Positions 1-64,000 of a stretch of DNA of 64,000 nucleotides are shown here, one piece after another. Origin of the DNA: Microbacterium invictum (GTDB lineage Bacteria; Actinomycetota; Actinomycetes; Actinomycetales; Microbacteriaceae); assembly GCF_034421375.1 (NCBI RefSeq), contig NZ_CP139779.1, forward strand, positions 2,046,001-2,110,000. Direction: 5' to 3'. The translations under genes and the position numbers were made by a program. The notes below the pieces were generated by a model. The model made no database searches, was not told the origin of the DNA, and saw nothing but the letters and a program-made list of their open reading frames with translations. The first letter of the stretch is position 1. Each line of letters starts with the position of its first letter.

Positions 1-2
1 AG

Positions 3-278
3 TGGGTGCGACACCGGCACTCCCACCAGCTCGCAGCGGGCACGACAAGGGAGGGCGACCTGCGCCCATTCATAGGAGAGACGGGCGGTCCACCGTTCTT
101 CATCTCCCGATCCTGGCGCTGGCACACGGTCGAGCAGATGAACCTCACCGACGACGAACTCAAGCTCAGCGCGCGGCTGCAACCAGCGTACGAACGCTAC
201 GTAGCTCGACACCCCGTTCAAACAACCATCAGGGACGCGCTCGCATGGTTCTACTACCTGCGCGACTCCGACTCATGA
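3..278 (+). CDS. Hypothetical protein, 5'-truncated by the window edge
   Basis: The reading frame is open from the first bases of the window and ends with TGA at 276-278, so the gene probably starts further left. About 90 residues are visible. The C-terminal half (from the internal Met near base 138) is charged and helical-looking and ends in an aromatic WFYYLRDSDS tail. I do not recognise a family. An internal ATG at about 138 could be the true start of a 46-residue protein. It lies inside the putative integrated element, in the same direction as the next gene, which suggests a phage or island gene. Confidence 0.35.
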   Translation, partial: WVRHRHSHQLAAGTTREGDLRPFIGETGGPPFFISRSWRWHTVEQMNLTDDELKLSARLQPAYERYVARHPVQTTIRDALAWFYYLRDSDS

Positions 279-407
279 CCCGCGAGGGTATAGGGGTCCA
301 AATCACTGCACCTGAACGACAAGCCCCAATCCGCCGGGTGTGGTTTTCCCCCTCGGAAAGTATGAATGCCGCGGCGTCACGTCACGACAACTCTCGTGAG
401 GTAGCGA

Positions 408-833
408 ATGGCTAAGTCACCTGCCCAGCGGTCTGCGGAGTACCGGGCGCGACGTCGTGCAGAGCGTGACGCGGTGTCGGCCGCATCGCGGGCGGATGCC
501 GCCGCGAATGCGAGCACTCAGATGCGCGACGCTTTGGAAGTGTCGCTCGCGTCGATGACCTGGCTGGCGGCTTCCGATGGTGCCGCGGTCGCTCTGGCGC
601 GTCAGGTGGCGGAGATGATCGATCATGCGGGGTACCGCGGCGACGATCGCGCGTTCCTGGCTGCGTCAGGACTTATGAGCCGACTCCTGGATGGGTTGGC
701 AGCGTCACCGGTGAGACGGACGCAGTATGAGCTACGTTCCCGGCGTCTGGCGCCGGTGGATTCGTCTCCGCCGTTGCCTGCCAATCCCCCGGCGAACGTG
801 TCACGGTTTCAGCGCCCGCCGAAGACTCTGTGA
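408..833 (+). CDS. Small phage-like protein, possibly terminase small subunit-like
   Basis: A 141-residue protein with a GTGAGGT ribosome-binding sequence 6 bases before ATG. The N-terminus is strongly basic (RSAEYRARRRAER), followed by an Ala-rich helical stretch and a Pro-rich tail. Basic N-termini of the form EYRARRRAER occur in small actinophage proteins, some annotated as terminase small subunits, but no large terminase follows here. The function is not established. Its position in the tRNA-Val-bounded element fits a prophage remnant. Confidence 0.5.
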   Translation: MAKSPAQRSAEYRARRRAERDAVSAASRADAAANASTQMRDALEVSLASMTWLAASDGAAVALARQVAEMIDHAGYRGDDRAFLAASGLMSRLLDGLAASPVRRTQYELRSRRLAPVDSSPPLPANPPANVSRFQRPPKTL

Positions 834-1180
834 CGGCGTAGCGCCTAACCGTCAGCGAATTGTCGCGGAATCCACTACCCGCGCCGCATGTACCCTGCCG
901 GTACAAGCGTATGGACCGCATCCGATCCAATGGGCGCGCGGAGAAAAGCCCTGGGTGTGGGCATGGACTTCATGGCAGGACGCGCCAGCGTCGCGTGTCG
1001 CCTGGCGTGGCCTCGGGCTGGAACGATCGAGTAGTGATCTTCGAGTAGGAGGCGATAGATGGAAGACACAAGTGTCGTCCTGTGGCGGAACGCAGTCACT
1101 CGGAGGGAACAGTGATCTGAGCCGTTCGCGGTGACCCTATCGATCTGTCGGTGTGTCGGAGTACGCTAGTCACGCCGGTG
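834..1180. other. Non-coding stretch inside the island
   Basis: About 350 bases without a convincing gene. The short open frames on both strands lack ribosome-binding sites, leaderless promoters and recognisable sequence. The only structure seen is a hyphenated inverted repeat at 889-905 (TGTACC, 5-base spacer, GGTACA), which could be a small operator or integrase/excisionase site. No RNA gene was recognised. Confidence 0.4.
889..905. repeat. Hyphenated inverted repeat TGTACC-N5-GGTACA
   Basis: Perfect 6-bp arms separated by CTGCC. It lies in non-coding island DNA downstream of the 408-833 gene. It could be a regulator or recombinase site; nothing in the sequence decides which. Confidence 0.35.
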
Positions 1181-1182
1181 AA

Positions 1183-1203
1183 AAGAGGTCCAGGGGACCT
1201 CTT
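1183..1203 (-). terminator. Terminator of the DUF3800 gene
   Basis: A perfect 9-bp stem (AAGAGGTCC / GGACCTCTT) with a 3-base loop, followed on the minus strand by a short T run. It lies about 30 bases past the stop codon of the DUF3800 gene. The geometry fits an intrinsic terminator on the minus strand. Confidence 0.6.
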
Positions 1204-1232
1204 CCCCTAGCGGGGATAGCCGGCGCTTCTCG

Positions 1233-1883
1233 TTACCGGCCCCACGGCGTGAACGTCGACTGAAGGCTTGGCCGCACGGACTCTTCGAACCACGCGCCCC
1301 CCTTGCCGACGAGGTAGCGGTGCGTGCCCCAAAGGCCATAGTCGGCGACTTGTAAACCCCAGGAAGTCGACGCGTCCCATACACACAGAGTCACTCTTCG
1401 GTTTAGCTGATCACAGACGTCTCGGATAGCTTCGCGTGCCCTGCTCGCCCGTTCATTTGTCCCGAAGCTCCCGGCAATGATGATCACTCTGTCATTTGGA
1501 TTGGAGGTCTGACGTATGACCTCCTTGATGTGCAGGAACCAGGCGAGCTTGTAGAGGTACATCTGCCCCCTGTCGCGGACGCTCGCGTAGGCGTTCGACT
1601 TGAGAAGGAAGGTCGTATCGAAGCGCGGCGACAGTTCACGAATCACGGCAAATACCTCGTTGCGTGTAGCAACGCTGTCGTCCTTGGCATGGAACCCGCG
1701 CGGCACTTGTAGTCCGTGCGCAGCCAGCCGCGTCCGGAGCTCATGGCCACGCCAGATGGCGTCGCCGTGTTCGTCGCGGAACATGGCTGTACCGAAGCCG
1801 AAGAAGCCGGATTCGTTCCCGGTGGGATGCTGCGCGTAATCGAGATTTCCAGTCTCATCCGCGTATAGATAGATCACGGCCAC
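1233..1883 (-). CDS. DUF3800 domain-containing protein
   Basis: A 216-residue protein with the marks of the DUF3800 family: an N-terminal acidic strand YLYADETGNLD, a central FHAKDD, and a C-terminal LQVADYGLWGTHRYL. The family is predicted to have an RNase H-like fold with acidic catalytic residues and is often found in mobile elements and near defence genes; its substrate is unknown. The start is GTG, chosen because TAGGAT ends 6 bases upstream, the leaderless spacing seen throughout the window. It is a single gene followed by its own hairpin terminator, next to the TIR-like gene but separately promoted. Confidence 0.75.
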   Translation of the reverse strand: MAVIYLYADETGNLDYAQHPTGNESGFFGFGTAMFRDEHGDAIWRGHELRTRLAAHGLQVPRGFHAKDDSVATRNEVFAVIRELSPRFDTTFLLKSNAYASVRDRGQMYLYKLAWFLHIKEVIRQTSNPNDRVIIIAGSFGTNERASRAREAIRDVCDQLNRRVTLCVWDASTSWGLQVADYGLWGTHRYLVGKGGAWFEESVRPSLQSTFTPWGR

Positions 1884-1889
1884 CGTCGC

Positions 1890-1895
1890 ATCCTA
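1890..1895 (-). promoter_or_regulatory. -10 element of a leaderless transcript (DUF3800 gene)
   Basis: Minus-strand TAGGAT, then exactly 6 bases, then the GTG start codon at 1883. The transcript would begin at or next to the start codon. Confidence 0.55.
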
Positions 1896-1972
1896 GCCAA
1901 GCGCTTGCGACGGGCGTTGCGCCACTGCCGTCCTACCGGGACCGGGTGCAGCCAAGCGATGGGGCTTTACCT

Positions 1973-2800
1973 TCAGGGAAACTCCCGTCGCAGCGTGGCC
2001 AAGACGTCACCGAATGCTTCGCGGATGTTCCCTCTGCCAAAGCGGATGTATTGGATGCCGTCCAGGTTGCTTAGATTCTCCACGCCATCTTCGAGGAGGA
2101 TGATCGCCCGAGAGAAGCCCAGACGTCCCTGGAAAAGACCCGCCTCATGCACCACGTTTTGGCGTGCACGGTACCCACCGTCCGCTTGCTCGTCCTCCGC
2201 GGTCATCACGAGGAAGGCGATGTTGGCTTCGGCGAGCATGTCTTCCAAGATGTCGCGGATCGCGTGTCCGGCCCGCGCTCCGGACTCGTAGGCTTCAACT
2301 TCGTAGTTGTGCTGGTGCGAGAGATGATCTCTCAAGTCTCGCCATTGGCCACTGCGGCCGTGGCCGATGAAGACGCGAGGGGCCGAGGGCTTCGGCTCTG
2401 GGGGCGAGATGGTCAGGCCTGGGGCGGCTTCTTGGAGGACTTGATGCACTCGTTGGATAACAACCCGCGACGGGTGGTAAACCTCCGCCGTCACGCCGTT
2501 GGGGTCCTGCCAGACTTTTACCTCGCCGCGGCCTTGCCAGTTCAACGGACTTGGGACCCGAATTCCAAAGCTGGCCGACCTCACCGACGGATTCGCAAAC
2601 TCCACGAAAAATTCATCGGGATCGTCAAACGTCCAGCGCTCACGGCCTTGCATCACCGTCAACATGAAGTACTCCGCCGAAGGGGGTTCCTCTTCCGCAT
2701 CGGCTTCGGCCGCAGGATAGGACCCAAGAAGGGCGGCGACAACGCTCTTCAGTGTGGCCACATCTAGCCGCATGAACGGAAAGCCGACTGTCTTCTCCAC
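1973..2800 (-). CDS. TIR-like (PF10137-type) nucleotide-binding effector protein
   Basis: A 275-residue two-part protein. Residues about 142-275 match the TIR-like domain found in CBASS and Pycsar effectors: VFIGHGRS near 143-150, AGHAIRDILEDML, then QNVVHEAGLFQGRLGF with the candidate catalytic glutamate at about 219. Proteins of this kind degrade NAD+ or act as nucleotide-activated antiphage effectors. Residues 1-130 form a separate domain with acidic and aromatic patches that I do not recognise; it may be the sensing part. No cyclase gene (CD-NTase or Pycsar) is adjacent. The GTG start is set by TATGGT six bases upstream; an internal ATG at 2773 is less likely. It lies next to the att site, a common place for defence cargo. 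Confidence 0.75.
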   Translation of the reverse strand: MEKTVGFPFMRLDVATLKSVVAALLGSYPAAEADAEEEPPSAEYFMLTVMQGRERWTFDDPDEFFVEFANPSVRSASFGIRVPSPLNWQGRGEVKVWQDPNGVTAEVYHPSRVVIQRVHQVLQEAAPGLTISPPEPKPSAPRVFIGHGRSGQWRDLRDHLSHQHNYEVEAYESGARAGHAIRDILEDMLAEANIAFLVMTAEDEQADGGYRARQNVVHEAGLFQGRLGFSRAIILLEDGVENLSNLDGIQYIRFGRGNIREAFGDVLATLRREFP

Positions 2801-2806
2801 GCGACC

Positions 2807-2812
2807 ACCATA
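2807..2812 (-). promoter_or_regulatory. -10 element of a leaderless transcript (TIR-like gene)
   Basis: Minus-strand TATGGT followed by 6 bases and the GTG start codon at 2800, the same architecture as the neighbouring DUF3800 gene. Confidence 0.55.
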
Positions 2813-2951
2813 CTGAGGCCCTTACCCGTACCCCTCGGATGTACCCCAACCAGCATCTGGCCGTGTCGGTCCGCAGGTGTCCGCATGCGGGGAGAATCCG
2901 CCAAATCAACGGGAAGCGTACACGTGCGAACCACCCTGGATACGATTCCGA

Positions 2952-2999
2952 TCCTTCACACGGAAGAGGTCATCAGTTCGAGTCTGGTATCGCCCACCA
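2952..2999 (+). repeat. tRNA-Val(CAC) 3' fragment: attachment site at the island boundary
   Basis: The block has the 3' part of a tRNA: anticodon loop TTCACAC (2955-2961, anticodon CAC), 3' anticodon stem GGAAG, variable loop, a T arm ATCAG-TTCGAGT-CTGGT (2972-2988), acceptor strand ATCGCCC and an encoded ACCA ending at 2999. The sequence upstream does not supply the D arm or a matching acceptor strand, and the 5' anticodon stem is lost after about three bases, so this is not a functional tRNA gene. Such 3'-half copies are left where an element integrates into a tRNA gene. The intact tRNA-Val should lie at the element's other end. Confidence 0.8.
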
Positions 3000-3009
3000 C
3001 ATCCTCTCC

Positions 3010-3531
3010 TCACTTCGGTGCGGAGAACCGCCATCCGTACCTCGTACGGAGCGCCTCGGCGACCGTCGTGAAGCGCGTGAGATCCAGCGCAGCCGCCTCG
3101 CGCCTCATCCCGCGATCGTGGACCGTGTACAGCTGCTCGATGTCGACCCACGAGGCGCGGCCGCGACTGTCCCACTCCCCTGCTCCGAGCGGCAGGAAGT
3201 CGCGGTCTCCGTCGTGTGCCTTGCTGGTGAGGCGAACGGCGTAGACCCGATCGGGCGCGGCACGGCCGATGACGAGGACGGGGCGATCCTTTCCTCGTCC
3301 GTCGTTCTCGACGTACGGGACCCAGGTCCACACGATCTCCCCGGCGTCCGGCGCGCCGTCGGCATCCGGGCGGTACTCGATGATGAGGTCGCGCGGCGGG
3401 CGGATGACCGCCTGCGTCGCGGTCGTCGACCCGGAGGTCCCTCCGTCACCGAGCCGAGTGGATCGAGATCCGCGGCGGCCCGCTCCGACGAGCGCCGCGA
3501 GGGAACCGAGGAGACCGCGCATTCGCACCAT
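3010..3531 (-). CDS. PemK/MazF-family toxin-like protein, no antitoxin adjacent
   Basis: A 173-residue protein. After a basic, partly hydrophobic N-terminus of about 40 residues it has a PemK/MazF-like SH3-type fold: PGEIVW-like DAGEIVWTWVPYVE near 63-76, KDRPVLVIGR, then VYAVRLTSK and WVDIEQLYTV. MazF enzymes are sequence-specific endoribonucleases paired with a small antitoxin. No antitoxin gene flanks this one, so it may be a chromosomally fixed solitary member without toxin activity. It begins only 10 bases beyond the tRNA-Val fragment and reads toward it. TATGTT ends 6 bases before the ATG, indicating a leaderless mRNA. Confidence 0.75.
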   Translation of the reverse strand: MVRMRGLLGSLAALVGAGRRGSRSTRLGDGGTSGSTTATQAVIRPPRDLIIEYRPDADGAPDAGEIVWTWVPYVENDGRGKDRPVLVIGRAAPDRVYAVRLTSKAHDGDRDFLPLGAGEWDSRGRASWVDIEQLYTVHDRGMRREAAALDLTRFTTVAEALRTRYGWRFSAPK

Positions 3532-3537
3532 GCCGCC

Positions 3538-3543
3538 AACATA
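3538..3543 (-). promoter_or_regulatory. -10 element of a leaderless transcript (PemK/MazF-like gene)
   Basis: Minus-strand TATGTT, 6-base spacer GGCGGC, then the ATG start at 3531. Confidence 0.5.
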
Positions 3544-3597
3544 CGCGGAGGGCGCCGCGCTCTCGCGCGACGCCCTCCGGTTTCAGCGGTGTGTTGC

Positions 3598-4866
3598 TCA
3601 GCCGCGCGTGTCGGTGAGGACGTAGCCCTCCTCGCCGTGCACGACGGTGTCGATGCCGGCGACCTCGTCCTCGTTCTTCACGCGGAAGCCGATCGTCTTC
3701 TGGATGGCGAAGCCGATGATCCAGGCCAGCGCGAAGGAGTAGGCCAGGACCGCGAAGGCGGCGATCGCCTGCACCAGCAGCTGCGTGCCGTCACCACCCA
3801 TGAACAGGCCGGTGCCGTTGGCGAAGAAGCCGATGTACAGCGTGCCGACGAGGCCACCCACCAGGTGGATGCCCACGACGTCCAGCGAGTCGTCGAAGCC
3901 CCAGGCGTACTTCAGCTCGATGGCCAGGGCGCAGACGACACCGGCGATGATGCCGAGGAGGATCGCCCAGATCGGGTCGAGCGATGCACAGGCCGGCGTG
4001 ATGGCGACAAGACCGGCCACCGCACCCGATGCGGCGCCGACCGAGGTGGGCTTGCCGTCCTTGATCTTCTCCACGACGAGCCAGGCGAGCAGGGCCGCGG
4101 CCGGAGCAGCGATGGTGTTGACGAACGCGAGCGCAGCGACACCGTCGGCGGCGAGCTCGGAGCCGGCGTTGAAGCCGAACCAGCCGAACCACAGCAGACC
4201 GGCGCCGAGAAGGACGAACGGCGGGTTGTGGGGAACGTGCACGCCCTTCTGGAAGCCGACGCGCTTTCCGAGCACCAGCGCGAGGGCCAGAGCTGCGGCA
4301 CCGGCGTTGATGTGGACCGCGGTTCCACCGGCGAAGTCGATCGCGCCGACCCCGAAGGTCTCCTGCAGGCCGTAGGTGATCCAGCCGCCGTAGGCGAAGC
4401 TGCCGTCCTCGGCGAGGCCGAAGTTGAACACCCAGCTGGCAACCGGGAAGTAGACGATCGTCGCCCAGAGGCCTGCGAAGATCAGCCAGGCGCCGAACTT
4501 GGCACGGTCGGCGATCGCGCCGGAGACCAGCGCGACGGTCAGGATCGCGAACGTTGCCTGGAAGGCGACGAACGCGAGCGGCGGGTAGGCGGCGCCCTCG
4601 GGCACCTCGAGAAGGCTCGTCAGACCGAGTGCCGACCAGTCGATCGACCAGGGGGCGACCAGTCCCTCAGCGCCCGGGAACGCGATCGCGTATCCGTAGA
4701 GCACCCAGAGGACGCCGATGAGTCCGAGCGAGCCGAAGCTGAGCATCATCATGCTGATGACGCTCTTGGCCTTCACCAGTCCGCCGTAGAAGAACGCCAG
4801 CCCTGGCGTCATCAGCAGGACGAGTGCGGCCGCGATGAGCATGAATGCGGTATTGCCTTGATCCAT
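3598..4866 (-). CDS. amtB: Ammonium transporter AmtB
   Basis: A 422-residue membrane protein of the Amt/MEP/Rh family with about 11 membrane segments. It starts with FMLIAAALVLLMTPGLAFFYGG, the typical Amt N-terminus (quoted here as family signature around residues 8-28). It has both pore-lining histidines: one in FAGGTAVHINAG and one in VVGIHLVGGLVG. It conducts ammonium/ammonia across the cytoplasmic membrane. The C-terminal tail contains a charged cytoplasmic helix of the type contacted by PII proteins; no glnK is next to it. A GlnR-type box about 95 bases upstream suggests induction under nitrogen limitation. Confidence 0.95.
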   Translation of the reverse strand: MDQGNTAFMLIAAALVLLMTPGLAFFYGGLVKAKSVISMMMLSFGSLGLIGVLWVLYGYAIAFPGAEGLVAPWSIDWSALGLTSLLEVPEGAAYPPLAFVAFQATFAILTVALVSGAIADRAKFGAWLIFAGLWATIVYFPVASWVFNFGLAEDGSFAYGGWITYGLQETFGVGAIDFAGGTAVHINAGAAALALALVLGKRVGFQKGVHVPHNPPFVLLGAGLLWFGWFGFNAGSELAADGVAALAFVNTIAAPAAALLAWLVVEKIKDGKPTSVGAASGAVAGLVAITPACASLDPIWAILLGIIAGVVCALAIELKYAWGFDDSLDVVGIHLVGGLVGTLYIGFFANGTGLFMGGDGTQLLVQAIAAFAVLAYSFALAWIIGFAIQKTIGFRVKNEDEVAGIDTVVHGEEGYVLTDTRG

Positions 4867-4958
4867 CTCTCAGGAGAACCTCTCTGCAGGGACGCAGGAT
4901 GTAGCGTCGGGTGGCCTCCAGTGTGCTGACCCGCGGTTTCGAGAGGCATGCGCCCCGT

Positions 4959-4974
4959 GTTTCCTGTCGGTTAC
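4959..4974 (-). promoter_or_regulatory. GlnR-type box upstream of amtB
   Basis: On the minus strand the sequence is GTAAC, six bases, GAAAC, which fits the actinobacterial GlnR half-site pair GTNAC-N6-GAAAC exactly. It lies about 95 bases upstream of the amtB start. GlnR activates ammonium uptake genes during nitrogen limitation in actinobacteria. A second pair at the expected 11-base phase is not seen. Confidence 0.6.
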
Positions 4975-5077
4975 GCGCGTGGCCCGCAGGTAAACATCAG
5001 ATTTCCGGATGCCGCGAAGCGACCTCGACCGCCCTGCGAAACGGCTCGGCACGCGTGGCGGAGCCGAGCATCGGTGT

Positions 5078-6112
5078 TCAGGCGAGCGTGGAGGCGATCA
5101 GACGCGAGGTCGCGCGCAGGTACTTCTTGCGGTATCCCCCACTGAGCATCTCTTCGGGGAACACTTGGTCCAGCGACAGCCCGGTGGCGCGGATCGGCAG
5201 CTGGGCGTCGTACACCCGGTCGATGAAGGCGACGAAGCGGAGCGCCGCCGACTGATCCTCGAATGCGCGCACATCCCGCATCCCGACCATGTCGACGCCG
5301 TCGATGAGACGGATGTAGCGCGAGGGGTGCACGCGCGCGAGGTGGGCGATGAGGTCGTCGAACGCGTCGTCGGAGACGAGCGATCCGGTGGCCGCATCGG
5401 CGACAGCGCGGGCGTAGTCGGCGTCGTCGAGGGTGACGGCGTGACCGTCGAGCGAACGATGCCGGTAGTCGGTGCCGTCGATGCGGATGGTCTCGAAGTT
5501 CGCCGCCATGGCGTGGATCTCGCGGAGGAAGTCCTGTGCGGCGAAACGGCCCTCGCCGAGGGCGTTCGGCGGGGTGTTGGAGGTTGCGGCGAGCTTGGTG
5601 CCTCCGGCGACGAGCTCGCCGAGGAGCCGGGTCATCACCATCGTGTCGCCCGGATCGTCGAGCTCGAACTCGTCGATGCACATCAGATCGGTGCCACGGA
5701 ACAGCTCGACGGTCTTCTGGTAGCCGAGTGCGCCGACCAGCGCGGTGTACTCGATGAACGAGCCGAAGTACTTCCGTCGCGCCGGCATCGCGTGATAGAC
5801 GGCGGCGAGGAGGTGGGTCTTGCCGACACCGAATCCGCCGTCGAGGTACACGCCCGGCTTGGTCTCGGGCTGCTTCTTCGCCCGCCGGAAGAATCCGCCG
5901 CGCTCGGGAGCGGGTCCCCCGCCGGCGAAGGTCACCAGGTAGTCCTTGGCCTCCTGCTGCGAGGGGTACTGCGAGTCGGCGCGGTAGGAGTCGAAGGTCG
6001 CCGAGGCGAACTGCGGCGGCGGCGTCAGCGCGGCGACCATGTCGGCACCGGAGATCTGCGAGTCGCGCGACGTGAGGTGGATGACACCGGTTCCGGTGCG
6101 GGTTGCGGTCAT
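5078..6112 (-). CDS. zapE: Cell division protein ZapE (AFG1-like ATPase)
   Basis: A 344-residue P-loop ATPase of the ZapE/AFG1 family. It has the Walker A motif [10 protein letters not shown], the Walker B motif [11 protein letters not shown], a sensor region [17 protein letters not shown] and the family's [19 protein letters not shown]-terminus. In proteobacteria ZapE associates with the Z ring; its role in actinobacteria is less clear. The start is the ATG of MTATRTGTG, with AGGA six bases upstream. The open frame runs much further upstream, but that part is antisense to the sulfurtransferase and is not used. It diverges from the sulfurtransferase gene. Confidence 0.9.
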
Positions 6113-6247
6113 GAGCGTCCTGTGTCGCCGTCTTACGGAAGGGTGGAACCGAGGGTGCGGCGCAGCGCAGCGGATCCTAGGCTCGAGGGGACGGTTACAC
6201 CCTACGCCGTCCACCCGTCTCCCCCGACACCCCGAGGAGTGTGCCCC

Positions 6248-7153
6248 GTGCCCGTGGAATTCGACACGACATCGCCCAAATTCGCCGAGTACGCCGACCC
6301 CGGGCGTCTCGTCACGGGCGCCTGGCTCGAGGAACGTCTGGGCACTCCGGGCCTGGTGGTCGTCGAGTCCGATGAGGACGTGCTGCTGTACGAGACCGGC
6401 CACATCCCCGGCGCGGTGAAGGTCGACTGGCACACCGAGCTGAACGACCCCGTGGTGCGCGACTACGTCGACGGCGAGGGGTTCGCAGAACTGCTCAGCC
6501 GCAAGGGCATCTCCCGCGACGACACGGTCGTCATCTACGGAGACAAGAACAACTGGTGGGCCGCATACGCGCTGTGGGTGTTCTCGCTGTTCGGGCACGA
6601 GGACGTCCGCCTTCTCGACGGCGGCCGCGACAAATGGATCGCCGAGGGCCGTCCCCTCACGACCGAGCCCGCCTCGCCCGCCCCGACGGAGTACCCCGTC
6701 GTGACCCGCGACGACACCGCGCTCCGGGCCTACAAAGAGGACGTGCTCGCCCACCTCGGCCACCCGCTCATCGACGTCCGCTCCCCGGAGGAGTACAACG
6801 GCACCCGTACGACCGCCCCGGCCTACCCCGAGGAGGGCGCATTGCGCGCCGGCCACATCCCCAGCGCGAAGAACGTGCCGTGGGCACGCGCCGTCGCCGA
6901 GGACGGCGGGTTCAAGCCCCGGGCCGAGCTCGAGAAGATCTACCGGGACGAGATCGGACTCACCGACGGCGAGCCGATCGTGGCCTACTGCCGTATCGGC
7001 GAGCGCTCCAGCCACACGTGGTTCGTCCTGCGTCATCTGCTCGGCTTCCGCGAGGTGCGCAACTACGACGGTTCGTGGACCGAGTGGGGGTCGGCGGTGC
7101 GCGTGCCGATCGTTGCGGGCGACGCACCGGGCGAGGTGCCCGCCCGCTCGTGA
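6248..7153 (+). CDS. Thiosulfate/3-mercaptopyruvate sulfurtransferase (two rhodanese domains)
   Basis: A 301-residue tandem rhodanese protein. The N-terminal domain (about 20-140) is the inactive copy; the C-terminal domain carries the persulfide cysteine in [11 protein letters not shown]. The CRIGERS active-site loop is typical of actinobacterial thiosulfate sulfurtransferases, so thiosulfate is the likely donor. The GTG start has GAGGAG 8 bases upstream. It is followed closely by sufE, so the two probably cooperate in sulfur transfer or Fe-S cluster supply. A TAGGCT -10 candidate lies at 6178-6183. Confidence 0.9.
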
Positions 7154-7195
7154 GCGACCCGGCCGGGCTCGCGGGAGCGTGGAAGGATGGTGGGG

Positions 7196-7654
7196 ATGAC
7201 CTCTCCCGCCACCTCCTCGGACGTCCCCGCCGCCCTGGCGGAGATCCGCGACGAGTTCCTCGAGCTTCCCGAGCCGGAGCGCCTCCAGCTGCTGTTGGAG
7301 TTCTCCCAGGAGCTTCCCGCGATCCCCGATGAGCTCGCCGATCATCCGGAACTGCTCGAACGCGTGGCGGAGTGCCAGTCTCCGGTCTTCATCATCGTCG
7401 AGGTCGACGCCGACGGTGTGGTGGCGATGCATGCGACCGCGCCGGCCGAAGCCCCGACGACGCGCGGGTTCGCGAGCATCCTCGTGCAGGGGCTGACGGG
7501 GCTGAGCGCCGACGAGGTCCTCGCCGTTCCCGATGACTATCCCCAGAGCATCGGCTTGACCCGCGCGGTCTCGCCCCTCCGCATCGCAGGAATGACCGGC
7601 ATGCTCGGTCGGGCGAAACGGCAGGTGCGCGCCAAGAGCGCCGCCGCGGGATGA
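7196..7654 (+). CDS. sufE: SufE family protein
   Basis: A 152-residue SufE-like sulfur acceptor. It has the EFLELPEPERLQLLLEFS helix, the cysteine that accepts persulfide in VAECQSPVF, and the C-terminal IAGMTGMLGRAKRQVR motif typical of actinobacterial SufE. SufE takes sulfur from a cysteine desulfurase and stimulates Fe-S assembly. The start at the second ATG is chosen because GGAAGG lies about 9 bases before it; the ATG at 7187 directly abuts that sequence. It follows the sulfurtransferase by 42 bases and overlaps the next gene by ATGA. Confidence 0.88.
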   Translation: MTSPATSSDVPAALAEIRDEFLELPEPERLQLLLEFSQELPAIPDELADHPELLERVAECQSPVFIIVEVDADGVVAMHATAPAEAPTTRGFASILVQGLTGLSADEVLAVPDDYPQSIGLTRAVSPLRIAGMTGMLGRAKRQVRAKSAAAG

Positions 7655-8433
7655 CGGGAGCAGAGCCCGTGCACGCCACCGCACCGGCGGGTCGATGGGT
7701 GACCGAGGTCATCCCGACCTCTCTCGAACGCGTCGACACGACGACCGAGACCTCGGCGGAGTGGATGGCGCGGCGATACCGCCGCGCAGAGGAATCGTTC
7801 GTCCGACTGAACATGGTCACCACGCTCACCGGGTCGTCCGCGGGTGAGGACGGCTCGAGCACGTCGATCAGCTCCCGCGTGGACAGACTGATCCTCGGCG
7901 CGATCCGTCGCGAGGCCGACGTGGTCGTCGTGGGGGCCGAGACCGTCCGCGCCGAGGGCTCGATGTTGCCGAAAACCGCGAGGATGGCGATCGTGACGGC
8001 TTCGGGCGACCTCGGCGGCGGATCACTCCGACGGCGCGACGGTCTGGACGCGCCGCCCGCCCTGGTCCTGTGCCGCCCCGAACATGCGGCGCGAGTGGCT
8101 GCAGCGATCGGCGACGCGCCGGCCGACATCGTCGCCGTCGCCTCGTCCGACGCCGCGACACCGGACGACGCCGCGCGACTGCACCCCGCCGACATCGTGC
8201 GGGCGCTGCGCGAGCGGGGGCTCGCGCGCATCGTCTGCGAAGGCGGCGCGGGCCTGGCAACGCAGTTCGTCGCGTCGGGGGTCGTCGACGAGGTCTGCGT
8301 CACCGTCTCGCCGCTCCTCGCGCCGGTGCACCATCCCTTCCTCTCCCTCACCGCGTCGGTGACGGCGGAGGTGACGGGGATGCTGGTCGACGACGCCGGC
8401 TTCAGCTATCGGCGTCTGGCGATCCGCCGCTGA
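7651..8433 (+). CDS. RibD C-terminal/dihydrofolate reductase-like protein
   Basis: A 260-residue protein of the pyrimidine reductase (RibD C-terminal) superfamily. Visible family features are the NMVTTLTGS strand near 52-60, VVVVGAETVRAEG, and the C-terminal IVCEGGAGLATQFVASGVVDEV. The superfamily uses NADPH to reduce a riboflavin-pathway intermediate or related pterins, but this stand-alone copy has no rib genes nearby, so its substrate is unknown. It overlaps sufE by ATGA and its 3' end overlaps the opposing hydrolase gene by 32 bases. Confidence 0.82.
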   Translation: MTGAEPVHATAPAGRWVTEVIPTSLERVDTTTETSAEWMARRYRRAEESFVRLNMVTTLTGSSAGEDGSSTSISSRVDRLILGAIRREADVVVVGAETVRAEGSMLPKTARMAIVTASGDLGGGSLRRRDGLDAPPALVLCRPEHAARVAAAIGDAPADIVAVASSDAATPDDAARLHPADIVRALRERGLARIVCEGGAGLATQFVASGVVDEVCVTVSPLLAPVHHPFLSLTASVTAEVTGMLVDDAGFSYRRLAIRR

Positions 8434-9691
8434 GCTCCGACGCGCCGTCCGCCCCGTCTTCGGGCCGGACGCTGTCGAGGTCGCGGCTCAGATCATGACG
8501 CCCGAGCCACGATCGGATGGCCGTGCTCCAGCGCTCCTGGTCGTAGTTCCAGAGCTTGGTGTGCCGCGCGACGTCGAAGACGATGAGTTCGACCAGGTCC
8601 GGCCGCGCCACCACGAGATCGTGCGAGGCGTCGGAGGGCACGAACCCGTCGTCGTCGCTGTGCAGGATGAGGATCGGATGCCGCAGTTCGCTCGCTCGCG
8701 CCACCACGTCCAGCTGATCGAAGGGGATCGGCCCGCCGGTGCGGGTCAGGGGCGTCGTCCACTCGCTGGCGAGCGCCCCGAGGGCGAGGCCCGTCACGGG
8801 GGCGGGCAGGCCCATCAGCTTCGCCTGGTAGGTGAGCACGATCCGCCAATCGATGACGGGCGACTCGAGGATCAGGCCGGCGATCACCTGCCGGTGGGGG
8901 GAGTTCAGCGAGACCTGCAGTGCGATCGCCCCGCCCATCGACCACCCCATGAGGATGATGCGCTGGGCGCCCCGGCGGCGGGCGAACCCCACGGCGGCGT
9001 CGACGTCGCGCCACTCGGTGGCCCCGAGCGCGTAGGTTCCCGTTCGGCTGCGAGGCGCCTCGCCGTCGTTGCGGTACGAGACGACGAGGGAGGTGATTCC
9101 GAGCGCGTGGAACACCGGCACCGCGCGGAGGCACTCCGAGCGGGTGGTGCCGCGTCCATGGATCTGGATGACCCAGGTCTCGGGCATCTCTCCGGACGCC
9201 TCAGCGGGGAAGAGCCACGCGGGGCACGGACCGACGCCTGAGCCGATGAGCTCGGCGGAGAACGGCAGGTGCAGCTCTTCCGGGCGCTCGTAGTACCACC
9301 CGCTGAACGCGGCGTCGGGGGCGACCCCCGCTCCGGGCGGAACGTGCGTGAGGAGCTTGCGGCGGACGCTGAGGGCGTCTTCGTCCAGCACCGAGCCGAG
9401 CTTGAGATAGCCGGTGTCGCCGCCGGTGATCAGTCCGTAGCGGCCCGGCAGCACGGTGTCGTCGGTGCGCGAGAGCGTGATGGTCTGCGCAGCGGGATCG
9501 ACGGCGAGGATGCGGGTGTCGGCGACGCGCGCGGCCGGGGTCACCACCCGACGGGCGACCCGGACCGAGACGATCCCGAGCACACCCGCGGCGGCGGCGA
9601 GTGCAGCGCTGAGGATCGCGGCGGCGGCCCTCACTCCCCGTGCGAAGCCGGGTGTGGCCCCGGTGGGTGCGGCGCGCCTGGAGTCGACCAT
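8402..9691 (-). CDS. Alpha/beta hydrolase, membrane-anchored
   Basis: A 429-residue protein. Residues about 20-50 form one hydrophobic segment (an uncleaved anchor or signal sequence), followed by about 130 residues of a beta-rich region and then an alpha/beta hydrolase domain. The nucleophile elbow is GWSMGGA, the acid is in SDDDGFV and the histidine is in VARHTKLW. The substrate is unknown. It resembles actinobacterial serine hydrolases that act outside the membrane. Its 3' end overlaps the RibD-like gene and its start faces the DUF3000 gene across a 25-base divergent promoter. Confidence 0.85.
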   Translation of the reverse strand: MVDSRRAAPTGATPGFARGVRAAAAILSAALAAAAGVLGIVSVRVARRVVTPAARVADTRILAVDPAAQTITLSRTDDTVLPGRYGLITGGDTGYLKLGSVLDEDALSVRRKLLTHVPPGAGVAPDAAFSGWYYERPEELHLPFSAELIGSGVGPCPAWLFPAEASGEMPETWVIQIHGRGTTRSECLRAVPVFHALGITSLVVSYRNDGEAPRSRTGTYALGATEWRDVDAAVGFARRRGAQRIILMGWSMGGAIALQVSLNSPHRQVIAGLILESPVIDWRIVLTYQAKLMGLPAPVTGLALGALASEWTTPLTRTGGPIPFDQLDVVARASELRHPILILHSDDDGFVPSDASHDLVVARPDLVELIVFDVARHTKLWNYDQERWSTAIRSWLGRHDLSRDLDSVRPEDGADGASELSGGSPDADS

Positions 9692-9700
9692 CGAGCGATC

Positions 9701-9710
9701 ACTCTAGTCT
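9701..9710. promoter_or_regulatory. Compact divergent promoter between hydrolase and DUF3000 genes
   Basis: The plus strand has TAGTCT (9705-9710), then 6 bases, then the GTG of the DUF3000 gene, giving a leaderless mRNA. The minus strand has TAGAGT (9706-9701), 9 bases before the ATG of the hydrolase. The two hexamers overlap, so both genes may be read from one symmetric element. Confidence 0.5.
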
Positions 9711-9716
9711 GTCCGC

Positions 9717-10304
9717 GTGGCTGACCAAGGATCCCCCGCGGCGACGGCGTTCACCCGCGCTGCGGAGGCCGTGCGCGCGACGTCGTTCCGAGAGGACTTC
9801 GCCGTGCGCGAGATCCCCGCGCCCGCGGGCCTCGCGCCCGACGCGATCGCGCTCGCCGGCGATGTGCGCCCGGAGGATGACGGCGTGGACTCGCCGTACG
9901 GAACGGGCCGCTTCATTCTGCTCCACGACGAATCCGAGCCGGCGGCATGGGGGGGCGCGTGGCGGGTCGTCTGCTTCGCGCAGGCGCCCCTCGAGCCCGA
10001 CATCGGTGTCGATCCGCTGCTCGCGGACGTCGCCTGGTCGTGGCTGATCGACGCGCTCGACTCCCGTCACGCGGCGTATCACTCGGCGTCGGGAACGGCG
10101 ACCAAGACACTTTCCAAGGGCTTCGGATCGCTCGCCGACGAGGGGGACGGCGCCCAGATCGAGCTTCGCGCATCGTGGTCGCCGGACGGCGACATGACCG
10201 GACATGTGGAAGCCTGGAGCGAATTGGTCTGCATGCTCGCCGGGCTCCCGCCGGGGTCGGAGGGCATTGCGGTCTTCGGTCCCCGGAGGACGATGCGTGG
10301 CTGA
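9717..10304 (+). CDS. DUF3000 domain-containing protein
   Basis: A 195-residue conserved actinobacterial protein of unknown function. It is recognised by the pattern FAVREIPAPAGLAPDAIALAG, the RFILLHD strand, and WSWLIDALDSRHAAYHSASGTATKTLS. The family is almost always encoded directly upstream of ribonuclease D, as here; the two genes overlap by 8 bases, so they are translated from one mRNA. The GTG start is fixed by TAGTCT six bases upstream. No membrane segment or catalytic motif is apparent. Confidence 0.9.
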   Translation: MADQGSPAATAFTRAAEAVRATSFREDFAVREIPAPAGLAPDAIALAGDVRPEDDGVDSPYGTGRFILLHDESEPAAWGGAWRVVCFAQAPLEPDIGVDPLLADVAWSWLIDALDSRHAAYHSASGTATKTLSKGFGSLADEGDGAQIELRASWSPDGDMTGHVEAWSELVCMLAGLPPGSEGIAVFGPRRTMRG

Positions 10305-11496
10305 GTACACCGTGATCGCCGACGAGGCGTCGTTCGCGCGCGCCGTCTCGACGCTCCGCGACGCCGACGGCCCGGTCGCCGTCGACGTGGAGCGGGCCTC
10401 GGGCTTCCGCTACTCCCAGCGCGCGTACCTCATCCAGGTCTTTCGCCGTGGCGCCGGAGTCCACCTGTTCGACCCGCCCGTCCTGGAGGACTTCTCACCG
10501 CTGCAGGAGGCGATCGGCAGCGCCGAGTGGGTGCTGCACGCCGCCAGCCAGGATCTGCCCTCGCTGCGCGAACGGGGGCTCGAACCGACCGAGATGTTCG
10601 ACACCGAGCTCGCGGCGCGACTTCTGGGGCACGAGCGCGTCGGCCTCGGCGCCGTCGTCGAGGACACCCTCGGCATCAGCCTGGCCAAGGCCCACAGCGC
10701 CGCGGACTGGTCGACCCGGCCTCTCCCCGACTCGTGGCTGGAGTACGCCGCCCTCGATGTCGTCCACCTCATCGACGTCCGAGACGCCCTCGCCGCGGAG
10801 CTGGCGGAGCAGGGCAAGACCGAGTTCGCCCGACAGGAGTTCGCCGCTGTGCTCGCCCGCGAGCCCAAGCCGTCGCGCGACGATCCGTGGCGGCGCCTCA
10901 GCGGGCTGCACACCGTTCGCGGACGCCGGGCGCTCGCTGTCGCCCGCGCCCTCTGGACGGCCCGCGAGGAGTATGCCCGCGAGCAGGATGTCGCACCCGG
11001 GCGGCTCGTCCCGGATCGGGCGCTCGTCGCCGCCATCCGTGCCGATCCGGCCTCCAAGCACGAGCTGGCCGGCGTCAAGGACTTCACCGGGCGGGCCAGC
11101 CGCAGTCAGCTCGACCGCTGGTGGAACGCCATCCAGGAGGGTCGCGCGACGACGGACCTCCCGCCCGACCGACTGCCGAGCACCGACACCATCCCGCCCC
11201 CGCGCGCGTGGCCCGACCGCAATCCCGCGGCCGACGCCCGGCTGAAGGCCGCCCGCCCGGTCGTGGAGGCGCGGGCCGCCGAGCTGTCGATGCCGACCGA
11301 GAACCTGCTGACCCCCGAGCTCCTGCGCCGCGTCGCGTGGTCGCCGCCCGCGGAGGTCACTGCCGAGCGGATCGGGGAGTCCCTGGCATCCCTCGGAGCA
11401 CGAGCCTGGCAGATTGACCAGACTGCACAGATCATCGCCGATGCCTTTGTGGAATCCGTGCAAAGCGCCGCAATGCCCCCGGAGAGCACTTCGTAG
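10297..11496 (+). CDS. rnd: Ribonuclease D family 3'-5' exonuclease with HRDC domain
   Basis: A 399-residue DEDD-type exoribonuclease. The catalytic acids are in AVDVERASG (motif I), AASQDLPSL (motif II) and YAALDVVHL (motif III, with the Tyr). An HRDC nucleic-acid-binding domain follows at about 210-290, then a basic C-terminal region. RNase D trims the 3' ends of tRNAs and other structured RNAs. The GTG start has GGAGGA six bases upstream and lies 8 bases inside the DUF3000 gene. Longer in-frame extensions upstream overlap DUF3000 and are not credible. Confidence 0.92.
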   Translation: MAEYTVIADEASFARAVSTLRDADGPVAVDVERASGFRYSQRAYLIQVFRRGAGVHLFDPPVLEDFSPLQEAIGSAEWVLHAASQDLPSLRERGLEPTEMFDTELAARLLGHERVGLGAVVEDTLGISLAKAHSAADWSTRPLPDSWLEYAALDVVHLIDVRDALAAELAEQGKTEFARQEFAAVLAREPKPSRDDPWRRLSGLHTVRGRRALAVARALWTAREEYAREQDVAPGRLVPDRALVAAIRADPASKHELAGVKDFTGRASRSQLDRWWNAIQEGRATTDLPPDRLPSTDTIPPPRAWPDRNPAADARLKAARPVVEARAAELSMPTENLLTPELLRRVAWSPPAEVTAERIGESLASLGARAWQIDQTAQIIADAFVESVQSAAMPPESTS

Positions 11497-11571
11497 GTTG
11501 CGCCCAACCGATTCCGCGCGGTTTCGGGGGCCCTCCTACGCTCGCAGCATCCCTGATCTTTGGAGGCTTAA

Positions 11572-12777
11572 GTGGCCGAGCTTTCGGACGTCTTCTTCGT
11601 CGACGGTATGCGTACCCCCTTCGGGCGCGCCGGCGAGAAGGGCATGTACTGGAACACCCGGGCTGATGATCTCGCCGTGAAGGCGACCATCGGGCTCATG
11701 GAACGCAATCCTTCGGTGCCGAAGGACCGCATCGACGACGTCGCCATCGCGGCGACATCACAGACCGGCGACCAGGGCCTCACCCTCGGTCGCAGCGTCG
11801 CCCTCCTCGCGGGTCTCCCCCAGACCGTCCCGGGCCTGGCGATCGACCGGATGTGCGCCGGCGCGATGACGAGCGTCACCACGATGGGCGCGTCCATCGG
11901 CGTCGGGATGTACGACCTTGCCCTCGCCGGCGGTGTCGAGCACATGGGTCACCACCCCATCGGCGGCAACGCCGACCCGAATCCCCGCTTCGTCGCGGAG
12001 AAGATGGTCGACCCCGGGGCCCTGAACATGGGCGTGACTGCGGAGCGGATCTTCGACCGGTTCCCGCACCTGACCAAGGAGCGCTCGGACCGCTACGGCA
12101 TGCTGAGCCAGCACAAGGTGCAGGCCGCCTACGACGCCGGGAAGATCCAGTCCGACCTGGTGCCGGTGGCCATCAAGGGCGCCGACGGCGCCTGGGGTCT
12201 CGCGACCGAGGACGAAGGCCGGCGCCCGCAGACGACCATGGCTGACCTCGCTGGGCTGAAGACTCCGTTCCGCCCCCACGGGCGCGTCACGGCAGGCACT
12301 TCGTCGCCCCTCACCGACGGCGCGACCATGTCGCTCCTCGCCGGCGGCGCGGCGGTGAAGGAGCTCGGGCTCCGCCCCAAGATGCGGATGGTCTCGTTCG
12401 GCTTCGCCGGAGTCCAGCCCGAGATCATGGGCATCGGTCCGATCCCCTCCACCGAGAAGGCCCTCTCCCGGGCCGGGCTGAAGATCGACGACATCGGGCT
12501 GTTCGAACTCAACGAGGCCTTCGCGATCCAGGTCATCTCCTTCCTCGATCACTTCGGGATCGCCGACGACGACCCGCGCGTCAACCCCTGGGGCGGGGCG
12601 ATCGCCTTCGGGCACCCGCTGGCCGCGTCGGGCGTCCGCCTGATGATCCAGCTCGCCGCCCAGTTCGCCGAGCGTCCCGATGTCCGCTACGGCCTGATCG
12701 CCATGTGCGTCGGGCTCGGGCAGGGCGGTTCCGTCATCTGGGAGAACCCCCACTACGACGGCAAGAAGCGCAAGTAA
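11572..12777 (+). CDS. Acetyl-CoA acyltransferase (thiolase)
   Basis: A 401-residue thiolase for the last step of beta-oxidation. Catalytic residues are visible: the nucleophilic Cys in DRMCAGAMTS near 92, the NEAF motif, the His in AFGHPLAASG, and the second Cys in MCVGLGQGG near the C-terminus. The GTG start has GGAGGC about 7 bases upstream. A TACGCT -10 candidate lies at 11537-11542. It is followed after 12 bases by the multifunctional FadJ-type protein; the pair corresponds to the two subunits of a bacterial trifunctional beta-oxidation complex. Confidence 0.93.
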   Translation: MAELSDVFFVDGMRTPFGRAGEKGMYWNTRADDLAVKATIGLMERNPSVPKDRIDDVAIAATSQTGDQGLTLGRSVALLAGLPQTVPGLAIDRMCAGAMTSVTTMGASIGVGMYDLALAGGVEHMGHHPIGGNADPNPRFVAEKMVDPGALNMGVTAERIFDRFPHLTKERSDRYGMLSQHKVQAAYDAGKIQSDLVPVAIKGADGAWGLATEDEGRRPQTTMADLAGLKTPFRPHGRVTAGTSSPLTDGATMSLLAGGAAVKELGLRPKMRMVSFGFAGVQPEIMGIGPIPSTEKALSRAGLKIDDIGLFELNEAFAIQVISFLDHFGIADDDPRVNPWGGAIAFGHPLAASGVRLMIQLAAQFAERPDVRYGLIAMCVGLGQGGSVIWENPHYDGKKRK

Positions 12778-12789
12778 GGGCAGGCAGCG

Positions 12790-14937
12790 ATGACCGACTA
12801 CACCGAGATCGATTTCTCCCCTCTGTCCGCCCTGTCCGGCGACGAGGTCGTCACGCACTCCCCCGTCAGCGACATCCGCCTGCCATCCGGCATGGTCCTC
12901 GCCCTCATCACCCTCGACAACGGTCGCGATCACACCCGCCCGAACACGCTCGGACCGGCGACGCTGACCGAGCTCGGCGCGACACTCGACACGCTGCAGA
13001 AGAGAGCGGATGCCGGCGAGATCGACGCCGTCGGGATCACCGGCAAGCAGTACATCCTGGCCGCCGGCGCCGACCTCAGCGACATCACGAAGGTGGATTC
13101 GCGAGACACCGCTCGCCTGGTGGCCCAGCTCGGTCACCATGTGCTGGGTCGGCTCTCCGATCTCGGGGTCCCCTCGTTCGCCTTCGTCAACGGCCTCGCC
13201 CTGGGCGGCGGACTCGAGATCGCTCTGAACTCGACGTACCGCACCGTCGACGCGTCGGCCGCCGCGATCGCGCTCCCCGAGGTGTTCCTGGGGATCATCC
13301 CGGGCTGGGGCGGCGCCTACCTGCTGCCGAATCTCATCGGCATCGAGAACGCACTCGAGGTCGTGATCTCCAACCCGCTCAAGCAGAACCGGATGCTCAA
13401 GCCCCAGCAGGCGTTCGACTACGGGATCGTGGACGCGATCTTCCCGGCGGCGAACTTCCTGGAGGATTCGCTGCGCTGGGCCGACGCGGTCCTCGGCGGT
13501 CGCAAGGTCGAGCGCAAGAACGAGCCGGGCAAGATCGAGCGGCTGACCAAGTGGCCGATCGCGATCAAGATGGCGCGGGGCATGCTCGAATCCAAGATCG
13601 GCACCGTTCCGCGATCGCCGTATGTCGCTCTCGATCTGCTCGACAAGGCAAAGTCGGGCACGAAGGCCGATGGATTCGCCCGTGAGGACGAAGCCCTCGC
13701 CGACCTCGTCGTGGGCGATCAGTTCGCCGCGTCGATGTACGCGTTCGACCTGGTCCAGAAGCGCGCCAAGCGGCCGGTCGGCGCACCCGACAAGGCACTG
13801 GCGAAGAAGGTGACCAAGGTCGGAGTCATCGGCGCCGGCCTCATGGCGAGCCAGTTCGCGCTGCTGTTCGTCCGCAAGCTCCAGGTGCCCGTCCTCATCA
13901 CCGACCTCGACCAGGCACGCGTCGACAAGGGCGTGGCCTACATCCACGACGAGATCGGCAAGCTCGAAGCCAAGGGGCGCCTGGACGCCGACACCGCCAA
14001 CCGGCTGCGGGCACTGGTGACCGGGACGACGGACAAGACCCTGTACGCGGACTGCGACTTCGTGATCGAGGCGGTCTTCGAAGAGGTCGGCGTCAAGCAG
14101 GCCGTCTTCGCCGAGATCGAGGCGGTCGTCGCCGAGGATGCGATCCTCGCGACCAACACCTCGTCGCTGTCGGTCGAGGAGATCGGCGCCACTCTGGCCC
14201 ACCCCGAGCGGCTCGTCGGATTCCACTTCTTCAATCCGGTCGCCGTCATGCCGCTCATCGAGGTGGTGACGACCCCGAAGACCTCGGAGGCGGCCTTGTC
14301 GACCGCCTTCGTCGTCGCCAAGGGCCTCGGGAAGAACGCCGTGCTCACGGCGGATGCACCCGGGTTCGTCGTGAACCGGCTTCTGGCGAAGGTCATGGGC
14401 GAGGCCGCCCGCGCGGTCTACGAGGGGACCCCCGTCGCCGAGGTCGAGAAGGCCTTTGCGCCGCTCGGACTCCCCATGGGTCCGTTCCAGCTGATCGACC
14501 TCGTGGGATGGAAGGTCGCCGCGCACGTGCAGGACACAATGGTCCGGGCCTTTCCGAATCGCTTCTACGCGAACGAGAACTTCCACGCCCTGGCGGAGCT
14601 CTCCGAGGTCGTCGAGAAAGACAAGTCGGGCCGGGTCACCGGGTTCACCAAAGCGGCCGAGAAGGTGCTGAAGGGACAGGTCGGCGACAGCCCCGCCTCG
14701 GCGGAGACGATCCTCGCGCGGGTGCAGGACGGCCTCGCACAGGAGATCCGCATCATGCTCGACGAGAAGGTCGTTCCGGCGGTCGAGGACATCGATCTCT
14801 GCCTGATCCTCGGCGCGGGGTGGCCCTTCATCGACGGCGGCGCCTCTCCGTACCTGGACCGTGAGGGAGCGTCGGAACGGGTCTTCGGAGACACGTTCCA
14901 CCACCCGCCCATCCGCGGCGTGGCCTCGCGCGGCTGA
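12790..14937 (+). CDS. Multifunctional enoyl-CoA hydratase/3-hydroxyacyl-CoA dehydrogenase
   Basis: A 715-residue FadB/FadJ-type protein. Residues about 20-260 form the enoyl-CoA hydratase domain (oxyanion-hole LGGGLEIALNS, PEVFLGIIPGWGG). From about 340 comes the dehydrogenase domain with the NAD-binding GVIGAGLMASQ, catalytic VGFHFFNPVAVMPL, and the APGFVVNRLL domain junction. It converts enoyl-CoA to 3-ketoacyl-CoA for the thiolase encoded just upstream. The operon ends in a 23-bp perfect hairpin. The symbol could be fadB or fadJ; the sequence alone does not decide. Confidence 0.92.
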   Translation: MTDYTEIDFSPLSALSGDEVVTHSPVSDIRLPSGMVLALITLDNGRDHTRPNTLGPATLTELGATLDTLQKRADAGEIDAVGITGKQYILAAGADLSDITKVDSRDTARLVAQLGHHVLGRLSDLGVPSFAFVNGLALGGGLEIALNSTYRTVDASAAAIALPEVFLGIIPGWGGAYLLPNLIGIENALEVVISNPLKQNRMLKPQQAFDYGIVDAIFPAANFLEDSLRWADAVLGGRKVERKNEPGKIERLTKWPIAIKMARGMLESKIGTVPRSPYVALDLLDKAKSGTKADGFAREDEALADLVVGDQFAASMYAFDLVQKRAKRPVGAPDKALAKKVTKVGVIGAGLMASQFALLFVRKLQVPVLITDLDQARVDKGVAYIHDEIGKLEAKGRLDADTANRLRALVTGTTDKTLYADCDFVIEAVFEEVGVKQAVFAEIEAVVAEDAILATNTSSLSVEEIGATLAHPERLVGFHFFNPVAVMPLIEVVTTPKTSEAALSTAFVVAKGLGKNAVLTADAPGFVVNRLLAKVMGEAARAVYEGTPVAEVEKAFAPLGLPMGPFQLIDLVGWKVAAHVQDTMVRAFPNRFYANENFHALAELSEVVEKDKSGRVTGFTKAAEKVLKGQVGDSPASAETILARVQDGLAQEIRIMLDEKVVPAVEDIDLCLILGAGWPFIDGGASPYLDREGASERVFGDTFHHPPIRGVASRG

Positions 14938-14947
14938 CCGTCGTACG

Positions 14948-14994
14948 GCGTGTAAGAAGGCCCCCAGCCGACGGCTGGGGGCCTTCTTACACGC
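14948..14994. terminator. Bidirectional terminator, 23-bp perfect stem
   Basis: Positions 14948-14970 pair perfectly with 14972-14994 around a single central A (in practice a small loop). There is no T run, but the outer stem is AAGAAG/CTTCTT. It lies between the convergent fadJ-type gene and dxs, 7-11 bases from both stop codons, and should end transcripts in both directions. Confidence 0.8.
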
Positions 14995-15001
14995 GAGCGG
15001 G

Positions 15002-16960
15002 TCAGCTGTCGGCGTCGGAGAGGCGAGCCGGCTCGGCCAGCCACACGGAGGAGTCGTCGCCGCTCGGACGCGCGACGGGGATACGCGTGCCGAGAACCTG
15101 CGAAACGACGTCCTGAGCGATCTTGGCCGCCGTGAGGCCGGCATCCTCCAGGATCTGGTCACGGCTGGCGTGATCGATGAACTCGTCCGGAAGCCCGAGC
15201 TCGTCCACGGCGGTGTCGACGCCCGACTCGCGCAGCACCTGCCGGACGCGCGTGCCGATCCCGCCGACGCGGATGCCGTCCTCGATCGTGATCACGAGGC
15301 GGTGCGAGGCGGCGAGGTCGATGATGGAGGGTTGCACGGGGATCGCCCAGCGCGGGTCGATGACGGTGGCGCCGATGCCCTGCGCGCGCAGCCGATCGGC
15401 GACATCCATCGCCAGGTGGGCCATGGGTCCGATACCGATGATGAGGACGTCCTGCGCATCGGAGCGGGCGAGGACGTCCACGCCATCGGCGAGGCGCTCG
15501 ATCGCCGGCAGATCGGGACTGACGTCCCCCTTCGGGAATCGGATGACGGTGGGCGCGTCCTCCACCTGCACCGCCTCACGGAACTCCTCGCGCAGTCGCT
15601 CCGCGTCCCGCGGTGCGGCGATGCGGATGTGCGGCACGATCTGCAGCATGGCGAGGTCCCACATGCCGTGGTGGCTGGGGCCGTCGGGTCCCGTCACGCC
15701 GGCGCGATCGAGGACGAACGTGACGCCGGCGCGGTGCAGCGCGACATCCATCATCACCTGGTCGAAGGCGCGGTTCATGAACGTCGCGTAGATGGCCACC
15801 ACCGGGTGCAGGCCGCCGAAGGCGAGTCCTGCCGCGGAGGCGGCGGCGTGCTGCTCGGCGATGCCGACGTCGTAGACCCGCTCGGGGAATCGCTGCGCGA
15901 AGGGCAGCATCCCGGTCGGGCGGAGCATCGCGGCCGTCATCCCGATGATCTCGGGACGCTCCTCGCCGACGGCGACGAGCTCCTCGGCGAAGACGTCGGT
16001 CCACGCCGTTCCCGAACCGCCGCCCAGCGGTTCGCCCGTGACCGGGTCGATGCGGCCGACGGCATGGAACTGGTCGGCTTCGTCGTTGCGGGCCGGCTCG
16101 TAGCCGCGGCCCTTCTCGGTGATCGCATGCACGATGACCGGCGCCCCGTGCGACTTCGCCAGCTCCAGCGTCTCGATGAGCGCCTCGAGGTCGTGACCGT
16201 CGACGGGACCGAGGTACTTTATGTCGAGATTGGAATACAACGCCTCGTTGTTGATGAAGCGCGCGAGAAACCCGTGGGTTCCCCCCCGGACACCGCGATA
16301 GAGCGCGCGGGCGGCGGGCCCGAGGCGGCGGAAGAGATCGGCCGATCCACGGGCCAGGGTCTCGTAGCCCTCGGTCGTGCGAACCCGGTTGAGGAAGCGG
16401 GCCATTCCGCCAATGGTCGGTGCGTACGAGCGGCCGTTGTCGTTGACGATGATGACCAGGTTCCGGTCGTTGTCGTCGGTGATGTTGTTGAGCGCCTCCC
16501 AGGTCATCCCGCCGGTGAGGGAGCCGTCTCCGACGACGGCGACGACGTGGCGGTCACGACGACCGGTGCGACTGAGCGCCCGGGAGACGCCGTCGGCCCA
16601 GCTGAGCGAGCTCGACGCATGGGAGGACTCGACGACGTCGTGGACGCTCTCCGAGCGCTGCGGGTAACCCGCCAGGCCTCCCCGCGACCGCAGGCCTGAG
16701 AAGTTCTGACGCCCGGTCAGGAGCTTGTGCACATAGGACTGGTGCCCGGTGTCGAAGATCACGGGGTCGTGGGGTGAGTCGAACACCCGGTGCAGGGCGA
16801 TCGTGAGCTCCACGGCGCCCAGGTTCGGACCGAGGTGGCCGCCCGTGCGGGAGACGTTGTCGACCAGGAACGCGCGGATCTCCGCGGCCAGTTCGTTGAG
16901 CTGCTCGATGCTGAGCCCGTCGAGGTCACGAGGGGTCGAGATCGTGTCGAGGATCGCCAC
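15002..16960 (-). CDS. dxs: 1-deoxy-D-xylulose-5-phosphate synthase
   Basis: A 652-residue thiamine-diphosphate enzyme for the first step of the MEP isoprenoid pathway (pyruvate + glyceraldehyde 3-phosphate). Visible features are the N-terminal GGHLGPNLGAVELT, the ThDP-binding VVGDGSLTGG, the YLGPVDGHD motif, and the transketolase pyrimidine domain with DRAGVTGPDGPSHHG. The start is the GTG preceded by AAAGGAGACCG, an excellent ribosome-binding site; the frame is open further upstream but lacks one. It is a single gene between the fadJ hairpin and the acnA terminator. Confidence 0.95.
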   Translation of the reverse strand: MAILDTISTPRDLDGLSIEQLNELAAEIRAFLVDNVSRTGGHLGPNLGAVELTIALHRVFDSPHDPVIFDTGHQSYVHKLLTGRQNFSGLRSRGGLAGYPQRSESVHDVVESSHASSSLSWADGVSRALSRTGRRDRHVVAVVGDGSLTGGMTWEALNNITDDNDRNLVIIVNDNGRSYAPTIGGMARFLNRVRTTEGYETLARGSADLFRRLGPAARALYRGVRGGTHGFLARFINNEALYSNLDIKYLGPVDGHDLEALIETLELAKSHGAPVIVHAITEKGRGYEPARNDEADQFHAVGRIDPVTGEPLGGGSGTAWTDVFAEELVAVGEERPEIIGMTAAMLRPTGMLPFAQRFPERVYDVGIAEQHAAASAAGLAFGGLHPVVAIYATFMNRAFDQVMMDVALHRAGVTFVLDRAGVTGPDGPSHHGMWDLAMLQIVPHIRIAAPRDAERLREEFREAVQVEDAPTVIRFPKGDVSPDLPAIERLADGVDVLARSDAQDVLIIGIGPMAHLAMDVADRLRAQGIGATVIDPRWAIPVQPSIIDLAASHRLVITIEDGIRVGGIGTRVRQVLRESGVDTAVDELGLPDEFIDHASRDQILEDAGLTAAKIAQDVVSQVLGTRIPVARPSGDDSSVWLAEPARLSDADS

Positions 16961-17054
16961 CGGTCTCCTTTCGCCGGGCGATCCGTCGTCCCCGGACGAG
17001 GAGACGGATGCGCGTGGTGCGATTCTAGCGCCGCCCGGGATCGGCACGACGCGG

Positions 17055-17090
17055 AAGCGCCCGACCGGATTCGATGCCGGCCGGGCGCTT
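17055..17090 (-). terminator. Terminator of acnA
   Basis: A 9-bp stem AAGCGCCCG / CGGGCGCTT encloses an inner CCGG/CCGG pairing. It starts about 11 bases after the acnA stop codon. The T run is short, as is common in this GC-rich DNA. Confidence 0.55.
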
Positions 17091-17100
17091 TCCGAGCGAC

Positions 17101-19923
<2,823 letters not shown>

Positions 19924-20030
19924 GTGTGTCTCCTTCGTCGGCCGCGAGGACGCGAGCAGTCCCCGCATCCCCATCTTCGCTGGCCGTCGGTGTGGCGGCT
20001 AGCAAGGCGAGCCTTAGCCCGCGACGCACA

Positions 20031-20054
20031 ATTTATCTCGACGTCAAGATAAAT
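20031..20054. promoter_or_regulatory. 24-bp near-palindrome upstream of acnA (candidate operator)
   Basis: ATTTATCT and AGATAAAT form perfect 8-bp arms. The centre CGACGTCA continues the symmetry, so 11 of 12 base pairs match. It is strikingly AT-rich for this genome. It lies about 108 bases upstream of the acnA start, and the minus strand contains TTGACG at its centre. The binding protein cannot be named from sequence. Confidence 0.6.
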
Positions 20055-20057
20055 GTA

Positions 20058-20834
20058 TCACTTGGGCGCCGGAGGATAGAGGGCGCGCACCACCAGCCAG
20101 GTGACGGCGAGCAGCGGAGCGAACAGGGGGATGCCCATGACGAGCTTGAGAGTGCCCAGCAGTGCCACCGCACTGTCACGCTGACTCTCGTCCAGCGAGG
20201 TCAGATAGATCGGGAACTGTACCGCCAGGCGCGCCGCGAACAGCGCCGCCCAGGCGATCGTCAGCCAGAAGAACGCGCGCCGCTTGCGTCGATCCGTCCG
20301 CCAGCGCGTGCCCTCGCCGACGAGGAAGCCCACGGCCAGTCCGATGAGGGGCCACCCCACGAACGCCGAGATCAGCAGCGCTGAGCCGTAGAGGGCGTTG
20401 GTGATGAAGCCGGGGATGAAGTTGTCCGACGGGTTGCCCGTGATGAGCGCCAGCCCCGCCGCCACACCTGCGGCGACCAGACCGCCGATCGCGGCGGACG
20501 GCGGCGACTTCTGGACGAGGCGCACGAGGGTGAACACCGCCGCGATCCCCACCGAGACCGCGAGGGCCGGAAGGAGCTTCTCGCGTGTGTCACCCGGGAG
20601 GAGCGTGTACGTGAGGATGAACGTCAGGCTCGGCAGCACCGATTCGAGCACTCCGCGCCATCCGCCCATGGCCGACCAGACCACCCGTCCCGTGCTCCCC
20701 TGCTGCGCCGGATCGAGCCCCGCCCGCTTGGCGGCTCCGCCGAGGGCGGCCCCGATCAGGTCGGAGGGGCGCTGCTCGCCGGCCCCCGCGCGTTCGGGAT
20801 CGGGGCCCGGGTCGGCGGTCGGCGCGTCGCTCAC
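20058..20834 (-). CDS. DUF3159 domain-containing membrane protein
   Basis: A 258-residue protein with an acidic, Pro-rich N-terminus of about 65 residues and five to six hydrophobic segments. The family core is recognised from GGWRGVLESVLPSLTF and the C-terminal PIYLTSLDESQRDSAVALLG. The function is unknown; the family is confined mainly to actinobacteria. The GTG start overlaps the DUF3710 stop as GTGA, so it is the last gene of a dut-DUF3710-DUF3159 operon. The frame is open upstream but that part overlaps DUF3710. Confidence 0.88.
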   Translation of the reverse strand: MSDAPTADPGPDPERAGAGEQRPSDLIGAALGGAAKRAGLDPAQQGSTGRVVWSAMGGWRGVLESVLPSLTFILTYTLLPGDTREKLLPALAVSVGIAAVFTLVRLVQKSPPSAAIGGLVAAGVAAGLALITGNPSDNFIPGFITNALYGSALLISAFVGWPLIGLAVGFLVGEGTRWRTDRRKRRAFFWLTIAWAALFAARLAVQFPIYLTSLDESQRDSAVALLGTLKLVMGIPLFAPLLAVTWLVVRALYPPAPK

Positions 20835-21427
20835 GTCGTGCCGGGTGTGGCAGGCATGCGAAGCGGGATGAGGTCGCGCGGCGGCATCGGCGAGGTGCCG
20901 CGGACCACGACGATCGAGCGGAAGAGATCTTCGACCTTGGCCGCGGCGTCGACGTCGGCAGCGGCCGCTCCGCCGATGACGCCGCGCAGGAACCACCGCG
21001 GACCGTCGACGCCGACGAAGCGGGCGATGCGCTTGCCCGCTCCCCCGTCGGCTCCGGCGACCACCGGGACCTCGGCGAGGAGCTCAGGGCCGAGCGGACC
21101 CTCGCGCTCCTCGACGCGTCCGCCCTGCTGGCGGATCTGCTGCCGGATCTGCTCCCGCGTCTCCTCCCACAGGCCCGCCGAGCGGGGTGCGGCGAAGGGC
21201 TGGATCTGGAGTGTCGAGTCGGCGTAGTCCAGGCCCACGGCGACGATGCGCTTGGTCTGCTCCTCCACCTCCAGGCGCAGGTTCAGACCCTCGCGGGGCA
21301 GCACCTTGATCCCGCCGAGATCGATGTAGGGCCGAACCGGGTTGGCCTCGGCTTCGTCGAACGGACCCTCGGTCGCCCGGTCTGCGGGTGCGCTCTTGGG
21401 CGAATTCTGCGGTGTGGCGTCGGTCAT
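20831..21427 (-). CDS. DUF3710 domain-containing protein
   Basis: A 198-residue conserved actinobacterial protein with no known function. Family features are YIDLGGIKVLP, a Glu/Gln-rich helix GLWEETREQIRQQIRQQGG near the middle, and RFVGVDGPRWFLRGVI. It overlaps dut upstream (ATGA) and DUF3159 downstream (GTGA), which implies translational coupling. No membrane segment or catalytic motif is evident. Confidence 0.88.
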   Translation of the reverse strand: MTDATPQNSPKSAPADRATEGPFDEAEANPVRPYIDLGGIKVLPREGLNLRLEVEEQTKRIVAVGLDYADSTLQIQPFAAPRSAGLWEETREQIRQQIRQQGGRVEEREGPLGPELLAEVPVVAGADGGAGKRIARFVGVDGPRWFLRGVIGGAAAADVDAAAKVEDLFRSIVVVRGTSPMPPRDLIPLRMPATPGTT

Positions 21428-21876
21428 GCCGTCGCTCCGTCCTTCTGATAGCCGGTCGAGCCGAATCCCCCGGCGCCGCGGACGCTGTCGGGAAGCTCGT
21501 CGACCGGAACGAATGCGGCCCGGGTCACGGGCATGACGATGAGCTGGGCGATGCGGTCGCCCGGAGCGATGTCGAACGCGTTCTCGCGATCGGTGTTCAG
21601 CAGGGCGACCTTGATCTCTCCGCGGTACCCCGCGTCGACGGTGCCCGGTGCGTTGACGATGGTGATGCCGTGCTTGGCTGCCAGACCGCTGCGGGGGACG
21701 ACGAAGGCGGCGTACCCGTCGGGAAGGGCGATCCGCACGCCGGTGCCCACGAGGGCGCGCTGCCCGGGCTCCAGCCGGAGCGCCTCCGCGGACACCAGAT
21801 CCGCCCCCGCATCACCGGGGTGGGAGTAGGCCGGAACGTCGGGGGCGATAATGAGGACGTCCACGGTTTCAGTCAC
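21424..21876 (-). CDS. dut: dUTP diphosphatase
   Basis: A 150-residue trimeric-type dUTPase. Conserved motifs are present: HPGDAGADL (motif 1), VPRSGLAAKHG (2), NAPGTVDAGYRGEIKV (3), GDRIAQLIVMP (4) and RGAGGFGSTG (5). It converts dUTP to dUMP and keeps uracil out of DNA. The GTG start is favoured because TACCCT ends 6 bases upstream; an ATG 15 bases further up would lie inside the promoter. It is the first gene of the dut-DUF3710-DUF3159 operon and diverges from the DUF3093 gene. Confidence 0.94.
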   Translation of the reverse strand: MTETVDVLIIAPDVPAYSHPGDAGADLVSAEALRLEPGQRALVGTGVRIALPDGYAAFVVPRSGLAAKHGITIVNAPGTVDAGYRGEIKVALLNTDRENAFDIAPGDRIAQLIVMPVTRAAFVPVDELPDSVRGAGGFGSTGYQKDGATA

Positions 21877-21882
21877 GCAACG

Positions 21883-21888
21883 AGGGTA
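21883..21888 (-). promoter_or_regulatory. -10 element of a leaderless transcript (dut operon)
   Basis: Minus-strand TACCCT, six bases CGTTGC, then the GTG start codon of dut. Confidence 0.5.
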
Positions 21889-21894
21889 ATGCAC

Positions 21895-22449
21895 ATGTCC
21901 GAGCCACGCCGCAGCGGCGAGCAGGCCGTGCTCTACCGCGAACGGCTCGGTCCGAGTCTGTGGCTGCTCGTGGCCGCCGCGGTATGCGGGCCGATGGCGG
22001 CACTGGTGTTCACCCCGGTCGATTCCACCGTCGCCCTCGTCGTGGGGGCGGTCGTCGCGGCGCTCATCGTGGTCCTCCTCGTGTCGGCCTCACCGGTGGT
22101 CGAGGTCGGTGCCGACGGGATGCTGCGGGCCGGGCGTGCGCGCATCGAGGTGCGGCATCTCGGCGAGGCCGAGGGCTTCACCGGCGAGGACGCACGCCGC
22201 AAGCGCGGTGTCGAATTGCACCCCCGGGCATGGCACCTGATCCGCGGGGGAATCGACCCGGTGGTGGTCCTCCCCCTGCGGGATCCCGACGACCCCGTGC
22301 CGGAGTGGGTCATCTCGACCCGCACGCCCGACCGGCTGATCGCCGCGATCGAGCGGGCGCGCCGCGGTGATGCGCAGCCTGTTACGCCGCGCACTCCCGG
22401 CAGATCGGTCCGTCGCCGCCCTCGTGGTCCAGCTGCGAGCGGTGCTTGA
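21895..22449 (+). CDS. DUF3093 domain-containing membrane protein
   Basis: A 184-residue protein. YRERLGPSLWLL is the family's N-terminus; two adjacent hydrophobic segments occupy about residues 20-65. The soluble part ends with HLIRGGIDPVVVLPLRDPDD and EWVISTRTPDRL, both family hallmarks. The function is unknown. The second of two nearby ATGs is used because GAGGG lies about 8 bases before it. The last 68 bases overlap the opposing DUF4193 gene; the overlapping tail is basic and may be dispensable. Confidence 0.85.
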   Translation: MSEPRRSGEQAVLYRERLGPSLWLLVAAAVCGPMAALVFTPVDSTVALVVGAVVAALIVVLLVSASPVVEVGADGMLRAGRARIEVRHLGEAEGFTGEDARRKRGVELHPRAWHLIRGGIDPVVVLPLRDPDDPVPEWVISTRTPDRLIAAIERARRGDAQPVTPRTPGRSVRRRPRGPAASGA

Positions 22450-22675
22450 CGAGGAAGCAGTTCATGCAGGTGAACTCGTCCTCCTGAGGCGGCAGCACGA
22501 CGACGTCCAGCTCGAGATCGGACAGGTCGGCGCCGGGCAGTTCGAAGCCCGAGGGGTTGTCGGCGTCCTCGACGTCCACCGAACCCGACATCTTGTCGGG
22601 GACGCGCTCCTTGAGCGCCTCGATCGACTCGCTGTCGTCTTCGGTCTTGCGGGGGGCGTCGTAGTCGGTTGCCAT
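22382..22675 (-). CDS. DUF4193 domain-containing protein
   Basis: A 97-residue acidic protein with a C-terminal Cys4-type metal-binding site: CMNC and CREC near residues 70-96. The N-terminus MATDYDAPRKTEDD and the ELPGADLSDLELDVVVLPP segment identify the family, which is conserved in actinobacteria, usually near dut and sepH. The function is unknown; a zinc ribbon is likely. Confidence 0.9.
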   Translation of the reverse strand: MATDYDAPRKTEDDSESIEALKERVPDKMSGSVDVEDADNPSGFELPGADLSDLELDVVVLPPQEDEFTCMNCFLVKHRSQLDHEGGDGPICRECAA

Positions 22676-22952
22676 GCGGGGGGATCTCTACTTCCGGTGA
22701 TTCTCGGGTGCACCTGGCCTGAACAGGCGGCCATAGTTTGCATGACCGGTGGGCATTTCGCAAATGCTCCGCCGGGTGTCGCTGCGGCCGGTTCGGGACG
22801 CCCACGAGCGCGCCTGCGGGTGTTCGGACGCCGCCCCAGGCGCGAGGGGGCGACGATCACCCACCGGAACATGCGCCACGCGCACGATATTCCCGGCGCC
22901 GCGGCGTCCCTGTGACACCATGGCGGCACTGCTGAGTCGGAGAGGCGTTCGC

Positions 22953-23993
22953 ATGGAACAGCTCAAGGTGATCGGAACCGAGGACGACAGACTCGTCCTC
23001 GCGACCGAATCGGGCGACCGGTTCTCGCTGCCCGTCGATGAGGTGCTGCGCAACGAGCTGCGCCGCACCCGACGCGACCGCGACCAGGAAGGCCAGGCCG
23101 CGCGCCCGAGTCCTCGCGAGATCCAATCGCACATCCGCGCCGGGCTCTCGGCCGCCGAGGTGGCGACGCTCCTGGGATGCCGCATCGAGGACGTCGCACG
23201 CTTCGAGGGGCCCGTCCTGGCCGAGCGCGAGCACGTCGTCGGTCAGGCTCTCGCGGTGCCGGTGCTGCTCGGCGGCCAGCTCGAGCACGACGCGCACCCC
23301 ACCTTCGGCTCGGCCGTGCGCGGAAAGCTGCAGGAGGCCGGCGCGGTCGGTGAGCGCTGGACGAGCTGGAAGGAACCCTCGGGCTGGATCGTCAAGCTCG
23401 AGTTCACCGCCAACAGCGTCGATCACGACGCCCGGTGGAGTTTCGACCCCCGCCGCAGCACCCTGTCCCCGCTCAATGCCGACGCGATCCAGCTGTCGCG
23501 TCAGGGCTCCCTTCCCGAGGGTCTGATCCCGCGCCTGCGCGCGCTGGATGCCACCCCCGCGAAGGACGACTCGCGCTTCGACAGCGGCGCCTTCGGGCCG
23601 CGCCGCCCGCCGGAGGCCGACCTCGAGCATCCCGAGATCCCGGCTCCGGTCGCCCCGGCCGTCCAGGAGGCCGCGATCAAGCGAGCGACCGAGCCGGCGG
23701 TGACGTCGGCAGAGACCGCCGACCTGCTCGAGGCCCTGCGCCGTCGCCGCGGACAGCGCGAGCCCCTGCCCGGCGCAGACGAGGTGCGCGAGCGCACCGC
23801 GTCGCCGCAGCCCGTCGCCCTCTTCGACGCGCTCGAGCCCGGGTACGGCGCATCCGAGCCCTCCGACGACGAGACGCCCGGCGACCGAGGCACGTCCGCC
23901 ACCCACGTCGCCGAAGCGGCGAGCCGACGCAAGGGCCGCACCTCGATGCCCTCCTGGGACGAGATCGTCTTCGGCGCGCGCGGGGACGACTGA
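22953..23993 (+). CDS. sepH: Septation protein SepH
   Basis: A 346-residue protein. Residues 1-170 form the DUF3071/SepH domain (MEQLKVIGTEDDRLVLATES start; a helix-turn-helix-like SPREIQSHIRAGLSAAEVA; WKEPSGWIVKLEF). The remainder is a long disordered, charged tail that ends in a conserved SMPSWDEIVFGA motif. SepH binds FtsZ and stimulates its assembly in Streptomyces and mycobacteria. The ATG has GGAGAGGC about 7 bases upstream. Confidence 0.92.
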   Translation: MEQLKVIGTEDDRLVLATESGDRFSLPVDEVLRNELRRTRRDRDQEGQAARPSPREIQSHIRAGLSAAEVATLLGCRIEDVARFEGPVLAEREHVVGQALAVPVLLGGQLEHDAHPTFGSAVRGKLQEAGAVGERWTSWKEPSGWIVKLEFTANSVDHDARWSFDPRRSTLSPLNADAIQLSRQGSLPEGLIPRLRALDATPAKDDSRFDSGAFGPRRPPEADLEHPEIPAPVAPAVQEAAIKRATEPAVTSAETADLLEALRRRRGQREPLPGADEVRERTASPQPVALFDALEPGYGASEPSDDETPGDRGTSATHVAEAASRRKGRTSMPSWDEIVFGARGDD

Positions 23994-24003
23994 ACGACGC
24001 CGC

Positions 24004-25128
24004 TCAGGCGAACGCGCCGAGGCGGATGAGCGGGACGATCCGCTCCGCCTCGGTGAGGGAGCCGTGCTGTCCGATCATCTGCTGGCCCGTGCGTTCGGCG
24101 TCGCGGTCGTCGTAGTAGGCCGACGACCCGCGCGCCGCGACGAGGACGTCACCGATTCGCGGGCGGACCGCGGTGTCGACGTCGCCGAACAGGCCCGCGT
24201 CGACCGCCTCGTCTCTCGTGAGGATCCAGGCGTGCCCGGATTCGGCCGCGCGCCACGCCTCAGCCGCATCGTCGACCATCCCCGGATCGACGTACAGGTG
24301 CAGCATCCGCGGCTCTCCGCCGATCTGGGACACACCCTCGAGAAGCGGACTGCCCTCGACGAGCAGGCGATGTCGGTGCCGCGGGACATCGATCATGCCG
24401 TGGTCGGCGGTGACGATCGCCCCCGCATCCTTCGGCAGCGATCCGCCGAGGTGGGCGAGCGCGGCGTCGACCTCTTCGAGGCCGACCGTCCACTCGTCGG
24501 ACTCCCAGCCGCGGCGGTGGCCGATGCCGTCGAGCTCGGGTGTGTAGAGGTAGACCAGAGCCCCCGGATGCCGAGCCACGAGGTCGACGGCGATGTCGAC
24601 GCGGTCCGGGAAGTCCTCCGCGGGCACCGCCGTCGCGCCGCGAAGGGTCGCCTCGGTGAACCCCGTTCCGGTGTACTCGGGCTTGGAGACGAAGAACGTC
24701 GGCCGACCGCTGTCGGCCTCCCGCGCGAACAGGGGGGTGGAGCGCTGCCAGCTCACCGGCAGACCGTGGGTGTCCCAGCCGCGCAGCTGGTTGAGCACCT
24801 CGCCGGTGTCGGGGACCAGAGCGCGGTATCCGACGATCCCGTGCACGCCCGGCTCCGTCCCGGTCAGCAGGCTCGACAGTGCGGCCGCGGTGGTGGAGGG
24901 GAACACGGTGCGCGCGACATCCCGCTTCGACATCGCCGCGGTCAGGTACCGGGCGTGCCCCGCGCGGGCCCGTAGGTTGTGCGCCCCCAGTCCGTCGACC
25001 ACGCACACGATGGCGCTGCGCGCGGGCGCGAACCAGTCGGAGGTCCCGCTCAGGGCGGCGATCAACTCCGGCACGACGCCGGTGAGGCGCCGGGCTGCCG
25101 GCGGGTCCGACGGTAGGCTGACGCTCAC
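24004..25128 (-). CDS. Alkaline phosphatase-superfamily protein (nucleotide pyrophosphatase-like)
   Basis: A 374-residue NPP-type phosphatase/phosphodiesterase. Metal ligands and nucleophile are visible: the Asp in CVVDGLG, the Thr nucleophile in [11 protein letters not shown], the Asp and His in [11 protein letters not shown], and TADHGMID. There is no signal peptide, so it appears cytoplasmic. The substrate is unknown. The GTG start is preceded by CAGACT with a 7-base gap, which suggests a leaderless mRNA. Its stop lies 10 bases from the sepH stop; the two genes converge. Confidence 0.88.
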
Positions 25129-25135
25129 CCGGGCC

Positions 25136-25141
25136 AGTCTG
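25136..25141 (-). promoter_or_regulatory. Weak -10 element, probable leaderless transcript (phosphatase gene)
   Basis: Minus-strand CAGACT, then 7 bases, then the GTG start. The first base departs from the TANNNT pattern, so support is weaker than at other sites. Confidence 0.35.
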
Positions 25142-25188
25142 GCACACCCCGCCGGCGGCTCCCCGCTCCGTCTTGGAACCCCATCGCC

Positions 25189-27642
25189 ATGCCCGCATCA
25201 CCTGCTGACACCACGCCCACCGAACGCATCGAGGACGTCGACGTCTCCGTCGAGATGCAGGGGTCGTTCCTGGAGTACGCCTACTCCGTCATCTACTCCC
25301 GCGCCCTCCCCGACGCCCGCGACGGCCTGAAGCCCGTGCAGCGCCGGATCCTCTACCAGATGGCCGACATGGGGCTGCGTCCCGATCGCGGGCACGTCAA
25401 GAGCGCCCGGGTCGTCGGCGAGGTGATGGGAAAGCTCCACCCCCACGGCGATGCCCCCATCTACGACGCGCTCGTGCGGCTCGCCCAGCCGTTCTCGCTC
25501 CGGGTGCCCCTCGTCGACGGTCACGGGAACTTCGGCTCGCTCGACGACGGTCCGGCAGCCCCGCGATACACCGAGGCGCGCCTCGCTCCCCCGGCGCTGG
25601 CGATGACCGCCGACCTCGACGAAGACGTCGTCGACTTCATCCCCAACTACGACGGCCAGTTCCAGCAGCCGGAGGTCCTCCCGGCGGCGTTCCCCAATCT
25701 GCTCGTCAACGGCGCGTCGGGCATCGCGGTGGGAATGGCCACCAACATGGCCCCGCACAATCTCATCGAGGTCGTCGCCGCCGCGGTGCACCTGCTGCAC
25801 AACCCCGAGGCCACCCTCGACGAGCTGATGGAGTTCGTCCCCGGCCCCGACCTGCCCTCGGGCGGCATCATCGTCGGACTCGACGGGATCCGCGATGCCT
25901 ACACCGCTGGACGCGGATCGTTCCGGACCCGAGCGAAGGTCTCGGTCGAGAGCCTCGGCCCGCGCCGCACCGGTCTCGTCGTGACCGAGCTGCCCTACCT
26001 CGTCGGCCCGGAGCGGGTGATCGAGAAGATCAAGGACGCCGTGACGAGCAAGAAGCTCACCGGCATCGCCGACGTCACCGACCTCAGCGACCGGACCAAG
26101 GGCCTTCGCCTCGTCATCGGCGTGAAGACCGGCTTCGACCCGAACGCCGTGCTCGAGCAGCTCTACCGCCTCACGCCGCTGGAGGACTCCTTCGGCATCA
26201 ACAACGTCGCCCTCGTCGACGGGCAGCCCCAGACCCTCGGACTGCGCGAGATGCTTCGGGTCTACCTCGACCACCGCATCCGTGTGATCACGCGGCGGAG
26301 CGAGTACCGGCTCGCGCGGCGTCGCGAGCGTCTGCACCTCGTCGAGGGTCTTCTGATCGCCATCCTCGACATCGACGAGGTCATCCAGGTGATCCGCACC
26401 TCCGATGACGGCGAGCAGGCGCGCGGCCGCCTCATGGACGTCTTCGACCTCACCCAGGTGCAGGCCGAGTACATCCTCGAACTGCGGTTGCGGCGACTGA
26501 CGAAGTTCTCACGCATCGAGCTGGAAGCCGAGCGCGACGCCCTGAAGGCCGAGATCGACGCCCTCGTGGAGCTGCTGGGCGACCCCGCGCTCATCCGCGC
26601 CCAGGTGGCGAGAGAACTCGACGACACCGCCGAGGCGCTCGGCACCCCGCGCCGGACGCTGCTGCTGAACGGCGGGCCGGTCACCGCCCGGTCCTCGAAG
26701 TCGGCCGGGCCGATCGACCTCCAGATCGCCGACGCGCCGTGCCGCGTCTTCCTCTCGGCGACCGGGCGGATGGTGCGCGCCGAGCGGACGCCGGATGCGC
26801 CGGGCGGGGGTATCGTCACCCCGTCGCGACGCTCGAAGCATGACGCGCTGCGGTCCGCGGTCGACACGACCACGCGCGGGGACGTCGGGGCGGTCACCAC
26901 CACCGGACGCCTCATCCGGTTCTCGCCGGTGGACCTGCCTTCGGTTCCGGGCAACTCCGTCCAGCTGTCGGCGGGGAGCCGGGCCGACCAGTACCTCGGC
27001 CTCACCGGCGGCGAACACGTCGTCGCCCTCGTGCCGCTCGCCGCCGACCCGCCGATCGCCGTCGGCACCGCGCAGGGCGTCGTCAAGCGGGTGGCCGCCT
27101 CGGAGCTCGCCGGCAAGCACGACGTCACGATCATCTCCCTCAAGGACGGCGACCGCGTGATCGGGGCGGCTCCCGCCCCCGACGGCGCCGAGCTGGTCTT
27201 CATCGCCGCAGACGCGCAGCTCCTCCGCTTCGACGCGTCGTCGGTCCGGCCCCAGGGGCGTGCGGCCGGCGGGATGGCCGGCATCCGCCTCACGCCCGGC
27301 GTCGAGGCGATCGGCTTCTTCGTCGTCGGCGGCTCGGCCTTCGACGCCGTCGTAGTCACCGTCGCCGGGTCGGCGTCGGCCCTGCCCGGGACCGATGCCG
27401 GAAGCGCCAAGGTCTCGGCCTTCACCGAGTACCCCGCCAAGGGGCGCGGCACGGGTGGCGTGCGGGCGCACCGCTTCCTCAAAGGCGAAGACAGTCTCAC
27501 GCTGGTGTGGGTCGGGTCCGAACCGCGCGCCGTCGGGGTCGACGGGGCCGTCCGTCAGCTGCCGGCACCGGGAGCGCGACGCGACGCGTCGGGAACCCCG
27601 CTCGACGGGGTCGTCGGAGGGCTCGGGACGGTCGTACGCTGA
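25189..27642 (+). CDS. parC: DNA topoisomerase IV subunit A
   Basis: An 817-residue type IIA topoisomerase breakage-reunion subunit. The catalytic tyrosine is in AAPRYTEAR (about residue 127). The C-terminal beta-propeller region lacks a GyrA-box (QRRGGKG), and the gene faces parE, so this is ParC and not GyrA. It decatenates chromosomes. In the quinolone pocket the motif is [10 protein letters not shown], with Ala where quinolone-sensitive GyrA has Ser. No clear ribosome-binding site precedes the ATG. It converges with parE, with 9 bases between the stop codons. Confidence 0.92.
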
Positions 27643-27651
27643 GGACGCCGA

Positions 27652-29724
27652 TCAGGCGTCGATGCGCTCGCGCGACAGTCGGTCGCTGGAGTCCACGATG
27701 AACTCGCGACGGGGCGCGACATCGGTGCCCATCAGCAGCTCGAAGATGCTCGATGCCACCTCGGCGTCCTGGACGCGCACACGGCGGAGGGTGCGTCCAC
27801 CGCGGTCCATCGTCGTGGTCGCGAGCTGATCGGCATCCATCTCGCCGAGTCCCTTGTAGCGCTGCACCGGCTCCTGCCAGCGCTTGCCCGCCTTGGTGAG
27901 CTTGGTGAGGAGGGCGTGCAGCTCCTGCTCGCTGAAGGTGTAGATGGTCTCGTTCGGCTTCGTGCCCGGGTTCATCACGATCACCCGGTGCAGGGGCGGC
28001 ACCGCCGCGAAAACCCGGCCGGCCTCGACGAGAGGCCGCATGTAGCGGAAGAACAGCGTCAGCAGGAGGGTGCGGATGTGCGCGCCGTCGACGTCCGCAT
28101 CGCTCATCAGGATGACCTTGCCGTAGCGGGCCGCGTCGAGGTCGAACGAACGCCCCGAGCCCGCCCCGATGACCTGGATGATCGAGGCGCACTCGGCGTT
28201 GGAGAGCATGTCGCTGATGGACGCCTTCTGCACGTTCAGGATCTTGCCGCGGATGGGGAGCAGCGCCTGGTACTCGCTGTTGCGCGCCAGCTTGGCCGTG
28301 CCCAGCGCCGAGTCGCCCTCGACGATGAACAGCTCCGACTCCGCGACGTCGTTCGTCCGGCAGTCGGCCAGCTTGGCAGGCAGGGAGGATGATTCGAGCG
28401 CGTTCTTCCGGCGCTGCGTCTCTTTGTGCGTCCGCGCCGAGATGCGCGCCTTCATCTCGGAGACGACCTTGTCCAGCAGCAGCGAGGTCTGCGCCTTGTC
28501 GTCGCGCTTCGATGAGGAGAATTTCGCCGCGAGCTCCCGGGTGACGACCTGCGTCACGATCTGCCGGACCGCCGGGGTGCCCAGCACCTCCTTGGTCTGA
28601 CCCTCGAACTGGGGCTCGGGCAGCCGGACCGTCATCACCGTGGTGAGGCCGGCGAGGATGTCATCCTTCTCGAGCTTGTCGTTGCCGACCTTGAGCCGTC
28701 GTGCGTTCTGCTCCACCTGTGCACGCAGCACCTTCATGAGCCCCTGCTCGAAGCCCTGCTGGTGCGTGCCGCCCTTCGGGGTGGCGATGATGTTGACGAA
28801 GGAGCGTGCGACGGTGTCGTAGCCCGTTCCCCACCGCAGGGCGATGTCGACCTCGCAGGTGCGCTCCACCTCGGTGGGGATCATCGCGCCCGTGGGCTGC
28901 AGCACGGGCACGGTCTCGGTGAAGACGCCCTCGCCCGTCAGGCGCCATACATCGGTGACACCGGCGTCAGGGGCCAGGAACTCCACGAACTCGGAGATGC
29001 CGCCTTCGAAGCGATAGGCCGTCTCGACCGGCTCACCGGCGCGCTCGTCGCGCACGACGATCTGCAGGCCGGGCACGAGGAAGGCCGTCTGGCGCACCCG
29101 CTGCTCGAGCTCCTCCAACGAGAACGCCGCGTCCCTGGTGAAGATCTGGCGGTCGGCCCAGTACCGGATACGCGTGCCCGTCGCGCCGCGCGCCGCCCTC
29201 CCGACCACGCGCAGCTCGCTGCTGTCTTCGAAGGGGGTGAACGGCGCGTCCGGGCCGGGACCGGCGAACACACCGGGCTCGCCGCGATGGAACGACATGG
29301 CGTAGGTCTTGCCGCCGCGGTCGACCTCGACGTCGAGGCGTTCGGACAGGGCGTTGACCACCGACGCCCCCACGCCGTGCAGACCCCCGGATGCCGCGTA
29401 GGATCCGCCGCCGAACTTGCCGCCCGCATGCAGCTTCGTGAAGACGACCTCTACCCCCGTGAGGCCGGTGCGAGGCTCGACGTCCACGGGAATGCCGCGG
29501 GCGCGGTCGCGCACCTCGACGCTGCCGTCATCGTGGAGGACGACATCGATGCGGTCGCCGTGACCGCCCAGTGCTTCGTCGACGGCGTTGTCGATGATCT
29601 CCCACAGGCAGTGCATGAGACCGCGGGCATCGGTCGACCCGATGTACATGCCCGGACGCTTGCGGACGGCCTCGAGTCCCTCGAGCACCTGGAGGTGGTG
29701 GGCGGAGTACTCAGCGGCGGTCAC
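27652..29724 (-). CDS. parE: DNA topoisomerase IV subunit B
   Basis: A 690-residue GHKL ATPase/TOPRIM subunit, partner of ParC. ATP-site motifs are DNAVDEALGG and GGLHGVGASVVNALS; TOPRIM motifs are VEGDSALGTAK and DADVDGAHIRTL. The start is put at the GTG of VTAAEYSAHHLQVLEG because TAGCCT ends 8 bases before it; a TTG nine bases upstream lies at the edge of that hexamer. It diverges from the small DUF7455 gene. Confidence 0.93.
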   Translation of the reverse strand: MTAAEYSAHHLQVLEGLEAVRKRPGMYIGSTDARGLMHCLWEIIDNAVDEALGGHGDRIDVVLHDDGSVEVRDRARGIPVDVEPRTGLTGVEVVFTKLHAGGKFGGGSYAASGGLHGVGASVVNALSERLDVEVDRGGKTYAMSFHRGEPGVFAGPGPDAPFTPFEDSSELRVVGRAARGATGTRIRYWADRQIFTRDAAFSLEELEQRVRQTAFLVPGLQIVVRDERAGEPVETAYRFEGGISEFVEFLAPDAGVTDVWRLTGEGVFTETVPVLQPTGAMIPTEVERTCEVDIALRWGTGYDTVARSFVNIIATPKGGTHQQGFEQGLMKVLRAQVEQNARRLKVGNDKLEKDDILAGLTTVMTVRLPEPQFEGQTKEVLGTPAVRQIVTQVVTRELAAKFSSSKRDDKAQTSLLLDKVVSEMKARISARTHKETQRRKNALESSSLPAKLADCRTNDVAESELFIVEGDSALGTAKLARNSEYQALLPIRGKILNVQKASISDMLSNAECASIIQVIGAGSGRSFDLDAARYGKVILMSDADVDGAHIRTLLLTLFFRYMRPLVEAGRVFAAVPPLHRVIVMNPGTKPNETIYTFSEQELHALLTKLTKAGKRWQEPVQRYKGLGEMDADQLATTTMDRGGRTLRRVRVQDAEVASSIFELLMGTDVAPRREFIVDSSDRLSRERIDA

Positions 29725-29732
29725 AATCTCCA

Positions 29733-29738
29733 AGGCTA
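29733..29738 (-). promoter_or_regulatory. -10 element upstream of parE, probably leaderless
   Basis: Minus-strand TAGCCT, 8 bases, then GTG. The hexamer's last base overlaps the alternative TTG start, which argues for the GTG. Confidence 0.45.
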
Positions 29739-29892
29739 ACCGGGGGTTCCGTCCCGGCCTTGCACAGACACGGCGGGCGGGGCTCGCCGTACGCGCTCAG
29801 CGAACGGTCATCGGATCGCGGCATGACCGTAACAATGCCGTGGTTGTATGTGGAGACCACGCCGAGAGTCACATTCCCGAGGAGGCACCGCG

Positions 29893-30111
29893 ATGACACT
29901 TTCGACACCCTCTGAGACGGCCGTCCTCGAATACCGCCTGACCGCGGCGGACCGCTGCGATTCCTGCGGAGCTCAGGCCTACATCGCCGCCGAGGTGAAC
30001 GGCAGCGAGCTGCTGTTCTGCGCACACCACGGCCGCAAGTACGAAGAGAAGCTTCGTGCCGTCTCCACGTCGTGGCACGACGAGACCGCGCGCCTCAGCA
30101 ACGACGACTGA
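29893..30111 (+). CDS. DUF7455-type small zinc-binding protein
   Basis: A 72-residue protein with a CDSCGAQAY motif and a second Cys/His pair in LLFCAHHGRKYE, consistent with one zinc site. Small proteins starting with YRLTAADRCDSCG are conserved near parE/sigA in actinobacteria; the function is unknown. GGAGG lies 7 bases before the ATG. Its stop is 3 bases from the stop of the opposing racemase gene. Confidence 0.85.
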   Translation: MTLSTPSETAVLEYRLTAADRCDSCGAQAYIAAEVNGSELLFCAHHGRKYEEKLRAVSTSWHDETARLSNDD

Positions 30112-30114
30112 TCG

Positions 30115-31158
30115 TCACCGCATCCCCCGATAACGACGGGGCACCAGCGGAGAGACCCTGACCGCGATCTCCTCGCCGATCGTTCCGATCGATTCGGCGA
30201 GCGAGGTCGCGGTCGCTCCGTCTTCGGCTGCGCCGAACACGGTCACTCGGTCCCCCACCGCCGCACCGTCCCACCGGGTGACCTCGACACGCGATCCCGT
30301 GATCGCCGTCACCCGTCGAGGACCGGCGGGCGTCCCGACCGTGCATCCCACCAGCGTGCTGAACAGACCGTCGCGGGACCCCACGCCGATGCGGACCGTG
30401 TCCGCTCCCACCTCGGTGACGGGTGCCGTCCAGCGCGCCACCGGCCGAACGCCCAGGGCGGCCTCCTCCGGACCGCCGGCCGGACGGATGCCGTAGGCGA
30501 AGGCACCGACCCGGACGAGGTCGTAGCGGAACTCGGGCCGGGCGAACGACGCGGCGCTGGCCGACAGGTGCCGCCAACGCGGCCGCAGGCCGGCGTCCGC
30601 GGCGATCGCGAGCGCCCGTTCGAAGCGCGCTCGCGCACGATCGTCCTCGTCATCGGACGCCTCGGCGATGTGGCTCCAGATCCCCTCGACGCTGAGGACG
30701 CCCGCGTCCTCGGCGGCGACGGCCCGTGCGACCAGGTCGGACCAGTCCTCGGGGCGGACCCCGTTGCGGCGCAGTCCCGTGTCGATCTTCAGGTGCACGC
30801 GTGCCGTTCGGCCGCCCCGGATGCCCGTGAGAGCGGTGAAGAGCCGGAGATCGCCCACCCCGATATCGATGTCCAGGTCGACCGCCAGCGACGCCTGGGC
30901 CTCGTTCTCCGCGGTCCAGATGAACACCCGGGGCTCCGGGCCGACGAGGTCGCGCACGCGAGCCCCGGTGATGACGTCGAAGGCGCCGAACCAGCCGACG
31001 CCCTCCCGGCGTGCTCTGGCCACCACCGCATCGAGCCCGTGTCCGTAGGCGTCGTTCTTCACCACGAGCATGACCTCGGCCGGCGACACCGCCTCGTGCA
31101 CCCGGCGAAGGTTGTCGGCGAGCCGATCGAGATCCACCTCGAGCGCCGACCCGCTCAT
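30115..31158 (-). CDS. Alanine racemase-like protein lacking the catalytic tyrosine
   Basis: A 347-residue fold-type III PLP protein. The TIM-barrel half is intact: PLP lysine in VVKNDAYGHG (about residue 34), Arg in IDTGLRRNG, His in IWSHIAEASD, and VRVGAFAYGI. The C-terminal beta domain is degenerate. The SYG motif with the catalytic tyrosine (Tyr265 in the Geobacillus enzyme) and the GRxxMD motif are absent, and the final SYRVPR appears as SPLVPR. In alanine racemase that tyrosine reaches across the dimer into the partner's active site. The upstream gene, overlapping by ATGA, encodes exactly the missing part. I infer a two-gene heteromeric racemase; amino-acid specificity is unknown. Confidence 0.8.
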   Translation of the reverse strand: MSGSALEVDLDRLADNLRRVHEAVSPAEVMLVVKNDAYGHGLDAVVARARREGVGWFGAFDVITGARVRDLVGPEPRVFIWTAENEAQASLAVDLDIDIGVGDLRLFTALTGIRGGRTARVHLKIDTGLRRNGVRPEDWSDLVARAVAAEDAGVLSVEGIWSHIAEASDDEDDRARARFERALAIAADAGLRPRWRHLSASAASFARPEFRYDLVRVGAFAYGIRPAGGPEEAALGVRPVARWTAPVTEVGADTVRIGVGSRDGLFSTLVGCTVGTPAGPRRVTAITGSRVEVTRWDGAAVGDRVTVFGAAEDGATATSLAESIGTIGEEIAVRVSPLVPRRYRGMR

Positions 31159-31847
31159 CCCGATGCCACCCGACGAGCCCGGGCGCCGACGATGGCGACG
31201 ATCTCGCCGGCGGTGAGCCCGGTCGCCGCCGTCCACGTGTCCAGCGACGGCTCGTCGCTTTCGGGATCTCCGAAAAAGTGGGCCCGGTCACCCGGTTCGG
31301 CGCGGCCCGTCGACCCGAGATCGACGACGCACACATCCATGGCCACCCGTCCGATGACGGGTGCGTTCCGGCCCGCGATCCGGACGGCCACGCGGTTGCC
31401 GAGAGCGCGGACCACTCCCTGCGCATACCCGCCGGAGACGAGGGCGACCGTCGTGTCCGCTGCGGCGCGGAAGGTGTAGCCGTACGAGACGCCCTCTCCC
31501 GCCAGCACCCGCTTGGTACTGACCACCCGGCCCCGGAACGCCATGGCCGGCACCCCTCGGGATCCGGGCAGGCCGAATAGGTGCGCACCGTCGACCGCGT
31601 CGACATCAGACGTCGCCCACCCGAGGCCCGCCTCCGAGACCGCTCGGCGGACCTCCGCCTCGCCGTGCCCCCACCCGTCTGCCTCGAGCACCTCGGGGTC
31701 CACGGTGACGAGCCCGGCATCGTGAGCGGTCTCGAGGTTCGCCGCGAGAGCGGACCGACGGATGAGGGCGACCGGCCGGTGGTCGTGGGCCCCGCTGTAC
31801 TCCGAGACGTCGTGCGCCGTCGGACGCAGAGGATCCACCGACATCAC
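31155..31847 (-). CDS. Alanine racemase C-terminal-domain protein with vestigial barrel
   Basis: A 230-residue protein. Residues about 25-95 resemble the first strands and helices of the alanine racemase barrel, but the lysine motif is VLEADGWGHG: the PLP lysine is Glu and the following Tyr is Trp. Most of the barrel is missing. Residues about 100-230 are a well-kept C-terminal domain with GVSYGYTFRA (catalytic Tyr), SGGYAQGVVR and VIGRVAMDVCVVDLG. On its own it cannot bind PLP. It overlaps the downstream racemase-like gene by ATGA and complements its missing residues. GTG start, leaderless; an ATG follows directly. Confidence 0.8.
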   Translation of the reverse strand: MMSVDPLRPTAHDVSEYSGAHDHRPVALIRRSALAANLETAHDAGLVTVDPEVLEADGWGHGEAEVRRAVSEAGLGWATSDVDAVDGAHLFGLPGSRGVPAMAFRGRVVSTKRVLAGEGVSYGYTFRAAADTTVALVSGGYAQGVVRALGNRVAVRIAGRNAPVIGRVAMDVCVVDLGSTGRAEPGDRAHFFGDPESDEPSLDTWTAATGLTAGEIVAIVGARARRVASG

Positions 31848-31852
31848 CCCTT

Positions 31853-31859
31853 TAGACTA
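31853..31859. promoter_or_regulatory. Shared symmetric -10 element between racemase pair and ATP-grasp gene
   Basis: TAGACTA reads as TAGACT on the plus strand (31853-31858) and as TAGTCT on the minus strand (31859-31854). On the minus strand six bases separate it from the GTG of the racemase C-domain gene. On the plus strand it lies about 34 bases before the ATP-grasp ATG. One element could therefore drive both directions and link expression of the racemase pair and the ligase. Confidence 0.55.
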
Positions 31860-31892
31860 TCCGGGTCCGTCGTCCCCGACTCGAAAGTCCCC

Positions 31893-32918
31893 ATGCCCTC
31901 GACCGGTCTCGGCCTCTCCTCCCGCCTCCGCTACCTCGCTTACCGCGCACGCCGGATCGACGTGGGATCGGTGTGGGAGCGGGCGAGGGAAGCCGCAGCG
32001 CAGCACGGCAAGTGGACGCCGGCGGTCGTGGTCGACATGCTCTACTCCGCGGGCTTGCGTCAGGTCGGCTTCCAGGACTACATCGACTACGACTTCGCGA
32101 TCCTCACCCGCCGGGAACGGGCGACCTTCATGACCCACCCGTTCTCCAATCAGCTGTCCCAGCGCTTCGACCACCCCGGCTACCGCCACCTGTTCCAGGA
32201 CAAGATCGCGTTCGACCGCGCCTTCTCCGAGCACCTCCAACGCGAGTGGATGGTCGTCGAACCAGGCAACGCCGACGAGGTCCGCGCCTTCGCCGAGCGA
32301 CACGGCACCATTGTCACCAAGGAGCCGATCGGACAGGCGGGGACCGGTGTGCATCGCTACCACGCCGCCGACATCACCGATTGGACGGACTTCCACGGGG
32401 GCCTCCTCGATCGCGGCGAGCTGCTCATCGAAGAGGTCATCGTGCAGCACGCCGATCTCGCGGCCGTCTGCCCGGGAACGGTCAACACCACGCGGGTGAC
32501 GGCCTTCTTCGACGGTGAGCGCACCCACATCCTCGCGATCGCGCAGAAGTTCGGCCGCGGCGCCGTCAGCGATCAGATGTCGTTCGGCGGCTTCTACACG
32601 ATGCTCGACGACGACGGTCGCGCCGTCGGCCCCGGATACGACTCGCACGGCCACGTGCACATCACCCACCCCGATTCCGGCTTCCCCATCGCCGACTTCC
32701 AGCTGCCGATGATGGCCGAGGTGGTCGCCTTCGTCGACCGCGTCGCTCGCGTCGTCCCGCAGGTGCAGTACGTCGGATGGGACATCGTGGTGACCCCCGG
32801 CGGTCCGGTGCTCGTCGAGGGGAACTGGGGCGCCGGCGTCTACGAGAACAAGCCGAGCGTGACCGGCATCCGCACCGGCCACAAGGCCCGTTATCTGGCC
32901 GCGACCGGACTGGCCTGA
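31893..32918 (+). CDS. ATP-grasp ligase (sugar-transfer-associated type)
   Basis: A 341-residue protein. Residues about 130-340 match the ATP-grasp family found in polysaccharide and cell-envelope gene clusters: TIVTKEPIGQAGTGVHRY (nucleotide-binding loop), LLIEEVIVQHADLA, NTTRVTAFF, and metal-binding VGWDIVVTPGGPVLVEGNW near the C-terminus. ATP-grasp enzymes join a carboxylate to an amine via an acyl-phosphate. The substrates are unknown. The divergent partner genes encode a racemase-like pair, so a D-amino acid is a reasonable candidate substrate by analogy with the D-aspartate ligase/aspartate racemase pair of Enterococcus; this is inference. No strong ribosome-binding site is seen. Confidence 0.75.
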   Translation: MPSTGLGLSSRLRYLAYRARRIDVGSVWERAREAAAQHGKWTPAVVVDMLYSAGLRQVGFQDYIDYDFAILTRRERATFMTHPFSNQLSQRFDHPGYRHLFQDKIAFDRAFSEHLQREWMVVEPGNADEVRAFAERHGTIVTKEPIGQAGTGVHRYHAADITDWTDFHGGLLDRGELLIEEVIVQHADLAAVCPGTVNTTRVTAFFDGERTHILAIAQKFGRGAVSDQMSFGGFYTMLDDDGRAVGPGYDSHGHVHITHPDSGFPIADFQLPMMAEVVAFVDRVARVVPQVQYVGWDIVVTPGGPVLVEGNWGAGVYENKPSVTGIRTGHKARYLAATGLA

Positions 32919-33009
32919 CGCGCGACGGCCTGTCGCCGTTCCCTCGAACCCGGCCCAGGGCTACAGTGAGAGCGCAGTCTCTCAGGAAACGCTCAGAAAG
33001 GGTTCGGTC

Positions 33010-33561
33010 ATGTCCACCGGTACCGGGGAGAAGTCCCTCACCAACACCGTCCGGGTCGCCCTCGGCGTCGTCGGCGCGATCGCGCTCATCTTCGGTCTGC
33101 TGATCCTCATATGGCCCGAGAAGACCTTCAGCGTCATCACCTGGATCCTCGCCGTCTACGCGATCATCGCAGGGCTGATCTACATCGGCCTCGGGGCGTT
33201 CTCGCGCGAGCGGGGCGGCTGGTCGCGGATCGGCTACATCGTGCTCGGCGTGCTGTTCGTCATCGCCGGCATCGTCGCCATCGCCAACATCGCCAGCGCC
33301 GCGAGCGTCCTGCTTCTCCTCGTCGGACTGATGATCGGCATCACCTGGGTGGTCGAAGGGATCGTCTCGCTGTCCACCCTCTCGGACACGTCGTCGAAGG
33401 GCTGGACGATCTTCTTCGCGATCATCAGCATCGTCGCCGGTGTCGTGGTGATGTTCGCCCCCATCTGGGGCGCCCTCATCGTCTGGCTGTTCTTCGGCAT
33501 CTCGCTGGTGATCCTCGGGATCATCCAGATCGTCCGCGCCCTCCGCTTCGGTCGCGCCTGA
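33010..33561 (+). CDS. DUF308/HdeD-family membrane protein
   Basis: A 183-residue protein with six predicted membrane segments arranged as repeated hairpins, a pattern of the HdeD/DUF308 family. Family-like stretches are WPEKTFSVITWILAVYAI and the repeat-like WGALIVWLFFGISLVILG. Members are linked to acid stress in enteric bacteria; in actinobacteria the role is unknown. AAAGGG lies a few bases before the ATG, and TACAGT at about 32961 is a likely -10. Confidence 0.85.
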   Translation: MSTGTGEKSLTNTVRVALGVVGAIALIFGLLILIWPEKTFSVITWILAVYAIIAGLIYIGLGAFSRERGGWSRIGYIVLGVLFVIAGIVAIANIASAASVLLLLVGLMIGITWVVEGIVSLSTLSDTSSKGWTIFFAIISIVAGVVVMFAPIWGALIVWLFFGISLVILGIIQIVRALRFGRA

Positions 33562-33591
33562 CGCGCGCCCAGGACCCCGGCGGTCGTCCGC

Positions 33592-35571
33592 TCAGCCGAC
33601 CGGCAGGTGGCGCGCCCACCACTCGATCACGGCGTCGAAGCGCTCGACCCGGTGGCGGGGCTGGCCGCTGCGGGTGAGCTCGTGGTTCTCGCCGGGGAAG
33701 ACGAGCATCTCGCTCGGCACCCCCGCCCGGGTGAGAGCGGAGTAGTACCGTGTCGCCTGCTCGAGCGGACAGCGATGATCGGCCTCGGCGTGCATCACGA
33801 GCGTCGGCGTCCGCACCTGCCCGGCGACCTCCATCGGACTCTGCGCGGCGATGAGCTCGCGATCGGCGCCGACGTACTCGTCGCCGAAGAACGAGCCGAT
33901 GTCGCTGGTCCCTTGGAAGGAGATCGGCTCGAGGAAGCCGCGCTCGACGATGGCCGCACGGAAGCGGTGGTCGTGCGCGATGATCCATGCGGTGAGGTAG
34001 CCGCCGTACGATCCCCCCATGATGCCCAGCCGGCCGGAATCGAGGGCGGCGTCGGACTCGAGAGCGCCGTCGAGGAAGTCGATGACGTCGTGATGGTCGA
34101 CCGTGCCCATCGCCTGACGGATGGCACGCCCGTGCGCCCGTCCGTAGCCGGCCGATCCCCGCGGGTTGCAGTAGACCACGGCGTACCCCGCGTCGACGAG
34201 GACCTGGGTCTCGTCGAAGAGATGGATGCCGTAGCTGGCATAGGGTCCGCCGTGGATCTGGAGGACGACGGGGAACGGCCCGTCCCCGTCGGGCCGGGCG
34301 ACCCAGCCGTGCACGGGGTAGCCGTCGCGACCGCGGACGGTCAGCTCGCGCGGCGTCACGATCCCCGTCGCGGCCGCCGACGCGCCGAAGGCGGTCAGCA
34401 CCCGAGGCTCCCCGGGCCCGGCGAGGACGAGCTCGCCGAACGACTCGGGGGTGGCGACGGCGGCGACCACGACGGATCCGGATGCCGCGTGGCCGAGCAC
34501 TTCACGGTCGCCGCCGACGACCTCGGTGGCCGATCCGTCGCGTGAGACGCGGACAAGCCGGACCCGTCCGCGACGCCGGTCCTGCACGAGGAAGGCATCG
34601 CCGGCCGGCGTGACGTGGCTTCCGACCTCGCCGAGGTCGACGGTCTCGGGGTCGGTGAGGATTCGCGCCTCTCCCTCGCCGATCACATACAGCGCCGTAC
34701 CGGGAGCGACGAAGTCCGTTCCCGTCGCCCCCACATCGGAGGCCAGAGCGACCACCGTGCCGTCGTCCGCGACAGCGAGGCCCGACACGGAGAGGTTCGC
34801 GTCGGTTCCCAGCACGTCGCGGCGCCCCGCACCGTCGAGGCGATGCGCGACGACGGGGGTGCGCAGGTCTCGGCGATCGGTCTCGATGCGATCGGGAACG
34901 GCGAGGACCTCTTCTCCCGCGATCGCGAGCGTCGACCAGCTGAGCTCGCCCTCGGTCAGTGCACGCGCGGTCGCGGCGACCGCGCGTCGCGTCGGCGCCT
35001 GATCGCCGCCCTGCACCGCGGGCGCGGGCTCGTAGAACGGCTCGCTGTCGACCTCGGGCGCCGGGATCACGAAGATCTGCGCCGGACGATCGGCGAGGTA
35101 GCCGAGACCGTTGGCGTTCCAGCGGATGCCGGTGATCCGTCGCGGCGCCTCAGCGGCGGCATCCAGTCCTTCGACCGTGCCGTAGCGCCCCTGCTCGGGC
35201 ATCCGCGCGGTGTAGGCCAGTGAGCGTCCGTCGGCGGTCCACACGACCTCACCGACGCCCAGCGGAGCATCGGTGGCCTGCACCGGATCGCCGCCGCCCG
35301 CCGCGACCACGAAGGCCTGCGCGCGTCCCTTCGCGTCGGGGCGGAGGAAGGCCAGGCGGGTGTCGTCGGGAGAGAGCACGGGCGAGGTGTCGAGGACTCC
35401 TCGCGTCATGCGGCGCGGAGCGCCGTCTGGCAGATCGATCCGCCACAGCTGGCCGACCGTCCTGTTGGCAGGGACGTCGGGGCGACTGACGGAGAAGACC
35501 ACGAATTCGCCGTCCGACGAGAGTGCGGGCCGCCCGACGCCGAGGAGCTTCTGGATGTCGGTGGGGCTCAT
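33592..35571 (-). CDS. S9 family prolyl oligopeptidase-like peptidase
   Basis: A 659-residue protein with an N-terminal beta-propeller (WD40/PD40-like repeats, about 1-400) and a C-terminal alpha/beta hydrolase domain. The nucleophile is in GGSYGGYLTAW, the Asp in HAEADHRCPLEQ and the His in GENHELTRSG. There is no signal peptide. It probably acts as an acylaminoacyl- or dipeptidyl-type peptidase on short peptides. It starts 3 bases after the stop of the SDR gene, so the two are co-transcribed. Confidence 0.92.
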   Translation of the reverse strand: MSPTDIQKLLGVGRPALSSDGEFVVFSVSRPDVPANRTVGQLWRIDLPDGAPRRMTRGVLDTSPVLSPDDTRLAFLRPDAKGRAQAFVVAAGGGDPVQATDAPLGVGEVVWTADGRSLAYTARMPEQGRYGTVEGLDAAAEAPRRITGIRWNANGLGYLADRPAQIFVIPAPEVDSEPFYEPAPAVQGGDQAPTRRAVAATARALTEGELSWSTLAIAGEEVLAVPDRIETDRRDLRTPVVAHRLDGAGRRDVLGTDANLSVSGLAVADDGTVVALASDVGATGTDFVAPGTALYVIGEGEARILTDPETVDLGEVGSHVTPAGDAFLVQDRRRGRVRLVRVSRDGSATEVVGGDREVLGHAASGSVVVAAVATPESFGELVLAGPGEPRVLTAFGASAAATGIVTPRELTVRGRDGYPVHGWVARPDGDGPFPVVLQIHGGPYASYGIHLFDETQVLVDAGYAVVYCNPRGSAGYGRAHGRAIRQAMGTVDHHDVIDFLDGALESDAALDSGRLGIMGGSYGGYLTAWIIAHDHRFRAAIVERGFLEPISFQGTSDIGSFFGDEYVGADRELIAAQSPMEVAGQVRTPTLVMHAEADHRCPLEQATRYYSALTRAGVPSEMLVFPGENHELTRSGQPRHRVERFDAVIEWWARHLPVG

Positions 35572-35574
35572 GGC

Positions 35575-36339
35575 TCACGCCCCCGCGAAGGAAGCGGTGT
35601 CACCCACCAGCCGGGTGTTGCCCTCGGGGATCGGATCAACGGCGGCCCGCGCCACCTCGGCGGCGAATTCCGACACGTTGTACAGCCGCCCCGCCGAGTC
35701 GCGTCGCGAGGCGATGGCCCCGGGGTTCGCGCGCTCGAGGAGCGTGGCGGTGATGGTGCCCTCGATCATGTCGCCCGAAACGACGACGAAGTCCACGCCG
35801 CGCTCGGCGAGCATCGGGATGCGCTCCCGCAGGGCGTCCTCGCCGGCGCGCTTGGACAGCGCGACCTGCTCGTACTCGGGCATCGTCGGCGTCGTGCGGA
35901 TGAAGTGGGCCTGGTGGCTGGTGACGAAGACGACGCGGGCTCCGTCACCGAGGAGCGGGATGGCGGTCTCGAGCACCGACACCTGGGCGTCACGATTGAG
36001 GCGGAGCGCATAGTCCTCCGCCATGCCGGCCTCCATGCCGCCCGACGCGTTCAGTACGAGGACGTCGAGCCGACCGAACTCGCGCTCGACCTCGGCGAAC
36101 ATCGCCTGCACCGAGGCGGGGTCGGTCAGATCGGCCCCGACCACCAGCACCCGCACGCCGAGCTCGCGCAGCTGGGTGGCGAGCTTCTCGGCGCGCGGGG
36201 CCTTATTGCGGTAGTTGATGACGACGTCGGCTCCCGCTTCGGCGAGGAAGCGGACGGTGTCGGCGCCGATCCCGCGGGAGGATCCGGTGACCAGGGCGGT
36301 CTTCCCCGCCAGCGATCCGGAAGCAAGGGTCTGAGACAT
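35575..36339 (-). CDS. SDR-family oxidoreductase with atypical catalytic motif
   Basis: A 254-residue Rossmann protein of the short-chain dehydrogenase/reductase class. The cofactor motif TGSSRGIG is normal, and VLVLNASGG corresponds to the NAG motif. The catalytic YxxxK is not normal: the sequence EYEQVALSK has Val where Tyr is expected relative to the SK pair, and the nearest Tyr is seven residues before the Lys. It may use another acid/base or be non-catalytic. The ATG start has GGAG about 9 bases upstream; the longer frame is not supported. First gene of a two-gene operon with the S9 peptidase. Confidence 0.85.
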   Translation of the reverse strand: MSQTLASGSLAGKTALVTGSSRGIGADTVRFLAEAGADVVINYRNKAPRAEKLATQLRELGVRVLVVGADLTDPASVQAMFAEVEREFGRLDVLVLNASGGMEAGMAEDYALRLNRDAQVSVLETAIPLLGDGARVVFVTSHQAHFIRTTPTMPEYEQVALSKRAGEDALRERIPMLAERGVDFVVVSGDMIEGTITATLLERANPGAIASRRDSAGRLYNVSEFAAEVARAAVDPIPEGNTRLVGDTASFAGA

Positions 36340-36468
36340 GTGAGGCGACTCCTGTGATGACGCACCGCGGGATGCCGCGGCAGGGCCCTCCGGCCCCCTG
36401 AACCCTATCAACGCCGATGCGTCGGACTGCGGTGTTAGGGTGGCCGTCAAGGCCGAGGAGGAGCCGCG

Positions 36469-36954
36469 ATGCTGCCGGATCTCACGCAATATCTCTGGAT
36501 CGCGTGGCTGGTGTTCGCGGGCATCTTCATCATCATCGAGCTGCTCACGCTCGAGTTCACCTTCCTCATGCTCGCGGCGGGGAGCGTCATCGGCGGCCTC
36601 GGCGTCAACCTGCTGGGTGGACCGTGGTGGCTGCAGATCGCAGCGGCTGCGGCGATCTCGGGGCTGCTCCTGTTCACCATCCGTCCCCTCCTGCTACGAC
36701 TGCTCCATCGCGGCGAACCGGCGAGGACCAACGTCGATGCCCTCTACGGCATGGGCGGACGCGTCGTGGCCGCTTTCGTCGATGGCGAAGGCGGCTCGGT
36801 GCGCCTGGACAACGGCGAGACCTGGACGGCGCGCCTGGCGCCCGGGGCGGACTCCCCCGGTGTCGGCATCCGCGTCACCGTCGACCGCGTCCTCGGCGCC
36901 ACCGTCGAAGTGAGTCCCGCCACCACCCCGTCAGCGGAAGGAAGCACCCCGTGA
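36469..36954 (+). CDS. NfeD family membrane protein
   Basis: A 161-residue protein with two to three membrane segments in the first 85 residues and a C-terminal OB-fold NfeD domain (GMGGRVVAAFVDGEGGSVRL, then GVGIRVTVDRVLGATVEV). NfeD proteins partner with SPFH/stomatin-like proteins in membrane microdomains. The gene overlaps the following SPFH gene by GTGA. GAGGAGG lies about 7 bases before the ATG and a TAGGGT -10 candidate lies about 33 bases upstream. Confidence 0.9.
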   Translation: MLPDLTQYLWIAWLVFAGIFIIIELLTLEFTFLMLAAGSVIGGLGVNLLGGPWWLQIAAAAAISGLLLFTIRPLLLRLLHRGEPARTNVDALYGMGGRVVAAFVDGEGGSVRLDNGETWTARLAPGADSPGVGIRVTVDRVLGATVEVSPATTPSAEGSTP

Positions 36955-38057
36955 TCGACCTCGGCGCATTCATCGGTCAGATCTTCATCATCGTCCTGCT
37001 CGTCGTCCTGGCGATCTTCGTCGTCGTCGTGCTGTTCCGATCGATCCGGATCATCCCGCAGGCCTACGCAGGCATCGTCGAGCGCCTCGGCCGGTACCAG
37101 CGCACCCTCCAACCGGGTCTTAACCTCCTCGTGCCGTTCGTCGATCGTCTGCGACCGCTCGTGGACATGCGCGAGCAGGTGGTGTCGTTCCCGCCGCAGC
37201 CAGTGATCACAGAGGACAACCTCGTGGTCTCCATCGACACCGTGGTGTACTTCCAGGTCAACGATGCGCGGGCGGCGACGTACGAGATCGCGAACTACCT
37301 CAGTGCGGTGGAGCAGTTGACCACGACGACGCTGCGCAACGTCGTCGGCGGGCTCAACCTCGAAGAGGCGCTCACCAGCCGTGACAACATCAACGGCCAG
37401 CTCCGCGTGGTGCTCGACGAGGCGACCGGCAAGTGGGGTCTGCGCGTCTCGCGGGTCGAGCTGAAGGCCATCGATCCGCCGACCTCCATCCAGGACTCGA
37501 TGGAGAAGCAGATGCGCGCCGAACGCGACCGCCGCGCGGCGATCCTCACGGCCGAGGGCACCAAGCAGTCCCAGATCCTCGAAGCCGAGGGCCGGCGCCA
37601 GGCCGAGATCCTGCGCGCCGAAGGCGACAAGCAGGCGGCGGTGCTCCGCGCGCAGGGTGAGGCCGAAGCCATCGAGATGGTGTTCGGTGCCATCCACGCC
37701 GGCGAGCCCGACGACAAGCTGCTGGCGTACCAGTATCTGCAGACCCTGCCGAAGATCAGCGAGAGCCCGTCCAACAAGCTGTGGATCATCCCGAGCGAGT
37801 TGACCGAGGCGCTCAAGGGCATCGGGAATGCGCTGGGCGGCCGCGACGAGGGCGGGTCGGCGACCGGCTCTCCGAAGCGGCCTACGACGGCCGCGCGTCG
37901 TGCCGAGTACTCCGCGGCGTCGGATGCGGCCGTGGCGGCCGCGCGCGAAGCCGCGTCGGATGCGGACGCGATCGCCAACGAGGCCCGGTCCACGACACCG
38001 GGGGCGATCCGCTCCGACGACGCCGCCCCGGCCGAAGGCGGGGCCGGCTCTGCCTGA
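36951..38057 (+). CDS. SPFH/band-7 domain protein (stomatin-like)
   Basis: A 368-residue protein with one N-terminal membrane segment (about 8-30) and an SPFH domain starting at RIIPQAYAGIVERLGRYQ. The VYFQVNDARAATYEIANY and LNLEEALTSRDNIN segments are typical stomatin-like sequence. A coiled-coil rich in Ala/Glu repeats (about 185-245) follows, then a disordered Ala-rich tail. Such proteins form oligomeric rings in the membrane and may modulate proteases. Co-transcribed with NfeD. Confidence 0.92.
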   Translation: MIDLGAFIGQIFIIVLLVVLAIFVVVVLFRSIRIIPQAYAGIVERLGRYQRTLQPGLNLLVPFVDRLRPLVDMREQVVSFPPQPVITEDNLVVSIDTVVYFQVNDARAATYEIANYLSAVEQLTTTTLRNVVGGLNLEEALTSRDNINGQLRVVLDEATGKWGLRVSRVELKAIDPPTSIQDSMEKQMRAERDRRAAILTAEGTKQSQILEAEGRRQAEILRAEGDKQAAVLRAQGEAEAIEMVFGAIHAGEPDDKLLAYQYLQTLPKISESPSNKLWIIPSELTEALKGIGNALGGRDEGGSATGSPKRPTTAARRAEYSAASDAAVAAAREAASDADAIANEARSTTPGAIRSDDAAPAEGGAGSA

Positions 38058-38841
38058 CCCGAAGCACCCGTGGTTCCAGGCGTCGGAGACGCCGCGCGTG
38101 CTGGCCCACCGCGGTCTGGTCCCCGAAGAGTCCACGGATCTCGTCGAGAACTCGTTCGCCGCGGTGGCCGCGGCTCACGCCGCGGGGGCGACCTACGTCG
38201 AGTCCGACTGCCACCTCACCCGCGACGGCGAGGTGGTGCTCTTCCATGACGACGACCTGCAGCGCGTCGCGGGGGATCCGCGCGCGGTCGCCGAGGTGAC
38301 CATCGCCGAACTGTCCGAGCTGATGGCCGGCCTCGGAGGCCTGCTGACCCTCACCCAGGCCCTGGAGTCCTTCCCGACGGTGCGGTTCAATCTGGACGTC
38401 AAGGCGGCCGCCGCGGCCGGGCCAGTGGGGCGCCGCGTCGCACCGCACGCCGAGCGCGTGCTCCTCACGAGCTTCTCCGACGACCGCCGCCGCGCCGCGC
38501 TGCAGGCCGCTGCGGATGCCGGCGCGCCCATGCGACCGGCCACCTCGGCCGGCACCGGGACCATCACCCGACTGCTCCTCGCGTCCGGGCTCCGGGCGCG
38601 ACGCACCGTCGCCCGCCTCCTCTCCGACGTGGACGCCCTGCAGGTGCCGGAGCGACGGGGACGTGTGCCGATCGTCACCCCCCGCTTCATCGAGGATGCG
38701 CACCGTCATGGCGTCGAGGTGCACGTGTGGACGGTGAACGACCCGGCCGACATGCATCGACTCCTGGACCTGGGCGTGGACGGGCTCGTGACCGATCGCG
38801 CCGACGTCGCGCTCCCGCTCACGGCTCGACGCGCCTCCTGA
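38050..38841 (+). CDS. Glycerophosphodiester phosphodiesterase family protein
   Basis: A GDPD TIM-barrel protein. Catalytic and metal residues are seen in VLAHRGLVPE, NSFAAVAAAHAAGATYVESD and LFHDDDLQR, with HVWTVNDPADMHRLLDLGVDG near the C-terminus. It hydrolyses glycerophosphodiesters to glycerol 3-phosphate and an alcohol. The start is uncertain. Homology begins at about LPDPKHPWF, whose first codon is CTG at 38050; the nearest in-frame ATG (37960) lies well inside the SPFH gene, and the next GTG (38098) would remove the residues just before the first catalytic motif. It overlaps the SPFH stop, so it belongs to that operon. Confidence 0.85.
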   Translation: MPDPKHPWFQASETPRVLAHRGLVPEESTDLVENSFAAVAAAHAAGATYVESDCHLTRDGEVVLFHDDDLQRVAGDPRAVAEVTIAELSELMAGLGGLLTLTQALESFPTVRFNLDVKAAAAAGPVGRRVAPHAERVLLTSFSDDRRRAALQAAADAGAPMRPATSAGTGTITRLLLASGLRARRTVARLLSDVDALQVPERRGRVPIVTPRFIEDAHRHGVEVHVWTVNDPADMHRLLDLGVDGLVTDRADVALPLTARRAS

Positions 38842-38856
38842 TCGCCGGCCGAAGGG

Positions 38857-38886
38857 CCTGAGCATCGGCTGTGAAAGCCGCTCAGG
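38857..38886 (+). terminator. Terminator of the NfeD-SPFH-GDPD operon
   Basis: CCTGAGC (38857-38863) pairs with GCTCAGG (38880-38886) and encloses a second stem GGCT/AGCC. It follows the GDPD stop codon by 15 bases and lies upstream of rbpA. Confidence 0.5.
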
Positions 38887-38898
38887 GCCCCGGGCTTC

Positions 38899-38924
38899 GG
38901 ATGATCCGCCCAGGCGAGGGCGTT
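38899..38924 (+). promoter_or_regulatory. Possible SigR/SigH-like promoter of rbpA
   Basis: GGATG, an 18-base spacer, then GTT. The consensus of the actinobacterial oxidative-stress sigma factor SigR/SigH is GGAAT-N18-GTT; the -35 has mismatches. rbpA is a known SigR target in Streptomyces. A TTATAC sequence overlaps the -10. Tentative. Confidence 0.35.
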
Positions 38925-38954
38925 ATACCTGATCAGCGACGGAAGGACCACACA

Positions 38955-39338
38955 ATGGCAGACCGCAGTCTTCGCGGCATCCGACTCGGCGCCCAGAGCC
39001 TACAGAGCGAAGAGGGCGTCGTGTTCCATGAACGCGTACAGCACATCTATTCCTGCACGTCCTGTGGACGTGACACCACGTTGACCTTCGCGGCCGACGC
39101 CGAAGTCCCCCAGGCCTGGGAGTGCCGCACCTGCGGCTCCGAGGCCCTGCTCCGCATCGGCGAGGGAACCGCGACCGTCGATCACAGCGACGAGAAGGCA
39201 CCCCGTACTCACTGGGACATGCTTCTCGAGCGCCGTACGATCCCCGAGCTCGAAGAGCTTCTGGAGGAGCGTCTGGCTTTCGTCCGCGCCCGCCGCGGCG
39301 CGGCAGACGACACCTCGAAGGGCAAGCTCAGCGCCTGA
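38955..39338 (+). CDS. rbpA: RNA polymerase-binding protein RbpA
   Basis: A 127-residue actinobacterial transcription factor. It has a basic N-terminal tail (MADRSLRGIRLGAQSLQ), a zinc-ribbon-like core with CTSCG and CRTCG, a basic linker, and a C-terminal sigma-interaction domain THWDMLLERRTIPELEELL. RbpA stabilises the principal sigma factor on RNA polymerase and promotes open-complex formation. GGAAGGA lies 8 bases before the ATG. It converges directly on lnt, with no base between the two stop codons. Confidence 0.95.
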   Translation: MADRSLRGIRLGAQSLQSEEGVVFHERVQHIYSCTSCGRDTTLTFAADAEVPQAWECRTCGSEALLRIGEGTATVDHSDEKAPRTHWDMLLERRTIPELEELLEERLAFVRARRGAADDTSKGKLSA

Positions 39339-40940
39339 TCAGGCACTGACGTCCCTGTCGACGCCGGTCTCCTCGCAGGCCGGCGTCTTCGTCTGTGTGC
39401 GCCGCCCCCGGACCCGCAGGAGGATGCCGACCCCGGCGAGGGCCAGAAGACTGCCCCACCCGAGGAGCACCTGCACCGCCGGGCCGATCATGACCGCAGG
39501 CGTGAGCCCCGTGCGCAGCGGGACATCCTCGAGCAGATGCCCGGCCGTACCCGCCGGGAGGCTGTCGATGGTCGCGCCATCCGGACCGATCACCTGGCTG
39601 GTTCCCACGGTGGACAGATTGACCACCGAACGCCCGGTCTCGATCGCCCGCATCCGCGCGAACGCGAGCTGCTGCAGGTTCTCGTCGGTGTCGCGGAAAT
39701 CGGCGTTATTCGTCTGGAAGACGTAGAACTCCGCTCCGTCGCGGGCCCCTTCCCAGATGACGGCGTCGTAGATCACGTCGAAGCAGATGGCCAACCCGAC
39801 CCCCACGCCGTCGACGTCGATGAAGGGTGGATTGTCGCCGGGCGTGTACTCCCGCTGGATGAGTCCCACGAGGTCGGGGACGATGCGTTCGAAGAACCAG
39901 CGGTCGGGGACGTACTCCCCCATGGGGACCGGGTTCCGCTTATCGTGGAACGCCACCGGGTTCTCCGACCCCGCCTCCCACAGCATCGACGTGTTGAACG
40001 TCTGCGCGCCCCGGTCGGTCGCAGCATTGACGAGCAGCGGTGCCTCGAACTCCTCGGCGAGGGCGTCGAGGGTCGCCGCGGTGGTGGCGTCCTGCAACGG
40101 GTCGTAGTCGATCCCGCCCTCGGGCCACACGAGCAGGTCGAGATCCTCTCCCGCCAGCGGGGCGGTCGCCTCGAGCTGGGCGTTCAGGATCGCGTACTGC
40201 GTGCGTTCGTCGAAGTACGCCGACGGGCCGTTGCCCTGCACCGCTCCCACGCGGAGATCTCCCGACGGGGTCGTGGGGAAGGCGGGGACCGCGATGAGCA
40301 GCACGACGGCGACGGTGGCGGGGAGCGCGGTGCGGAGGTCGCGGATGCGGCCGAGCCGCAGCCATTCGACGACCGCGGCCGTGGCGGCGACCATCAGGAA
40401 CGTCAACCCCGCGACACCCGTCCACGACGCGATGTCGGCGAGAGGACTCTCGGACTGGCTCATCCCGATCCGCGCCCAGGGGAACCCCGTGTACGGCCAG
40501 GACCCCATGAACAGCTCACGAGCGGTCCACAGCCCCGCGACGAGGATCGGGAGCACGATCAGCCGTGACAGGGTCCCGGGCATCGCCCGCGGCAGCCAAC
40601 GGTAGGCGAGGGCGATCGGCACGGCTCCGACGGCCATGAGGATCGCCTCCAGCCCCGACAGCGCCAGCCAGGGGATCGGCCCGAGGTACCGGGTGATCCA
40701 GATGATGTGGATGAGGGAGAACGAGGCGCCGAAGACGAAGCCGACGAAGACAGCGCCGCCGATGCTCCGGCCGATGAGGGACACGAGGGCGAACGCCACG
40801 CCGACGAAGGCGAACGGCCACCACCCCACGTCGGGGAAGGCGAGGTCGAGAACAGGTCCGGCGACGGCGGCGGTGAGCGCGGCCGCCCACAGCGGGAGGA
40901 GCGGCCCCTGCGCCACGCGCGCCGCAGGCGCGGCGCTCAT
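39339..40940 (-). CDS. lnt: Apolipoprotein N-acyltransferase
   Basis: A 533-residue membrane enzyme that N-acylates the cysteine of lipoproteins after signal cleavage. About six membrane segments occupy residues 15-225 and one lies near the C-terminus; between them is a nitrilase-like domain. The Glu-Lys-Cys triad is visible in WPEGGIDY, HDKRNPVPMGEYVP and AICFDVIYD. It overlaps helY by ATGA and is the last gene of the helY-lnt pair. The FKBP lipoprotein nearby could be a substrate. Confidence 0.92.
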   Translation of the reverse strand: MSAAPAARVAQGPLLPLWAAALTAAVAGPVLDLAFPDVGWWPFAFVGVAFALVSLIGRSIGGAVFVGFVFGASFSLIHIIWITRYLGPIPWLALSGLEAILMAVGAVPIALAYRWLPRAMPGTLSRLIVLPILVAGLWTARELFMGSWPYTGFPWARIGMSQSESPLADIASWTGVAGLTFLMVAATAAVVEWLRLGRIRDLRTALPATVAVVLLIAVPAFPTTPSGDLRVGAVQGNGPSAYFDERTQYAILNAQLEATAPLAGEDLDLLVWPEGGIDYDPLQDATTAATLDALAEEFEAPLLVNAATDRGAQTFNTSMLWEAGSENPVAFHDKRNPVPMGEYVPDRWFFERIVPDLVGLIQREYTPGDNPPFIDVDGVGVGLAICFDVIYDAVIWEGARDGAEFYVFQTNNADFRDTDENLQQLAFARMRAIETGRSVVNLSTVGTSQVIGPDGATIDSLPAGTAGHLLEDVPLRTGLTPAVMIGPAVQVLLGWGSLLALAGVGILLRVRGRRTQTKTPACEETGVDRDVSA

Positions 40941-43411
40941 ACCGACGAGTGCGCGACGATCCCGCGCCGCACCGCATCCAGCGCCGAGCGCGCGGTCCGT
41001 CCCACCTCGGTGTCGGCGACGATCGAGAGCTGATCGAGCAGGTCGATCGTCTGCTTCGCCCAGCGCACGAAGTCGCCGGCGGCCATGTCGGCCTCATCGA
41101 GCACCCGGTCGAGCATGCCCCCGCGCGCCCAGGTGTGCATCGCCAGGGCGAGGCCACCGGAGGGGGGCTCCGATCCCGGCAGGTGGTGCTCCCGCTCGAG
41201 GTCGTCCAGACGCTGCCACAGCGTGAGCGTCTCGGCGAAGACCGGCCGGAAGGCGCCCCGCGGCAGGGCGTTCTCTCGGCCGTCCTCGCGGCGCGGCTCG
41301 AAGACGAGGCAGCAGGCAAGGGCCGCCAACGACGCGGCATCCAGCCGGTCCCACAGGTGGAGGCGGAGCGACTCCGCGACGAGCAGGTCGCGCTCGCCGT
41401 AGATGCGCCTCATGCGGCGCCCCTCGGCGGTGAGGCGGGTGTCGCCGGACGGGTCGATCTCGACGTAATCGAGGGCGCTGAGCACGTCGACGACGCGGTC
41501 GAACACCCGGGCGACCGTGCCGGTGCGGCTGTCGATCTGACGGCGCATCCGCTGCACGTCCCGATCCAGGCGGTGATAGCGCTCCCCCCACCGGGCGTGA
41601 CTCTCGCGGTCCGGGCAGGAATGGCAGGGGTGACGCTGCACGCGCTTGCGGAGGGAGGCGAGCTGACGTTGCCGGCTCTCTCGCAGGCCACGCGGCGCCG
41701 TGGCATCCCTCCGATTGATCTTCTCCAGGTCGCTCAGTTCGCGGCGGATCCCCGCATACTCCACGAAATCGCCGCGATCGCAGGCCATCGCCGTCGCATA
41801 TCCGGCCAGCGACTCCTCCGCCTCCTTCACCTGTCGCGCGAGACCCACCACCGCGCGGTCGGCCTGGAACTGGGCGAACGAGGACTCCAGCACCTCGCGT
41901 GCCCGGGGCCTGCCGAACTGATCGATCAGGTTCACGGCCATGTTGTAGGTGGGGCGGAAGCTGGAGTTCAGCGGATAGGTGCGCCGTGACGCCAGGGCCG
42001 CGACCTGCTGCGGATCCATCTGCTCGGTCCACTGGATGACCGCGTGACCCTCGACGTCGATGCCGCGGCGCCCCGCACGCCCCGTGAGCTGCGTGTACTC
42101 CCCGGCGGTGATGGCCACGCGCGCCTCGCCGTTGAACTTCTCGAGCTTCTCGAGCACGACGGTGCGGGCGGGCATGTTGATCCCGAGGGCCAGGGTCTCG
42201 GTGGCGAAGACCGCCTTGACCAGCTTGCGCTGGAACAGCTCTTCCACGACCTCCTTGAAGGCAGGCAGGAGCCCGGCGTGATGCGCGGCGACACCGCGCT
42301 CGAGGTTCTCCCGCCACTCCCAGAACCCCAGCACGGCGAGATCCTCGTCACCGAGGGTGCGGGTGCGCTCGGCGACGATCTCGCGGATGAGGTCGCGCTC
42401 CTCGCGGCTGGTGAGTCGGAGGCCGGCCCGCCGCACCTGCTGCACGGCAGCGTCGCAGCCGGCGCGACTGAAGATGAAGAAGATCGCCGGCAGCAGGTTG
42501 CTGCGCTCGAGAAGGTGCACGACGTCGGGGCGGTCGATGCGCTCGATGCTGCGCATGTTGGAGGGCCGCACCGGTCGCACCCCGCCGCGCGGCGGCCGAC
42601 GACGGTTTGGATCGTTGCGCGCCTGCTGGGCCCGGCGGTTGTTCTCGAAGGCGGCGCCTTTGAACGAGCGCAGCCGCATCAGCTCCTGGTTGACCTGGGC
42701 GGTCGCCACCCCCGCCCGGTCGTCGAAGAGCGGCAGGAGATCGCCGCGCACGAGCACGTGCTGCTCAAGCGGGACGGGCCGGGTCTCTGACACGATGACC
42801 TCGGTGTCGCCGCGGACCGTGTCGAGCCAGTCGCCGAACTCCTCGGCGTTCGAGACCGTCGCGGACAGCGAGACCAGTCGCACGCTCCGAGGGAGGTGGA
42901 TGATGACCTCTTCCCAGACCGCACCCCGGAAGCGATCGGCGAGGTAGTGCACCTCGTCCATGACGACGTAGCGCAGACTCCGCAGCGCCGGGGAGTCGGC
43001 GTACAGCATGTTGCGCAGCACCTCGGTGGTCATCACCACGACGCGGGCGTTGCCGTTGATGTTCGTGTCGCCGGTCAGCAGGCCGACCTCGTCGGGACCG
43101 TACTCGTCGACGAGCTCGCGGTACTTCTGGTTGGACAGGGCCTTCATCGGCGTCGTGTAGAACGCCTTGTCGTCGGGCTCGCGCATCGCGAGGTGGATGG
43201 CGAACTCCCCGACGATCGTCTTGCCCGCGCCGGTCGGGGCGGCCACGAGGACGCTCCGCCCCTCCTCCAGCGCCCGGCAGCTCTCGATCTGGAACGGATC
43301 GAGGTCGAACGGCCGCGAGGCGGCGAAGGCGGTGGTGACCGGGTGCCCACGCTGCTCACGGGAGGCCGCGGCCGCGCGGGCGTACCGCTCGGCCGGCGAC
43401 GGCCGCGTCAT
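40937..43411 (-). CDS. helY: DEAD/DEAH-box RNA helicase HelY (Ski2-like)
   Basis: An 824-residue superfamily 2 helicase. Motifs: Walker A APTGAGKTIVGEFAIHL, DEVH in VVMDEVHYLADRFRG, motif III LSATVSN, motif VI QLTGRAGRRGID, and a C-terminal DSHCT-like domain. It is related to Mycobacterium HelY and to Ski2/Mtr4 RNA helicases, so an RNA-decay role is likely. The gene follows tatC by 19 bases and overlaps lnt; the pafB-pafC-tatA-tatC-helY order is typical of actinobacteria. Confidence 0.92.
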   Translation of the reverse strand: MTRPSPAERYARAAAASREQRGHPVTTAFAASRPFDLDPFQIESCRALEEGRSVLVAAPTGAGKTIVGEFAIHLAMREPDDKAFYTTPMKALSNQKYRELVDEYGPDEVGLLTGDTNINGNARVVVMTTEVLRNMLYADSPALRSLRYVVMDEVHYLADRFRGAVWEEVIIHLPRSVRLVSLSATVSNAEEFGDWLDTVRGDTEVIVSETRPVPLEQHVLVRGDLLPLFDDRAGVATAQVNQELMRLRSFKGAAFENNRRAQQARNDPNRRRPPRGGVRPVRPSNMRSIERIDRPDVVHLLERSNLLPAIFFIFSRAGCDAAVQQVRRAGLRLTSREERDLIREIVAERTRTLGDEDLAVLGFWEWRENLERGVAAHHAGLLPAFKEVVEELFQRKLVKAVFATETLALGINMPARTVVLEKLEKFNGEARVAITAGEYTQLTGRAGRRGIDVEGHAVIQWTEQMDPQQVAALASRRTYPLNSSFRPTYNMAVNLIDQFGRPRAREVLESSFAQFQADRAVVGLARQVKEAEESLAGYATAMACDRGDFVEYAGIRRELSDLEKINRRDATAPRGLRESRQRQLASLRKRVQRHPCHSCPDRESHARWGERYHRLDRDVQRMRRQIDSRTGTVARVFDRVVDVLSALDYVEIDPSGDTRLTAEGRRMRRIYGERDLLVAESLRLHLWDRLDAASLAALACCLVFEPRREDGRENALPRGAFRPVFAETLTLWQRLDDLEREHHLPGSEPPSGGLALAMHTWARGGMLDRVLDEADMAAGDFVRWAKQTIDLLDQLSIVADTEVGRTARSALDAVRRGIVAHSSV

Positions 43412-43430
43412 CAGCGGGCCCCGGGCGGCG

Positions 43431-44249
43431 TCATCCGCTCGCCCCGGGCGGCAGCAGTGCGGCGTCGCGGCGGGAGCGACGGTGGTCGAACAGCAGAGAG
43501 AGCCCTGCGGCGGCGAAGAAGAGGACGACGAGGATGCCGGCGAGCATGAGCATGCTCACCACGTCGGCGGCGGGGGTGGCGAGGGCGGCGAAGATCGTCG
43601 CGACGAGGACCGCCACCCGCCAGCCCTTGAGGATCGCGCGTCCGCTCATGACACCGGCGATGTTGAGCGCGACGAGAAAGACCGGGAGGACGAAGGATAT
43701 CCCGACCACGATCAGCAGCTTGAAGACGAAGTCGTAGTAGTAGGTCGCGTCGAAGAAGGAGGCGGCCCCCTCGGGGACGAACGTCGACATCAGCTCCACG
43801 ATGTGCGGCATGATCAGCAGCCCGACGTAGGCACCGGCGAAGAACAGTGGAACGGCCGACGCGACGAATCCGACGGTGTAGCGGACCTCTTTTCGGGTGA
43901 GCCCGGGCATGACGAACGCCCAGATCTGCCACAGCCAGATCGGCGCCGAGAGGAGGAGGCCGATCGCGAAGGACATGCGCAGGCGCAGATCGAAGGCCGA
44001 GGTCACCGTGGTGAACATCAGCTCGACCGCGGCCTGCTCCCCCTTGACCTCGGCCACCTGCTGGATCGGCAGGGTGATGAGGCGGATCACCGGATCGGTG
44101 ATGAAGAAGGCGACCACCATCCCCACGATGAGCGCCAGCACGGCGATCATCAATCGCTTGCGGAGCTCGAGGATGTGCGCTCCCAGCGACATGCGACGAT
44201 CGCGCCGCGGCTCGCTGTCGTCGGTGCGCGCGCGTTCGGCCGTAGCCAC
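43431..44249 (-). CDS. tatC: Sec-independent protein translocase TatC
   Basis: A 272-residue membrane protein with six segments. Conserved features are the HILELRKRLMIAV N-terminal loop (the twin-Arg signal-binding Glu is in this type of motif), the FVMPGLTRKEVRY cytoplasmic loop, and FELPV-like SFVLPVFLVAL. TatC binds twin-arginine signal peptides and works with TatA. The GTG start lies 6 bases after tatA, without a separate promoter. Confidence 0.94.
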   Translation of the reverse strand: MATAERARTDDSEPRRDRRMSLGAHILELRKRLMIAVLALIVGMVVAFFITDPVIRLITLPIQQVAEVKGEQAAVELMFTTVTSAFDLRLRMSFAIGLLLSAPIWLWQIWAFVMPGLTRKEVRYTVGFVASAVPLFFAGAYVGLLIMPHIVELMSTFVPEGAASFFDATYYYDFVFKLLIVVGISFVLPVFLVALNIAGVMSGRAILKGWRVAVLVATIFAALATPAADVVSMLMLAGILVVLFFAAAGLSLLFDHRRSRRDAALLPPGASG

Positions 44250-44255
44250 GGCCGA

Positions 44256-44504
44256 TCAGGTGGTTTCGGACGACCTGCCCGGGGACGCGTCACGTGACGC
44301 GGCGGGCGAGGTGGGAGAGGCCGTCGGCGACGATGTGTCGCCGGAAGGGACATCCTCTTCCTTCATCGCCTTCATCTCGCCCTTGAAGACGCGGGCGGAC
44401 TGACCGACGCTCTTGGCGAGAGCCGGGAGCTTGGCCGCCCCGAACAGCAGCAGGATGACCAGGAGCACGACGAGGAAGTGCCAGCCGGTGAGGTTTTGGA
44501 ACAC
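44256..44504 (-). CDS. tatA: Sec-independent protein translocase TatA
   Basis: An 82-residue protein with one N-terminal membrane helix (LTGWHFLVVLLVILLLFGA), the FGxxKLP hinge (FGAAKLPALAKSVG), an amphipathic helix and an acidic, Ser/Pro-rich tail. TatA oligomerises to form the twin-arginine translocation pore. The GTG start has GGAGC about 7 bases upstream. A TAGACT -10 at 44537-44542 gives tatAC its own promoter downstream of pafC. Confidence 0.93.
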   Translation of the reverse strand: MFQNLTGWHFLVVLLVILLLFGAAKLPALAKSVGQSARVFKGEMKAMKEEDVPSGDTSSPTASPTSPAASRDASPGRSSETT

Positions 44505-44536
44505 GATGGGCTCCGTCGCTAGGGGTCAGGAGTTCC

Positions 44537-44542
44537 AGTCTA
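44537..44542 (-). promoter_or_regulatory. -10 element of the tatA-tatC transcript
   Basis: Minus-strand TAGACT about 32 bases before the tatA start, in the gap after pafC. The leader holds a ribosome-binding sequence, in contrast to the leaderless genes nearby. Confidence 0.4.
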
Positions 44543-44568
44543 ACCCGCGGTCCCCGCCGACCGGCCGG

Positions 44569-45552
44569 TCACGGGTCGGCGCGTTCGGTGTACTGGGCGA
44601 GGCCGGCACGCGCCCAGTCGGCCGCGGCGCGGCGAGCCCCCTCGGGCGCGACGATCTCGACGATCCCGCCGCGCCGCGCCGCGAGGCGGCGGAGAGTCGT
44701 CTCGTCGGCGACGCGCAGGGTGGCCACGGCCTCGTCACCGTCGCGCACGACCGTCGCGCGATCGACATAGTCGCCCAGGAGCGGCGCCAGCGATGCGCGG
44801 AAGCGGACGTCGACGATGACCTCGCCGCCGCCGTCCGCCGGATCGAACCAGCCCGGCGCGGCGTCTTCGCTGTGGGTACTCGGGATGTCGGTGATCCGCA
44901 GATCGCTCACCCGGTCGAGGTGGAACGTGCGCATCGCCTGGCGCAGATGGCACCATCCCTGGAGGTACCACTGGCCGTCGGCGATGTGCACCTTGACCGG
45001 GTCGACCGTGCGGGCAGTCGGCGCGGATTCGGGCGCCTTGTAGGTGAAGGTGACGGCGACCCGCTCGCGCAGGGCGATCGCCACCGCCTCGCGCACGTCG
45101 TCGACGGGGCTGGGAGCGACGATGACATCGGCCGGTTTGGCCGAGGCTCCCTGGGAGAGCTTGGCGAGCAGGCCGCTGTAGATCGCACTGTCGCCGACCC
45201 CCGGTATGGCGCGTGCGAGCTGGAGTCCCGCCAGCAGCGCCGCGGCCTCGCGCGCCGTCAGGCGCGGGGAGCGCTCGAGGCCGACGGAGTGGGTGATGGC
45301 GATGAGGTCGCGGGTGTCGAGGAGGTCCCAGTCGATGTCGAACAGGTCGTTCGCCATCTGCCAGTAGCCTCGCTCGCCGGGAAGACCGATGACGGTGAGC
45401 TTCTGCACCATGTCGCGCATCTCGTCAGGGGTGACGTCGAACTCGGCGGCCGCCTCGACGATCGACACCTCGCCCTTGCTGATCAGATAGGGCACGAGCT
45501 GCAGGATGAGCGCGGCCCGATCGGTGGCGACGAGGGGTCGACGCGCGCTCAC
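44569..45552 (-). CDS. pafC: WYL-domain transcriptional regulator PafC
   Basis: A 327-residue protein with an N-terminal winged helix (ALILQLVPYLISKGEVSIVEAA), a middle region with LTAREAAALLAGLQLA, a WYL domain (HIADGQWYLQGWCHLRQAMRTFHLDRV) and a C-terminal WCX extension. With PafB it forms the PafBC activator of the DNA-damage response in mycobacteria, which responds to ssDNA and acts independently of LexA/RecA. GTG start overlapping the pafB stop as GTGA. A longer open frame upstream is antisense noise. Confidence 0.9.
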   Translation of the reverse strand: MSARRPLVATDRAALILQLVPYLISKGEVSIVEAAAEFDVTPDEMRDMVQKLTVIGLPGERGYWQMANDLFDIDWDLLDTRDLIAITHSVGLERSPRLTAREAAALLAGLQLARAIPGVGDSAIYSGLLAKLSQGASAKPADVIVAPSPVDDVREAVAIALRERVAVTFTYKAPESAPTARTVDPVKVHIADGQWYLQGWCHLRQAMRTFHLDRVSDLRITDIPSTHSEDAAPGWFDPADGGGEVIVDVRFRASLAPLLGDYVDRATVVRDGDEAVATLRVADETTLRRLAARRGGIVEIVAPEGARRAAADWARAGLAQYTERADP

Positions 45553-46556
45553 GACGAGACCCCCGGTGCTCCGTCGTGGCGGTCGAGGGCTGCGCGGAGG
45601 CGGGCGACGACGAGCGCGCGGAGGGCGTCCGGAGCGACGACCCGCACCTCGGGTCCGTAGGAGGCGAGCTCGTCGGCGAAGACGTGGGCGTCGACGTAGG
45701 GCACGTGGATGCCCTGACCGGCCGGACGACCACGGCGGGCGAGGCGGAGCGCGGCCTCCGTCCCGGGATCGACCTCGAGGTGGGCGAGCTGGCGCTCGGC
45801 GAGCGCGTGGAGCTCGGCGAGCGCCCTCTCCCCCGCGCCGTCGCGCAGCTCCGGGTCGAAGGTGTCGCGGGTGACGGCGACGTCTCCGACGATGCGGCTG
45901 AGCAGGAAGGTGCGATCGGCGTCGAGGTTCAGATCGTGACCGAAGACGTGCCACCGGGCCTCGTACTCGAGGAGCGCCAGGGGCCGGATGCGACGCAGCC
46001 GTTCGCTGTCGTCGCCGGGACGCAGGTAGGGGAAGGTCACCACGCGGCTCTGCTCGATGGCGCGCTGCAGCACGGGGAACGAGGGCTCCCTCGCGCTGAT
46101 GCGCGGCGAGTACCCGATGATCGGCTCGTCGACGTCGATGCCGAGAGCGCGGATCTTGCGCAGGCCACTGCGCGCCTCGGCCGACAGCGACCCCTCGCTC
46201 CACACCTCGCCGGCCAGATTCAGCAGCGCCAGTTCGGCAGGGGTGAAGACGATGTGCTCGGGGAGGGCGTACTCGGACTTCGGGACGCGGTACCGTGCGT
46301 CCCGCAGATCATCGGGATCGGCGAAATCACCGATCGTCTCGATCGGGACGCCGAGACCGCGGAGGTTCTCCTTGTCCCGTTCGAACATCTTCTCCAGCGC
46401 ATCCTTCGACGCCCCGGATTCGGTGTGCTCGCGATAGCCCGAAACCGACCGGAGGATGGTGTCCTTCGTCAGTCCCTGCTCCGTGGCCATGAGGGCGACC
46501 ACGAGATTGACCAGGCGCTCCTCCGGCGGATTCTTCGTAGGGGTGTTCGCCGGCAC
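45549..46556 (-). CDS. pafB: WYL-domain transcriptional regulator PafB
   Basis: A 335-residue paralogue of PafC. The winged-helix region LVNLVVALMATEQGLTKDTI, the FERDKENLRGLGVPIET linker and the WYL-like LLEYEARWHVFGHDLNLDADRTFLLSRI identify it (segments quoted in part). Forms the heteromeric PafBC regulator with the downstream product. TAGGAT ends six bases before the GTG start, so the mRNA is leaderless. The name comes from proteasome accessory factor operons, but no proteasome genes are present here. Confidence 0.9.
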   Translation of the reverse strand: MPANTPTKNPPEERLVNLVVALMATEQGLTKDTILRSVSGYREHTESGASKDALEKMFERDKENLRGLGVPIETIGDFADPDDLRDARYRVPKSEYALPEHIVFTPAELALLNLAGEVWSEGSLSAEARSGLRKIRALGIDVDEPIIGYSPRISAREPSFPVLQRAIEQSRVVTFPYLRPGDDSERLRRIRPLALLEYEARWHVFGHDLNLDADRTFLLSRIVGDVAVTRDTFDPELRDGAGERALAELHALAERQLAHLEVDPGTEAALRLARRGRPAGQGIHVPYVDAHVFADELASYGPEVRVVAPDALRALVVARLRAALDRHDGAPGVSS

Positions 46557-46562
46557 CCCCTC

Positions 46563-46568
46563 ATCCTA
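46563..46568 (-). promoter_or_regulatory. -10 element of a leaderless transcript (pafB-pafC)
   Basis: Minus-strand TAGGAT, six bases GAGGGG, then the GTG of pafB. The GAGGGG directly abuts the GTG, too close to act as a ribosome-binding site. Confidence 0.55.
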
Positions 46569-46603
46569 GGCCGCGGAAGGCCCCGGTCCGGAAGGGGCGG
46601 AGG

Positions 46604-47560
46604 TCAGGAGACTTCGTCGAGTCCCAGGATGTCCACGACGAACACCAGCGTCGCCCCGCCCGGGATGCTCCCCTGGCCGGCATCTCCGTAGCCCTGATCC
46701 GGCGGCACGACGATCATGACCTGGGATCCGACCGTCTGACCCTCCAGGCCCGCGGCGAACCCGGGGACGACGTCCTCGAGGGAGAACGAGACGGGCGCCT
46801 GTCCCCAGGACGAGTCGAACACCGTCTTGTCGTCCCACAGCACGCCGGTGTAGGCGACGCGCACCGGAACGTCGCCGGTCACCTCGGGGCCGTCACCGCG
46901 GATGAGCGTCTCCACGACGACGTCGCCGGGGGGTGCGGCGTCCGGGACGATCACGCCGGGCGTGCCGTCGGCGGCTCGGACGACCGAGGGGAGGTTGAAG
47001 CCGGCGTTGAACTGCAGCGCTCCTGCCGCCCGCGGGAGGTAGGCCTTCCGCACGTCGACGACCGCGACGGCCGACTCGTCCTCGCCGAGCCCGATGCTCG
47101 CCGCCGCCTCCGGCAGGATGTCGCCGGGGGCGAGACCCACGACCACGCGCGACCCTTCGGTGGCGCACTCCAGCGCGTCTTCCAGCGCGGGGATCGGGGT
47201 GTACCACTGCGACATCGGCGCCACCCGGGCGATGTCGTCGTCGTACGGGGTCTGGATGAGCACCTCGCCCGTCTCGCCGCTGACGATCGTGACGTCCAGC
47301 AGGGCCGCCTGCTCGGTCTCGGTCAGCGCCGCTCCGCCCCCCGACTCGAGGTCGGTGTGCGCGGTGGAGCGGACCTGGAACGGCGTGTACAGCTCGACCT
47401 CGGGAGCGCTTCCCGGCTCCCCATCCACGGTCACGAGGTCATCGAGAGACGATCCGGATGACGCGGGCCGGTCGCATCCCGCCTCGGGGACGCTGGTGCA
47501 TCCGACCAGGGTCAGCGCGGACAGGCCGACGACGGCGAGCAGAGCGGGGAGTTTTCGCAC
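46604..47560 (-). CDS. FKBP-type peptidyl-prolyl isomerase, lipoprotein
   Basis: A 318-residue exported lipoprotein. The signal peptide ends in a lipobox LTLVGC (Cys at about 21). The C-terminal domain (about 215-318) is an FKBP fold: VRVAYTGVLWDDKTVFDSSW, VVPGFAAGLEGQTVGSQ and IPPDQGYG-like VVPPDQGYGDAG. The middle region resembles a second, degenerate FKBP-like unit. It folds secreted proteins outside the membrane. In actinobacteria with proteasomes this gene sits between pafA and pafB; here it directly follows trmI. Leaderless GTG start. Confidence 0.9.
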   Translation of the reverse strand: MRKLPALLAVVGLSALTLVGCTSVPEAGCDRPASSGSSLDDLVTVDGEPGSAPEVELYTPFQVRSTAHTDLESGGGAALTETEQAALLDVTIVSGETGEVLIQTPYDDDIARVAPMSQWYTPIPALEDALECATEGSRVVVGLAPGDILPEAAASIGLGEDESAVAVVDVRKAYLPRAAGALQFNAGFNLPSVVRAADGTPGVIVPDAAPPGDVVVETLIRGDGPEVTGDVPVRVAYTGVLWDDKTVFDSSWGQAPVSFSLEDVVPGFAAGLEGQTVGSQVMIVVPPDQGYGDAGQGSIPGGATLVFVVDILGLDEVS

Positions 47561-47566
47561 CCGGCT

Positions 47567-47572
47567 AGTTTA
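47567..47572 (-). promoter_or_regulatory. -10 element of a leaderless transcript (FKBP), overlapping the trmI stop
   Basis: Minus-strand TAAACT, six bases AGCCGG, then the GTG of the FKBP gene. The first three bases are the TAA stop codon of trmI, so promoter and stop codon share bases. Confidence 0.55.
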
Positions 47573-48559
47573 GGCGGACCCCTGGGTGCCCCCTGTGCGT
47601 GCGTCGGCGGCGCGCTGCGCCTCGCGCACCCGCTTGCGCAGATTCTTGTCGGTGATCTCGCGGTCGCCCACGGCCCCCGGCGTCCACAGCTCCACGTCCT
47701 CGTCGCCGTAGCTGGACTTCGACGCCCGGCGCTTGCGCTCGGGGAGCACGGCACCCGGAGCGAGGCGCCGGGCTGTCAGCAGGAACCCGGTGTGCGCGAC
47801 CATCCGGTGATCGGGGCGGACGGCGAGCCCCTCGACGTGCCACCCGCGCACCATCGTCTCGTTGGCCTCGGGCTCGGTGAAGAGCCCCGTGCCGCGGATG
47901 TACTCGGCGACCCGGCTCAGCTGGGTGGCCGTCGCGACGTAGCAGACGACGACACCGCCGGGCACGAGCGCGTCGGCGACGACGTCGATGCAGTCCCAGG
48001 GAGCGAGCATGTCGAGGACGACCCGATCGACCGTGCCGTTCTCGAGAGTGGTGGGGAGAGCCTCGGCCAGATCGCCGACGACGACCCGCCAGGCGGGCGG
48101 CTCCTCGCCCAGGAAGGTGGCGACGTTCGCGCGCGCGACCTCGGCGAAGTCCTCGCGCCGCTCGAAGGAGACCAGGCGCCCCTCCGGGCCGATCGCGCGG
48201 AGCAGCCACAGCGCCAGCGCGCCGGAGCCGACGCCGGCCTCGACGACGGTCGCGCCGGGGAAGATGTCGGCGTCCGCGACGATCTGCGCGGCATCCTTCG
48301 GGTAGACGATGGCCGCCCCCCGGGGCATCGACATGACGAAGTCGCGCAGAAGCGGTCGGAGGGCGAGATACTCGTGACCCCCGCTTCCCACGACGACGGA
48401 ACCGTCGGGCATGCCGATGATGTCGCGGTGCGCGAGCACCCCGTGGTGGGTGTGCAGCTGGCCGTCCTCACGCAGGGTGACCGTGTGCAGCCGCCCCTTC
48501 GGCCCGGTCAGCTGCACCCGCTCGCCGACGCGGAACGGCCCGCTCCAGCGACCGCTCAT
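47570..48559 (-). CDS. trmI: tRNA (adenine-58-N1)-methyltransferase TrmI
   Basis: A 329-residue SAM-dependent methyltransferase. It has an N-terminal OB-like domain (FRVGERVQLTGPKGRLHTV) and a Rossmann domain with VVEAGVGSGALALWLL and VVLDMLAPWD. It makes m1A58 in the T loop of tRNAs. The start is the ATG overlapping the upstream HAD stop (ATGA). In actinobacteria trmI lies directly upstream of the Mpa/ARC ATPase and the Pup genes; here the FKBP gene follows after 9 bases instead. Confidence 0.93.
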   Translation of the reverse strand: MSGRWSGPFRVGERVQLTGPKGRLHTVTLREDGQLHTHHGVLAHRDIIGMPDGSVVVGSGGHEYLALRPLLRDFVMSMPRGAAIVYPKDAAQIVADADIFPGATVVEAGVGSGALALWLLRAIGPEGRLVSFERREDFAEVARANVATFLGEEPPAWRVVVGDLAEALPTTLENGTVDRVVLDMLAPWDCIDVVADALVPGGVVVCYVATATQLSRVAEYIRGTGLFTEPEANETMVRGWHVEGLAVRPDHRMVAHTGFLLTARRLAPGAVLPERKRRASKSSYGDEDVELWTPGAVGDREITDKNLRKRVREAQRAADARTGGTQGSA

Positions 48560-49242
48560 GCGCGAGCCGCCCCTCGGGCCAGTCGCGCAACGTGGAAGGC
48601 CTCCACGTCCGCCGCGGTGCGCCCCTCCAGGCTCTCCCAGATCGTGTGCGCGCCGGCCCCGGCCAGCGAGACCATGAGCGGCACACCGATCACCGAGGCC
48701 CCCGACGCGACGGCCGAGCGGAGCCCATTGGGCGAGTCCTCGATCGCGACGGTCTGGGACGGGGCGACGCCGAGGACCTCGCAGGCCTGCAGGTAGGGGT
48801 CGGGGAAGGGCTTGGGACGAGTGGCGTCGTCGCCGGCGATGACGACGTCGAACGCGTCGAAGTCGATGAGGTCCACCACAGTGGTGGCCATGCGCCGCAT
48901 CGACATCGTCACCAGCGCCGTCTTGATGCCGCGGTCCCTGAGATCGCGCAGCAGCTCTCTGGCACCGGGGCGGAACGGCACGCCCGTGACGGCGAGCTGT
49001 CGCATCACCTCGTCCGTCAGGTGGTCGATGATCTCGCGGACCCCCATGCGGACACCCGCATCCTGGAAGATGCGCGCCGAGTCCTCCAGGCCGAGCCCCA
49101 CCAGGCCGAGCGCCTGCTCGTGGGACCAGGTTCCCCCGAAGCTCTCGACCAGCGGGGTCTCGGCGGCCATCCAGTAGGGCTCGGTGTCGACCAGTGTGCC
49201 GTCCATGTCCCAGAGGACGGCGGCGAGGGAGGGGGAATGCAC
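48556..49242 (-). CDS. HAD family hydrolase
   Basis: A 228-residue haloacid-dehalogenase-fold phosphatase of the beta-phosphoglucomutase-like subgroup. Motif I VLWDMDGTLVDTEPYW, motif II VTMSMRR and motif III with GDDATRPKPFPDPYL are complete, as is AIEDSPNGLRSA. The substrate is unknown. The GTG start lies six bases after TAGCCT and the stop overlaps trmI, so HAD and trmI form one operon. Confidence 0.9.
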   Translation of the reverse strand: MHSPSLAAVLWDMDGTLVDTEPYWMAAETPLVESFGGTWSHEQALGLVGLGLEDSARIFQDAGVRMGVREIIDHLTDEVMRQLAVTGVPFRPGARELLRDLRDRGIKTALVTMSMRRMATTVVDLIDFDAFDVVIAGDDATRPKPFPDPYLQACEVLGVAPSQTVAIEDSPNGLRSAVASGASVIGVPLMVSLAGAGAHTIWESLEGRTAADVEAFHVARLARGAARA

Positions 49243-49248
49243 CGGTCA

Positions 49249-49254
49249 AGGCTA
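49249..49254 (-). promoter_or_regulatory. -10 element of a leaderless transcript (HAD-trmI)
   Basis: Minus-strand TAGCCT, six bases TGACCG, then the GTG start of the HAD gene. Confidence 0.55.
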
Positions 49255-49328
49255 CCGGGCGCCCCCGTCCGGACCGTACGGCGCCTATCCTGGGTAGCAA
49301 CCCGCGCCGGCGGGCCGAGGGAGGTCCT

Positions 49329-50195
49329 GTGGAGGGTCTGGGACGCAGGGTGATCGTCGCGGCGTTCGACGGATGGAACGACGCGGGAGAGGCCGCGTCG
49401 TCGGCCCTGTCGCAGATCCGCGGGACGGACGGCTTCGAACCGGTCTTCTCGGTCGACCCCGAGCTGTACTTCGACTATCAGTACACCCGCCCGCAGGTGT
49501 CGATCGACGGCGAGGGGCGCAGACGCCTCGCGTGGCCGGAGACGACCCTCCTGCGACCGGTTCGCAAGACGCGCGGCACGCAGCTCTGGCTCCTCACCGG
49601 GGTCGAGCCGGCCCGCGCGTGGCAGGCCTTCGCGGCCGAGATCGTCGACGCGGCGCTGCGCGAGGACATCACCGGTTTCGTCGCGTTGGGATCGATGATG
49701 TCGGACGTGCCGCACACACGCCCGATTTCCGTGTTCGCCGGAAGCGACAACGAGCAGCTGCGGCAGACCCTCGAACTGGAGAAGAGCACCTACGAGGGGC
49801 CGGTCGGCATCCTCAGCGTGCTGGCGCACGCGGCCGAAGCCGCCGGCATCCCCACCGCGAGCCTCTGGGCGAGCGTGCCCCACTACGTCGCGGGCCACAC
49901 GCCGTCGCCGAAAGCCACGCTGGCGCTCCTGGACCGCCTGGAGGACCTCACCGGCGCGCAGGTTCCGCGCGGCGATCTCTCCACCGAGGCAGCCGCCTGG
50001 GAGGCCTCGATCGACGCGGCCGCGGCGGACGACGAGGAGATGACCGAGTACATCCGTCAGCTCGAGCGCACCCGCGACACGTGGGATTCTCCCGAGGCCT
50101 CGGGAGACGCCATCGCGCAGGAGTTCGAGCGCTACCTGCGGCGCCGTGGCGACGGACCGAGCAAGCCCGGACGGGACGACCCCCGACGGTCGTGA
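49329..50195 (+). CDS. PAC2 family protein
   Basis: A 288-residue protein of the PAC2 (proteasome assembly chaperone 2-like) family. Features: RRVIVAAFDGWNDAGEAAS, the ELYFDYQYTRPQV segment, LLTGVEPARAWQAFA, and SLWASVPHYVAGHTPSPKA. The bacterial function is unknown; the name comes from an archaeal/eukaryotic chaperone homologue. The GTG start has GGGAGG about 5 bases upstream, and TATCCT about 40 bases upstream is a likely -10. It diverges from HAD-trmI. Confidence 0.9.
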   Translation: MEGLGRRVIVAAFDGWNDAGEAASSALSQIRGTDGFEPVFSVDPELYFDYQYTRPQVSIDGEGRRRLAWPETTLLRPVRKTRGTQLWLLTGVEPARAWQAFAAEIVDAALREDITGFVALGSMMSDVPHTRPISVFAGSDNEQLRQTLELEKSTYEGPVGILSVLAHAAEAAGIPTASLWASVPHYVAGHTPSPKATLALLDRLEDLTGAQVPRGDLSTEAAAWEASIDAAAADDEEMTEYIRQLERTRDTWDSPEASGDAIAQEFERYLRRRGDGPSKPGRDDPRRS

Positions 50196-50211
50196 GCAGT
50201 GCGGTCCGTGA

Positions 50212-51042
50212 TCAGTACGGCTGCAGCACACCCACCGACAGCAGCACGATCAGCACGATGCCGAGCATCACGCGGTAGATCACGAACGGCAGGAAGCTCC
50301 CGCGCTTGAGGTAGCGCATGAGGAACGCGATCACCGCGAGTCCCACACCGAACGCGACCACCGTCGCCACGGCCGTGTCGAACTGACCGTACAGACCGCC
50401 GGGCTCTTCGAAGCTCTGCAGCAGTTCGTAGAAGCCGCTGCCGAACACCGCGGGCACGGCCAGCAGGAAGGCGTACTCGGCCGCGGCGGGGCGGGTGTAT
50501 CCGAGGGCGAGCCCGAGCGTGGTGGTCGCGCCCGAGCGCGACACTCCCGGGACGAGGGCGAGCGCCTGGGCGAATCCGAGGGCGAGGCCGTGCGGATAGG
50601 TCAGATCGCTCAGCTCCCGCCGACGCGCGCCCCAGCGGTCGGCGGCGCCCAGCAGCAGACCGAAGACGATCAGCACGATCGCCACGAGCCAGAGGTTTCG
50701 GAAGGTGTCGCGGATGACGTCCTGCAGGAGGAATCCGAGCACGCCGATCGGGATCGTACCGATGATGATCAGCCAGCCCATGCGGGCATCGGGGTCGTTC
50801 CGCGGGACGCGTCCCGCGAGGGACTGCGCCCACCGCGAGATGATCCGCACGATCGTCTTCCAGAAGTAGAGCAGGACGGCGGCTTCGGTTCCGATCTGGG
50901 TGATCGCGGTGAAGGTGGCCCCGGGGTCCTCTGCGGAGGGCAGGAACTCCCCCACGATGCGCAGGTGCGCGCTGGAGGACACCGGGAGGAATTCGGTGAG
51001 GCCCTGAACGATGCCGAGGAAGATCGCCTCAATGAGCTGCAT
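50212..51042 (-). CDS. uppP: Undecaprenyl-diphosphatase
   Basis: A 276-residue membrane enzyme (BacA/UppP) with about eight segments. Catalytic motifs are [11 protein letters not shown] near the N-terminus and [17 protein letters not shown] near the middle. It dephosphorylates undecaprenyl pyrophosphate to recycle the lipid carrier for peptidoglycan; overexpression gives bacitracin resistance. GAAAGG lies before the ATG. It follows the M20 peptidase gene by about 39 bases on the same strand. Confidence 0.95.
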
Positions 51043-51081
51043 GTGCGCCTTTCGGTGAGCAGTGACGGGGGGCGGCGCCGG

Positions 51082-52383
51082 TCAGCAGGTGCGCAGGAGA
51101 TCGGTGAGCACCCGCTGACCGAACTCGAGTGCCGCGATCGGCACCCGCTCGTCGACGCCGTGGAACATACCGGTGAAGTCCAGATCGGCCGGCAGACGCA
51201 ACGGTGCGAATCCGTAGCCGGCGATGCCCAGCTCGGCCAGAGCCTTATTGTCGGTGCCGCCGCCCATGAGATACGGGATGACGGGGGTTCCGGGGTCGTG
51301 CGCATCCAGCGCGCGCACCATCGCGTCGACGAGGTCCCCCCCGAACGGCACCTCCAGCCCGATGTCGCGGTGCACGACCTCCACCTCGACGTCGTCGCCG
51401 ACGATGCGCTGGATGTCGGCGAGGGCGGCGTCCTCGGTGCCCGGAAGCACCCGGACGTCGATGAGCGCCTCTGCGCGGTCGGGGATCACGTTGTGCTTGT
51501 ACCCAGCGGTCAGTCCGGTGGGGTTGGTCGTCGTCCGCAGCGTCGAGCGCAGGAACCCGGCAGCCGGGCCGGTCTCTGCGGCCAGCTCGTCGGGATCGCC
51601 GCCTGGACGCCCGGAGAGCTCGCCGAGCGCCGACACCAGCTGGGCCGTCGTGTCGGTCAGCGTCACCGGCCAGGCGGTGCGGCCGAGGGAAGCCACCGCT
51701 TCGGCGAGGCGGGTCACGGCGTTGTCGGGGTGGAAGCTGCTGCCGTGCGCGGCGCGGCCTCGGGCGATGAGCCGAATCCACACCAGCGCCTTCTCGCCCA
51801 CCTGCAACAGGTAGGCACGGCGGTCGGCGACGGTGATGGAGTAGCCGCCGACCTCGCTGATCGCCTCGGTCGCTCCGGCGAACCACTCCGGTCGATCGCG
51901 CACGACGAGTTGCGAGCCCTCGATGCCGCCGTTCTCCTCGTCGGCGAAGAACACCAGCACGAGGTCGCGTCGGGGCCTCTCCCCCGCGCGCAGCAGGTCG
52001 GCGACCGAGGCGAGGATCATTGCGTCCATGTCCTTCATGTCCACCGCTCCGCGACCCCAGAGCATCCCGTCGCGCACCTCACCCGCGAACGGGTCGACGC
52101 TCCAGTCCTCGGCGACGGCGGGGACCACGTCGAGGTGACCGTGGAGCACGAGGGCGGGTCGATCGGGATCGCGTCCCGGCACGCGCGCCATGACATTCGT
52201 GCGCCGATCGATCGGCTCGTAGAAGTGGGGCTCGAGACCCAACGATTCCAGGAACGCCCCGACGTACTCGGCTGCCTCGCGCTCACCGCGGGATCGCCCG
52301 CCGCCGTAGTTCGTGGTGTCGAAACGGATGAGGTCTCGGGCGATGCGGGCGACTTCGGGGAGGTCGGATCCGGGCGTCGGCAT
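51082..52383 (-). CDS. M20/M28-type metallopeptidase
   Basis: A 433-residue di-zinc peptidase of the M20 family. Metal ligands: LHGHLDVVPA, GRGAVDMKDMDA, the Glu pair in ADEENGG, and a C-terminal His in GGTDNKALAELG (this family's dimerisation domain lies between). It is dipeptidase- or acylase-like; the substrate is unknown. The ATG of MPTPGSDLPEV is chosen because TAGGTT ends 7 bases upstream; the open frame continues to 52524 without support. Confidence 0.9.
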   Translation of the reverse strand: MPTPGSDLPEVARIARDLIRFDTTNYGGGRSRGEREAAEYVGAFLESLGLEPHFYEPIDRRTNVMARVPGRDPDRPALVLHGHLDVVPAVAEDWSVDPFAGEVRDGMLWGRGAVDMKDMDAMILASVADLLRAGERPRRDLVLVFFADEENGGIEGSQLVVRDRPEWFAGATEAISEVGGYSITVADRRAYLLQVGEKALVWIRLIARGRAAHGSSFHPDNAVTRLAEAVASLGRTAWPVTLTDTTAQLVSALGELSGRPGGDPDELAAETGPAAGFLRSTLRTTTNPTGLTAGYKHNVIPDRAEALIDVRVLPGTEDAALADIQRIVGDDVEVEVVHRDIGLEVPFGGDLVDAMVRALDAHDPGTPVIPYLMGGGTDNKALAELGIAGYGFAPLRLPADLDFTGMFHGVDERVPIAALEFGQRVLTDLLRTC

Positions 52384-52390
52384 GCGGACT

Positions 52391-52396
52391 AACCTA
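52391..52396 (-). promoter_or_regulatory. -10 element upstream of the M20 peptidase, probably leaderless
   Basis: Minus-strand TAGGTT, seven bases, then ATG at 52383. Confidence 0.45.
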
Positions 52397-52487
52397 CCTG
52401 TCCGTCGTGTCCGCCATTTTTCGACCGTGCGCGACCTCGACGACGCCGCGACCGCCGCCCGGCGCACGAGCGGCCCCGCGGACGTGG

Positions 52488-52493
52488 TAATGT
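52488..52493 (+). promoter_or_regulatory. -10 element of tRNA-Leu
   Basis: TAATGT about 32 bases upstream of the tRNA. No convincing -35 is visible. Confidence 0.35.
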
Positions 52494-52524
52494 CGATCCT
52501 CGGTTGCACGACCGAAACACCCAT

Positions 52525-52609
52525 GCGCGGGTGGCGGAATAGGTAGACGCGCTAGCTTGAGGTGCTAGTGCCCGTATAGGGCGTGGGGGTTCAAGTCCCC
52601 CCTCGCGCA
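52525..52609 (+). tRNA. tRNA-Leu (GAG)
   Basis: An 85-base class II tRNA. Acceptor GCGCGGG pairs with CTCGCGC (one G-T). The anticodon arm is CTAGC-TTGAGGT-GCTAG with anticodon GAG, followed by a long variable arm (TGCCCGTATAGGGCG) and a T arm with five G-C pairs around TTCAAGT. The discriminator is A and no CCA is encoded, which fits tRNA-Leu. Confidence 0.97.
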
Positions 52610-52616
52610 CAGAGAG

Positions 52617-52643
52617 AAAACCCCCGGTTCGCCGGGGTTTTTC
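52617..52643. terminator. Intrinsic terminator after tRNA-Leu
   Basis: CCCCGG-TTCG-CCGGGG with a UUCG-type tetraloop, flanked by AAAA and TTTTT. It ends the tRNA transcript and, read in reverse, the ferritin/VIT1 gene whose stop is about 13 bases away. Confidence 0.9.
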
Positions 52644-52655
52644 TCGTTCCTCAGG

Positions 52656-53759
52656 TCAGCCCATGGAGACGCCGAAGACGAGTCCGAGGATGTAGGTGAC
52701 CGCCGCGGCGGCGTAGCCGATGGCGAGCTGCCGCAGCGCGCGGCGCAGCGGCGGGCCCCCGGAGAGCAGACCGACCATGGCGCCCGTGGCCAGGAGGGCG
52801 ACCCCCACGAGCACCAGAGCCAGGACCATGGCGGCCGTTCCCGAGAGGCCGAACAGCCACGGCACGAGGGGGATGACGGCGCCGGAGGCGAAGAAGAGGA
52901 AGCTCGACAGGGCAGCCCCCCAGTCGCGCCCGACGACGTCGTGGCCCTCGACCTCCTCGGCGGCGCGTCGGTAGGGGACGCTCCGATCGGCGTCGCGGGC
53001 CTCTCCGACGACCGCCCGCGCCCGCGCCCGCGCATCAGCCTCCGACATCCCGCGGGTGCGGTAGACCAGTGCCAGCTCGTTGGCGTCCAGGTCGAGGTCG
53101 GGGAGGACGTGGTCGGCGTCGTTGTTCGGCTCGGTGGCGGCGAGGAGCTCGCGCTGCGATCGCACCGACACGAACTCCCCCGCCCCCATCGACAGCGCGC
53201 CCGCCAGCAGGCCGGCGACGCCGCTGAAGAGGACGAAGGACGGGGCGACGCCGGTTGCGCCGATGCCCATCACGAGAGCCATGTTCGAGACCAGGCCGTC
53301 GTTGGCGCCGAACACCGCGGCGCGGAAGGATCCCGACAGCCTCCGCCGCCCCCGGGCGGCGAGCCCGCGCACGACCTCCTGGTGGATGCGCTCATCGGCC
53401 GCCATCGTGGCCGAGGCGAACGGCTCGGCGTCGTACGGCGACCGCGCCTCGGCCCGCTGCGCGAGCGCGAGGACGAAGATCGAGCCGAAGCGGCGCGCGA
53501 GGACCGCCAGCACTCGGGTGCGCAGATCGGGTCGGGGCAGCCGATCGGGCTCACCGCCGAGCATCTCGAGCCAGTGCGCCTCATGACGGCCCTCCGCCTC
53601 GGCGAGGGCGAGCAGGATGTCGCGCTCCTCCCCCTCGCGACGTGCGGCCAGCTCACGGTAGACCTGCGCCTCCGCGCGTTCGTCGACGAGGTACTGCGCC
53701 CAGCGGCGGCGGTCACGGGCGGTGATGGGGCGGGGAGCGGCAGGGGCGTCGGCGGGCAC
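52656..53759 (-). CDS. Ferritin-like/VIT1-CCC1 fusion membrane protein (MbfA-like)
   Basis: A 367-residue fusion. Residues about 10-140 form a ferritin/rubrerythrin-like helical bundle with ExxH-type iron ligands (DERAEAQVYRELAARREGEE, EAEGRHEAHW, ADERIHQEVVRG). Residues about 145-367 form a VIT1/CCC1 transporter domain with five segments (FGANDGLVSNMALVMG). In rhizobia, MbfA proteins of this architecture export iron and protect against peroxide, so iron/manganese export is likely. No regulator gene is adjacent. Confidence 0.88.
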   Translation of the reverse strand: MPADAPAAPRPITARDRRRWAQYLVDERAEAQVYRELAARREGEERDILLALAEAEGRHEAHWLEMLGGEPDRLPRPDLRTRVLAVLARRFGSIFVLALAQRAEARSPYDAEPFASATMAADERIHQEVVRGLAARGRRRLSGSFRAAVFGANDGLVSNMALVMGIGATGVAPSFVLFSGVAGLLAGALSMGAGEFVSVRSQRELLAATEPNNDADHVLPDLDLDANELALVYRTRGMSEADARARARAVVGEARDADRSVPYRRAAEEVEGHDVVGRDWGAALSSFLFFASGAVIPLVPWLFGLSGTAAMVLALVLVGVALLATGAMVGLLSGGPPLRRALRQLAIGYAAAAVTYILGLVFGVSMG

Positions 53760-53878
53760 GCGGAATCAACCTCTTCTCAGGGCGTGGGGGGCACCTCCAC
53801 GCTAGCCATCGACACCTTCCGAGTCGTTGTCGGAACGGGGATTGCCAGCATTTCGGACCGCCGAACCCCCACCGTTCG

Positions 53879-55729
53879 TCACGACCGGATGCGCGCCCGC
53901 AGCACGTCGATCCGCGCCTGCAGCTGGGCCACGGTGGCGTGAGAGACGGCAGGTCCGCCGCAGATGCGCCGGAGCTCCGCATGGACGGCGCCGTGCGGCT
54001 CTCCGCTCTGCCGCGCATAGAGGCCCACGAGACTGTTCAGAAGCTGGCGCTGCTCCTTGAGCGTCCGGTGCAGAGGTGCCGGCGGTGCGGGTGCGGTGGG
54101 TTCGGACCCGGTCGCGGCAACGGCCTCTCGGACCTTCCGATGACGGCTCTGCCGTGCCTGACGCTGGATTAAGAGCTCGTGGACGTGCTCGGGCTCGAGA
54201 AGCCCCGGAAGACCGAGGAACTCCTCCTCCTCCGGGGTGCCGGGGACGGCCAGCTCGCCGAACTCCTTGCCGTCGAACATGACGCGATCGAAGTGGGCCG
54301 CCGACCCGAGCGCCTGGAAGGTGAATTCCTGCGTGAGCGCGTCGGAGGCCTTCTCCTCCCGCTCGGCGGCATCCATGAGGTCCTCTTCGGCATTCCACTC
54401 GTCGTCACCGTCGCTGTCACGATCCAGGGCGTGATCGCGCTGGCGCTCCAGTTCGTGCGCGAGCGCCAGCAGCTGCGGCACGTTCGGCAGGAACACGCTC
54501 GCTGTCTCGCCGCGCCGCCGGGCACGCACGAAGCGCCCGATTGCCTGGGCGAAGAACAGCGGCGTGGACGCCGAGGTGGCGTAGACGCCCACCGCGAGGC
54601 GTGGGACGTCGACGCCCTCGGAGACCATTCGCACGGCGACCATCCATCGCGACGTCCCCGCCGCGAAAGCCTCGATCCGCGCGGACGCCTCCGCCTCGTC
54701 GGACAGCACCACCGTCGGTCGCTCTCCGCTGAGGGACTCCAGGATCGCCGCGTACGCCCGGGCGGCGGTCTGATCCGTCGCGATGACGAGGCCCCCCGCG
54801 TCGGGCACCTGTTCGCGCACTTCGCTCAGTCGACGGTCGGCCGACCGGAGGACCGCGGGGATCCAGTCCCCCTCGGGGGCGAGCGCAGTGCGCCAGGCCT
54901 GCGAGGTGATGTCCTTCGTGTTGTCCTGACCGAGCTGGGCCTCCATCTCGTCGCCGGTCTTGGTGCGCCACCGCATCTGTCCGGCGTAGACGAGGAAGAT
55001 CACAGGGCGCACGACACCGTCCTCCAGCGCCCGGCGGTAGCCGTAGGCGTAGTCGGTGCGGGAGATGCGGATCCCCTTGTCGTTCGGGTGGTACTCCACG
55101 AACGGAATGGGAGCGGTGTCGCTGCGGAACGGCGTACCCGAGAGCAGCAGACGACGTGTCGCCCGCCCGTACGCCTCACGGAGCGCGTCACCCCAGCTGA
55201 GCGCGTCGCCGCCGTGGTGGACCTCGTCGAGGATCACGAGCGTGCGCGCCGAATCGGTCAGGTGCTGGTGCACCGAGGGCTTCACCGCGACCTGCGCATA
55301 GGTCACGGCGACCCCGTGGTACTGCCGCGACGGAGCGACGAAGCGATTGCTGAACGCCGGATCGAGACGAAGCGAGACCCGCGCGGCGGCGTCGGCCCAC
55401 TGCGTCTTCAGGTGCTCGGTGGGGGCCACGACGACCACGCGGTCGACGACCTGCCGCCGGAGGAGCTCGGTGGCCAATCGCAGCGCGAAAGTCGTCTTCC
55501 CCGCGCCCGGCGTGGCTGCCGCGAGGAAGTCCCTGGGGCCGGAGCCGCGACCGTCGGGGCCGTCGAGCGAGAAGTAGAGGTCCAGAGCCTCGGCCTGCCA
55601 GGCCCGCAGCCGCTGCGCGGTCCCCCACGGCGCCCGCTGCGGCCAGGTCGGCGACAGATGCTCGGCGGCGAAGCTGCCGAGGTGGATGTCCGTCTCGCCG
55701 GCGGTGGGGGTCGGAGCGGCCTCGTCCAC
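53879..55729 (-). CDS. DEAD/DEAH-box (superfamily 2) helicase
   Basis: A 616-residue SF2 helicase. Motif I AATPGAGKTTFALRLA, motif II ILDEVHHGGD, motif III LLSGTPFRSDTAP, motif V/VI RMVSEGVDVPRLAVGVY and AQAIGRFVRARRRGE. After about residue 430 comes an acidic linker and a helical C-terminal region ending in a coiled-coil-like AQLQARIDVLRARIRS. The substrate is unknown. The GTG start is preferred: AAGGGGG precedes it, and the likely -10 (minus-strand TATCGT, 55761-55766) lies between it and the alternative ATG at 55795, which excludes the latter. Confidence 0.88.
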   Translation of the reverse strand: MDEAAPTPTAGETDIHLGSFAAEHLSPTWPQRAPWGTAQRLRAWQAEALDLYFSLDGPDGRGSGPRDFLAAATPGAGKTTFALRLATELLRRQVVDRVVVVAPTEHLKTQWADAAARVSLRLDPAFSNRFVAPSRQYHGVAVTYAQVAVKPSVHQHLTDSARTLVILDEVHHGGDALSWGDALREAYGRATRRLLLSGTPFRSDTAPIPFVEYHPNDKGIRISRTDYAYGYRRALEDGVVRPVIFLVYAGQMRWRTKTGDEMEAQLGQDNTKDITSQAWRTALAPEGDWIPAVLRSADRRLSEVREQVPDAGGLVIATDQTAARAYAAILESLSGERPTVVLSDEAEASARIEAFAAGTSRWMVAVRMVSEGVDVPRLAVGVYATSASTPLFFAQAIGRFVRARRRGETASVFLPNVPQLLALAHELERQRDHALDRDSDGDDEWNAEEDLMDAAEREEKASDALTQEFTFQALGSAAHFDRVMFDGKEFGELAVPGTPEEEEFLGLPGLLEPEHVHELLIQRQARQSRHRKVREAVAATGSEPTAPAPPAPLHRTLKEQRQLLNSLVGLYARQSGEPHGAVHAELRRICGGPAVSHATVAQLQARIDVLRARIRS

Positions 55730-55818
55730 AGCTCCCCCTTCCCGAACACGACGAGTCACCACGATAGACGACGCCCCGGACGCTACCCTCGACATGAGCC
55801 ACGAGCCGAGGAAGCGCC

Positions 55819-56649
55819 ATGTCGACCACCCCCGACCATCCGAGTCCCTATGCCGCCAACCACGAACTGCACCCCTGGCGGCGGTTCGTCGCCCTGGGCG
55901 ATTCGTTCACCGAAGGCATCGGCGACCCCGAACCCGGCTCCCCCGGCGGGCACCGCGGCTGGGCCGACCGGGTGGCGGAGGTGCTCTCGCGGCAGGTGCC
56001 CGACTTCGCCTACGCCAACCTCGCGATCCGCGGTCGCCTGATCCGTCAGATCGTGGACGAGCAGGTCGAACCGGCTCTCGAGCTCAAGCCCGATCTCATC
56101 ACGTTCTCGGCGGGCGGCAACGACGTCATCCGGCCAGGATCCGATCCGGATGTCGTGGCCGACATCTTCCACGATGCCGTGGTCCGGCTGTCGTCCTCCG
56201 GCGCGACGCTGGTGGTGTTCACCGGCATCGACACCAACTTCACGCCGGTGTTCCGCGGCATCCGCGGCAAGGTCGCCATCTACAACGAGAACATCCGCGC
56301 GATCGCCGAGCAGTACGACTGCATCGTCGCCGACCAGTGGGCTCTCAAGGAGGTGCAGGACATGCGCTTCTTCGACGACGACCGGCTGCACTACAACTCA
56401 CTGGGGCATCACGAGGTGGCCCGCATGGTGCTCCGCACCCTCGCGGTGCCCAACGACCTCCACCCCATGGCCCCCGACCCTCTTCCGGTGCGCACCTGGC
56501 GTCAGGCGCGCACGAACGACCTGGTCTGGGCACGCGAGTACCTCGTTCCCTGGGTGCTGCGGCGCCTGCGGCAGCAGTCCTCGGGCGACGAGGTCGTACC
56601 CAAGCGCCCCGAGCCGCTGCCGATCATCCGCTCGACGGACGACGCCTGA
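55819..56649 (+). CDS. SGNH/GDSL hydrolase family protein
   Basis: A 276-residue cytoplasmic esterase/lipase-like protein. Block I is FVALGDSFTEGIGDP (nucleophile Ser), block III SAGGNDVIRPG, and block V DDRLHYNSLGHHEVAR (Asp and His). The rest is a family-typical extension with TWRQARTNDLVWAREYLVPW. The substrate is unknown. GAGGAAG lies 7 bases before the ATG; TACCCT about 30 bases upstream is the likely -10. It diverges from the helicase gene. Confidence 0.9.
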   Translation: MSTTPDHPSPYAANHELHPWRRFVALGDSFTEGIGDPEPGSPGGHRGWADRVAEVLSRQVPDFAYANLAIRGRLIRQIVDEQVEPALELKPDLITFSAGGNDVIRPGSDPDVVADIFHDAVVRLSSSGATLVVFTGIDTNFTPVFRGIRGKVAIYNENIRAIAEQYDCIVADQWALKEVQDMRFFDDDRLHYNSLGHHEVARMVLRTLAVPNDLHPMAPDPLPVRTWRQARTNDLVWAREYLVPWVLRRLRQQSSGDEVVPKRPEPLPIIRSTDDA

Positions 56650-56655
56650 CCGGTG

Positions 56656-57468
56656 TCACTTCACGCCCCGCGTGAGCGCCCACAGGGCGACCGCGCTGGC
56701 TGCGGCGACGTTCAGCGAGTCGACACCACCGGACATCGGGATGGTGACCACCGAGCGGGCGTCGGCGAGACTTCGGCGCGAGAGCCCGTGTCCTTCACCG
56801 CCCAGCAGCAGCGCCACCCGGTCGGGCCGCTCACGGGCGAAGTCCTCGAGGGTCACCGCGTCGTCCGAGAGCGCGAGGGCCGCGACGTGGAAGCCGGCCG
56901 CGGCCAGCTCGGCGGCGCTCGATCGAGGATCGACCAGCCGCGTCCAGGGGACTTGGAAGACCGTTCCCATCGATACCCGGACGCTCCGGCGGTAGAGCGG
57001 ATCGGCGCACCGGGGCGAGACGAGGACGGCATCGGCGCCGAGTCCGGCGGCATTGCGGAAGACGGCGCCGACGTTGGTGTGATCGACGATGTCCTCGAGG
57101 ACGACGACGGTCCTCGCCCCCGCGACGGTCTCGGCGACACTCCGCAGTGCGGGACGGTGCATCGCGGCGAGGGCCCCGCGGTGCACGGCGTAGCCGGTGA
57201 GGGCCTCGGCCACGGCCGGCGAGACGACGAACACCTCGACCTCGGGGATCTCTGCCACCAGCGGCGCGATGTCGTCGATCCACGTGCGCTGCACCAGGAT
57301 TGATCTCGGTCGATGCCCGGCGGCCAGGGCCCGGGCGATCACCTTGGCGGATTCGGCGATGTAGAGCCCCTCCCGCGGTTCGCGAACCCGCCGCAGAGCC
57401 ACGTCGGTGAGGTCACGGTAGTCCGCGAGACGCTCGTCGCGCGGGTCGTCGATCTCGCTCAGCTGCAT
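56656..57468 (-). CDS. TrmH-family (SpoU) RNA methyltransferase
   Basis: A 270-residue SPOUT methyltransferase. Motifs: VVVLEDIVDHTNVGAVFRNA (motif 1), VLVSPRCADPLYRRSVRVSMG, LLLGGEGHGLS (motif 2) and IPMSGGVDSLNVAAASAVAL (motif 3). It 2'-O-methylates ribose in rRNA or tRNA; the exact target is unknown. The start at MQLSEIDDP is chosen because GAGAG lies 8 bases upstream; the frame is open further to 57570 without support. Its 3' end nearly abuts the SGNH gene. Confidence 0.92.
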   Translation of the reverse strand: MQLSEIDDPRDERLADYRDLTDVALRRVREPREGLYIAESAKVIARALAAGHRPRSILVQRTWIDDIAPLVAEIPEVEVFVVSPAVAEALTGYAVHRGALAAMHRPALRSVAETVAGARTVVVLEDIVDHTNVGAVFRNAAGLGADAVLVSPRCADPLYRRSVRVSMGTVFQVPWTRLVDPRSSAAELAAAGFHVAALALSDDAVTLEDFARERPDRVALLLGGEGHGLSRRSLADARSVVTIPMSGGVDSLNVAAASAVALWALTRGVK

Positions 57469-57559
57469 CCGTCCACTCTCTCGCACCCGCCTGTGCGTAA
57501 CATCGCCGAAAAGCGCCGCGCCTAGAATCGGCGACCTACACTCGGCGGAGGGGGTGTCC

Positions 57560-58414
57560 GTGACCGTCACGACCGATCTCGGCTCTCAGACGCCGGCCGT
57601 CGCCGAGGCGCTGGAGGTGCTGCAGGGCCGCCGCGTGGCGATCCTCACCGGCGCGGGGGTGTCCACCGACTCGGGGATCCCCGACTATCGCGGCGAGGGA
57701 GCGCCGGTGCGCACCCCGATGACCGCTCAGGAGTTCCTCGGCGACGTCGCCGCCCGGCGGCGCTACTGGGTGGGTTCCCACCTCGGCTGGCGCGCCTTCG
57801 CCGCGGCGAGTCCGAACCCCGGGCACACCGCGATCGCCGACCTCGAGCACCGCGGCATCGCCGCTGGGGTGGTCACCCAGAACGTCGACGGTCTGCACGT
57901 GCGGGCGGGGAGCCGGCGTGTCGTCGAGCTGCACGGCACGATGCGGCGGGTCTTCTGCACGCACTGCGGCCAGGTGTTCGACCGTCGCGACCTCGCCGCG
58001 CGGGTGGAGCGCGACAACCCGTGGCTGACCGTGCCCGATGCGGTCCCCCTCGGACCGGACGGCGATGTCGTCCCGTCGGCGACGGAGGGATTCGTCCTCC
58101 CCGACTGCACGGTGTGCGGCGGCATGCTCAAACCCGACGTGGTCTTCTTCGGCGAGTTCGTCCCGGCGGAGAAGTTCCGCGAGGCGGAGCAGCTCGTCCG
58201 CAGCGCGGACGCGCTGCTGATCGCCGGCTCGTCGCTGGTGGTCAATTCCGGCATCCGCCTGCTCGAACGCGCGCGCCGCCGGCGGCTTCCCGTCGTCATC
58301 GTCAATCGGGGCCAGACGCGCGGCGACGCACGCGCCACGGTGAAGATCGACGCCGGCACCTCGCCGGTGCTGCGGTTCCTCGCCGACAACCTCCCCGATC
58401 CGTCGCCCCGCTGA
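57560..58414 (+). CDS. Sir2 family NAD-dependent protein deacetylase
   Basis: A 284-residue sirtuin. NAD-binding GAGVSTDSGIPDYRG, catalytic His in VELHGTMRRVF, TQNVDGLH, and four zinc cysteines in CTHC and CTVC. The zinc module carries a longer insert than usual. It removes acyl groups from lysines using NAD+. Two GTGs are possible (57554, 57560); the second is 6-7 bases after GGAGGGG and is preferred. Confidence 0.93.
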   Translation: MTVTTDLGSQTPAVAEALEVLQGRRVAILTGAGVSTDSGIPDYRGEGAPVRTPMTAQEFLGDVAARRRYWVGSHLGWRAFAAASPNPGHTAIADLEHRGIAAGVVTQNVDGLHVRAGSRRVVELHGTMRRVFCTHCGQVFDRRDLAARVERDNPWLTVPDAVPLGPDGDVVPSATEGFVLPDCTVCGGMLKPDVVFFGEFVPAEKFREAEQLVRSADALLIAGSSLVVNSGIRLLERARRRRLPVVIVNRGQTRGDARATVKIDAGTSPVLRFLADNLPDPSPR

Positions 58415-58439
58415 GAGCGGACCGTCAGCCGGGCCCGGG

Positions 58440-58445
58440 TACGCT
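58440..58445 (+). promoter_or_regulatory. -10 element of a leaderless transcript (histidine phosphatase)
   Basis: TACGCT, six bases CGTGCA, then the GTG start at 58452. Confidence 0.55.
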
Positions 58446-58451
58446 CGTGCA

Positions 58452-59078
58452 GTGAGCTCACTGATCATGGTCCGCCACGGCGAGACCGAATGGAATCGGG
58501 CCGGGCGCATCCAGGGGCTCACCGACATCCCGTTGAACGACACGGGGCGCGCGCAGGCCCGACGGGCCGCGGAGGACCTGCGCGACGAGCTCAGGGCCGC
58601 CGGTGCGGATGCCGCGGACGACGCCGTCATCGTGTCCAGCGATCTGGCGCGGGCCGCCGAGACCGCGGACATCATCGCCGCGGCACTGGGGCTCGGCACC
58701 CCACGCCGCTATGCCGGTCTGCGCGAGCGCGCGTACGGGGAGGCCGAGGGTCTTCTCACCGAGGAGTTCCAGCGCCGGTGGGGGCCGTGGCACCTGGCGG
58801 ACGTCCCCGGCGCCGAGACACGCCACGACCTTCGCGGCCGCGCCCTCGAGGCGCTCGCCCTCGCGAGGCACGACGCCGTTGACGCCCACACGGTCGCCGT
58901 CGCCGATCTCCGCCTCATCGTGGTCGCTCACGGAGCACTCATCCGCGAGGTCATCGGTCACGCTACCGACGACCGGCTGCCTGAGCCCGGCGTGCGGCTT
59001 CCGAACGGCTCGCTCCACCGCTTCGCGGTCGAGGACGATGCGCTCCGCCTCGTGATGCCGCTCGACGTCACCCGCTGA
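58452..59078 (+). CDS. Histidine phosphatase family protein
   Basis: A 208-residue phosphoglycerate mutase-like phosphatase. The RHG signature is MVRHGETEWNRAGRIQG; the second catalytic His is in VVAHGALIREV; substrate-region LRERAYGEAEG is present. The substrate is unknown (sugar phosphates or alpha-ribazole phosphate are typical for the family). Its last 11 bases overlap the opposing CoA-lyase gene. Confidence 0.9.
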   Translation: MSSLIMVRHGETEWNRAGRIQGLTDIPLNDTGRAQARRAAEDLRDELRAAGADAADDAVIVSSDLARAAETADIIAAALGLGTPRRYAGLRERAYGEAEGLLTEEFQRRWGPWHLADVPGAETRHDLRGRALEALALARHDAVDAHTVAVADLRLIVVAHGALIREVIGHATDDRLPEPGVRLPNGSLHRFAVEDDALRLVMPLDVTR

Positions 59079-59877
59079 GGTCGGCGCGGTCCAGCACCGA
59101 ACGAGCATGCCGGAGCACCGGCTCATCGATCATGCGCCCCTCGTAGGTGAACACCCCGGGCCGTCCCTCGGCGGCGGCGAGGACACCGCGCGCCCACGCG
59201 ATCGTCGCCTCGTCGGGTCGGTAGGCCTCACGGATCACCGGTACCTGCGACGGGTGGATGCACGCCGTGGCGGTGAAGCCCGATGCCGCGGCGTCGGCCG
59301 CCTCGCGCCGGAGGCCCTTGACGTCGCCGATGTCGAGATGGACGGCGTCGACCGCGGCCTTGCCCTGCGAGCCCGCCGCCAGCAGCACGCGCGCCCGGGC
59401 GTACCGGGCGATGTCGCGGTAGCGGCCGTTGGATCTGCGACTGGACGTGCCGCGGAGGCTCGCCACGAGGTCTTCGGCTCCCCACATCAGGCCCATCACC
59501 TGGTCGTGGGCCGCGAGCTTGTCCGCCGCCGCCACTCCGCGGGCGGTCTCGCAGAGGGCGATGATCGAGAACCGCCTGTCGATGGCGCGCAGCGCCTTGG
59601 TGCTCTCGGCCTTGGCCACCATCACGGTGCGATAGTCGGTCTGGGACAGGGTGGCCATGTCGGAGGCGAAGGCCTCGGTCCCGACCGGGTTCACCCGCAC
59701 GATGACCCGGGACGGATCGAGGTCGGCGTCGATCAGGGCGCCCCGGGCCGCGGTCCTGCGGTCGGGTCCGACGGCATCCTCGAGGTCGAGGATGACCGCA
59801 TCCGCGCGGTCCAGCGCCTTGACGAAGCGTTCGGGGCGATCGGCGGGACAGAACAGGAGAGCCGGCGCGGGCAGCAT
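59068..59877 (-). CDS. CitE-like CoA-ester lyase (HpcH/HpaI family)
   Basis: A 269-residue TIM-barrel lyase. Features: LLFCPADRPERFVKALDRAD, VILDLEDAVG (metal site), VRVNPVGTEAF, ALCETARGV, MWGAEDLVASL and CIHPSQV. The mycobacterial orthologue in the same operon position (Rv2498c) cleaves (S)-citramalyl-CoA and acts as an HMG-CoA-type lyase in leucine breakdown. The ATG is chosen because GAGGGG lies 8 bases upstream; a GTG overlapping the MaoC stop (GTGA) is possible. Confidence 0.9.
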   Translation of the reverse strand: MLPAPALLFCPADRPERFVKALDRADAVILDLEDAVGPDRRTAARGALIDADLDPSRVIVRVNPVGTEAFASDMATLSQTDYRTVMVAKAESTKALRAIDRRFSIIALCETARGVAAADKLAAHDQVMGLMWGAEDLVASLRGTSSRRSNGRYRDIARYARARVLLAAGSQGKAAVDAVHLDIGDVKGLRREAADAAASGFTATACIHPSQVPVIREAYRPDEATIAWARGVLAAAEGRPGVFTYEGRMIDEPVLRHARSVLDRADLSG

Positions 59878-59882
59878 CCCTC

Positions 59883-60485
59883 TCACCCCTCCTCTGCGAT
59901 CGTCGGAGCCGACGTTCCCGACGTGCGGACGGCATCCTCGCACCACATCAGCGCGACCCGGGTGGCGGTGGCGACGACGACCCCGTCCTGATTGCGCCCG
60001 GTGTGGCGCATCGTGACGATTCCCTGTCCGGGGCGGGACGCCGAGCGCCGCGCCTGGAGGATCTCGGTCTCGGTGTAGAGCGTGTCACCGTGGCGGAGCG
60101 GCGCGGGGAAGGTCACATCGCTCATCCCGAGTTGCGCGACCAGAGTTCCCAGGGTCAGCTGCGACACCGATGCCCCGACCATCGTCGACAGCGTCCACAT
60201 CGAGTTGACCAGGCGCTCCCCGAAGGAGCTGTCGGCGGCCCACGCCGCATCGAGGTGGAGAGGCTGCGCGTTCATCGTCAGCGCCGAGAACAGCACGTTG
60301 TCGGTCTCGGTCGCCGTCCGCCCGGGCCGGTGCAGGTAACGGGCGCCCACCTCGATCTGGTCGAAATACAGTCCGCGCTGAAGGATGCCGGCGCGCTCTG
60401 TCCCGGTCTGGTTCGGGCCGGGCTGTACCGGGCCGGGATGTACGGGGCCGGGCTGTTCTGGGTCGTCGTTCACGATGCCGCTCAC
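59883..60485 (-). CDS. MaoC family dehydratase with Pro-rich repeat N-terminus
   Basis: A 200-residue hot-dog-fold hydratase. The catalytic region (ATETDNVLFSALTMNAQPLHLD) has the Asp/His motif of the MaoC-like (R)-hydratases, and a second strand set includes MSDVTFPAPLRHGDTLY. The mycobacterial operon homologue Rv2499c hydrates itaconyl-/mesaconyl-type CoA esters. The first 30 residues are unusual: four imperfect PxQPG-type pentapeptides encoded by a 15-bp tandem repeat. GTG start, 1 base after the acyl-CoA dehydrogenase stop. Confidence 0.9.
   Translation of the reverse strand: MSGIVNDDPEQPGPVHPGPVQPGPNQTGTERAGILQRGLYFDQIEVGARYLHRPGRTATETDNVLFSALTMNAQPLHLDAAWAADSSFGERLVNSMWTLSTMVGASVSQLTLGTLVAQLGMSDVTFPAPLRHGDTLYTETEILQARRSASRPGQGIVTMRHTGRNQDGVVVATATRVALMWCEDAVRTSGTSAPTIAEEG
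60401..60460 (-). repeat. 15-bp tandem repeat (about 4 copies) in the MaoC gene
   Basis: Three close copies of GGCCGGG(C/A)TGTACCG-type units at 60416-60460 and one more diverged copy at 60401-60415. Each encodes a pentapeptide (PEQPG, PVHPG, PVQPG, PNQTG). Being in-frame, copy changes would only lengthen or shorten the N-terminal tail. Confidence 0.75.
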
Positions 60486-60486
60486 G

Positions 60487-61653
60487 CTACCCGCCGAGTC
60501 CCAGTGCCCGCGAGATCACCAGCAGCTGCACCTCGGTCGTGCCCTCGCCGACCTCGAGGATCTTCGAGTCGCGATAGTGCCTGGCCACCGGGTACTCGTT
60601 CATGAAGCCGTTGCCCCCGAAGATCTGCGTCGCATCGCGGGCGTTGTCCATCGCGGCGTCGCTCGCGGTGACCTTGGCGATGGCCGCCGCGGTCTTGAAC
60701 GGCTTCCCCGCGTCCCGCAGCCGGGCGGCGTGAAGCCAGGCGAGTCGGGCGTTGTGGACGCGCGCCTGCATCCGGGCGAGCATGAACTGGATCCCCTGCC
60801 GGCTCGCCAGCGGCGCAGCGAAGACCGTACGCGACCGGGCGTAATCGACGGATGCCTCCAGGCACCCCTCGGCTGCGCCGGTGGCGAGCGCGGCGATGGC
60901 GATGCGTCCCTCATCGAGGATGTGCAGGAAGTTCGCGAATCCCCGCCCCTCCTCGCCGAGCAGGTGCGAGGCGGGGACGCGCACGTCGGTGAACGTCAGC
61001 GGATGGGTGTCGGACGCCCGCCATCCCACCTTGTCGTAGCCGTGCTCGACCGTGAACCCGGGCGTCCCGTGGGGGACGATGATCGTGGAGATCTGCTTAC
61101 GGCCGCCACTCTCGCCGGTGACGGCGGTGACGGTGACGAACCGCGTGATGTCGGTGCCGGAGTTGGTGATGAACTGCTTCGACCCGTTGATCACCCACTC
61201 GTCGCCGTCACGACGCCCCGTCGTGCGGGTGGCCCCGGCGTCCGAACCCGCCTCGGGTTCGGTCAGCCCGAATCCGGCGAGCGCCCGTCCGGCGAGGAGA
61301 TCGGGGAGGTACTCGGCCCGCTGCGCGTCGGTGCCGAACCGGTGGATCGGCATGGCCCCGAGGCTCACGCCGGCTTCGAGGGTGATCGCGATCGACTGGT
61401 CGACGCGGGCGAGCGCCTCGATCGCGAGGCACAGGGCGACGTAGTCCCCGCCCTGTCCGCCGACCTCCTCCGGGAACGGCAGACCGAACAGTCCCATCTC
61501 CCCCATCTGCGCCACCACATCCAGCGGCAGGGTGTGCGTGCGGTCGGCCTCGTACGAGACGGGCGCGACGACCTCGTCGGCGAACTCGCGCACCAGCTGG
61601 GCCAGTTCGAGCTCGGTCTCCTCGAGGGCGTACTCACTCAGTGGAATCGTCAT
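60487..61653 (-). CDS. Acyl-CoA dehydrogenase
   Basis: A 388-residue FAD enzyme. Features: the N-terminal helical domain, FGLTEPEAGSDAG, WVINGSKQFITNSGTD, FTDVRVPASHLLGEEGRGF, and the C-terminal QIFGGNGFMNEYPVARHYRD. By operon position (equivalent to FadE19 of M. tuberculosis) isovaleryl-CoA is the likely substrate, which would start leucine catabolism after transamination. Its start overlaps the end of the biotin-carboxylase gene by 20 bases. Confidence 0.93.
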   Translation of the reverse strand: MTIPLSEYALEETELELAQLVREFADEVVAPVSYEADRTHTLPLDVVAQMGEMGLFGLPFPEEVGGQGGDYVALCLAIEALARVDQSIAITLEAGVSLGAMPIHRFGTDAQRAEYLPDLLAGRALAGFGLTEPEAGSDAGATRTTGRRDGDEWVINGSKQFITNSGTDITRFVTVTAVTGESGGRKQISTIIVPHGTPGFTVEHGYDKVGWRASDTHPLTFTDVRVPASHLLGEEGRGFANFLHILDEGRIAIAALATGAAEGCLEASVDYARSRTVFAAPLASRQGIQFMLARMQARVHNARLAWLHAARLRDAGKPFKTAAAIAKVTASDAAMDNARDATQIFGGNGFMNEYPVARHYRDSKILEVGEGTTEVQLLVISRALGLGG

Positions 61654-63598
61654 GCTGGTCCTCCTCGACCTCCGCGACCGTCTGATCGCGGTTCACCTGG
61701 TCGCCGATCGCGACATGGATGCGGACGGCGCCGTCATGGGGCGCGACCGCGATGTGCTCCATCTTCATCGCCTCGATGCTCACGAGCCGGTCCCCTGCGG
61801 CGACCCGTGATCCGTCCGGGACGTGCACGGCCACGACCGTTCCCGGCATCGGGGCGCGCACCTGAGGGTCCACGGCCGAGACGTGCCGGGACCGCGCCGC
61901 GAGGCGCCGCGTCATCGCCTCGTGGCGGTCGATGGGTGTCAGCCGATGCGTGACCCCGTCCCGCCAGGTCCACACCGCGGCGTCCGGCCCCCGCACGGCG
62001 ACGACCTCGGAGGCGCCCGCCGCGTCCGTCCGGCGCGTGGAGACCACGTCCCCGCCGTCGACGAGGAAGGACACGGTCTCGGCCGCCGCCGGGCGTCCGG
62101 CGCGCCATCCGCGCAGGTTCCGCCAGACAGCGCCCGCCCCACCGCTCTGCCCGACGGGCGGTACCTCATCGTCGATCGCCCGGAGCACCGCGGCCGCGGC
62201 CGCGAGCTCGGCCTCATCCGGCGACGAGGCCTCGAGCACCGGCATCCGGTCGATGATGCCGGTGTCGAGGTCGCCGACCCTGACGTCGTCTCGGGCGAGC
62301 AGGGACCGCAGGAACGCCACGTTCGTCTCGACCCCGGCGATGACGGTCGACGCCAGGGCCGCGTCCAGCGCCCGCAGCGCCTGGGTGCGGTCGTCGGCGT
62401 GGGCGATGACCTTCGCGATCATCGGGTCGTAGTCGGCGGTCACGCGCGATCCGATCTCGATCGCCGCGTCGGTCCGGATCCCCCGGGCGGGGCGCCACAC
62501 GAGGATCTCCCCCACCGACGGCACGAAGTCCCGCTCGGGGCTCTCGGCGTACACGCGCGCCTCGACGGCATGGCCGCGCAGGCGCACCTGGTCCTGCGTG
62601 AACGAGAGCGGCATGCCCGCCGCGATGCGCAGCTGCTCGGCGACGAGGTCGATGCCGGTGACCTCCTCGGTGACGGGATGCTCGACCTGCAGACGGGTGT
62701 TCATCTCGATGAAGAAGAACTCGTCCGGACGCGCGGCGGCGACGAGGAACTCCACCGTTCCGGCACCCCGGTAGTCCACGCTCGCCGCCGCGGCGCATGC
62801 CGCCCGGCCGAGACGCTCACGCGTCCGCGGGTCGACGGCCGGGGAAGGCGCCTCCTCGATGACCTTCTGGTGCCGGCGCTGCAGCGTGCACTCCCGTTCG
62901 CCGAGGTGCACCACGGCGCCGTGGTCGTCGGCGAGCACCTGCACCTCGATGTGGCGAGGGCGCTCGAGCAGTCGCTCCAGGAGCAGCGTGTCGTCGCCGA
63001 ACGCGGCGCGCGCCACGCGCCGCGCGCTGTCCAGGGCCGCGGGCAGGTCGTCGGCGGCGCGGACGACCTGCATGCCCTTGCCACCGCCTCCGGCGGACGG
63101 CTTGACCAGCAGGGGGAACCCGGTCGCCTCGGCGGCCCGGGCGATCTCGGCGTCATTCATCCCCGCGGCCGAGAACCCGGGAACGGTCGGCACGCCGGAT
63201 CCGGCGACGTGCTCCTTCGCCCGGATCTTGTCGCCCATGACCTCGAGGGCGCGCTCGCCCGGACCGATGAAGACGATGCCCGCCTGGGCGCACGCTCGCG
63301 CGAAGGTCACGTTCTCGGAGAGGAAGCCGTACCCCGGGTGGATCGCCTCGGCGCCGGACTGCCGGGCCGCGGCGATCACGGCGTCGATGTCGAGATACGA
63401 CGCGGTCGCGGCTGCGGGACCGATCCGGACCGCCTCGTCCGCCTCGCGCACGTGCGGAGCATCGGCGTCGGCGTCGCTGTAGACGGCCACGGCGCGGATA
63501 CCGAGGGCGCGCAGCGTCCGGATGACGCGGCGGGCGATCTCACCGCGGTTGGCCACCAGGACGCTGCCGAAGATGGTCGCGGGGTGCTCGAGGGTCAT
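61634..63598 (-). CDS. Acyl-CoA carboxylase alpha subunit (biotin carboxylase + BCCP)
   Basis: A 654-residue subunit. The biotin carboxylase half starts at FGSVLVANRGEIARRVIRTL, with the ATP-grasp KPSAGGGGKGMQVV, VEFLVA and EMNTRLQVEHPVTEE motifs. The C-terminal biotinyl domain carries the biotin lysine in EAMKMEH. It carboxylates biotin for the partner carboxyltransferase upstream. By gene order it corresponds to mycobacterial AccA1, a methylcrotonyl-CoA carboxylase subunit. The ATG is used; a GTG three codons upstream overlaps the preceding stop. Confidence 0.93.
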   Translation of the reverse strand: MTLEHPATIFGSVLVANRGEIARRVIRTLRALGIRAVAVYSDADADAPHVREADEAVRIGPAAATASYLDIDAVIAAARQSGAEAIHPGYGFLSENVTFARACAQAGIVFIGPGERALEVMGDKIRAKEHVAGSGVPTVPGFSAAGMNDAEIARAAEATGFPLLVKPSAGGGGKGMQVVRAADDLPAALDSARRVARAAFGDDTLLLERLLERPRHIEVQVLADDHGAVVHLGERECTLQRRHQKVIEEAPSPAVDPRTRERLGRAACAAAASVDYRGAGTVEFLVAAARPDEFFFIEMNTRLQVEHPVTEEVTGIDLVAEQLRIAAGMPLSFTQDQVRLRGHAVEARVYAESPERDFVPSVGEILVWRPARGIRTDAAIEIGSRVTADYDPMIAKVIAHADDRTQALRALDAALASTVIAGVETNVAFLRSLLARDDVRVGDLDTGIIDRMPVLEASSPDEAELAAAAAVLRAIDDEVPPVGQSGGAGAVWRNLRGWRAGRPAAAETVSFLVDGGDVVSTRRTDAAGASEVVAVRGPDAAVWTWRDGVTHRLTPIDRHEAMTRRLAARSRHVSAVDPQVRAPMPGTVVAVHVPDGSRVAAGDRLVSIEAMKMEHIAVAPHDGAVRIHVAIGDQVNRDQTVAEVEEDQHDDSTE

Positions 63599-63603
63599 GG
63601 GGC

Positions 63604-64000
63604 TCACATCCGGAAGACGCCGAACTGCGGCGTCGGCAGCGGGGTGCGGCTGACGACATCGAGGGCGAGTCCCAGGATGTCGCGGGTGTCGGCGGGATCG
63701 ATGACGCCGTCGTCCCATAGTCGGGCTGTGGCGTAGTAGGGGCTGCCCTGCTCGTCGTACCGCGCGCGGATCGGCGCCTCGAAGGCCTCCTGGTCGGCCG
63801 GGGTCCACTCTTCTCCGCGTGCGTCGAGCTGATCGCGCTTGACCGTGCCGAGGACGGCCGCGGCCTGGGTTCCGCCCATGACCGAGATGCGGCTCGCCGG
63901 CCAGCTCCACAGAAAACGGGGCGAGTACGCCCGGCCGCACATCGAGTAGTTGCCCGCGCCGAAGGATCCGCCGATGATCACCGTGAGCTTCGGCACCCGC
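63604..64000 (-). CDS. Acyl-CoA carboxylase beta subunit (carboxyltransferase), 5'-truncated by window edge
   Basis: The last 130 or so residues of a carboxyltransferase; the gene continues past 64000. [36 protein letters not shown] and the C-terminal [17 protein letters not shown] are typical of the methylcrotonyl-/propionyl-CoA carboxylase beta family. By position it is equivalent to AccD1 and should pair with the biotin-carboxylase encoded downstream. First visible gene of the leftward catabolic operon. Confidence 0.92.

Follow-up and report, generated by a model that had tools for sequence, protein, structure and literature searches.

Complementary active-site losses in two overlapping genes of Microbacterium invictum point to a heteromeric racemase with relatives across the Microbacteriaceae

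Alanine racemases of the Alr/DadX type (PF01168 plus PF00842; TIGR00492) are homodimers with shared active sites. As described in parts of PMC3245724 and PMC3485190, Tyr265 of Alr reaches into the active site of the partner subunit, and the backbone NH of Met312 contacts the bound carboxylate (PMC3245724). A third residue, Tyr354, acts as a gate that shuts the alanine pocket, and passages of PMC3485190 give Thr or Ala at this gate in lysine and broad-specificity racemases, namely Thr391 in Lyr (4dza) and Ala393 in Bar (4dyj), both of which have the Alr fold. The gene pair described here, A and B of M. invictum, differs from Alr in that two different chains each carry half a site: A lacks the Tyr and the Met, B lacks the Lys and retains little of the barrel, one active site is predicted per pair, and the gate Tyr is replaced by Glu. 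The second racemase lineage to which we assign the pair, for which we coined the label Alr2, resembles Lyr and Bar in having replaced Tyr354; however, Lyr and Bar are homodimers of complete chains with a Thr or Ala gate, whereas the pair consists of split chains with an acidic gate.

Among described systems, the trypanosomatid prozymes appear by analogy to be the nearest concept. In the accounts given in parts of PMC3663545 and PMC5201418, the AdoMetDC-prozyme and deoxyhypusine synthase pairs are, as is proposed for A and B, obligate paralogous pairs with one dead member, and the arrangement evolved for two enzymes within one trypanosomatid lineage. A and B share the defining features, since one of the two paralogues has lost its catalytic lysine and they obligately co-occur, although the enzymes and folds are different. 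Prozymes act by allosteric activation of a single catalytic partner, as parts of PMC3663545 describe, while A and B show reciprocal losses, and a catalytic base is predicted to come from the dead partner. Our literature search found no heteromeric alanine racemase, in agreement with the first-pass annotation of this DNA, which knew of no characterised example. Nor did it offer an enzyme for the D-ornithine or D-diaminobutyrate of type-B cell walls, which in the Microbacteriaceae contain D-ornithine, D-lysine or diaminobutyrate according to passages of PMC10757982 and PMC7033078.

The window, i.e. the whole stretch of 64,000 nucleotides that was analysed, comes from a genome of 3.53 Mb in one contig that encodes a complete Alr elsewhere. 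The features of the locus are collected in Table 1. B begins with GTG followed by an ATG codon, and its overlap with A likely reflects translational coupling. A matches the full Ala_racemase_N domain of Pfam (residues 8-226), but of Ala_racemase_C it retains no more than the end (profile 75-127 of 127), while B matches the full Ala_racemase_C (profile 1-126 of 127) and has no Pfam match to Ala_racemase_N. Both fall under the curated TIGR00492 equivalog cut-off of 168 bits (A 123.7, B 98.8). Their top PDB sequence matches are alanine racemases, and databases currently name A "alanine racemase" and B either the same or "alanine racemase C-terminal domain-containing protein". The first-pass annotation had read A as a protein with a PLP lysine and a full barrel that lacks the SYG tyrosine and the GRxxMD motif, on which open reading frame, Pfam and alignment agree (A has no equivalents of Tyr265 and Met312), and B as a protein that carries the tyrosine and methionine motifs beside an altered lysine motif, which holds as well. 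The ATP-grasp gene adjoins the pair in the compared Microbacterium loci and is also kept by most genomes that lack the pair; we make no claim that it belongs to the A-B enzyme.

Table 1. Features of the A-B locus (positions in the window)
Feature	Position	Strand	Remark
B subunit	31155..31847	minus	230 aa; barrel-eroded alanine racemase paralogue
A subunit	30115..31158	minus	347 aa; racemase with complete barrel
Start/stop overlap of B and A	31155..31158	minus	4 nt
A Lys34 codon	31057..31059	minus	PLP lysine; motif VVKNDAYGHG
A Glu166 codon	30661..30663	minus	entry-loop acidic residue, catalytic His163 +3
A Glu329 codon	30172..30174	minus	at Tyr354 position
B Tyr122 codon	31482..31484	minus	Tyr265 equivalent; motif GVSYG
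B Met170 codon	31338..31340	minus	Met312 equivalent; motif GRVAMD
B Glu55 codon	31683..31685	minus	at lost PLP lysine position; motif VLEADGWGHG
ParE-like topoisomerase subunit	27652..29733	minus	downstream of A; family in 28/29 clustered loci
DUF7455 gene	29893..30111	plus	small; convergent with A
ATP-grasp protein (PF14397)	31893..32918	plus	divergent neighbour

Residues are numbered according to Geobacillus Alr, transferred by alignment to the complete Alr of the window's own genome. B Tyr141 is the equivalent of Tyr284. In Streptomyces Alr, Lys38 aligns with the lysine of A and Tyr270 with the tyrosine of B. With B as the query, named genomes yielded 255 relatives, of which the best 80 (77 labelled Microbacterium) were kept and, with the window, make up the near-window alignment. 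In these best 80 of 255 plus the window, VSYG and the letters G, R, A, M and D of GRxAMD are invariant in all 81 B rows, while the lysine position holds Arg, Ala, Glu or another residue and never Lys in the 79 readable rows; 37 readable rows from other loci lack it as well. Conversely, A keeps its lysine in all 80 rows of the same set that reach the position, and the in-cis set of Lys39, Tyr43, Lys129, Arg136, His166 and Arg219 is complete in 79 of 81, the other two rows being cut by a contig end (L013) or missing their first part (L081). Tyr265 is absent from each of the 80 near-window A rows (of 81) that extend past its region. Over a total of 143 A rows (81 near-window, 39 A halves from other loci and 23 further), the 141 that are long enough all have the six in-cis residues, and of the 141 that reach the Tyr265 region none has this residue; the contig-cut A half of L123 ends near that region. 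The barrel, PLP lysine and in-cis set of Alr are thus found in A alone, and Tyr265 and Met312 in B alone, so that the complementary losses pointed out in the window hold residue by residue across the Microbacteriaceae. Separately, residues 57-62 of B (31662-31679), the stretch DG/A-W-GHG behind the lost lysine, are kept despite the loss of the barrel, and the Tyr43 position of B is Trp in 76 of 81 rows.

The gene order and spacing of the pair are highly regular. A lies downstream of B in all 80 loci (best 80 of 255), and with gene starts as chosen by script the spacing is -4 in 76 of them, the rest being -13, -1, +59 and L081 (8064-9749, Microbacterium sp. NIBRBAC000506063), the sole one of these named loci with a frameshifted A, due to either sequencing error or recent loss. 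Besides this split B-A form, other loci of the family have split pairs in A-B order (L098, L168, L194-L197), B-A fusions (L119, L170, L172) and A-B fusions (L117, L118, L120, L164-L167, L189-L193), in which the half with the lysine comes first and is followed by the half with the only SYG and GRxAMD. B proteins themselves range from a full-length barrel with Lys replaced by Thr (L178), through degenerate barrels (L093, L115, L173, L174, L181), to forms without a recognisable barrel (L175, L179, L180), the 230-aa form of the window being a minimal B. Several genera have complete Alr2 genes, which shows that a split enzyme is not needed for the Alr2 reaction, and some carry tandem pairs of complete racemases (L109-L112, L125, L126, plus 19 of 20 loci of a later alignment; at L184 the pattern did not detect the Tyr in one of the genes taken as complete, and its group mates L217-L220 have the Tyr by alignment). 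In genus group g32 (L214, L217-L220), both tandem complete racemases lack the Lys129 equivalent, having Gly, Cys or Val, and keep the other in-cis residues examined.

A and B are also retained and lost as a unit. At E <= 1e-50, B has a match in 206 of 247 Microbacterium genomes, and the inspected loci show the pair in over 20 further genus groups of the family. From the 41 Microbacterium genomes under the B cut-off, 20 were examined: in 19, A and B are both missing and a complete Alr is present, while the twentieth (G405) has a diverged A-B pair; the genes around parE are in place in all 20. Occurrence of A without B, named in the first-pass annotation as what would speak against a heteromer, was looked for across the family. 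The A profile matched 111 times, in 106 of 299 genomes (E <= 1e-118), and sorting of these matches by hand gave 33 complete genes (6 + 7 + 20) and 78 A genes. B adjoins 77 of the latter, 65 by coordinates and 12 by inspection (two of these being fused to B), and the remaining A gene, in G124, stops 45 bases short of a contig end, so no orphan A was found among the 78 A genes of these 299 genomes. Two B genes without a listed A had one adjoining on inspection. In a ParE tree, the pair-lacking Microbacterium form mainly two clades, of 4 and 14, except that the pair-bearing L083 lies inside the larger one and one lacking row stands apart. As a side observation, two pair-lacking genomes, G339 (L221) and G366 (L222), carry a third racemase-like gene, which is complete but lacks Lys129 and encodes Gln or Ala at the Tyr354 gate; these are possible broad-specificity racemases, and another enzyme may replace the function of the pair in both genomes.

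Certain genomes appear to depend upon the two-part arrangement altogether. No complete Alr was found by TIGR00492 in 7 of 7 g21, 6 of 6 g78 and 2 of 2 tested g74 genomes, where all matches are split or fused forms (e.g. L117, L189-L192, L098, L194-L197). In g21, the A-B fusion is the only Alr in six of the seven genomes and stands alongside a split pair in the seventh, and its single Tyr is located in the B half. D-alanine is normally essential; therefore, a two-part or fused racemase must work in these genomes unless they have another route to D-alanine, from which it could come. Genus group g50 presents a separate case: at 1e-40, the broad B profile matched none of its six genomes (G049, G119, G174, G223, G265, G302), and a different search that covered five of the six gave only one weak match in each (4e-18 to 9e-20), which suggests that the alanine racemase of this group is unusual or strongly diverged.

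To place these forms, a quick tree of 70 barrel rows was used, leaving out L158 (two complete tandem genes whose profile match was broken in two) and the contig-cut L123. A housekeeping clade, Alr1 (SH-aLRT 99), includes the halves in A-B order, and the other side of its branch holds the A proteins of the split B-A pairs together with six complete genes, i.e. Alr2, the lineage to which, by this placement, the window pair belongs. For the A halves, placing all two-part forms in one clade is rejected (p-AU 5.7e-5), while a single clade of the B-A forms (0.56) and one of the A-B-order forms (0.74) are not. The B-domain tree does not reject a common origin of all B halves (p-AU 0.25), so the candidate explanation of one origin for all two-part forms is discarded for the A halves and not for the B halves. 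The trees support at least two origins of the two-part arrangement. The A-B pair of g78 looks like a decayed Alr1-Alr2 tandem, since its B groups (100) with the complete Alr2 genes of tandem genomes in the C-terminal-domain tree and its A groups with Alr1 in the barrel tree.

The two lineages differ at the mouth of the pocket. The Tyr354 position is Tyr in all 61 Alr1 rows (21 complete, 9 derived A halves, with 9 and 22 added later) and Asp or Glu in all 147 Alr2 rows with a residue there (79 near-window A, 29 other A and 6 complete Alr2, with 14 and 19 added later), both being alignment counts, as a loose pattern check gave other letters when it matched elsewhere in the tail. The entry-loop position three residues after His166 is Asn or Gly in Alr1 and likewise Asp or Glu in Alr2 (81/81, 30/30 and 6/6 rows). 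Two acidic residues at this site would suit a substrate that carries a further amino group, and because of the acidic gate of Alr2, alanine is probably not the substrate of the window pair. A two-part racemase that acts upon alanine after all, as a redundant or regulated D-Ala supply, would suit the family resemblance, the best PDB matches and the gate Tyr kept by Alr1-derived split and fused forms. However, we consider it unlikely, as the window's own genome already has a complete Alr, the 19 examined Microbacterium genomes that have no pair keep theirs, every Alr2 row with a residue at the gate has an acidic one, the lineage has a second acidic residue in the entry loop, and in many other genera the pair adjoins genes for a MurT-like ligase and a GatD-like protein. 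Together with these neighbours and the D-diamino acids of the type-B walls of this family, the acidic gate and entry loop suggest that the window pair is probably a D-diamino-acid racemase for type-B peptidoglycan.

The neighbourhood and wall types add several observations to this substrate assignment. PF08353 found no MurT in the window's own genome. In Microbacterium, a CofE-like gene (PF01996) and usually the ATP-grasp gene (PF14397) lie near the pair in the place that murT-gatD takes in many other genera (window 31893-32918, L129-L148); the two sets look like alternatives, and the CofE-like/ATP-grasp set occurs in pair-lacking genomes too. The GatD-like protein next to MurT has Ala or Ser at the position of the glutaminase nucleophile, which is Cys in this glutaminase family, in 7 of 18 frames (motif A/S-GGWQLLG; L091, L092, L101, L104, L106, L108, L119), while the frame of L090 reads GGGWE and the pattern found no such motif in the other 10 of the 18. 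Where a MurT and a dead GatD are encoded next to a diamino-acid racemase, the group joined to D-Glu may be a D-diamino acid rather than ammonia. The peptidoglycan link is awkward in that the pair is present (L037, L076) in M. enclense, recorded with L-lysine in parts of PMC10757982, and A is also found in a protein under the name M. hominis (P0135). Passages of the same source give L-lysine clusters in Microbacterium, which the two pair-lacking clades of the ParE tree might resemble, but M. enclense and "M. hominis" count against a simple rule in which loss of the pair equals an L-lysine wall.

Three further explanations concern the roles of the two chains. PLP enzymes of this fold are capable of other chemistry once the Tyr is removed, and A retains the whole barrel with the PLP site, so A alone might be a homodimeric PLP enzyme with a different acid/base group and B a regulatory or structural pseudoenzyme. 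We find this improbable, given that the absolutely conserved set of B is precisely the trans-acting Tyr and Met (81/81) while its barrel decays, that no A was found without B in the genomes searched, and that the fusions of the seven g21 genomes, as the sole Alr or with a split pair, have their single Tyr in the B half. Even less probable is a role for B in partnering and regulating the housekeeping Alr through mixed A-Alr or B-Alr dimers. The C-terminal domain of B could in principle fit the barrel of a complete Alr, but B goes missing together with A and not with Alr, genomes without a complete Alr keep B, and the fusions join B to A; in addition, the tree distances of A and B correlate beyond those of ParE (73 loci, partial r 0.58), a weak argument as the genes are linked. 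That the pair is a broken, functionless alr copy in decay, to which B's missing lysine and barrel and the frameshifted A of L081 might point, is scarcely credible in light of complementary residues that are absolutely conserved over highly diverged sequences, the -4 overlap, the joint absence elsewhere, and the presence of B in most Microbacterium genomes and of the pair in so many other genus groups; conservation rules out a pseudogene or sequencing artefact.

We therefore return to the obligate heteromer with one site per A-B pair, as the first-pass annotation had proposed and as is supported by the complementary losses, the retention and loss of A and B as a unit, the fusions in both orders and the genomes with two-part forms only. 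Judging from the sequences, A and B very probably constitute an obligate heteromeric PLP racemase with one site per pair, the window copy being of the Alr2 lineage and probably using a diamino acid. In the simplest stoichiometry, A1B1, the barrel of A would hold PLP on Lys34 and the C-terminal domain of B would place Tyr122 and Met170 over the cofactor, mimicking the mutual contribution of subunits in homodimeric alanine racemase. The second, symmetry-related site would have been given up, as the C-terminal domain of A lost the trans residues and the barrel of B eroded. Such an enzyme would have originated when a complete racemase was duplicated and the copies then underwent complementary losses, in a series leading from tandem complete genes to a dead-lysine partner with a barrel, then to a shrunken partner and sometimes to a fusion. 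The window copy would most likely racemise ornithine, diaminobutyrate or lysine and feed the D-diamino acid to the type-B bridge.

Beyond what was noticed in the window, the system is family-wide, with at least two apparent origins, and the window copy lies in an acidic-gated second lineage. On balance, the Microbacteriaceae seem to hold a two-component racemase family in which reciprocal loss occurred independently in the housekeeping Alr (A-B order, split or fused) and in an acidic-gated racemase for the D-diamino acid of type-B peptidoglycan (B-A order), with all conversion steps surviving in extant species, from tandem complete enzymes through a dead-lysine partner, an eroded barrel and a lost barrel to re-fusion as a single pseudo-heterodimeric chain. 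If true, nature would here offer a very clean example of a shared-site homodimer turning into an obligate heterodimer by reciprocal loss, complete with intermediates and repeated origins, and reconstitution could put the neutral-ratchet idea of heteromer evolution to the test. Moreover, the D-ornithine and D-diaminobutyrate of the type-B wall, an old chemotaxonomic marker, would gain their missing racemase. Since databases label A and B as alanine racemase or as a C-terminal-domain protein, current models of the cell wall in these genera are probably incorrect.
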